From the IMG/VR virus record IMGVR_UViG_3300027467_000666, positions 1-28,334 of that record: DNA of 28,334 bases. One strand, written 5' to 3'. Positions 1 through 28,334 of the stretch are shown here, in pieces (the first letter of the stretch is position 1; every line of letters starts with the position of its first letter). The stretch comes from a virus. Made by a program: the position numbers and the translations under genes. The notes beneath the pieces were generated by a model that was not told the DNA's origin, did no database searches, and worked only from the letters and a program-made list of their open reading frames with translations.

Positions 1-102
1 CAGGACGTGCGGAGGGCTCGGAAGGACGCACTCATCCAGTGGATGGGCATCAACGACCGGGGTGTGGATTACACCGACGATCAGGAGTGGTGGAGCCGAT
101 GA
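1..102 (+). CDS. 3' end of an unknown early protein (partial)
   Basis: An open frame runs in from the left edge and encodes the last 33 residues of a protein ending D-Q-E-W-W-S-R before TGA at 100-102. Its stop overlaps the next start (ATGA at 99-102), as at the other joins of this operon, which supports it being a real gene. The visible part is polar with three Trp residues. I do not recognise a family, and the start is outside the window. Confidence 0.6.
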   Translation, partial: QDVRRARKDALIQWMGINDRGVDYTDDQEWWSR

Positions 103-248
103 GGACCGACTGGTTCAAGGTCGCGGAGGGGGTCACTACGGTGGTCCTCGCCGCTCTCGCAATCGCCTTCATGGCATTCGCTGTCACGCGAGACGAGGAC
201 AGCCGACCCCAGATTTACCAAACCATCAACGAGGTGGGAACCCGATGA
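99..248 (+). CDS. Small single-pass membrane protein, 49 aa
   Basis: The ATG at 99 overlaps the previous stop and a GGAG-like ribosome site sits just upstream (about 88-95), so this start is preferred over a longer in-frame ATG at 39. Residues 10-29 form one hydrophobic segment (VTTVVLAALAIAFMAFAV), followed by a charged tail with Arg and Asp/Glu, suggesting a short cytoplasmic N-terminus and one membrane helix. Nothing identifies a function. Phage early operons often carry such small membrane proteins with roles in superinfection exclusion or host takeover, but that is only a possibility here. Its last codons (INEVG) recur at the end of the next gene. Confidence 0.55.
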   Translation: MRTDWFKVAEGVTTVVLAALAIAFMAFAVTRDEDSRPQIYQTINEVGTR

Positions 249-616
249 AAAATTACAAGACGATCAAGGTTGCCGAGCAGTACGTCGGCACGATTGACAA
301 CGAGGGCTGGATTGTTGGCGATGAGCTTGTCCCCGATTTCCAAGTGCGCCATCCGCACGGGTATTTCCCTGTCGGCAGTGTCGTCCGTGTGACCATTGAA
401 AAGGTCGAAGAAATGCCCGAGGTGAAGATCGGGCAGGTGTGGCGGCACAGGCGAGAACATTTCCTCGCCGTGGTCATCGGTTTAGACGCGGAGCGTGTTC
501 GGGTCATCGTCGCTGACATTAAATCTCCAATCCACGGTACTGACCCAGTGTTTGTGCTTGATGACTTGCACGAGAGGTTCGACTTCGTGTGCGACATCAA
601 CGAGGTGGGACGCTAA
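245..616 (+). CDS. Unknown early protein, paralogue of the 1149-1517 product
   Basis: A 123-residue soluble protein starting at ATG 245, which overlaps the previous stop (ATGA) and follows the GAGGTGGGA ribosome site at 231-239. An in-frame ORF extends further upstream but only as a shadow of the small membrane gene. Its middle, V-R-V-T-I-E-K-V-E-E-M-P-E-V-K-I-G-Q-V-W, clearly resembles the matching part of the gene at 1149-1517, and both continue with a beta-rich stretch and end in a similar acidic tail. I do not recognise a named family. The stop TAA overlaps the next ATG (TAATG). Confidence 0.75.
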   Translation: MKNYKTIKVAEQYVGTIDNEGWIVGDELVPDFQVRHPHGYFPVGSVVRVTIEKVEEMPEVKIGQVWRHRREHFLAVVIGLDAERVRVIVADIKSPIHGTDPVFVLDDLHERFDFVCDINEVGR

Positions 617-1149
617 TGCAAACCGCAAACCGAAACATTTTCGACATCGAGGGCGAACTCGCCCAGATCGCCGAGGCGTTCGACCAGCTTGCCGACGGAG
701 GCACCGAGGATGAGGTGCTCGCGGCAGTCGAGTCCTACTTTGCGGACCTTCTCCAGGAGCGGGACACGAAGCTCGACAACATCGCCCGCTTCATCGCAGG
801 ACGGCTCGCTTCCGCTGCTTTCCGCAAGGCCGAGGCCGACCGACTGAAGTCTCTCGCGACGACCGACGAGAACGCCGCGAAGAGGCTGAAGGACTACGTT
901 AAGCATCTCTTCGACGCCAACGGTTGGACGAAGCTAGAGACGCCGCTTCACAAGTTCAGCGTCCAGCGGAACGGTGGAAAAGCTCCGTTAGTTGTGGACC
1001 CGACCGTAACTGGGGAATCCATCCCGGAGCGGTTCCGCAAAGTGAAGATCGAACTCGACACCGACGCACTCCGCTCCGCTCTAGAGGCTGGAGAGGACAT
1101 CGAATGGGCTTGCATCGACGCGCCCGGAACCCATCTGAGGATCAAGTAA
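616..1149 (+). CDS. Siphovirus Gp157-family protein
   Basis: A 177-residue protein starting at ATG 616, one base overlapping the preceding TAA. It has the layout of the siphovirus Gp157 family: a long charged helical N-terminal half (residues 1-100) with D-T-K-L-D-N-I-A-R-F-I at 50-60 and A-K-R-L-K-D-Y-V at 88-95, then a beta-rich C-terminal part with W-T-K-L-E-T at 104-109, V-V-D at 126-128, and I-P-E-R-F-R-K-V-K at 136-144. Family members lie in phage recombination/replication operons next to single-strand annealing proteins and SSB, exactly as here, and have been linked to phage resistance or nuclease inhibition. The biochemical role is not settled. The family call is fairly secure; the function is not. 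Confidence 0.85.
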   Translation: MQTANRNIFDIEGELAQIAEAFDQLADGGTEDEVLAAVESYFADLLQERDTKLDNIARFIAGRLASAAFRKAEADRLKSLATTDENAAKRLKDYVKHLFDANGWTKLETPLHKFSVQRNGGKAPLVVDPTVTGESIPERFRKVKIELDTDALRSALEAGEDIEWACIDAPGTHLRIK

Positions 1150-1517
1150 TGAACGTAAAGGTTTTGGAACAGGTTGACCAATTCGTTTCGCGGATTGTGG
1201 ACGGAGACAAGCTGAAGAACCCGGACATTTTCGGACCCGTCAGCGTGACCTTTGAGCGGAAGGACCAGTGGGACGGCCACACCTATCGGGTGACCGTCGA
1301 GCGCGTCGAGGTGTTGCCAGATATTAAGCCAGGTCAAACCTGGATCGAAAAGCAGACGGGAAATCGCTTCATCGTTATCTCGATCGACAAATTCGCCGAG
1401 CAAGTCGGACTCGTCCGGCCCGAACCCGGCAATGCTCTCCCGCTCCTTTGGAATTCATTTTTCCATTTCCGGGAGTGCTTCTTCCTTGCCCAAGACGTGT
1501 GCGAGGTGAGCGAATGA
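1149..1517 (+). CDS. Unknown early protein, paralogue of the 245-616 product
   Basis: A 122-residue protein starting at ATG 1149, overlapping the TAA of the Gp157-like gene. The segment [20 protein letters not shown] matches the paralogue's V-R-V-T-I-E-K-V-E-E-M-P-E-V-K-I-G-Q-V-W, and both continue with a beta-strand pattern ([14 protein letters not shown] here). The two copies bracket the Gp157 gene, pointing to an old tandem duplication or two acquisitions of the same family. No signal peptide or membrane segment is seen. Function unknown; position suggests a part in early DNA metabolism or host takeover. Confidence 0.75.
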
Positions 1518-2362
1518 ACGAACTAGCAACGATCAACAACAACGCGCCGATGGTGGCGTTCTCGTCGGACAAGCTCGAACTTCTGAAACGCACCATCTGC
1601 AAGGGCGCGAGCGATGACGAGTTCAGCCTCTTTTCCGCACAGTGCCAGCGCACCGGACTTGATCCGTTCGCCCGGCAGATCTACGCCGTGAAGCGTTGGG
1701 ACAGCAAGGAGCGACGCGAGGTCATGAGCGTGCACGTCTCGATCGACGGCTTCCGGCTCATCGCCGAAAGAACGGGCGAATACGAGGGTCAGACCGAACC
1801 TCTCTGGTGCGGTCCCGATGGCGTGTGGCGAGACGTGTGGCTCGATGCCATGCCTCCAGCCGCGGCGAAGATCGGAGTGTTCCGCAAGGGCTTCCAGTCG
1901 CCCGTGTTCGCGGTTGCCCGCTTCGACTCCTACAAGCAGACGAACAAGGAAGGAGGCCTCAGCGGTTTGTGGGCGAAGATGCCCGACGTGATGATCGCGA
2001 AGTGCGCCGAGGCATTAGCCCTCCGTAAGGCGTTCCCGCAGGAACTCAGCGGACTCTACACGGCTGATGAGATGGCTCAGGCATCCGCACCGCAACCGAT
2101 GCCAGCAACCGTGAGCGCATCCGAACGCGAGCGAAACGCGGGCAAGGCGCTTAAGCGTATGGGGCTGAGTAAAGCGGACTTCGACCTGTTCAAGGCCAAG
2201 TGCCAGGAAGAAGGCGTCTCATGGGTAGACGTGGTGCTCGACGCCGAACAAGACGGTGTTTCGACCAAAGCAGAGCTTTACCTTTACGCCTTCGACGGGG
2301 TGAAGCCGTCGAGCGACGAGGAAGTTATCGAAGGAGAGATCACCGAAGAGGTGGCTGCATGA
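1514..2362 (+). CDS. bet: Phage recombination protein Bet (RecT-family annealase)
   Basis: A 282-residue single-strand annealing protein, expected to coat and pair complementary single strands during phage recombination. Diagnostic Bet/RecT segments are visible: [13 protein letters not shown] at 48-60, [14 protein letters not shown] at 75-88, and [20 protein letters not shown] at 153-172 followed by F-P-Q-E-L-S-G-L-Y at 174-182. The C-terminal 90 residues are variable and acidic. The ATG at 1514 overlaps the preceding TGA and follows GAGGTG at 1503-1508. The SSB gene follows directly. No partner exonuclease is visible in the window. Confidence 0.93.
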
Positions 2363-2775
2363 ACCGAATCGTTATCATCGGGCGTTTGACCCGAGACCCA
2401 GAGCTTCGGACGACCAGCACGGGCAAGAGCTACGCAATGTTCAGCGTCGCAGTGAACAAGCGGATCAAGCCGCAGAACGAAGGCGAGCCTACGGCGGACT
2501 TCTTCAACGTCAAGGTCTGGGGTCAAACCGCCGACTACGTGGGCAACTACCTCACGAAGGGGCGACTCGTCTCGGTCGATGGACGGATGGAGAGCCGCAA
2601 GTACACCGACCAACAGGGCATCCAGCGCGAAGCATGGGAGATCAACGCTGACTCGGTTAGTGGGTTAGACCGACCTCGAGACGATGCGTCCCAATCTGGC
2701 TCAAACAGTCCCAAAGCGGCGCAATCAACGGCTCAATCGGGCGAAGAATGGGACCCATTTTCTGACGAGGAATAA
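2359..2775 (+). CDS. ssb: Single-stranded DNA-binding protein
   Basis: A 138-residue SSB starting at ATG 2359, overlapping the bet stop. The OB fold covers about residues 1-108: [17 protein letters not shown] at the N-terminus, F-F-N-V-K-V-W-G near 49-56, and [13 protein letters not shown] at about 64-76. A Ser/Gln/Asn-rich linker follows, then the acidic tip W-D-P-F-S-D-E-E. Bacterial SSBs end in an acidic tip with Pro-Phe that recruits partner proteins. Here P-F is followed by four more residues instead of being terminal. It probably works with the Bet annealase in recombination and replication. Confidence 0.95.
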
Positions 2776-2776
2776 C

Positions 2777-3019
2777 ATGAAGCAACAATTCAAGCACCCA
2801 TTAGAAGACCTCGTCCTGAGCCTTATGCGGAAGCATGTGGCAATGGATGCGCCGAAGCTCGCGCCACTTCTCAGCGGATCTAACTCGCATGGGGTAAAGC
2901 CGTACAGCGTGGTCGCGAAAGACGTGCTAGGCGTTCTGCTCGAGCAGGGAAAAACCTATCAGGACGCTGACGGTTGGCACTACGTGAAGGCTCCCCTCAC
3001 ATCTCAGGAGGTGGAGTGA
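2777..3019 (+). CDS. Unknown small protein, 80 aa
   Basis: Starts at ATG 2777, one base after the SSB stop, with GAGGAAT as ribosome site. The product is soluble and mostly helical: L-E-D-L-V-L-S-L-M-R-K-H near the start, and V-V-A-K-D-V-L-G-V-L-L-E-Q-G-K-T-Y in the middle, followed by D-G-W-H-Y-V. This pattern could be a small winged-helix-like fold, but that is a guess. It ends with Q-E-V-E, encoded by a 15-base sequence repeated exactly at the end of the next gene. Translationally coupled to its neighbours; function unknown. Confidence 0.65.
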   Translation: MKQQFKHPLEDLVLSLMRKHVAMDAPKLAPLLSGSNSHGVKPYSVVAKDVLGVLLEQGKTYQDADGWHYVKAPLTSQEVE

Positions 3020-3256
3020 ATGGGTTGGCAACCGATCGAGACGGCTCCGAAGGACGGGACTGAGATTTTGGCGTGGGTCCAGCCTAGAACATCAAGAGGA
3101 TTCTCCGTCTTGGCGCGCTGGTACTCAGATAAGTTTTCCAAAGACCCTCAACCCTATTGGATGTTGCTTATGCCGAGTCGCACTTGCGAGTTTGACCGGC
3201 ACAATCAGCCCACCCACTGGATGCCCCTTCCCGAACCGCCGCAGGAGGTGGAGTGA
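3020..3256 (+). CDS. DUF551-like small phage protein
   Basis: A 78-residue protein starting at ATG 3020 directly after the preceding TGA. The N-terminus W-Q-P-I-E-T-A-P-K-D-G-T-E-I-L (3-17) and the C-terminal T-H-W-M-P-L-P-E-P-P are typical of the DUF551 family, small proteins common in phages and prophages. They have no established biochemical role. The length fits the family. It shares its last codons (Q-E-V-E-stop) with the upstream gene, and its TGA overlaps the next ATG. Confidence 0.8.
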   Translation: MGWQPIETAPKDGTEILAWVQPRTSRGFSVLARWYSDKFSKDPQPYWMLLMPSRTCEFDRHNQPTHWMPLPEPPQEVE

Positions 3257-3414
3257 TGCTCCCCTCGGACATCTGCCGATGCTCCAACGACGCCTGTTCA
3301 AAAGCGGACAGGTGTCGGAGGTTCCTCGCCTTAGAAGATAAGAGCGACTACTACCCGGTGATGCGATTTCTTGAAGAGGATTGCAAGATGTTTATGGAGG
3401 CACCCCGTGATTGA
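3256..3414 (+). CDS. Cys-rich microprotein, 52 aa, possible zinc binder
   Basis: A short open frame from ATG 3256 (TGATG overlap with the DUF551-like stop; strong GGAGG site at 3244-3248) to TGA 3412-3414. The N-terminal third holds C7, C9, C14 and C20, in the pattern C-x-C-x4-C-x5-C, with a further Cys at 43. The spacing fits a small zinc knuckle. The rest is charged with two Tyr. Similar small Cys-rich proteins with a motif near the N-terminus are frequent in phage early regions and lack known functions. The next gene starts inside it by an 8-base overlap. Confidence 0.6.
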   Translation: MLPSDICRCSNDACSKADRCRRFLALEDKSDYYPVMRFLEEDCKMFMEAPRD

Positions 3415-3574
3415 CCTCAACCAGTTAGTGAGCCTGATGACGCGAGGGGACAGGCCGGAAGTGGCTATCTACCACGGACGCTACGACATCGAGCAATTGC
3501 GGGAAGCGGCAAAGCTCATGGCAAAGGCAGTGGAGCAGATTGAATTGGGGCTGAAGAACGGAGGGTGGAAATGA
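3407..3574 (+). CDS. Unknown helical small protein, 55 aa, GTG start
   Basis: I chose the GTG at 3407 because TGGAGG lies six bases upstream (3395-3400) and the overlap with the previous stop is only eight bases; an earlier in-frame ATG at 3371 lies deep in the neighbour. The protein V-I-D-L-N-Q-L-V-S-L-M leads into a predicted amphipathic helix with L-R-E-A-A-K-L-M-A-K-A-V-E-Q-I-E. No membrane segment or known motif is visible. It is coupled to the next gene by an ATGA overlap. Function unknown. Confidence 0.6.
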   Translation: MIDLNQLVSLMTRGDRPEVAIYHGRYDIEQLREAAKLMAKAVEQIELGLKNGGWK

Positions 3575-3732
3575 GCTACGCACAGACATACGAGGAGTTG
3601 ACTTCCGAGCAACTCAGCCAGCGGTACCAGCTAGAGCTTCGACGGCTCCGCGAGATCGATCAAGAGGAAGCACGGGTACGAATGCGCGTCCTCGCGATCG
3701 AGAAGGAACTGAAGAGCCGGGGGTTGAACTGA
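3571..3732 (+). CDS. Unknown coiled-coil protein, 53 aa
   Basis: Starts at ATG 3571, overlapping the previous TGA, with GGAGGGTGG as ribosome site, and ends TGA 3730-3732 overlapping the thyX start. After a short Y-A-Q-T-Y-E-E-L-T lead, nearly the whole protein is a highly charged helix with Leu/Ile/Val at heptad-like spacing (L-R-R-L-R-E-I-D then V-R-M-R-V-L-A-I-E-K-E-L). It probably forms a coiled coil. No family recognised. The tight coupling on both sides supports translation. Confidence 0.6.
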   Translation: MSYAQTYEELTSEQLSQRYQLELRRLREIDQEEARVRMRVLAIEKELKSRGLN

Positions 3733-4562
3733 TGGCGTTTAGCGCAAAGATTCTCGCCGACTCGCTCCATCCAAACGGCGTGAAACGCTTAACGACGTTC
3801 GAGATTACGTTCCCTAGGTGCATCCTCGCCGAGTTCAACACCCACCGGATGATCAGCCGGAACGCGGCAAGCAGTCGCGCCATCCCGGTCGAGAAGCTCG
3901 TTGAGATGGTGAAAGATGACCCGTTCATCCCTGAGTTCCGAGCGAACCAAAAAGGGATGCAAGCGGGAGACTTGCTACCCGAGAACAACGCTGAAGCGGC
4001 TCGTGTTGCGTGGAAGCTCGCACTCGATGAGGCTCTAACGAACGCACTGACACTGAGCGCAATCGGCGTTCACAAGCAGTACGCGAACCGTTTACTCGAA
4101 CCGTTCATGTGGGTGACGGTGATCGCGACAGCGACCGAGTGGACGAACTTCCTCGCGCTTCGTTGCGCTGAGGATGCAGAGCCGTCCTTCCAGCGGATCG
4201 CCCGAATGATGCTCGATCTTTACCGGACGAGCCAGCCGAAACAACTGCAGTCGGGCGACTGGCATTTGCCGATGATCGACGAGGACGAAGCGAAGGACTG
4301 GACCGAGGAAATGCAGCTCATGGTCTCGGTCGGTCGTTGCGCCCGCGTGTCCTATTTGACGCACGACGGCAAGCGCGATCCGATCGCGGACATGGACCTG
4401 CACGACAGGCTCATGACGTCGGGTCATTGGTCGCCGTTCGAACACCAGGCGATGGCCGTGACGAGGACTGCTTTCATCTCAGGAAACTTCCACGGTTTCG
4501 AGCAGTACCGCAAAATGTTCCAAGGCGAAAACGCGACCGATCTTCCGGTGGTGGAGCGATGA
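3732..4562 (+). CDS. thyX: FAD-dependent thymidylate synthase, ThyX-like
   Basis: A 276-residue protein expected to make dTMP from dUMP with folate, FAD and NADPH, supplying thymidylate for phage DNA. The segment T-H-R-M-I-S-R-N-A-A-S-S-R at 37-49 corresponds to the ThyX signature R-H-R-x2-S-x-N-x2-S-x-R, with Thr replacing the first Arg. G-V-H-K-Q-Y-A-N-R-L-L-E-P at 112-124 and N-F-L-A-L-R at 139-144 match the downstream helices of classical ThyX. H-W-S-P-F-E-H at 232-238 matches the FAD-contacting motif, which in classical enzymes comes before the signature, so motif order is permuted here. ATG 3732 overlaps the previous stop; the end overlaps the HTH gene. Confidence 0.88.
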   Translation: MAFSAKILADSLHPNGVKRLTTFEITFPRCILAEFNTHRMISRNAASSRAIPVEKLVEMVKDDPFIPEFRANQKGMQAGDLLPENNAEAARVAWKLALDEALTNALTLSAIGVHKQYANRLLEPFMWVTVIATATEWTNFLALRCAEDAEPSFQRIARMMLDLYRTSQPKQLQSGDWHLPMIDEDEAKDWTEEMQLMVSVGRCARVSYLTHDGKRDPIADMDLHDRLMTSGHWSPFEHQAMAVTRTAFISGNFHGFEQYRKMFQGENATDLPVVER

Positions 4563-4783
4563 TCAACGAATCGCTTGGGCTCGTCCATGAGCGCCCGCCC
4601 CTTATGATGTCCATCCCAAGGGCGGCAAAGGAACTTGGCGTCAGTGCCTCGATGGTAGAGACGCTCATCCGCGACAAGCTGATCAGACCATGCCAGATGA
4701 GAACTGGCGGCGAGAGGCGGATCAGTTATCCCGAGCTTCTTCGCTACGTGGCGGAGCGGGATGCCGCCGGAATAGAAAGGTAG
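4559..4783 (+). CDS. Xis/MerR-like helix-turn-helix protein (possible excisionase)
   Basis: A 74-residue DNA-binding protein starting at ATG 4559 (overlap with the thyX TGA, GGTGGTGGAG upstream). Residues 17-65 form a winged helix-turn-helix of the excisionase/MerR type: S-I-P-R-A-A-K-E-L-G-V-S at 18-29, then S-M-V-E-T-L-I-R-D-K-L-I-R, a turn with G-G-E-R-R-I-S, and a closing helix. It lies ten bases upstream of the integrase, the usual place for a recombination directionality factor, so excisionase is the best guess. A transcription regulator of the early operon is the alternative. A perfect inverted repeat begins two bases after its stop and could be its binding site. Confidence 0.75.
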   Translation: MINESLGLVHERPPLMMSIPRAAKELGVSASMVETLIRDKLIRPCQMRTGGERRISYPELLRYVAERDAAGIER

Positions 4784-4784
4784 A

Positions 4785-4816
4785 GTCCCCTGCATGAGAG
4801 CACCGATGCAGGGGAC
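4785..4816 (+). promoter_or_regulatory. Perfect 11-bp inverted repeat over the integrase start codons
   Basis: The arms GTCCCCTGCAT (4785-4795) and ATGCAGGGGAC (4806-4816) are exact reverse complements separated by ten bases. Both candidate integrase starts, ATG 4794 and ATG 4806, begin inside the arms. In RNA this would be a stable GC-rich hairpin sequestering initiation; in DNA it is a good palindromic operator for a dimeric regulator such as the preceding HTH protein. Either reading implies control of integrase output. Which applies cannot be decided from sequence. Confidence 0.65.
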
Positions 4817-5831
4817 CAAGCTCTCCGATGGCAGATGGCGCGTCGTCGTCGTTTTGACCGGAGAGCGGGGGGAGAAAATCAGGAAGGGGTTCGAGAGGCG
4901 GACGCAGAAACTAGCGCAAGACGCCGCCCTCGAATTCCTGCGGGACAACGGCCGGCAAGTGGTGGACCCGACGTGCGGCACCGTGTCAAAGCTCGTCGAG
5001 CTGGTGCAGCTCGATCTCTGGAAACACCTGTCGCCCAACACGAAGAAGAACTACACCTATTACATTGATATGTTCCTGGCCGATCATGGCGAACTGTTGG
5101 TCGATGAGATCACGCCACCGCTGATCACGAGCTATCTGAAACGCTACAGCGCCAAGAGCAAGAGGACGATGGACGAGCACGTCAAGGTGCTGAAGTCGGT
5201 GTTCGGCTATGCGGCATCGGATCTAGGCTGGATCGATCGAAGCCCGGTAGAGGACGCAAGAAAGCCAAAGACCTCCGGCAAGACGACTGACTGGCCCGTC
5301 CTGACCAGAGCGCAGTTCGACAAGATTCTGCCGCACTTGCCAGAGCCGTACCATCTTTTCTACCGTCTGCTCGCCGAGACCGGAGCCAGACCCAGCGAGG
5401 CGTGGGGGGTCGATACAGAGGAACGACTCGAGTTCATCCAGGACGTGTGGTGGTTCGTCGTCAAGAGGGGCAAGACCGAAGCCTCGACACGCAGAGTCCC
5501 GATCCCCGACGCCCTGGCGCGTGACCTTCAGGCGGCAGGGAAGTTCCCGTTCTCCTCGTTCGGCAAGCTGGTCCAACCGGCCAAGCACCTTCGCGATGTC
5601 TGGGAGACGGCAATGGAAGCGGCACAGATTCCGTACACCCGCCCCTACGAAGTGAGGGCGATGCGGATCAACGAGTGGCGAAGGATGGCACTACCGGGTC
5701 TCGTTCGGCGCACGATGGTAGGCCATACGTCCGAGCGGACCACCAACGATTGGTACGACCACGTCGATGCGGTCGAGGTGCTGAAGGCTTTAGGTCTTCG
5801 ATCCGTCAACGCGAAAGACGAACCGGAATGA
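4794..5831 (+). CDS. int: Tyrosine recombinase (phage integrase)
   Basis: A 345-residue integrase. Residues 6-50 resemble the AP2-like arm-binding domain (G-x-W-R-V-V-V-V then K-x-F-x-T/R-x-x-x-A). Residues 63-160 form the core-binding SAM-like domain (S-P-N-T-K-K-N-Y-T-Y-Y-I near 80). The catalytic domain has R199 in T-G-A-R-P-S-E-A, Lys 224/227 in the beta-hairpin, R288, V-G-H at 309-311 and the nucleophile Y321 in D-W-Y-D-H. The first His of the H-x-x-R box is Tyr (Y285-E-V-R288). ATG 4794 is given, but ATG 4806 is equally possible with GAGAG upstream; neither has a strong ribosome site. attP lies 74 bases downstream, so this enzyme should catalyse integration into a tRNA-Ala gene. Confidence 0.93.
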   Translation: MRAPMQGTKLSDGRWRVVVVLTGERGEKIRKGFERRTQKLAQDAALEFLRDNGRQVVDPTCGTVSKLVELVQLDLWKHLSPNTKKNYTYYIDMFLADHGELLVDEITPPLITSYLKRYSAKSKRTMDEHVKVLKSVFGYAASDLGWIDRSPVEDARKPKTSGKTTDWPVLTRAQFDKILPHLPEPYHLFYRLLAETGARPSEAWGVDTEERLEFIQDVWWFVVKRGKTEASTRRVPIPDALARDLQAAGKFPFSSFGKLVQPAKHLRDVWETAMEAAQIPYTRPYEVRAMRINEWRRMALPGLVRRTMVGHTSERTTNDWYDHVDAVEVLKALGLRSVNAKDEPE

Positions 5832-5836
5832 TCCCC

Positions 5837-5857
5837 GGTGTGGGGTGCAGTGTGGGG
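5837..5857 (+). repeat. Left arm-type repeats, two copies near AGTGTGGGG
   Basis: Copies at 5837-5845 (first base G instead of A) and 5849-5857 (exact) are twelve bases apart, about one helical turn. They lie between the integrase stop and the attP core. With the copies on the other side of the core they look like binding sites for the N-terminal domain of the integrase, or for its directionality factor. Confidence 0.65.
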
Positions 5858-5904
5858 TGATTTTCCGCAGGGGGCGAGATTTCGCCCGATTTGAACCTAA
5901 AAAC

Positions 5905-5953
5905 TGGTGGAGGCAAGGGGACTCGAACCCCTAACCCCCTGCTTGCAAAGCAG
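5905..5953 (-). other. attP core: 3' half of tRNA-Ala(UGC)
   Basis: On the minus strand this reads as the right half of a tRNA: anticodon stem CTGC/GCAG (5939-5942 and 5950-5953) closing a seven-base loop TTTGCAA with anticodon TGC, variable region, a perfect T arm (AGGGG 5916-5920 with CCCCT 5928-5932 around the seven-base T-loop TTCGAGT), acceptor strand TGCCTCC (5909-5915), discriminator A and CCA (5905-5907). No D arm or 5' acceptor strand follows, and the base next to the anticodon stem already breaks the fifth pair, so the identity with a host tRNA probably ends at 5953. This is the classical layout of a phage attP that restores the host tRNA gene on integration. Crossover would fall in the anticodon loop. 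Confidence 0.9.
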
Positions 5954-5969
5954 TTTTGGGTTCATTCCA

Positions 5970-5978
5970 CCCCACACT
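5970..5978 (-). repeat. Inverted copy of the AGTGTGGGG repeat
   Basis: CCCCACACT at 5970-5978 is the exact reverse complement of the 9-mer found directly at 5849, 6026 and 6036. It lies 17 bases beyond the attP core. A weaker copy with two mismatches is at 5992-6000. An additional arm-type or Xis site is the likely reading. Confidence 0.5.
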
Positions 5979-6025
5979 AACGGGTTTAGCAACCAACACT
6001 ACACCAACCCTAGCCGATGCTAGAC

Positions 6026-6056
6026 AGTGTGGGGCAGTGTGGGGGACAGTGTGGGA
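6026..6056 (+). repeat. Right arm-type repeats, three copies near AGTGTGGGG
   Basis: Copies at 6026-6034 (exact), 6036-6044 (exact) and 6048-6056 (last base A) are spaced ten and twelve bases apart, so they lie on one face of the helix. The last one overlaps the extended -10 element of the following gene, so occupancy by integrase or excisionase could also shut that promoter. The 234-bp gap 5832-6065 contains only these repeats, the tRNA-derived core and this promoter. Confidence 0.65.
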
Positions 6057-6060
6057 TAAT
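6052..6060 (+). promoter_or_regulatory. Extended -10 promoter for a leaderless transcript
   Basis: TGGGATAAT at 6052-6060 fits an extended -10 element (TGn followed by a TATAAT-like hexamer). It ends five bases before ATG 6066, so a transcript would start at or next to the start codon, and there is no ribosome site upstream. No convincing -35 is visible. Confidence 0.45.
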
Positions 6061-6065
6061 TCGCC

Positions 6066-6299
6066 ATGCCCCCGCGATTCGTTTTAGGTGAAGATCAAGA
6101 CCTCAGGGAATGGTTGGTCCATCTCCAATCCCCACGGTTTGCTTGCCGTGTGGCTGAGGATGGCGAAGGCGTTGACGGTTACGAATTCGAGAGCGGAGTG
6201 TTCACCGATTTTTCATGGATCGACGAAGAGCCGAGCATCGAAGTGCTCGAAGCGATCCTCTTCGACGCCGCAGATTTCGTGGAAAAGCTCTGCCCGTAA
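6066..6299 (+). CDS. Small, very acidic protein of unknown function, 77 aa
   Basis: An isolated gene between attP and the terminator, in the spot where temperate phages often carry accessory genes. The product has 19 Asp/Glu against 5 Arg/Lys, spread along the whole chain, with aromatic residues between (G-Y-E-F-E-S-G-V-F-T-D-F-S-W-I-D-E-E-P at 38-56) and a C-terminal helix ending L-C-P. No signal peptide or membrane segment. The start at ATG 6066 is preceded by a -10-like box and no ribosome site. I recognise no family. Strong acidity would fit a DNA mimic or an anti-defence protein, but that is only inference. Confidence 0.55.
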   Translation: MPPRFVLGEDQDLREWLVHLQSPRFACRVAEDGEGVDGYEFESGVFTDFSWIDEEPSIEVLEAILFDAADFVEKLCP

Positions 6300-6301
6300 A
6301 C

Positions 6302-6340
6302 AAAAAAAAAGAAGCCCCGCCGGATACTTCCGAGGGGCTT
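6302..6340 (-). terminator. Intrinsic terminator between convergent operons
   Basis: The hairpin AAGCCCC (6312-6318) / GGGGCTT (6334-6340) with inner CGGA/TCCG pairing is followed, on the minus strand, by TTC and a run of nine T (complement of 6302-6310). It lies 19 bases beyond the last late gene, so it should end the late leftward transcript. For rightward transcription from 6066-6299 only three T follow the hairpin, so it may act in that direction too but more weakly. Confidence 0.85.
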
Positions 6341-6358
6341 TGACGTTCGTGGTTGGCG

Positions 6359-6544
6359 TTACGATTCTGGCGCGACCGGCAACGACTGGATGATCGCCGC
6401 CGCCGCCTCATAAATTTCACCGGGTCCACAGTCGTCGAGGATGTCGGCTCCGAGCTTCCCGCTGATCGCACGTACGCGGATGTGCGAAGGAAGCAGCGCG
6501 TTGATCGCCGATTCCTGCTCAGGTGTGCAAGTGATCCACATCAT
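6359..6544 (-). CDS. Unknown small protein at the end of the late operon, 61 aa
   Basis: Starts at ATG 6544, overlapping the stop of the upstream tail gene (ATGA); a second Met follows directly. The protein begins M-M-W-I-T-C-T-P-E-Q-E-S-A-I-N-A-L-L-P, has R-V-R-A-I-S-G-K-L-G-A-D-I-L-D-D in the middle and an Ala-rich helical end. Small soluble proteins of this size commonly follow tail-fibre genes, but I recognise no family. The terminator follows directly. Confidence 0.6.
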   Translation of the reverse strand: MMWITCTPEQESAINALLPSHIRVRAISGKLGADILDDCGPGEIYEAAAAIIQSLPVAPES

Positions 6545-7377
6545 ACAGCCCTCCCAAGTGCCGTCTGAAACGCCTGCAAAGCGTTGTGGAACGCGAGAGC
6601 CTCAGCCGAGGATAGCGTGTCCGTCACCCAGTAAGCCGACATCGGCCCAGCCGTAAACTGCGTTGGAGTCCCAGACGCATTCCGAGCGAACACAAACCAA
6701 CTCTGAGCAATTGGCGCAGGAGTGGTCGATGTCGTCGAGTTGGCGACTGAGACGCCGTTTTGATAGAGATCGAGCCGAGTAGAAGACGACCGATCAACGT
6801 GCAACGAGCCAACGGGAATCGTGGCCGCAACCGTCGCAACCGTGGTTTTACCAAAACGACCCCCGTAGTTCGGCGTAATGTTCTGTTGCACGAAATAGTT
6901 GTCGGTCGCGTCGGACGCACCCATTAGCGAGCGCGACGCGACCGATGGGACAGTGGCACGGAGATAAAAACCATATCCTCCTGTCGCACCTGTACTTTGC
7001 ACTCCAATGTCGAGGTATTTGTTGGACGTGTTTCCGGTCAAGCCGCTCAATTCGTCGTAATCCCCGGAAACGAAATTGACCGACGTTGCGTTTGCGAACG
7101 TGAAATTCCCCGCTCCGTCACCGATGAACTGCACCAACGCCGCTGAGAGGTTCGATCCACATAGCAGGTTCAGGATTCGTAGCTTGTTCAGGAACCCGTC
7201 CCGCCGAGCCGCACGGATGAACGTATCAGTCGCGGCGAGAGTGTTGGTGGACAGCGTGCCCCCGGCGGCAACTACCGCCGAGTTGAACTGCACCACCAAC
7301 GAGTCGTAAGACGGACCATCCTCGCGGATGAACTGAGCCTGAACCCGAGGAAGGCGAGGCAGAACCCTCGTTACCAT
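6541..7377 (-). CDS. Tail/adhesion protein with LamG-like beta-sandwich
   Basis: A 278-residue late protein. Residues 30-100 include an Ala-rich helical piece (D-T-F-I-R-A-A-R-R-D-G-F-L-N-K-L-R) followed by a long Ser/Thr/Gly/Asn-rich beta region with alternating hydrophobic residues and S-S-S-T-R-L-D-L-Y-Q-N-G-V (about 193-205), the kind of strand found in concanavalin-like/LamG domains of phage receptor-binding proteins. The end, L-S-S-A-E-A-L-A-F-H-N-A-L-Q-A-F-Q-T-A-L-G, is a helical motif I associate with such phage proteins. ATG 7377 overlaps the preceding gene by seven bases. It likely decorates the tail tip or binds host glycans; the exact role is inferred from position. Confidence 0.65.
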   Translation of the reverse strand: MVTRVLPRLPRVQAQFIREDGPSYDSLVVQFNSAVVAAGGTLSTNTLAATDTFIRAARRDGFLNKLRILNLLCGSNLSAALVQFIGDGAGNFTFANATSVNFVSGDYDELSGLTGNTSNKYLDIGVQSTGATGGYGFYLRATVPSVASRSLMGASDATDNYFVQQNITPNYGGRFGKTTVATVAATIPVGSLHVDRSSSTRLDLYQNGVSVANSTTSTTPAPIAQSWFVFARNASGTPTQFTAGPMSAYWVTDTLSSAEALAFHNALQAFQTALGRAV

Positions 7378-7709
7378 ACGAACACCCGCGCCGTGACGTT
7401 GTTGCTCGATGCCGCGCGAACGATGTAAGCCACAGTGCCCGCACCCACAAACAACTCGCGGGTCTCGCCCGGTGCGATCCGAAGGTCGTACTGAGCTTCG
7501 ACGGTCGCCTGGCTCGGCAACGAATCGCCTTTCGGCAGCACCTTCACATGGACGTTGTTCGTCGTCCCATTGTTGGTCAGGATCATCGAGCGATCCTGGT
7601 CTTCATCCGCATCGGTCCCTGTCCAAAGGGACTGACCATTGATCCGAAGGACCGTGGTCGAGACCGAAACGGTCTGAGGTGCGCGGCGGGCATTAAAGTT
7701 GATGGGCAT
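7371..7709 (-). CDS. Unknown small virion-associated protein, 112 aa
   Basis: Starts at ATG 7709 with TAAGGAAC upstream. The product is beta-rich with a Thr/Val-rich N-terminus, V-S-V-S-T-T-V-L-R-I-N-G, then L-T-N-N-G-T-T-N-N-V-H-V-K-V-L, and I-A-P-G-E-T-R-E-L-F-V-G. This immunoglobulin-like pattern occurs in small phage structural proteins that sit on heads or fibres. It lies between a large tail protein and the LamG-like protein, so a tail-tip accessory role is likely. I do not recognise a named family. Confidence 0.6.
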   Translation of the reverse strand: MPINFNARRAPQTVSVSTTVLRINGQSLWTGTDADEDQDRSMILTNNGTTNNVHVKVLPKGDSLPSQATVEAQYDLRIAPGETRELFVGAGTVAYIVRAASSNNVTARVFVW

Positions 7710-7721
7710 GGTTTGGGTTCC

Positions 7722-10700
7722 TTACGAGAAGTTCTTGCCGTCGGGCGAGGTGTAGAAGACGCGGCTGCCGCCGCTTGAGACGGTCAGCCCGATCGTGAGC
7801 TCGTTGCCACCGGAACCGATGGACGCGCATCCGACCGGACCGTCGTCCAGTCCGGAGAGGTTGGTGTCTCCCGACTCGACGATCGTCGATCCGTCGGGAG
7901 AAATGAGCGTGTACTTGAGCGTGCCGGCATCCAGCCGATACGCCCAGATCGAAAGGTCGGGAGCGATGGTCACCGCCCCTTGCGAAGCCGATCCGAGTGT
8001 CTGTGCGATAGTGAAGGACCCTCCTTCGTCGGTCGTGCCCTGCAGCGTGGTCGAAGCGCCCCCGACGAGCAACCAGAGCGTGCGGTCCTGATCTAGTCCC
8101 CACGCTCCCGACACCCACTCGCAAGGCACGCCCGTGTCGAACGGCGTGATCGCGGATGGGTTCGGGTCGTCGCTGAATCCCAGCCATAGCGTGTCGTCCT
8201 TCTCGAACCCCACGCAGTGCCGGGTGTCCTGGGAGATCGCGTAGAAGGCGACGTCGCCGCCGCCCACCGATCCCGGAAGAAGCAGATAGCCGCGCCACGG
8301 CCGAAGCCGCGCGTACCACTCCGTCCCGTCGGAAAGCCGCCAATCGTAGCCCTCGGTCCCGTCGACGACGAGCTCGTGCCACGCCCAAGCCCAGCCGCCG
8401 GAAACCGTCAGCCCCGAGAGCTTGTCGACCAACGGCGACCCGTACAAGAGCTCGATGTCGTCGCCCGGAGCGACGTGCCACCGCCGCGCTGGGCAGTGCG
8501 AGTAGCTCTTGAGCTTGTACGGAGCGACCGATCCTTCGTCCCACCCGGAAGCCGACGTGCGCTCGCGCCGCGGCAGGAACGCCAACGGCGGCGGCTCTCT
8601 GTACGAGCTCACCAAGCAGTTGATCGGCCCGACCTCGGAGTTCACCCAGAAAGCCGACGTTACCGCTTGCTGATTGAACGGGTCCGAAGCGAGGTGCTTG
8701 ATCTGCGTCCATTCGACCCCTTCCTCGTAGAGCGACTGGATCTCCGCCGTCAGCCCGTCGGTGACGGCTTTGTGCTGGAAGATCAGCCGCTTCGAGCGGA
8801 TCGCGTCCCACACCGTCTGCTGGTTCTGCTGCGGGTGCACTGAGGGCGGAAACTGCACCGAGTTCGTCGTATAGTTCCAATGGGCCAGCGTGCCCAAGCG
8901 GACCCCCGGCGAGTCGCTCCCGAAGACCGTCGAATGCTGCGCCGTCTCGGCGAGGTTGCGCCACTGGTCCCATTCGAGGTTTCGGAAACGAGGATGCTCG
9001 ATCGTCGTCGTGACCGATGTCGACCGCACGACCTTCCACCGGAGCTTCTCCGCGGTAAACCCGTTCAAAAGCCCCGGCGCGAAAGATCGTTCGGCATCCG
9101 AAGCGATGAGCGGCGCGATCGACTTCGCCGCCTTTCGCTCGATGCACGTATCGGGAAGATAATCCTGTCCAAAGTCGTTCTCGGCGGTATGCCCATACTT
9201 CGAGCCAAGATCGCCCTGCAGCCGAGGGTGCCACCCCTGATCGCCGAGCGGATTGATCCGAAGTTCCGAGCCATCCACCCCGACGAGGTAAACCTCTACC
9301 GAAGTCGCACCCGTCCAATCCGTACGGATTTCATCCGCAAGATGCGCCGCAAGGTAAGGCTCGACCGACATCGACCCGAGATCGAAGTCGAGCGTGAACG
9401 ACGCCGGCCCGGTCCCGCTCGCTACCACCACGCCCGCCGCCGTCACCGTCAGCGGGTCGATCTCTTCGCAAGAGTAGCGCGGCCCCGAGGTTTCGTCGGC
9501 CCCGCACTCGACCATCACCGGCTTCTGCGCATAGAACCGCGACACGCCCCAAGGCACCGGAACGCCGAGCGTGTCCGTCCAAAGCGCGCGTAGCCCGCAG
9601 TTGGTCACCGGCTCCGTAATGACGTGGTTGCGACGGCCGCTCCCGCCCGAAGGCAGTCCCGGGTTTCGCATGTGCTGCTGGCGCGCTGGATACCAATAAT
9701 CATCGAGCGCCACCGGATCGCCGTCGATCTTCCACCGCACCGAATCCGACGCCGTATCCGGCGGGAACCAAAGCCCGAAGGACCAGTGAGGATTGACCCA
9801 AGTGTTGAACCAGATCGGAACCCAGCTCACGTTGTGGCGCAGGTAGTTCGCCGTATCTCCGACCGTCAGCCGGTTATAGGCGAAGATGTACGACCGCGAG
9901 CTCGTCTCGATCTGCGTCGTGCGGAGCCGCGTTCGCTGGCCAACGTACTGGACCGGCGAGTACACTGGCTCGCTCATCGGTGCCGTGATCGTCGCCGCCG
10001 CGCCATCGTTGACCTCTTCGAACAATTGCGTCAGCGGCCCGTAGACCTCATCCGTAGACGAGCTGCTGATATCGGAGATCGGCTCGAAGAGGCAGTCCGT
10101 GACCGCATCGGAAGAAGCGGTCGTCGCCTCTATCTTCGGAAAGCCCCACCGGAACACCAACGCCGCGTAATCGGAGGTGTCCATCAAGACCACCGACCGA
10201 TCGAGAGAAGGCGCGATGATCACCTTGCACTGCCCGCGATCCTGGGTCACGATCGCCCCGGTGTCCGTGATCGTGTCGTACGCCTGGGCGGAGATCGACC
10301 ACGTATCCGAACCGCTCACTGTGCCCGTGTTGAACGCGCCGCCCGTGTGAGGGTTCGCAGGCAGATCGACCGCCGGCGTCACCCAGTCCGACTCGCCCGT
10401 GTAACGGATGCGGTACCCGCCGACCACCGAGCTCGTCGAAGTCCGCGTCGCCGCCGCCGGTCGCCCGGGAGAGAGACAACCGATCGCCACCGCCGGATTT
10501 ACTCCCGCGGCAGGCTCCATCTCCGGAGGGATGCCGAACATCGGGATGCTCGAGGGCGTCGGCATCATCGGCGAGTAATGGTCCAGCGCGGAAGACGTGT
10601 GCTCTACCGCGCCCCTTACGATCCACTTGAGCGTGTCGAACTTCACCCGCCAGACGGCGGTGTGATCCATATAGATTTTCAGCCCCTCGACGTGCACCAG

Positions 10701-10970
10701 CTGGTCCACCAGCGCCGAGTCGGAGTAGGACCGAGTTTCGTCGATCCCCAGCAGCGGCACCACCAGGCGCACCTGTTGCGTCGTCCCCCCGCCGGTCTGG
10801 TTGGCCTCGTGCACCATCCGGATGCCCGTCGCGACCGACGAGAACGACGGTGTCCACCGGGTCAGGATCTCGCCCGTCCAACCGATCGAGAAACCGCCCC
10901 CGATGGACCCGCCGCCCGACGATTCCAGCCTCAGCTGATATTCCCCGTCGAAAATTTTCCCGCAGAACAT
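7722..10970 (-). CDS. Large tail protein with C-terminal beta-propeller-like repeats
   Basis: A 1082-residue late protein immediately downstream of the putative tail hub. It is beta-rich throughout, with Trp/Tyr-rich strands and no obvious membrane segment. The last 200 residues contain short repeated turns such as T-T-D-E-G-G-S-F and S-P-D-G-S-T plus S-P-D-G-K-N-F, resembling Asp-box/BNR turns of beta-propellers, which bind carbohydrate in many tail and sialidase-like proteins. The start ATG 10970 lies seven bases after the previous gene; the ribosome site is weak, so coupling is likely. Probably part of the baseplate or receptor-binding apparatus; no full-length family recognised. Confidence 0.7.
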   Translation of the reverse strand: MFCGKIFDGEYQLRLESSGGGSIGGGFSIGWTGEILTRWTPSFSSVATGIRMVHEANQTGGGTTQQVRLVVPLLGIDETRSYSDSALVDQLVHVEGLKIYMDHTAVWRVKFDTLKWIVRGAVEHTSSALDHYSPMMPTPSSIPMFGIPPEMEPAAGVNPAVAIGCLSPGRPAAATRTSTSSVVGGYRIRYTGESDWVTPAVDLPANPHTGGAFNTGTVSGSDTWSISAQAYDTITDTGAIVTQDRGQCKVIIAPSLDRSVVLMDTSDYAALVFRWGFPKIEATTASSDAVTDCLFEPISDISSSSTDEVYGPLTQLFEEVNDGAAATITAPMSEPVYSPVQYVGQRTRLRTTQIETSSRSYIFAYNRLTVGDTANYLRHNVSWVPIWFNTWVNPHWSFGLWFPPDTASDSVRWKIDGDPVALDDYWYPARQQHMRNPGLPSGGSGRRNHVITEPVTNCGLRALWTDTLGVPVPWGVSRFYAQKPVMVECGADETSGPRYSCEEIDPLTVTAAGVVVASGTGPASFTLDFDLGSMSVEPYLAAHLADEIRTDWTGATSVEVYLVGVDGSELRINPLGDQGWHPRLQGDLGSKYGHTAENDFGQDYLPDTCIERKAAKSIAPLIASDAERSFAPGLLNGFTAEKLRWKVVRSTSVTTTIEHPRFRNLEWDQWRNLAETAQHSTVFGSDSPGVRLGTLAHWNYTTNSVQFPPSVHPQQNQQTVWDAIRSKRLIFQHKAVTDGLTAEIQSLYEEGVEWTQIKHLASDPFNQQAVTSAFWVNSEVGPINCLVSSYREPPPLAFLPRRERTSASGWDEGSVAPYKLKSYSHCPARRWHVAPGDDIELLYGSPLVDKLSGLTVSGGWAWAWHELVVDGTEGYDWRLSDGTEWYARLRPWRGYLLLPGSVGGGDVAFYAISQDTRHCVGFEKDDTLWLGFSDDPNPSAITPFDTGVPCEWVSGAWGLDQDRTLWLLVGGASTTLQGTTDEGGSFTIAQTLGSASQGAVTIAPDLSIWAYRLDAGTLKYTLISPDGSTIVESGDTNLSGLDDGPVGCASIGSGGNELTIGLTVSSGGSRVFYTSPDGKNFS

Positions 10971-10976
10971 GGTTGA

Positions 10977-13298
10977 TCAGGCCGCGTAGATTCCGGCGTT
11001 TAGAAATTTCGCGACCTGCTCCCAGCCCGGCCGACGGATGATGCGGTTTCTAGCCCTGGAGCGGTTCACCGCGACGATGGAGGCGAGATCGTTACCGCCC
11101 AATCCGAACGGGTTGCCCGACCCGAGCAGAACGCCCGTCATCCGGCACTCGGCCCAGCTGAGATCGACCTGCGACGTCACGAACGTGGCAGAGATGCTCG
11201 AGATGCGGAAATCGCCCCGACCGTCGAGCGTCACCACGTCGCCGCGCCAGACCGGCACTCCGTCGATCACCGGCCACAGGCACGTCCACTCGGCCGCGAA
11301 ACGGCGCTGCGAAACGACGGGCATCAGATATTCGGCGCACCGGACCGCCGCCTCCTCGCTCGTGATGCGCGGATCCAAAACCCCCATGATCCGAGGGTTG
11401 CCGACCCAATTGTCAGGACGGAGCGACGGAGCCGTCGTAGGGTTTTTGCTGGCCGCATCCTCGATGAACGCCTGCACCGGTTGCCCGGACCGAGGATCGA
11501 GCCCCGTGACCCGCACCTCGTTCGCCTCGATCTCCAGTGCCCGTGCGCGAAAACCGCCGTAGAACTGAGGGTCCACCGCAGACGCCGCGTCTGCCGCATC
11601 CTGGTTAGGATAGAGCGTGACCAGCGGGGTCGTCGGCATCGTGTCCGGATCGAGGAACACCCACTGCAGCCCCGTCGCACTGGGACGGTTGCCCATCATG
11701 AACCCCGCCGCGAACGTCTCATGGAGCCGCTGCAACACCGACGCCGCCGTGTCCCCGACCTCGATCAAGAAGTTGAAGTCGCCCGAATCTTTGGAAGGAA
11801 TCTCCGGGATGTAGAAGTCCACATCTTCGAGCAGCATCCCCGTCAGCGCCGGATCGGTGTCGAAGGTGAATCCCGCCCGCTCGAGCACGAAGCGCACCGC
11901 GCTCATGCCCGTCGGCGAGGAAAGCTTCAGCCCGTCGAGCGGCACCCGCTCCCGGAACGTGTAGCTCTCGAGCAACGCGGCATAGTCCCGCGCCTCAAGA
12001 ATCCCCCGCGACCCTTCGTCGTCCGTGCCCCACACGAATTCCGGCGGCAGCGTCACCCCGTCGAGCACCGGACACTCGTCGACGTTCACGAAGATCGGTC
12101 GGTCGGAGCTCATCAAAAGCCCGGGAATGTCGACGTCGTCGACCTCTTCCGGCTTGTTGAACTCCATCCGAAACCGCACCCCGAACGGATCGTCCGGAAC
12201 CTCGATCGTCGGAGCGTTGTCGGCCATAGGCCAGTCGGAAATGTCCGTCTCCTCGCTGTCGTCGGTCAGCTCGTAAGCCGACTCGTACGCCGCGTGCGCC
12301 CCGTAGACGAACGGCGAGTAAGACCCGTCGCCCGTCAGCGTCAGCTTGATCCGGCAGTCGCGAAGCGTGCCGTTGGGAGTGAACGCCGAAACCCCGTCCG
12401 CGCCCACCACAGAGAACGAAACCCCCGTCGTTCCCGCGAACGCAGGATCCGCGAGCACCCGCGCGTTGGTCACCGCGGCCGCCGGCGCGTCGTTGCCCCA
12501 TGTCTCGAGCACCGCGCCCGTCACCGGAGCGTCGGCGAGCTGGATCGGGAGCGAGGTCGCATAACCGGAGGTCGGAAACTTCACCGGCGCGATCTGGAAC
12601 GTCGGTCGCCCGTTCGGCACCTGCAGCCAAAACTTCTCGTTCGGAACGATCACCGGCGCCGGGTCGTCCTCCGGGATCTCGGAAAAGACGTGCACGAACG
12701 ACTGGCCGCCCGACGACAGCACCATCAGCTCGCGCCGCCGGATCGGGAGCAAAAGCAGGTCGGTGAACTTCGACCCGCTGAGCGACCCGAGCGAATAAGA
12801 CCCCCGGAACTCGCCCTCGCGCCACACGTCCGCGCGCCCGTTCGTGTAGAACCGGATCGACACCCCCGACAGATAATCGAGCGTGTCGCCCCATCCGCAA
12901 TCGAGAAGCACCGTGTCCTGGTCGTTGCCGGGGGAGAACACGAAGAACGAGATCACAAACCCACGGTTCACGCCGTAGGTGCTCGTCGTGCAGACCGTCT
13001 CGTTCGTGGTCGTCGCCGGCGTCAGCCACCAGTCGCCCACCGCAAGCTTCTCCTGCTCGACCCAATCTGCCGACGTTAGCGTAAGGTCGCTCTTACGGAG
13101 CTTCGCGTAAAGCCCGGTCGACGTCCGGTGGTAGCCCGGATACGCCACCGCTGGCCGAAGCATCAGCGTTTGCGTCGTCGGCTCGATCCAAGTGTCCTCC
13201 CAGACATCCCCGTCGAGCTCGCTCCCGCCGGCGGTCATCGAGATGCGATCGCGCTTAAGGCGGCGCTGCGCCCCGTCGAGTGAGATGGATAGAGCCAT
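10977..13298 (-). CDS. Putative tail hub / tail-tip protein
   Basis: A 773-residue protein encoded directly after the tape measure, where siphoviruses place distal tail and hub proteins. Roughly residues 95-240 look like a LamG-type beta-sandwich (I-R-F-Y-T-N-G-R-A-D-V-W, then F-W-L-Q-V-P-N-G). The C-terminal half has features of gp27/Tal-like hubs: V-R-F-V-L-E-R-A-G-F near the middle, E-E-A-A-V-R-C-A-E-Y-L-M-P near 670, and W-R-G-D-V-V-T-L-D-G-R-G-D-F-R-I near the end. ATG 13298 follows the tape-measure TAA without a gap, with GAGG upstream. Role inferred mainly from order and these short patterns. Confidence 0.68.
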   Translation of the reverse strand: MALSISLDGAQRRLKRDRISMTAGGSELDGDVWEDTWIEPTTQTLMLRPAVAYPGYHRTSTGLYAKLRKSDLTLTSADWVEQEKLAVGDWWLTPATTTNETVCTTSTYGVNRGFVISFFVFSPGNDQDTVLLDCGWGDTLDYLSGVSIRFYTNGRADVWREGEFRGSYSLGSLSGSKFTDLLLLPIRRRELMVLSSGGQSFVHVFSEIPEDDPAPVIVPNEKFWLQVPNGRPTFQIAPVKFPTSGYATSLPIQLADAPVTGAVLETWGNDAPAAAVTNARVLADPAFAGTTGVSFSVVGADGVSAFTPNGTLRDCRIKLTLTGDGSYSPFVYGAHAAYESAYELTDDSEETDISDWPMADNAPTIEVPDDPFGVRFRMEFNKPEEVDDVDIPGLLMSSDRPIFVNVDECPVLDGVTLPPEFVWGTDDEGSRGILEARDYAALLESYTFRERVPLDGLKLSSPTGMSAVRFVLERAGFTFDTDPALTGMLLEDVDFYIPEIPSKDSGDFNFLIEVGDTAASVLQRLHETFAAGFMMGNRPSATGLQWVFLDPDTMPTTPLVTLYPNQDAADAASAVDPQFYGGFRARALEIEANEVRVTGLDPRSGQPVQAFIEDAASKNPTTAPSLRPDNWVGNPRIMGVLDPRITSEEAAVRCAEYLMPVVSQRRFAAEWTCLWPVIDGVPVWRGDVVTLDGRGDFRISSISATFVTSQVDLSWAECRMTGVLLGSGNPFGLGGNDLASIVAVNRSRARNRIIRRPGWEQVAKFLNAGIYAA

Positions 13299-14843
13299 TT
13301 AGAACCTCGTCGGCGAATTTCCGAGCCGACCGAACGCGAGCTCGTTCGCGCCGTACATCTCCCGCTTGATCGCGTCGACCAACGCGAACACCTGCCGCTC
13401 GATCGCGCCGCCGCCCGTCGGAGTGCCCTTCAGCACCTTCGCGACGTTCACCGGCGACATCGCCTGCGACCCGATCGTGCCGCCGCCGAGGATCCGCTGA
13501 TCGAGCTGCAGCATCTCCTTCGTGTTCGATGCGATCTCCCTAAGGAAAGAGGTCTGATCGCTCTCGTCGAAAGCCTTTTCTAGCGCGTCCGCTTCCTTCT
13601 CCGCGTCCTTCTCGGCCTTCTTGTCCTTCGCCATCGCGCGTTCGCCCGCCATCTGCGCGAGGCCGCCCATATCCAAGCCGCCTTCGGGCTTCTGGCCCGC
13701 CTTCGCCATCCGACGCCGACCGAGCTCCATGTCGGCGAGAATGTTCGCCTTGTTGGCGTCGAACGTGTCGTTGTAGCCCGCGCCCTCGAACGCCTGGCCG
13801 ATCATCGAGAACTTCCATAGCGGACCCAGGATCGGCGACACCATCTCGCCAAGGATCTTCATCCCCTTGATGAACTGCGCCAGCATGTCGATCGCCGTCT
13901 TGATCCCCGCGACGATGTTCACGAACACGCCCTCGATGCCGGTCGGGCCGTCCGTCCCCATGTTGAAGAGCTCCGCGACGCTTTCCCCGAGCGACTGGAA
14001 CACGCCGCCTTCGCTCGCGATCTCGACCACCGACCCGAGCGCCTCGGCCATCGGACGAAGCGCCACGTTGATCGCCTCTCCCGCCGAGATCGTCGCGAAG
14101 TTGAACGCGTCCCCGAGGTTGTCGAAGGCGTTGCGCGTGCCGCCGGCGACCCGCTCCTGCTCCTTGAGAACCATCGTGATTGAGGCGAGCACCGCCGTCG
14201 CCGTGACGCCCATTTTCTTGAGCTCTTCGGTGTCGGAGGTCCCGAACGCGTCCTTGAGGATCTTCGCCGCCGGAATCCCCGCTTCCATCAGCTGCAGGAC
14301 CTCTTCGCCCTGCAGGAACGGCTTGTTCGCGATCTGGCTCACCGCCATCATCACCCGGTCGAACTGCTCCTTCCCGCCGCCGGCGCGCGCGTTCGCGTTG
14401 CCGAACTGCTTGATCAGCTCTTCCGCGAACCCGGACTGAACGCCCGAGTTCCGAAGCATCGTGTACGCCTTCACCGACTCTTCGAAGCCGAGGCCCGGCA
14501 TCCGCGCGATCTGCTTCATCCGCTCGATCGCCTTCGCCGCATTGTCCGCGGATCCTTCCACCGCGACCAGCGCCATCTTCATCGACTCGAAGTTCGCCGC
14601 CGCCTGGGAAGCGCCCCCGACGATCTTGTTCACCGCTACCGCCGCCGCACTGATCGCCGCCACCGCCGCCGTGATCGCGATCGCCGTTCGGTTGTACGCG
14701 TGCCCAACCGACTTCGCCGCCTGCCCCGCGGTCGAGAACGCCCCCGCGGTCGCCTTCAACGAGCCCTGCACCCGCTGGGCCTTTCCGCTGAATTGGTCCT
14801 GAAGTTGGAACCGGGTGATCAACGTATCTGCGACGGTAGCCAT
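13299..14843 (-). CDS. Tail tape measure protein
   Basis: A 514-residue protein that sets tail length and occupies the tube lumen. The N-terminal 260 residues match the tape-measure N-terminal domain: hydrophobic Ala/Ile-rich segment at about 53-80, F-E-S-M-K-M-A-L-V-A-V-E-G-S then A-R-M-P-G-L-G-F-E-E-S-V, G-G-G-K-E-Q-F-D-R-V-M-M-A, G-E-E-V-L-Q-L-M-E-A-G-I-P. A charged coiled coil (A-K-D-K-K-A-E-K-D-A-E-K) and a short C-terminal region follow. At about 0.15 nm per residue it predicts a tail near 77 nm. ATG 14843 has AAAAGGA upstream. It is separated from its chaperone gene by an opposite-strand gene. Confidence 0.92.
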   Translation of the reverse strand: MATVADTLITRFQLQDQFSGKAQRVQGSLKATAGAFSTAGQAAKSVGHAYNRTAIAITAAVAAISAAAVAVNKIVGGASQAAANFESMKMALVAVEGSADNAAKAIERMKQIARMPGLGFEESVKAYTMLRNSGVQSGFAEELIKQFGNANARAGGGKEQFDRVMMAVSQIANKPFLQGEEVLQLMEAGIPAAKILKDAFGTSDTEELKKMGVTATAVLASITMVLKEQERVAGGTRNAFDNLGDAFNFATISAGEAINVALRPMAEALGSVVEIASEGGVFQSLGESVAELFNMGTDGPTGIEGVFVNIVAGIKTAIDMLAQFIKGMKILGEMVSPILGPLWKFSMIGQAFEGAGYNDTFDANKANILADMELGRRRMAKAGQKPEGGLDMGGLAQMAGERAMAKDKKAEKDAEKEADALEKAFDESDQTSFLREIASNTKEMLQLDQRILGGGTIGSQAMSPVNVAKVLKGTPTGGGAIERQVFALVDAIKREMYGANELAFGRLGNSPTRF

Positions 14844-14848
14844 ATAAT
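14843..14848 (+). promoter_or_regulatory. TATAAT box for the opposite-strand zinc-ribbon gene
   Basis: A perfect TATAAT lies on the + strand six bases before the GTG at 14855, overlapping the start region of the tape-measure gene on the other strand. No clear -35 is seen. The spacing would place the RNA start at the GTG, giving a leaderless message, the same arrangement as at 6055-6066. Confidence 0.4.
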
Positions 14849-14854
14849 CCTTTT

Positions 14855-15256
14855 GTGGTTCCTTTCGTTTTCACTCCGGCAGATCAGATGCAACCTGTTT
14901 ATTGCATCGGGTGCCGAACGCACATCCCGCTGGCGGTTTCGAACGCCAACAAGGGTTACTGCCCAACGTGCGTGCCGCCGCCGAAGGTCGTCCCCGTGGT
15001 CGACCCGCCCAAGCACGCTTACTGCCCGCAGTGCCAGTCGATCGAGCTGGAAGACATCGTCCACCGCGAACCGACCTCGGCGCGGGCGATCTGGTACACC
15101 GGGGTCGCGACCACCATCTTCTCCTTCTTCACCTGTCTCTGGATCCTGCTGGCGGTCACGATCCCGATCGCCCTCGTCGGCATCTCGCTCCCCTGGTCGA
15201 AGGTCACCGGGACGAGCCGAAGGTGCACCGCATGCGGCAACCAGTGGCGAATTTAG
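14855..15256 (+). CDS. Membrane-anchored zinc-ribbon protein, LITAF-like layout (moron)
   Basis: A 133-residue protein encoded against the late operon, between tape measure and chaperone. Four C-x-x-C knuckles are visible: C17/C20, C36/C39, C57/C60 and C124/C127. The first two make one zinc ribbon; the third and fourth bracket a hydrophobic segment at 79-113, giving knuckle-membrane-knuckle as in LITAF-type domains, where the hydrophobic helix inserts into a membrane face. Such Cys spacing is very unlikely in a shadow frame. GTG 14855 fits a leaderless start; ATG 14888 (122 aa) is possible but has no ribosome site. Its TAG overlaps the TAA of the convergent chaperone fusion by two bases. Function unknown; host envelope alteration or superinfection exclusion is plausible. 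Confidence 0.8.
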   Translation: MVPFVFTPADQMQPVYCIGCRTHIPLAVSNANKGYCPTCVPPPKVVPVVDPPKHAYCPQCQSIELEDIVHREPTSARAIWYTGVATTIFSFFTCLWILLAVTIPIALVGISLPWSKVTGTSRRCTACGNQWRI

Positions 15257-15944
15257 AGCCCCATCATCACGAGGGGCCACATCGGGCCGGCGTGCTTCAT
15301 CAGCTCCTGCCGCTCTTCGAACTTGATGCGCCGAAGCGCGATCACCGAAGGCAAGGCGTCTTCCTGCTCGGGGGTCAGGAAGTCGGGGTGCTTGCCGAAC
15401 GCCTCGAGCGACGCTTCTAACCGCTCTCGGTATCGTTCGTCGCGCTTGAGCCTTTTCCCTCGAGCTCTTCCACCGCGCGCATCGCGTGCACGTAGCACGA
15501 TTCGAGCCCTTCATCGATCTGCCGATTCAAGTGGATCATCAGATCGGGCGCGGTCAAGATGCGGCACGCCGCATCGAGCGGGATCTTCGGCTCTTGGCTC
15601 ACCGTGTGCAAGAGGTGCGCCATCATCGCCTCGGTCGCGTCTTGAGGCAAGTGGTCCTTGAACGGATGGATCGACCATTGGGCCGTCCCCTTCGCCGGGA
15701 GCGACGCGTACCACTTGGCAGCGGCCTTCTCCCAAGCCTTCCGCTCCGACACCCGGCGGAACGGCTTACAGACGACCTTGCGACCGTCCGGGAACCAGAT
15801 ATCGAAACTCTCCTTCGGCGCGTACCGGGCGAGCACCGCATCGACGTCGAACTCGGCCGCGGCCGGCGCGGTGGTCGAAACCTCCGCACCGGCCTTTTGC
15901 GCCTCTCGGTTCACCGCCGAGACCGTCCGAGGGTTAAGCCCCAT
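15253..15944 (-). CDS. Tail assembly chaperone G-T fusion by -1 frameshift
   Basis: A second open frame (from the overlap to TAA at 15253-15255) lies in the -1 frame relative to the shorter chaperone and overlaps it by 82 bases. A shift on the G GGA AAA heptamer (15453-15459) joins the first 164 residues to 66 further residues, giving 230 aa. The extension is charged and helical (E-R-L-E-A-S-L-E-A-F-G, then I-A-L-R-R-I-K-F-E-E-R-Q-E-L) and ends W-P-L-V-M-M-G-L. In lambda-like and many other siphoviruses the same locus makes G and G-T, with the T part binding the tape measure. The downstream frame lacks a ribosome site suggesting independent translation. Confidence 0.88.
15408..15459 (-). promoter_or_regulatory. 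-1 ribosomal frameshift site with downstream stem-loop
   Basis: On the minus strand the heptamer G GGA AAA occupies 15459-15453 in exactly the X-XXY-YYZ phase of the chaperone frame. Nine bases later GCGACG (15443-15438) can pair with CGTCGC (15413-15408), and within the loop ACCG (15431-15428) can pair with CGGT (15423-15420) around an AGAG tetraloop. Heptamer, phase and distance match known -1 sites; the structure is inferred by eye. Confidence 0.85.
15417..15944 (-). CDS. Tail assembly chaperone (G-like)
   Basis: A 175-residue protein encoded between major tail protein and tape measure, the standard site of the tail chaperone. It has F-D-I-W-F-P-D-G-R-K-V-V-C-K-P-F-R and K-A-W-E-K-A-A-A-K-W near the middle, then a helical region with E-A-M-M-A-H-L-L-H-T-V and a typical S-C-Y-V-H-A-M-R-A-V-E-E-L ending. 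In siphoviruses this protein, with its frameshift extension, keeps the tape measure soluble and brings tube subunits to it. ATG 15944 overlaps the small gene upstream by eleven bases. Sequence similarity to lambda G itself is not visible; the call rests on position and the frameshift. Confidence 0.82.
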   Translation of the reverse strand: MGLNPRTVSAVNREAQKAGAEVSTTAPAAAEFDVDAVLARYAPKESFDIWFPDGRKVVCKPFRRVSERKAWEKAAAKWYASLPAKGTAQWSIHPFKDHLPQDATEAMMAHLLHTVSQEPKIPLDAACRILTAPDLMIHLNRQIDEGLESCYVHAMRAVEELEGKGSSATNDTESG

Positions 15945-16026
15945 CCTCTTCGCCTTCCGGCGCTGCCGGAGGGGTGACCGTGCCGAAGCCGCCGCCGATT
16001 TGCTCTGCGATGTCAGTTGGATTCAT
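15934..16026 (-). CDS. Possible 30-aa peptide gene before the chaperone
   Basis: ATG 16026 has a strong AAGGAG six bases upstream, better than the site before the chaperone itself, and the frame runs to TAA 15936-15934, overlapping the chaperone start by eleven bases. The peptide M-N-P-T-D-I-A-E-Q-I-G-G-G-F ends in a Pro/Glu/Asp tail. It may be a real small protein or a translated leader that couples ribosomes into the chaperone gene. No family recognised. Confidence 0.45.
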   Translation of the reverse strand: MNPTDIAEQIGGGFGTVTPPAAPEGEEDGA

Positions 16027-16035
16027 GTTTGCTCC

Positions 16036-16821
16036 TTACGCGATCGTGAACGCGCCCGTGTTGATGAACTGGTAGCGCGCCATCACGAGCGCGCCGTCTT
16101 GAATTTCTAGGCTGAGGCTCTGGAAGATGAACGAGCCCGAGATCACCGATCCGGTCGAAGCCGTAGTGGTGGCCGAGATCGTGACCGGCGTCTTGTACGC
16201 GTTGAGCGCCTTCTCCAAGAGGCTGGTCGTCCCGCTCGGCAGCACGCTCCCCTTGCGAGGCCCGAGCGTCAGGTCGACCATCTGCAGTCCGTCCCGCTCG
16301 GCCGACCAAGTCTCGCCCGTGATCAAAGCAGGGAACTCGATCGTCACGCCGTTCACCACCGCGGTGATCGTCTTCACCCGGTTGGAGTGGGTCGTGTTCG
16401 CCGCATCGCCGAGCAGCGGCACGACGCCCGTGTTGGGCACCGCCACCCTCGCCGATCCGCTCACCCGGCGCTTCACGTTCTGCCGGACCCGAAACGCGGT
16501 TCCGACCGTCGGCACTTCTGCCTGGGCGTAAGCCACCTCGATCGAGGCCCGCTCGAGCCCGAGCGTCAGCGCGTTCGTCGCCCCGACCGTAAAGCCGGTG
16601 ACTTGAAGGTCCGACACACGGTCGGGGTTGGAGAGGGTCGACATCAACGGGAGATCGAACGTCCCCGTGATCTTCTGCACCTGCTCCGATTCGGCATCGT
16701 CGGTGACGCTGTCGTTTCGGACCGTCTCGGTATCGAGAGTGAAGGTGCAACCTTCGAGATCGGTAAGGTAAGAGCTACCCGCGACACTGAGTGCGGAGAT
16801 TGCGACAGATTCTGCAGCCAT
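16036..16821 (-). CDS. Major tail (tube) protein
   Basis: A 261-residue protein with the beta-rich, Thr/Val/Ser-heavy composition of tube subunits. Visible segments include L-E-G-C-T-F-T-L-D-T-E-T near the start, K-I-T-G-T-F-D-L-P-L-M-S-T, V-K-T-I-T-A-V-V-N-G-V-T-I-E-F-P, and a C-terminal strand pair with F-I-F-Q-S-L-S-L-E-I-Q-D. It sits between the tail completion genes and the chaperone pair, the conserved position of the tube protein in siphoviruses. ATG 16821 is preceded by TTAGGAAAAC. It would polymerise around the tape measure. Family assignment is by order and composition. Confidence 0.8.
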   Translation of the reverse strand: MAAESVAISALSVAGSSYLTDLEGCTFTLDTETVRNDSVTDDAESEQVQKITGTFDLPLMSTLSNPDRVSDLQVTGFTVGATNALTLGLERASIEVAYAQAEVPTVGTAFRVRQNVKRRVSGSARVAVPNTGVVPLLGDAANTTHSNRVKTITAVVNGVTIEFPALITGETWSAERDGLQMVDLTLGPRKGSVLPSGTTSLLEKALNAYKTPVTISATTTASTGSVISGSFIFQSLSLEIQDGALVMARYQFINTGAFTIA

Positions 16822-16830
16822 GGTGTTTTC

Positions 16831-17373
16831 CTAAGGGATCAGAGCTTTCTTGCGCGCGGCGGCGACAGCCCCCTGGACGCGCGACTTGTGGCGTTTGGCG
16901 ATGATGCCGAGCACATTGCCGACCGAGTAGTAACCGCGGGCCACCATGCGCTTCGTGCCGGTCGGCGAGAGGACGAACTTGGCGTACGGGACGTTGAAAC
17001 CCATGTCGACCACCCGGTTAGGCCCGGTCTGGACCGTCTGGAAAAACGATCCTCGCAGACGCCCGGTCTGCCGGTTGATCGGTAGCGGCAGGAGCACCCC
17101 CTTCCGGATTCGATTTTTCCGGCTGATTGTCGACGGACGTTTGCGCACGATACCGCGCACGCCGGTGGACGGATCGCCCGGATTCTGCCGCCCGAACGGA
17201 TGCCCCATCGAGCGGAGCTGCCGAGTCGAGACGCCGCCGCTGGTGGTGACAGCGTGGTCGCGAGCGCCCTCTCGCACGAGATAGGTGTGCAGCTCCAGCA
17301 TCGACATCCGCTGGAGCTGGATGCGTTTCGTGGTTTTAGCGATGATCTGGGCCGGCCGAGTGTAAACGCTCAT
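16831..17373 (-). CDS. Putative tail completion / minor tail protein (basic)
   Basis: I start this gene at ATG 17373, which overlaps the TGA of the upstream gene (TGATG); the frame is open further upstream but only in the shadow of that gene. The 180-residue product is strongly basic, with R-P-S-T-I-S-R-K-N-R-I-R-K and I-I-A-K-R-H-K-S-R-V. G-F-N-V-P-Y-A-K-F-V and T-G-R-L-R-G-S-F-F resemble the V-x-Y-A-x-x-x-E/V and G-x-L-R-x-S patterns of HK97 gp10/lambda Z-like proteins, which act at the head-tail joint. Position between terminator-like and tube genes agrees. Confidence 0.68.
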   Translation of the reverse strand: MSVYTRPAQIIAKTTKRIQLQRMSMLELHTYLVREGARDHAVTTSGGVSTRQLRSMGHPFGRQNPGDPSTGVRGIVRKRPSTISRKNRIRKGVLLPLPINRQTGRLRGSFFQTVQTGPNRVVDMGFNVPYAKFVLSPTGTKRMVARGYYSVGNVLGIIAKRHKSRVQGAVAAARKKALIP

Positions 17374-17816
17374 CAGACGTCCGGGAACGTGGTTCCAACG
17401 ACCGTCATCGCGACGTCGAAGCCCTTCACCCCGTCCTCCTCCGTGTAGTCGGTCAAATCGAACTGCGACACCCGCACCATCTCGAGCAGCACGTCGCCGC
17501 CGCCGCTCCGCAATTTCCCGTCCTGCGGCTGGATCTCGCCGTACAAATCGTTCAGCCTCAAATCCTTCGCCGCCTGGATTGAACCGGACTCCGGATAGGC
17601 GAACCTGCCGAAAACCGTGATCGAGAACGACCACGAGTTTTTCCGGACGAATCCCGGCCCCTCCCTCGCGACCCGATCGCAAACCACTGCCGCGCACGGC
17701 AGCGCCATGCCGACCAGCGGGCGACCGATAGCGATCCGTCCCGCCACATCCGGCCATGCCGCCTGCGTGAGCTCCGCGAGCCGCCTAAGGATCGCGTCCG
17801 TGTTCAGCTGGCTCAT
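17373..17816 (-). CDS. Putative tail terminator / completion protein
   Basis: A 147-residue protein starting at ATG 17816 with GAGAGG upstream and overlapping the previous stop (ATGA). The N-terminal helix (D-A-I-L-R-R-L-A-E-L-T-Q-A-A-W-P) is followed by beta-rich segments W-S-F-S-I-T-V-F-G-R-F and F-D-V-A-M-T-V-V-G-T-T. This alpha-then-beta layout and the gene order (connectors, this gene, basic minor tail protein, tube) fit lambda U-like terminators that cap the tail for head joining. No sharp motif exists for the family, so the call is mostly positional. Confidence 0.62.
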   Translation of the reverse strand: MSQLNTDAILRRLAELTQAAWPDVAGRIAIGRPLVGMALPCAAVVCDRVAREGPGFVRKNSWSFSITVFGRFAYPESGSIQAAKDLRLNDLYGEIQPQDGKLRSGGGDVLLEMVRVSQFDLTDYTEEDGVKGFDVAMTVVGTTFPDV

Positions 17817-18151
17817 ACGGGTTGCCTCTCGAGGATGATCTCCGCGTGCCCGAGCACCGGGTCCGGTTTCAGCGCCGGTGCCGATTTAACGGTGAACACC
17901 TGATTCTCGAACACGATCTCCGCCATCAGCGGATAGGCGTTGCGATCCACCCACGGGACGAACATCAGAGCGCCGTACCCCGCCTCGATCCCGTAGTTCG
18001 TCAGGTCGAGAGTCCTCGGCGCGGTGTCGATCGAAACGCTGCGGGTGACGGAGCCGGATGCGGTCGGGTCCTGCAGGATGCCATCCTCGTCGGCGGTCTG
18101 CACGTAGGTCGTGACCGTCACCGAGTGCGGAAAATCGAACTGGTCAGCCAT
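17813..18151 (-). CDS. Putative head closure (stopper) protein
   Basis: A 112-residue protein. ATG 18151 follows GGAGGATCC and overlaps the upstream stop by eight bases; the longer frame upstream only shadows that gene. It begins M-A-D-Q-F-D-F-P-H-S-V-T-V-T-T-Y, and continues as an all-beta protein with I-V-F-E-N-Q-V-F-T-V-K-S and ends H-A-E-I-I-L-E-R. A beta-barrel of this size beginning with a His-Val-Thr strand is typical of SPP1 gp16/HK97 gp7-like stoppers, which sit between adaptor and tail terminator genes as here. Function inferred from size, order and pattern. Confidence 0.65.
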   Translation of the reverse strand: MADQFDFPHSVTVTTYVQTADEDGILQDPTASGSVTRSVSIDTAPRTLDLTNYGIEAGYGALMFVPWVDRNAYPLMAEIVFENQVFTVKSAPALKPDPVLGHAEIILERQPV

Positions 18152-18734
18152 TGCGCGGGATCCTCCGGTAGCGGCTGACGGTGGCGAGGAAGTCGCGGCG
18201 GTAGGTCGTCGCGAGATTGCTGATCGCACCGTCTGCCTGTGAGACCGCGTACTCGATCGATCTATCGCCGATATCGCGTTTGCGGACCGCGCCCTGCACG
18301 CCGATGCTGGTCTCGATGATCGATGCCGCCGCGCGTTTCAGGATCGCCGCCCGAACGTCGGCAGGATAGGCCGCGTAGGATCCGCGCACGCCGGTCACGA
18401 CGACCGACCGCATATCCGTAACGCCGCCGTAGCGGAATTCCACCGCGTCGATGGGCCGCGACTGCCCGGGCAGCGTGTACCAAACCGTCTCCGTGTCCGA
18501 GCCCCACGCGATCGAGCTGATCGCCGTGTAGCCGGGCAAATCTAAAATCCAGCGTCCGGACGCACCGCTGGGAGGATCGAATGCCGTCTCGCTCTCCGAG
18601 CCTGTTGAGAGAAACGGAGATCGGCCCGTGAGCGCCTCGAGCTCGGCCACTGCCGCATCGATCGCGCCCTGAGCGTCGTAGTCGGCGGGAATCTCAGCCC
18701 CGCCGAGGTATGGAGTCAAATCGTCGGGGCTCAT
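18144..18734 (-). CDS. Putative head-tail connector (adaptor) protein
   Basis: A 196-residue protein with ATG 18734 after GAGGAAATAAC. It starts S-P-D-D-L-T-P-Y-L-G-G and has A-A-V-A-E-L-E-A-L-T-G-R, a beta middle (W-Y-T-L-P-G-Q-S-R-P-I-D) and a helical end with P-A-D-V-R-A-A-I-L-K-R-A-A-A-S-I-I-E. Helical proteins with an N-terminal helix ending at a T-G-R and a late long helix are typical of gp6/gp15-like adaptors that bind the portal ring. The position after the capsid block and before the stopper supports this. Confidence 0.68.
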   Translation of the reverse strand: MSPDDLTPYLGGAEIPADYDAQGAIDAAVAELEALTGRSPFLSTGSESETAFDPPSGASGRWILDLPGYTAISSIAWGSDTETVWYTLPGQSRPIDAVEFRYGGVTDMRSVVVTGVRGSYAAYPADVRAAILKRAAASIIETSIGVQGAVRKRDIGDRSIEYAVSQADGAISNLATTYRRDFLATVSRYRRIPRNG

Positions 18735-18737
18735 GTG

Positions 18738-18932
18738 TTATTTCCTCGCGCGTTTCGGTTTCGGCACCGGAGCCGTCTCGGGCTCGGCTGCGGGTTCTGG
18801 TTCCGGTTCCGGTGCAACCGCTGGTGCTGATGCGATGCGCAACTCGGCGAGCTCCACATCGCTCAGCCAATGGATCACACCCGGCGCAGTCTCGACGATG
18901 TGCCGTCCGTTGTCTCGTCCTAAAATTTTCAT
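18738..18932 (-). CDS. Small Pro/Glu-rich protein, 64 aa
   Basis: Begins M-K-I-L-G-R-D-N-G-R-H-I-V-E-T, then a short helix D-V-E-L-A-E-L-R, and ends in a low-complexity tail of alternating Pro, Glu and Ala (31-55) closed by P-K-P-K-R-A-R-K. The last part is likely disordered with a basic tip. ATG 18932 lacks a good ribosome site and lies nine bases after a strong hairpin. Short proteins of this form occur between capsid and connector genes in many siphoviruses. Function unknown. Confidence 0.6.
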   Translation of the reverse strand: MKILGRDNGRHIVETAPGVIHWLSDVELAELRIASAPAVAPEPEPEPAAEPETAPVPKPKRARK

Positions 18933-18941
18933 GGGGTTTCA

Positions 18942-18967
18942 GGCAGGGCGACGTTCGCCGCCCTGCC
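18942..18967 (-). other. GC-rich hairpin between capsid-block genes
   Basis: GGCAGGGCG (18942-18950) and CGCCCTGCC (18959-18967) are exact reverse complements with an eight-base loop. On the minus strand it lies 18 bases after the stop of the upstream gene and nine before the next ATG. No T-run follows, so a full terminator is unlikely. It may protect the abundant capsid message or attenuate what follows. Confidence 0.6.
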
Positions 18968-18985
18968 GAGGTCGTCAGCCTAGAA

Positions 18986-19438
18986 CTAGGCCGTCAGAGG
19001 AGTCGGGTCGTTCACCGTCGCGAGGGCGGCGAGGTCCGACTGGGTGACCGGGTTGAGCTCTGCGTTGTACAGGATCACGTACACCGCCTCGATCGCGACG
19101 TTCGCGACAGTGCGCTGGTACTCGGCGCGGATGTAGCGGCGCTTCGGCCGGTTGATGTCGAGCGCCACGAATTTCGAGGTGCCGTCGGTCAACGCCGCCT
19201 GAGCGATCCGGTCCACCGTGCCCGCGCCGTAGGTCGCGGACGTGGACGAGTTTTTCGCGCGGAGCGTGAACACGCCGCCCGAGGTGACCGTGCCGAGCTG
19301 CGCCACGATGGCGATGCCCGTGTAGCCGCGAGTGTCGATTTCGGCCAGCGACGTCACGAACGCGCCGTCGGTGCCTGCCGAGACCGCCCCGGCAAGCCGG
19401 GTGATCACAGCGTTCTGGAACAGGTTGTTGATATTCAT
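18986..19438 (-). CDS. Putative head decoration / capsid-associated protein
   Basis: A 150-residue protein directly downstream of the major capsid gene, with AAGGGAG before ATG 19438. It begins M-N-I-N-N-L-F-Q-N-A-V-I-T-R-L and is mainly beta: Y-T-G-I-A-I-V-A-Q-L-G-T-V, F-T-L-R-A-K-N-S, then F-V-A-L-D-I-N-R-P-K-R-R-Y-I-R-A-E-Y and a final A-V-Y-V-I-L-Y-N-A. Proteins of this size and fold type next to capsid genes often bind the capsid surface. No family name can be given with certainty. Confidence 0.6.
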   Translation of the reverse strand: MNINNLFQNAVITRLAGAVSAGTDGAFVTSLAEIDTRGYTGIAIVAQLGTVTSGGVFTLRAKNSSTSATYGAGTVDRIAQAALTDGTSKFVALDINRPKRRYIRAEYQRTVANVAIEAVYVILYNAELNPVTQSDLAALATVNDPTPLTA

Positions 19439-19452
19439 TGGTTAGAACTCCC

Positions 19453-20736
19453 TTAGCTCTGCACGCCCACTCGCGCCGCGCGAGGCTGGACGACTCGGCC
19501 GCCCATGCGGAATCGGAAGAACCAACCGACCCGGTTTCGGCTCTTCATGTCCTTGTCCTCGACGAGAGGCTCGATCGAGAGGCCCTGCCGCAACGCCAGC
19601 GTGTAGAGACGTCGCCAATTGCCGTACGCCATCACGTTGTTCGCGGAGCCGGGGACCGGCATGAACGGCGACACGTCGATCGGAGCGCCAAGAAGCGTGC
19701 GCTGCCGAGCGACCGCGAGACCGGAGTCGCGCGAATCGAGACCGAACACGTATGCGGAAGCGCTGTCCTTGATCTGGCCATAGGTCGCCATCGCGACGCT
19801 GTTCATTAGCGCACGGGCACCGTCGGCGTACTGCGGAGGCAGTCCGTAAACGAGGTTGATCAGACCGTCGCCCGTAACCGGGTTGCCGATGTTGACCGTC
19901 GGGATCTCGCCCGCTGCGCCGACTCCGGTGAGGAATCCGCGCGGCTTGCCGACACCGTCTCCGGTCGTCATGACCTCCTCGACGCCCAGCCTGAACGCGT
20001 TCTGCGCCTCCTGGGTCACGATCTGCTCGAGGGCGAACGGGGTGTCGTCTCGCAGGTCGCGAGAAACCTCGACCGTGAAACCGCCGGTCCAAACCGGGAT
20101 TTCGATGTCGCCCCACGGGATGTCGGTCGCGGCCGCGGCCGGTCCGTTCTCGCCCGTCCACGCGATGCGGACCGGGGACGAGTAGATGTCGTCGGTCGTG
20201 TAGTTGATGCGCGGCATCAGGAGCTTGTTGCTCGAGGTCTGCACCACGTTGACCTGGTTGATGAGGCCCGTCGCTTGAGGATCGCGCCGGATAATCTCAT
20301 CGACCATCTGCGGAGGCACGAGGTAGCCGCCTTGGGCATCGAGTCCTGCCTCGAGATCTCGCATCTGCACTGCAGACGGGCGACCGCTGAGTAGCGCGCG
20401 GAACGCTGCGCGGTACGACGGCTCCTGGATCGCGCGAGCCTGGCTATCAGAGATGCCCCATCCCTCGGTGTCGACCTGCTGGTCGCCGCGGATGAGATCG
20501 GTGCCCGCTCGGCCCTCGAAAACCGGTGCCGGAGTGTGGAACCCTTGGTTGCCGAATGCGCGGACCTGCTCGGCGCGCTGGGCGGTCTCGATCTCGGATC
20601 GCATCGCCTCCGCGCGGGTGAGGGACTCATGGTAGGCCGCGCGCGCCTCGTCGGTGCGCTGCTCGGCCGGGAGCGCCTCGAATTGATCGATGCCGGCCAT
20701 CAGGGACCGGAACTGCTCTAGGAGTTGGTTCAACAT
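19453..20736 (-). CDS. HK97-type major capsid protein
   Basis: A 427-residue capsid precursor. The first 110 residues are charged and helical, as in the delta domain that acts as scaffold and is removed by the protease. The HK97 signature G-G-Y-L-V-P-P-Q-M-V follows soon after, then I-P-V-W-T-G-G-F-T-V-E-V-S-R-D-L-R-D-D, T-G-D-G-V-G-K-P-R-G-F-L-T-G and a C-terminal S-P-F-M-P-V-P-G-S-A-N-N segment. The order protease-capsid is standard. ATG 20736 has no strong ribosome site and may depend on translation of the protease gene eight bases upstream. Confidence 0.95.
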   Translation of the reverse strand: MLNQLLEQFRSLMAGIDQFEALPAEQRTDEARAAYHESLTRAEAMRSEIETAQRAEQVRAFGNQGFHTPAPVFEGRAGTDLIRGDQQVDTEGWGISDSQARAIQEPSYRAAFRALLSGRPSAVQMRDLEAGLDAQGGYLVPPQMVDEIIRRDPQATGLINQVNVVQTSSNKLLMPRINYTTDDIYSSPVRIAWTGENGPAAAATDIPWGDIEIPVWTGGFTVEVSRDLRDDTPFALEQIVTQEAQNAFRLGVEEVMTTGDGVGKPRGFLTGVGAAGEIPTVNIGNPVTGDGLINLVYGLPPQYADGARALMNSVAMATYGQIKDSASAYVFGLDSRDSGLAVARQRTLLGAPIDVSPFMPVPGSANNVMAYGNWRRLYTLALRQGLSIEPLVEDKDMKSRNRVGWFFRFRMGGRVVQPRAARVGVQS

Positions 20737-20743
20737 ATTGGTT

Positions 20744-21586
20744 CTAGGGAGCGGTCGTGCGGAGCAGGAACGAGCGCAGCGCGCTGACCCTGTCCGGGGT
20801 GTCGTCGATCGCCGGAGCCTCTACGGGGATCTCGCAAGCCTGCGCGAGGTCGGAGAGCGATGAGGCGAGTTCCCGGATCTGTGCGAACCGGTCGGGCGAA
20901 ACGCGGCGACCCTCGGCCGCGCGTAACTCCCGATAGCCCGAGAACCGGGCGAGGGCACCCGACGCCGCCGCCAGCGCGGAGTCGAGATGGTCGGCGAGCG
21001 TCAGCCCGGATCGTTCCTCGGTGAGGATCGATCGGACCGAAGCCGCTAAAGCTTTTGGATTCGAGGGGACGGTCGCGACAGACCACTCGAACAAACGGGT
21101 CACGCGCGGGATCGCCCAGCAGTAATCGAGCGCAGCGATCGCCTCACGGTCCAGACCGGGCATCCCGTTATCGTCGGCCCACTGGAGCATCTTCGCGCCG
21201 GACGCAAACTCGCGCACCTCGGACCAATCGATCTGGAACCCGATAGACGTGCCCACGCTGAGCCCTGCCGCCATGCGCTCGGCGCATCGCGTGCGGACCC
21301 TCTGCGAGTCCGGGTCGCTATGGAACGCCGCCTCGCCGACGAGATCGTTGCCGCGCATCTCGAGCATCGTCGGCATCGCGATCGGCTGCCCCCAGTTGTG
21401 GCCGTCGGCGACAAAACCGTCGCGGAGAAACGCGTCGATGACCTCCTGCCGGATCGCGCCGGGCATGATCACCGAGTTGTAGGAATCGGGTGAGCCGAGC
21501 ACGTTGACCGTCGCCGCGATCGTGCCGTTGTCGCCGTCGCGGACCTCGGCGCGGACCTCATAGGACCTGAATAATGTTTCGTTCAT
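20744..21586 (-). CDS. HK97-type prohead protease
   Basis: A 280-residue serine protease (herpesvirus-assemblin-like fold) that matures the head by cutting capsid delta domains. The catalytic set is recognisable: H63 in D-G-H-N-W, S110 in A-A-G-L-S-V-G-T-S-I-G-F, and probably E167 in L-F-E-W-S-V-A-T-V-P-S-N-P-K-A. The first 175 residues form the protease; the rest is a charged helical tail that may serve as an internal scaffold or targeting part. ATG 21586 overlaps the stop of the Mu-F-like gene (ATGA). Confidence 0.93.
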   Translation of the reverse strand: MNETLFRSYEVRAEVRDGDNGTIAATVNVLGSPDSYNSVIMPGAIRQEVIDAFLRDGFVADGHNWGQPIAMPTMLEMRGNDLVGEAAFHSDPDSQRVRTRCAERMAAGLSVGTSIGFQIDWSEVREFASGAKMLQWADDNGMPGLDREAIAALDYCWAIPRVTRLFEWSVATVPSNPKALAASVRSILTEERSGLTLADHLDSALAAASGALARFSGYRELRAAEGRRVSPDRFAQIRELASSLSDLAQACEIPVEAPAIDDTPDRVSALRSFLLRTTAP

Positions 21587-22263
21587 GATGGGTTGAATCC
21601 CTCAGCGCCGTCGTCTCGAACCAGTCGGCATCGGCAGTTGAATAAACAGGGCGTGTCGTTAGATCCCGGCACTGCGGGGATGTCGTCGCGGCCGTATGGG
21701 GAAGCCTCCGCGAGAATCGGGCAGTCCTCGCACTCCCGCTCGTCGTCGGTGTCCTGCCAGTAGAACTGGGCGGTGTCCGGCGAACCGTCGACGAACCCTC
21801 CGTTGGCAGTCCCTCTCGCGCGGCCTGCGTACGATGCCGCCCGCCGCGCCGCCTGATCCTCGCGATCCTCGTACATCCCGGAGGCGATGTCGTTTTGAAA
21901 CCCGCGCAGGTAGTACGATTCGAGATCGGCAACCGCCTGCGCGACCTGCGCGATCTCCTCCTCCGTGGCCGCATTCCCGCCGAACGTGCGTCCGAGAGCG
22001 TACGAATCCGCGTGCGCCCGGGTGAGCGCCTCGTAGCCCACCTCGTACCACTCCTCGAGATCTAGAGCCCCTGCAACCGCCCGAGCCGTCAGCCGCTCCA
22101 TCTCGGCGATGAACCGCGACACGATCCGCTGAAAATCGTCCTCCGGTGCCGAGGTCGTCGTCGCCGGAGGATCGGTCGGAGGAGCGCTCGCCCGCGTCAG
22201 AACGTGGCGTTCGAACCGATCCGCGCGGGTCTCGAGGTCCAGCCACCACGGCCTAGCGGGCAC
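21583..22263 (-). CDS. Minor head protein, Mu gpF-like (head morphogenesis)
   Basis: The product has a helical N-terminal region and a Cys-containing C-terminus: Y-W-Q-D-T-D-D-E-R-E-C-E-D-C-P, followed by a gap with P-C-L-F-N-C-R-C-R-L. This C-x-x-C ... C-x3-C-x-C pattern is typical of Mu gpF/SPP1 gp7-like minor head proteins, which enter the prohead with the portal. I prefer GTG 22263 (226 aa), preceded by GCGAGG and overlapping the portal end by eleven bases. An ATG at 22311 (242 aa) would overlap much more and adds only residues shadowing the portal. The next gene is coupled by ATGA. Confidence 0.83.
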   Translation of the reverse strand: MPARPWWLDLETRADRFERHVLTRASAPPTDPPATTTSAPEDDFQRIVSRFIAEMERLTARAVAGALDLEEWYEVGYEALTRAHADSYALGRTFGGNAATEEEIAQVAQAVADLESYYLRGFQNDIASGMYEDREDQAARRAASYAGRARGTANGGFVDGSPDTAQFYWQDTDDERECEDCPILAEASPYGRDDIPAVPGSNDTPCLFNCRCRLVRDDGAEGFNPS

Positions 22264-23548
22264 GGGTCCTCGCCGCCATTTCGGCGATAAACGTGCGCGC
22301 ATCCGGCACAACCGCCTGGCGTCTCAGCTCGTTCGCGTAGACGCCACGGTCGCTCGGCTCAGGCTTCAGCCCTAGCTGCTCCTTCGCCGTGTAGCGATCG
22401 ATAACGCCAGATGAATAGTTTTTGCGAACTCGGTCGTGCAGTTCGTTCGTTTCGTCGCGGAGCCACGAAACGCGCGACGTGTCCCAGCTCAGCCGGTATT
22501 TCCGAGGATCGAGCCCGAACTCGGGCAGCACCTGCCGACCGATCTGCAGCGCATAGCGGTTCAGGTTCGGCAGGAGCGTCATGTTGCCCGCCGCATCCAG
22601 CGCCTCCTCGAGGTTCGAGTACGTTTTGCTCGCCGACTCGTGCCCCAGCACCATCGGATCGAATCCCATGGCGGCGCAGATGCGGGTGACGTCCGCGCGG
22701 CTGAGTTCGTCGAGACGGAGCTCGGCAGGGCTCCAGGAGTCGCGGAAAAATTCGACCGCTACCGGGAGCGTCATCGATTCGCCGCGAGCGTCCGCGCGGC
22801 GCTGCTTCCAGATGTCGTTGACCGCCGCGAGCTGGTCGGGTGTCGGAGGGTTGGCGTCGCTGGCCTTGGGCGAGATGATCGGTCCGGGAGAACCGGAGTT
22901 GAGCGCGAGCGCCGCCTGCCACGTTGACCACTCGTTGTCGGCGACCACGCGCCGGATCTCACCGGCGAGTCGAGAGAGTCCGTAGCGCGTGTCCTCGGGA
23001 TTAATCCCGTCCCGCACGTGGACGATGTCCTCGCGGTTGATCGGCTTGATCTCGCCGGAGAACGCCGGACGGTACTCGTAGCCGTCGATAAGAGAGTCCT
23101 GATAGAGCGTGACCGGATGCACGCGCCAGTGGGGCACCCAGACGAGCCCGACCATCCTGCCGCCGTTGTCGCGGCCCTTAAGGAAATAGCCGTCGCCCGC
23201 GCAGACGTCGGAGGTCATCAGCCCACGGATCAGGGTCTGGCCGTCGTACCACGGGTTCGGGTTGTCGAGCAGGCCGAGCAGGTCCATCGCCGCCGGTTCC
23301 TCGGTGGGCTCCCAGCCGGAACCGATCCGGCGCTCGACGCGCCAGTCGGCCTCGCTCGACGCTCTGCCCATCCAATTGAGGCCGGATGCGACGACTCCGT
23401 TCAGCCAGAGGTTGCCCGCCTGCGCCTGATAGTCGATTTTCGCGCCCGGCTGCCAGTAGCGCCGGATGCCGTAGCCGGTGGCAGGTCTAGTCCCGAACAG
23501 CGTCGGAAATGTCCGGAGGAGCACTCCGCGTAGATCGAGTTTAGCCAT
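22253..23548 (-). CDS. Portal protein (HK97 family)
   Basis: A 431-residue portal forming the dodecameric DNA channel at one head vertex. Typical segments: N-P-N-P-W-Y-D-G-Q-T-L-I-R-G at about 95-108, G-D-G-Y-F-L-K-G-R-D, V-W-V-P-H-W-R-V-H-P, I-V-H-V-R-D-G, Y-G-L-S-R-L, and the late V-T-R-I-C-A-A-M-G-F-D-P-M-V-L-G followed by T-Y-S-N-L-E-E-A. The length fits the family. ATG 23548 overlaps the terminase stop by eight bases. The order terminase-portal-F-protease-capsid is the HK97-type head module. Confidence 0.94.
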   Translation of the reverse strand: MAKLDLRGVLLRTFPTLFGTRPATGYGIRRYWQPGAKIDYQAQAGNLWLNGVVASGLNWMGRASSEADWRVERRIGSGWEPTEEPAAMDLLGLLDNPNPWYDGQTLIRGLMTSDVCAGDGYFLKGRDNGGRMVGLVWVPHWRVHPVTLYQDSLIDGYEYRPAFSGEIKPINREDIVHVRDGINPEDTRYGLSRLAGEIRRVVADNEWSTWQAALALNSGSPGPIISPKASDANPPTPDQLAAVNDIWKQRRADARGESMTLPVAVEFFRDSWSPAELRLDELSRADVTRICAAMGFDPMVLGHESASKTYSNLEEALDAAGNMTLLPNLNRYALQIGRQVLPEFGLDPRKYRLSWDTSRVSWLRDETNELHDRVRKNYSSGVIDRYTAKEQLGLKPEPSDRGVYANELRRQAVVPDARTFIAEMAARTRAR

Positions 23549-24914
23549 TGATTTTTCGTAGGTCGTCCCAACCTGAGCGGGGAGCCGATAGTTCGGTGAA
23601 GGCGTCGGAAGCCGCGTCTACTTGGTCGTCGTGCTTGCCTTGCGGGAACTGGCGAAACTCTTCGATGAAGGCTTTGTTCCAGTCGCCGCGCACAATCCGC
23701 ACGTTGCCAGCGTTGACCTGGGCAGACAGCGGGTCTGCTCGGTTCTCCTTCGAGCCGGTGACCGGATAGGTCTTCACGCTGAATCCTGCGAGGTTGCGGG
23801 TGAACGCCTTAGCGCTCTCCTTTCCTGCCGCGCCGGGGTCTTGCGGACCTCTCACGCGGACGCTCCGACCGTCGAGTTCTGCGGTCTGCCGAATCGTGCG
23901 GTTGCGCTCGTCGGTGTCCCACTGCCCGCGCACCACGTCGGAAACGTAGTAGATCCCGTCCTTGTCGGGCCCGCACATTCTCACGCCGACCGTCGGGTCT
24001 GAGTCGCGACCACCGCCGCCCATGTCCCAAGCCCTCGCGGACGGGAGACCGGAAGGCGCGGATTCCACAATCCCGAAACTGGAAACCTTGAAGAAAGAAC
24101 CTTCCCTCGGAGTCGGGTTCTGCTGGTACAAGGCTTCGAAGCTTCTGCCACCCAAGACGGCATGGATGCGGTTCAAGTCCTCGACCGAATAGCGTTCGGG
24201 CCAAAGCGCCAAGCCCTCATCGGAAATAGCGGGAAGCTTTAAGACCGTCCATCTTCCCGGCTCCGAAGCGACAGCCCTCGCACCGAGGTCGTCTTCGTGC
24301 CAGAGCGTCATGACGAGGACTATCGCCCCGCCCGGTTCAACACGGGTGTACAGGTCGTCCCGGTACCAGTCCCAGACCTTTTCGCGGTACGTCTCACTGT
24401 CCGCGTCTTCTCGCCTTCGGATAGGGTCGTCTATGACGATGCGGGAGAAGCCTGTTCCAGTCGGAGGGCTTCCGACGCCGCGAGCCATGTAAAGCCCGCC
24501 TTGCGGGGTCGCCCACTCATCCGATGCGGCTTTATCGCCAGATACTAGACCCCTCTCTGAGGCTAGGTTCCTCGTCCGTCGTCCAAACTTCCTCGCGAAC
24601 CGTTCGTTGTATCCCGTCACCAAGACGTTAGATTCGGGGTCCGCTTCGAGGCAGTAGAGCGGATATCTGACCGTGACCGTCTCGGACTTGCCGTGACGTG
24701 GTGGCATGTGGATGGCAAGCCGGTCAATCTCTTCGCGCTCTACCGCGTCTAAGTGTTCTGCAATGAGACGGACGTGTTCGGGAACCGTCCAAGAATTCGG
24801 GACCGTTGCCGCGTACCAGTCGAGATAATCCGGTCTCTCTGCCTTACGGTTCTTCTGGAGCCGTGCGGACGCCTCGCGTTCAGCTAGCAGGATTGCGTCT
24901 TCAAGACTTGGCAC
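23541..24914 (-). CDS. terL: Terminase large subunit
   Basis: A 457-residue DNA-packaging motor. The N-terminal ATPase has Walker A P-P-R-H-G-K-S at 71-77 and Walker B I-V-I-D-D at 159-163; the C-terminal RNase H-like nuclease has R-A-W-D-M-G at 294-299 (D297 first metal ligand) and K-H-D-D-Q-V-D-A at 427-434 (D429/D430/D433). GTG 24914 is taken as start because GAGGAG lies four bases upstream and the frame overlaps the TerS stop by 14 bases. The enzyme packages DNA through the portal encoded next. Confidence 0.95.
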   Translation of the reverse strand: MPSLEDAILLAEREASARLQKNRKAERPDYLDWYAATVPNSWTVPEHVRLIAEHLDAVEREEIDRLAIHMPPRHGKSETVTVRYPLYCLEADPESNVLVTGYNERFARKFGRRTRNLASERGLVSGDKAASDEWATPQGGLYMARGVGSPPTGTGFSRIVIDDPIRRREDADSETYREKVWDWYRDDLYTRVEPGGAIVLVMTLWHEDDLGARAVASEPGRWTVLKLPAISDEGLALWPERYSVEDLNRIHAVLGGRSFEALYQQNPTPREGSFFKVSSFGIVESAPSGLPSARAWDMGGGGRDSDPTVGVRMCGPDKDGIYYVSDVVRGQWDTDERNRTIRQTAELDGRSVRVRGPQDPGAAGKESAKAFTRNLAGFSVKTYPVTGSKENRADPLSAQVNAGNVRIVRGDWNKAFIEEFRQFPQGKHDDQVDAASDAFTELSAPRSGWDDLRKING

Positions 24915-25278
24915 CTAGCTCCTCTTTCAAGCGGTACAGGAACCGCTTGCATTCCGTCTCTCCAGGCAGGAACTCGGGCAGTATCCGACCGATGGCGAGG
25001 AACACTTCCGTGTCGCTCACGTCGTGCTTGATGGTGCTCTTAGGGGAGCCGATAAGCTGGTTCAGAAGCCACTCGATGGTGGCACTGCTGTTGCTCGTCA
25101 CTGCGACTTCGTGGAGCCGGGTGACAACGTCGTCCAAGAGGGACTCGGAACCGGGAAGTTCGCCCGGCCTGCTGATAATCCTTTCAAGGAGTTCTGCCCG
25201 AGACGGCAACGCTTGGCCTTTTGGTCTGCCCGGTCCTCCGCGCTTAAGGTTTTGTGGGTTCCCTTTTGGGTTCGCCAT
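24901..25278 (-). CDS. Putative terminase small subunit
   Basis: A 125-residue protein directly before terL. It begins M-A-N-P-K-G-N-P-Q-N-L-K-R-G-G-P-G-R-P-K-G, a basic, Gly/Pro-rich N-terminus common in phage small terminases and able to contact DNA. A helical body follows (R-A-E-L-L-E-R-I-I-S-R-P, then A-T-I-E-W-L-L-N-Q-L-I-G-S-P-K-S). ATG 25278 was chosen because GAAAGGAATTCGA lies just upstream; earlier in-frame codons are shadows of other genes. It would recognise phage DNA for packaging. Confidence 0.75.
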   Translation of the reverse strand: MANPKGNPQNLKRGGPGRPKGQALPSRAELLERIISRPGELPGSESLLDDVVTRLHEVAVTSNSSATIEWLLNQLIGSPKSTIKHDVSDTEVFLAIGRILPEFLPGETECKRFLYRLKEELGAKS

Positions 25279-25316
25279 TCGAATTCCTTTCGATTTCCTT
25301 TCGAATTTCCCGAAAG

Positions 25317-25499
25317 CTATTTCACATCGAGTCGCGCAACGATCCGACCAGGTCCGAGGCTCATCCCGTCGATGAACCCAAGCGTCGCGAGGATCGACAG
25401 TGCCAACTCCGCGCTTTCGCTCTGCTGGTTGTTCAGCGTCGCCGCGTAAATGAGCGCGTTCTTCGCGAACGGCAATGTAACGCCGATTCTCAGCCTCAT
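25317..25499 (-). CDS. Unknown small protein, 60 aa
   Basis: ATG 25499 overlaps the stop of the membrane-protein gene upstream (ATGA), so this start is preferred over more distal ones. The product M-R-L-R-I-G-V-T-L-P-F-A-K-N-A-L-I-Y-A-A-T-L leads to a helical, weakly hydrophobic middle (A-E-L-A-L-S-I-L-A-T-L-G-F-I) and R-I-V-A-R-L-D-V-K at the end. No family is recognised. It is followed after 38 bases by the TerS gene. Confidence 0.5.
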   Translation of the reverse strand: MRLRIGVTLPFAKNALIYAATLNNQQSESAELALSILATLGFIDGMSLGPGRIVARLDVK

Positions 25500-25687
25500 T
25501 GCGCCACCCCGATACCGAATCCTGCCACCGCACCGGAAACACCGCCAGCGATCCAGCGGCGGAACGCTAGGCTCCAATCGAACATAGCGTCAGCCTCAGC
25601 GTGCTTCCACGCATCGAGGTCGGCGAGCAGTGCGCCGAGAAATCCAGACACCGCTCCTAAAACGAGCTTCTTGTAAAAATGATCCAT
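25496..25687 (-). CDS. Small two-segment membrane protein, 63 aa (possible holin)
   Basis: A short protein with hydrophobic, Gly/Ala-rich segments at about 8-23 (L-V-L-G-A-V-S-G-F-L-G-A-L-L-A) and 45-62 (W-I-A-G-G-V-S-G-A-V-A-G-F-G-I-G), joined by a charged loop with D-A-W-K-H-A-E-A-D. Both segments repeat G-x-V-S-G-x-x, suggesting helix packing in a membrane. Size and topology fit a class II holin or another small membrane protein. Position before terS leaves the role open. Confidence 0.55.
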   Translation of the reverse strand: MDHFYKKLVLGAVSGFLGALLADLDAWKHAEADAMFDWSLAFRRWIAGGVSGAVAGFGIGVAQ

Positions 25688-25692
25688 AGCTG

Positions 25693-26748
25693 TTATGCGG
25701 CTACCCGCGATTCGGATACCGGGTTGAATTCGTTTCTCAGTGCCCTCAGGAACCTCACGCCCTGGTCCACGTCGTGGAACACGTGGACAAAACCCTCGTC
25801 GCTCGCGCTTGGGTCCACCACCGCCATCACGCTAGGGCTGATCGTCTCGTCGTCGAAGCCGCTGGCGTCCGCGTAATCGTCGACGCGCTTGTACGAACCG
25901 ACGCGAACGGCATGACCGATCCTTCCGGTGACTCCATTTTTGGTGATGGTCACCGCGCTGGTGTGGATGTGGGCACCGATCACCAGATGGGCGGGACTTC
26001 CGCGGTACACCCGCTTCAGCTGTCCGTGGGAAGCGTTGTACATCGAATTACCCTTGTGGGTGTGCCTCGCATCCACCACGAAAGGTCTTTTCCCGTCGGG
26101 TGTGTTGACGGTGAACATCCCGCCATGCGAAACGCCCAGCACCCCGTGCTGACGGCAGAGTAGTTCCGCGACCGCGGACCACTTGTCGTGGTTCCCGAGG
26201 ATGATGAACAGCCAATCGAGAGCTTTGATGAGCCACTCCATGAGCTTTTCCTCGTCGCCTTGGGTCGTCGTCTGCGACCCGTACAAATGACCCAATGCGC
26301 GGACCCAGTTATTGGTAAGATCGCCCATGTTCGCCCCATAGACGTGGGGCTCAGACCTGACTAGATCGAGGTCGTAGCACAGCTTCTCGATGTCGCATCC
26401 GTCGTCCCCCGCGTGGGGATCGCCGAAGAACAAAATGGCGTAAGGCCCGTTGTGGGGCAGGCTGATCTGCACCGAGCGCGTGCCGTCCGCGCTAGCCCGT
26501 TTGCGCTGGAACGCCGACGCGTTGTCCCTCAGCAGGGTGTCTAAATCTCTCGAGCGAGAGGGAATCTGGCTGACCGCCGCCTTCTCCTTCAGGCGGTTGC
26601 ACCCGAAGCGGATGCCCATCGTTTGGGCTTTTAATCTGACCGCCGCGCCAGTTCGCCCGACGTCCCGCGCGATCTCGTCGGGATCGTCGCCCCGCGAGTA
26701 ACGCTCGATCAGGATCGCTTTCTCCTCGGGGGTCCACTGCATCGACAT
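25693..26748 (-). CDS. SANT/Myb-like HTH fused to metallophosphoesterase
   Basis: A 351-residue two-domain protein. Residues 4-50 look like a SANT/Myb- or GcrA-type DNA-binding domain (W-T-P-E-E-K-A-I-L-I-E-R-Y, then I-A-R-D-V-G-R-T-G-A-A-V-R-L-K-A). Residues 100-300 form a calcineurin-like phosphoesterase with the dimetal motifs G-D-P-H (109-112), G-D (142-143), G-N-H-D (185-188), a His at 229 or 231, and G-A-H-I-H (258-262). All ligands appear present, so it should hydrolyse a phosphodiester or phosphomonoester; the DNA-binding part suggests a nuclease or DNA end-processing role. ATG 26748 or 26742. Substrate unknown. Confidence 0.85.
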   Translation of the reverse strand: MSMQWTPEEKAILIERYSRGDDPDEIARDVGRTGAAVRLKAQTMGIRFGCNRLKEKAAVSQIPSRSRDLDTLLRDNASAFQRKRASADGTRSVQISLPHNGPYAILFFGDPHAGDDGCDIEKLCYDLDLVRSEPHVYGANMGDLTNNWVRALGHLYGSQTTTQGDEEKLMEWLIKALDWLFIILGNHDKWSAVAELLCRQHGVLGVSHGGMFTVNTPDGKRPFVVDARHTHKGNSMYNASHGQLKRVYRGSPAHLVIGAHIHTSAVTITKNGVTGRIGHAVRVGSYKRVDDYADASGFDDETISPSVMAVVDPSASDEGFVHVFHDVDQGVRFLRALRNEFNPVSESRVAA

Positions 26749-26751
26749 GGT

Positions 26752-27003
26752 TTAGCCCCCCAGTTTCTCCGCGCAACCGACGTAGCCCGCGATGTCCACC
26801 CAAGAATCCTTGTGCTCCGGTGTGTTGACTAGCCGCGCAACCTTGAGCTGGATCATGCAAAGCGCAACTTGCTCCGGTGTGACCCCGACGCCTAGAACGA
26901 CGCTCCAAAGATCGGCAATGCGCTGGAAGTTCTCGCTGACGGAGCCGTAATCCTTTGCCCGGTCGCCGTTGATCAGCTCGTCGGCAGTCTGCAGCCACGT
27001 CAT
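26752..27003 (-). CDS. DUF6378-like protein
   Basis: An 83-residue protein with the pattern A-D-E-L-I-N-G-D-R-A-K-D-Y-G-S (7-21), F-Q-R-I-A-D-L-W, V-T-P-E-Q-V-A-L-C-M-I-Q-L-K-V-A-R-L and D-S-W-V-D-I-A-G-Y. I recognise this as the DUF6378 family of small phage proteins. The helical fold with conserved Glu/Asp/Lys is reminiscent of MazG-like nucleotide pyrophosphohydrolases, but that link is inference. ATG 27003 overlaps the upstream stop (ATGA). Confidence 0.8.
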   Translation of the reverse strand: MTWLQTADELINGDRAKDYGSVSENFQRIADLWSVVLGVGVTPEQVALCMIQLKVARLVNTPEHKDSWVDIAGYVGCAEKLGG

Positions 27004-27206
27004 CGTTTCTCGATCCGCTCCAATCGGTCGGTCAAATGGTCAACCGCGTTTTTCAGCCCATCCAGCGTGGATTTAAAGTCTGTCAGGAGTTGCGTCAAGG
27101 CTTGACGGTCGCTGTTCCACGCGTTAATCACCGTCCACAGGAGCACTCCCGCGACGAGCGCCCACGGTCCCGATTTGCCTAGCTCGACGAGAAAGCTCTC
27201 TGTCAT
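27000..27206 (-). CDS. Small membrane-plus-coiled-coil protein (BhlA-like, possible holin)
   Basis: A 68-residue protein with one membrane segment at about 13-30 (P-W-A-L-V-A-G-V-L-L-W-T-V-I-N) followed by a charged coiled coil with Leu/Ile heptads, ending R-L-E-R-I-E-K-R. The layout (short N-terminus, one helix after a Gly-Pro-Trp, long amphipathic tail) resembles BhlA/UviB-type holin-like proteins. Other small membrane proteins share this layout. No endolysin gene is adjacent. ATG 27206 overlaps the methyltransferase stop (ATGA). Confidence 0.6.
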   Translation of the reverse strand: MTESFLVELGKSGPWALVAGVLLWTVINAWNSDRQALTQLLTDFKSTLDGLKNAVDHLTDRLERIEKR

Positions 27207-28255
27207 GCGACCTCCAAGCGGTATTGGTCAAACGCTTCAGCAATCCTCTTGTTGGCGATGGCGAGGTACTCAGGCTCCCTTTCTATGCCGATAAACTCCC
27301 TGCTTTCAAGAGCGCAAGCGACTCCCGTCGTTCCGCTTCCCATGAACGGGTCGAGGACTACCGAGCAGACCGGCGAGACGAGACGGACTAGATAGCGCAT
27401 GAGGTCAATCGGCTTGACCGTGGGGTGGTTGTTGAACTCCCCTCTTTCGGAGCGCGAAGCCTTGGGGCAGTAGAAGAACCGGGACCATTCTTTGCCCTCT
27501 CCCGCTTCTTCGTCCATGATGACGTTGGCGGGCCAACGGCCAACATACTCCTTAGGGTCGCCTTGCGTCCCCCGCCTAGCTTCCGCCGTGCCGGGCCTCC
27601 CTAGCCCATTCCCGTGGCAGGCCTTGAAACTCGTGAACGATGCGTGACGGACCTCTTCACCCACCCGGCACCCGTCAATGTTCAGGCCGCCCACTCCATG
27701 CGCCAGCACGTTTGCGGCCACGGTCCCGCATAGCGGCTTCCGCGCCACGCAGATAGGCTCGTGGGCCGGTTTAAGGGCCGTACCCCAGCCGTCCCAGGCT
27801 TTAGCGGCCTCGGTAGCGGGGGCGGTGATGAAGTTGTCCCCCATCATCGCGCCATAAGTGCCAGCATCCTTTCCGGTCCTCTTGCACTGGCTGATTACTT
27901 CGCGTTCCGCGCCTGCCGCCTTGTCGATGGCCTTCGACACGTCCAACGACTTCGGGAAGCCTGACCCGTAGATCCACATGATCTGGTCGCGAATCTCAAA
28001 CTCCGCATCTTCGATGGCCGACGCCATGCGGTGATAGGTCCGGCTCCCGGAAAACGCGAGAAGGTGGCCGCCGGGCTTCAGGACGCGGAGGCATTCCCGC
28101 CACAGTTCGACGGAATAGGCGATCCCGCTAGCGTCCCACGCCTTCCCCATAAACCCAAGTTCATAGGGCGGGTCGGTCACAACCGCGTCAACCGTTTCGG
28201 ACGGGATGCCCTTCAACGCTTCGAGGCAGTCGCCGCCTACTAGGTCGAACCTCAT
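27203..28255 (-). CDS. DNA methyltransferase (N6-adenine/N4-cytosine, beta class)
   Basis: A 350-residue methyltransferase. The catalytic motif D-P-P-Y is at 28-31, and the AdoMet-binding motif D-P-F-M-G-S-G-T-T-G at 302-311, so the catalytic motif precedes the cofactor motif as in beta-class enzymes. H-P-T-V-K-P just before it is the usual motif X segment. The 100-residue stretch in between, with G-G-L-N-I-D-G-C-R-V-G, probably includes the target-recognition part. D-P-P-Y suggests amino methylation of adenine or cytosine; the target is unknown. No restriction enzyme is seen, so protection against host restriction is likely. ATG 28255 overlaps the upstream stop (ATGA). Confidence 0.92.
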   Translation of the reverse strand: MRFDLVGGDCLEALKGIPSETVDAVVTDPPYELGFMGKAWDASGIAYSVELWRECLRVLKPGGHLLAFSGSRTYHRMASAIEDAEFEIRDQIMWIYGSGFPKSLDVSKAIDKAAGAEREVISQCKRTGKDAGTYGAMMGDNFITAPATEAAKAWDGWGTALKPAHEPICVARKPLCGTVAANVLAHGVGGLNIDGCRVGEEVRHASFTSFKACHGNGLGRPGTAEARRGTQGDPKEYVGRWPANVIMDEEAGEGKEWSRFFYCPKASRSERGEFNNHPTVKPIDLMRYLVRLVSPVCSVVLDPFMGSGTTGVACALESREFIGIEREPEYLAIANKRIAEAFDQYRLEVA

Positions 28256-28334
28256 TTCATCGCCTCACGAACCTGCTTTCGGAGGATGCCGAGATTGATG
28301 GACGCGCACAGCGGTTTGCCGCTGTCGAAATCGG
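28252..28334 (-). CDS. 3' end of an unknown late/early protein (partial)
   Basis: A minus-strand frame enters from the right edge and ends with TGA 28254-28252, overlapping the methyltransferase start. The visible 26 residues, D-F-D-S-G-K-P-L-C-A-S-I-N-L-G-I-L-R-K-Q-style and then a V-R-E-A-M-K end, are soluble. The stop-start overlap supports a real gene. No family can be given from this fragment. Confidence 0.55.
   Translation of the reverse strand, partial: DFDSGKPLCASINLGILRKQVREAMK

Follow-up and report, generated by a model that had tools for sequence, protein, structure and literature searches.

A probably host-derived membrane zinc-ribbon gene beside the tape measure gene of a temperate siphophage, a candidate for superinfection exclusion

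A gene for a membrane zinc-ribbon protein runs against the tail operon of a temperate siphophage, in the slot between the tail assembly chaperone and tape measure protein (TMP) genes. The DNA analysed here (the window) is the entire IMG/VR record IMGVR_UViG_3300027467_000666, 28,334 bases long. Sequence comparison is best read as identifying the gene as a host-derived moron, taken from a membrane zinc-ribbon family of Armatimonadota type; the gene, its family, the host phylum, its moron nature and its slot are all well supported. The mechanism that we consider best, at slightly better than even probability, is superinfection exclusion at the DNA-entry step by a membrane protein expressed from the prophage. 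The first-pass annotation had assigned the product an unknown role in the host envelope, and analogy with other phages likely narrows this role to superinfection exclusion.

The window carries a siphophage gene set comprising a tyrosine integrase, terminase, portal, head protease, major head protein, head-tail adaptor and tape measure, and its late genes are encoded on the − strand. Since a tyrosine integrase is encoded, the phage is temperate. The features used below are as follows.

4,794–5,831, + strand: tyrosine integrase (phrog_1 integrase, 2.2e-39)
13,299–14,843, − strand: TMP gene, 514 aa, divergent neighbour of the membrane gene (Pfam TMP_3, 1.6e-19; PHROG tape-measure families)
14,843–14,848, + strand: TATAAT, −10 box of leaderless type, 6 nt upstream of the GTG, sole TATAAT of the record
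14,855–15,256, + strand: membrane zinc-ribbon protein CDS, 133 aa, GTG start (ORF list, codon statistics, homologs)
14,903–14,971, + strand: predicted N-terminal zinc ribbon ZnR1, C17/C20–C36/C39, common to Armatimonadota membrane proteins (alignment)
15,008–15,244, + strand: LITAF-like domain, C57/C60 ribbon, membrane segment and C124/C127 (PF10601, 14.2 bits; family HMM)
15,089–15,199, + strand: hydrophobic, predicted membrane segment, residues 79–115 (hydropathy)
15,253–15,498, − strand: tail assembly chaperone, T part, −1 frame, convergent with the + strand gene
15,417–15,944, − strand: tail assembly chaperone, G part
15,453–15,459, − strand: slippery heptamer G GGA AAA (GGGAAAA) for the G–T frameshift, in phase (sequence inspection)

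The G and T parts of the chaperone gave no family match and are identified by position and frameshift alone.

The + strand gene between the chaperone and TMP genes was found at 14,855–15,256, where the first-pass annotation had placed it. The four C-x-x-C pairs that it had described are C17/C20, C36/C39, C57/C60 and C124/C127, and the hydrophobic run between the last two pairs covers about 37 residues (79–115), close to its figure of 35. Both of the overlaps it had reported are present: the TAG stop of the gene (15,254–15,256) overlaps the stop of the chaperone T part (15,253–15,255, − strand), and the TATAAT box overlaps the start codon of the TMP gene (CAT, 14,841–14,843).

Coding statistics confirmed that the gene is real. 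The GC content by codon position was.54/.52/.83, the signature of the genes of this record, and the codon log-likelihood was +0.25 per codon versus −0.42 ± 0.28 in shadow frames (maximum 0.18, n = 105). The open − strand frame across the same bases scored below zero; consequently, the + strand gene is not an antisense shadow. At least four CxxC pairs together with a membrane segment occurred in only four of 2,460 ORFs of at least 100 aa in the DNA compared (window included), and two of the other three ORFs were Armatimonadota matches to the LITAF profile. Homologs align from residue 1 of the window protein (L151, 54% over 39 aa; also L165), which sets the start at the GTG rather than at the ATG at 14,888. 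A single-sequence structure model, of low confidence (pLDDT 63.8, pTM 0.24), placed a helix at residues 68–100; a PDB sequence search and, with this poor model, a fold search gave no match.

Direct searches for relatives of the window protein were negative in phages, plasmids, viral contigs (2.9 million) and genome contigs, and by tblastn no phage record was matched, HK97 included. Two weak matches, to a PaaD zinc ribbon and to phrog_3845, were both dropped as generic CxxC matches; for the latter, a direct search of the record was negative. The LITAF-like domain PF10601 aligned over model positions 3–65 of 70 at 14.2 bits, short of its gathering cut-off of 23.8 bits. The LITAF-like layout proposed in the first-pass annotation is nevertheless correct in kind: the alignment is nearly full length, and Armatimonadota homologs of the protein exceed the cut-off. 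The likeness lies in the order CxxC, hydrophobic segment, CxxCG; the differences are the sub-cut-off score, a hydrophobic segment of about 37 residues and the extra N-terminal ribbon. The LITAF motif also includes a His before the second knuckle, which the window protein lacks.

The relatives of the terminase large subunit (TerL) include a MAG of Fimbriimonadaceae, a family in the phylum Armatimonadota (59%). A PF10601 search of 201 Armatimonadota genomes gave six matches above the cut-off, and the N-terminal ribbon of the window protein is also present in two of them, L131 and L133. A profile built from these two and the window protein had matches in 21 of 291 genomes, among them the full-length homolog L161, which in a pairwise test was 31% identical across 156 columns with an E of 9e-22. 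In the reverse direction, an HMM of four Armatimonadota proteins, built without the window sequence, retrieved the window ORF from among 8,778 ORFs at E 6.1e-19, although three of the four proteins had come from the profile that included the window. At the domain level both halves were matched (ZnR1, 2e-11; LITAF-like part, i-E 5.8e-7). Two of the proteins had first been picked by PF10601 alone, and their common N-terminal ribbon therefore constitutes independent evidence.

Residues D10, P14, Y16, C17, C20, C36 and C39 are invariant in the ZnR1 alignment, and the window protein carries the family signature, D-x3-P-x-Y-C-x2-C...C-x2-C followed by a C-terminal CxxC-TM-CxxCG-x-W. The ZnR1 ribbon alone was detected in 16 of 291 Armatimonadota genomes and in none of 301 from the phylum to which an Anaerolineaceae MAG belongs, a comparison set with no positive control. 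The Armatimonadota proteins (L161, L131, L133) share the two-part architecture and sequence of the window protein but have a longer, often coiled-coil-like linker, so that the phage form is a short version. The homologs L161 and L163 lie away from any recognisable phage gene, and the ancestral role of the family would therefore be a host one, which need not be exclusion. In a more distant ribbon relative from an Armatimonadota genome (L162, 7,327–8,025, −), ZnR1 is joined to a membrane helix and to a C-terminal domain of unknown kind; with an integrase, a possible excisionase and a phage-type methyltransferase nearby, the gene probably belongs to a mobile element.

The closest tail module found, L165, comes from an Armatimonadota MAG, on a contig of 14 kb. 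Its TMP is 32% identical to that of the window (1e-67), and the gene next to it matches the 773-aa protein of the window (1e-72). The module also includes a gene for a homolog of the membrane protein; it runs opposite to the TMP gene, converging with it from the 3′ side, whereas the window gene lies on the other side. The CxxC pairs, on whose conservation in homologous phages the first-pass annotation had made its reading depend, are conserved in this homolog.

The same annotation had suggested an opposite-strand moron and a check of related phages at this site, and the comparison agrees with the suggestion. The slot is empty in L088 and L090 (one related cluster) and holds other genes in L086 and L091, while the opposite-strand homolog of L165 adjoins its TMP gene. 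In the L086 phage (TMP 26% identical), the slot is occupied by an opposite-strand gene with a single membrane helix (2,479–2,850, −, 123 aa), overlapping the T frame and unrelated to the window gene. A membrane-anchored BamE-domain protein, also unrelated, is encoded in the slot of L091 on the sense strand (4,663–5,190, −), and another lies just after the TMP gene in L087 (3,340–3,906, +). Further down the tail operon, L090 (14,653–14,841, −) and L088 (6,624–6,887, −) have a conserved opposite-strand gene for a 62-aa membrane protein. In a broader TMP survey of 289 genomes, too noisy to be read as a slot frequency, most TMP loci had no membrane gene in the slot, and TMP searches of viral contigs yielded nothing new.

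The TATAAT box occurs once in the 28-kb record, both strands counted, against 0.7 expected. Sequence inspection found no −35 box and no Shine-Dalgarno sequence at the membrane gene, and a consensus scan returned no sigma-70 promoter and no terminator there; the negative promoter scan is due to the absent −35 box. Among 75 genes considered in the window, L112 (the L086 phage), L091 and L087, only one gene in each had TATAAT or TAGAAT (TAKAAT) no more than 30 nt from its start, and this was always the membrane gene adjoining the TMP gene. The motif had been chosen after seeing the window, and the test consists of L112, L091 and L087, not the window. In L091 and L087 the box lies 5–7 nt before the start of the BamE-domain gene. 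With TANAAT at 3–14 nt, L165 was gained (TACAAT, 7 nt before the ATG) and L112, with its 18 nt, was lost; in L091 the pattern also picked one unrelated gene.

Membrane genes occupy this position in other phages as well. In HK97, the moron gp15 is encoded between gp14 and the tape measure gene. It resembles the window gene in encoding a small membrane protein (predicted in the window), in its place between the G–T chaperone and TMP genes and in its temperate siphophage background. HK97 gp15 differs in being 62 aa long, encoded on the sense strand, devoid of CxxC pairs and without detectable relation to the window protein; superinfection exclusion is proven for gp15, whereas for the window gene it is inferred. 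HK97 gp15 is reportedly of host-family origin (YebO).

In Acinetobacter prophage L101, a protein with the layout CxxCG, membrane segment, CxxCG is encoded directly after the chaperone, and the locus ends before the TMP gene. A search with this protein led to the phages below, which, having been found by searching for ribbons, speak for recurrence and not for frequency. The slot protein of Pseudomonas phage R656 (gp065) combines an Imm_superinfect domain (PF14373, 1.6e-18) with a zinc ribbon; it shares with the window protein the slot and the pairing of membrane segment and ribbon, but it differs in its membrane domain, in having a single compact ribbon that follows the membrane part and in its sense-strand gene. 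Salmonella phage FSL SP-016 and Klebsiella phage Kpn_R1 encode a membrane segment and a zinc ribbon just before the TMP gene. Two further genes occupy other moron sites: in Providencia phage PSTCR8lys a similar gene lies between minor tail proteins, and in Pseudomonas phage PseuP_222 the repressor region holds one with a zinc ribbon. A Pfam search gave no match between PF14373 and the window protein up to E 1, and PADLOC gave no match. During injection, the membrane nuclease SNIPE likewise acts at the tape measure (PMC13190303).

Placement against the sense of the tail operon would put the gene under a control apart from that of the late genes, and the −10 box in front of it may drive a leaderless transcript that would be most useful in the silent prophage. 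The protein would reside in the cytoplasmic membrane, its hydrophobic segment dipping in as a hairpin or in-plane helix. Because zinc ribbons need reduced cysteines, both ribbons are placed in the cytoplasm, where they may close over the membrane segment. There the protein would most likely interfere as the tape measure protein and DNA of an incoming siphophage cross the inner membrane, and related phages would thereby be excluded from the lysogen in the manner of HK97 gp15. This reading argues by analogy, from gene position, membrane character and a temperate way of life, and we hold it to be somewhat more probable than even. Against it, the window protein is homologous neither to gp15 nor to Imm_superinfect. 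The negative PADLOC result, the many TMP loci of the noisy survey with no membrane gene in the slot and the family members away from phage genes also count against it.

The main rival holds that the gene serves lysogenic conversion and affects the host envelope in another way, for example by membrane remodelling or as a modified copy of a host LITAF-like protein. LITAF-type domains generally act at membranes, and Armatimonadota genomes encode members of the family as host proteins that carry varied additions. However, phage copies of the family and unrelated membrane genes cluster at the TMP gene, and the slot-mates in other phages are exclusion-type proteins; we regard this explanation as unlikely, though deserving some weight. 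A passenger, weakly selected in an insertion-tolerant slot and doing nothing specific for the phage, would fit the varied slot contents, among them a HicAB pair and a DUF4468 lipoprotein between the chaperone and TMP genes of Acinetobacter phage AM106 (L188, 21,726–22,967). It is improbable given the codon usage, the intact set of eight ligand cysteines and the predominance of membrane proteins in the slot among relatives, each with a nearby −10 box.

It is less probable still that the antisense transcript is the important product, with + strand RNA entering the T frame and damping chaperone or TMP expression in the prophage. The putative promoter and the stop do overlap both neighbours, and no terminator was found after the gene, but the reading frame is conserved as protein over great distances and the slot membrane gene of L091 lies on the sense strand. 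A chance ORF might be suspected from the lack of phage or plasmid matches and of any close relative in 2.9 million viral contigs; profile homology at E 6e-19 and the coding statistics speak against it, and the window-free profile refutes it, leaving it a negligible probability. Exclusion by a host-derived membrane moron remains the mechanism that we prefer.

More tentatively, and with less than even probability, both flanks of the TMP gene may serve phages of different phyla as a general docking site where membrane genes are swapped in and out that exclude phages at tape-measure-driven DNA entry. With the same reserve, such genes may often be zinc-ribboned and often host-derived, and some may run opposite to the operon from a minimal promoter of leaderless type. 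If this is true, position alone would predict new exclusion proteins, and an excluder kept beside the TMP gene would be linked to the allele on which it acts. None of the papers searched mentions superinfection, zinc ribbon, prophage and tape measure together. The case adds a ZnR1 and LITAF-like family of a phylum that has received little study, and it points to position as a means of finding such proteins. The carriage of DNA through the inner membrane by the tape measure is poorly known, and exclusion proteins targeting that step would serve as probes.

Elsewhere in the window, a tRNA-like piece lies just 3′ of the integrase gene (5,908–5,971; Rfam tRNA 31.6 bits, ARAGORN negative). Its end reads TTCGAGTCCCCTTGCCTCCACCA, and this is probably the attachment site, in a tRNA gene. 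The phage also encodes a thymidylate synthase ThyX (3,732–4,562, +) and a DNA methyltransferase (27,203–28,255, −).
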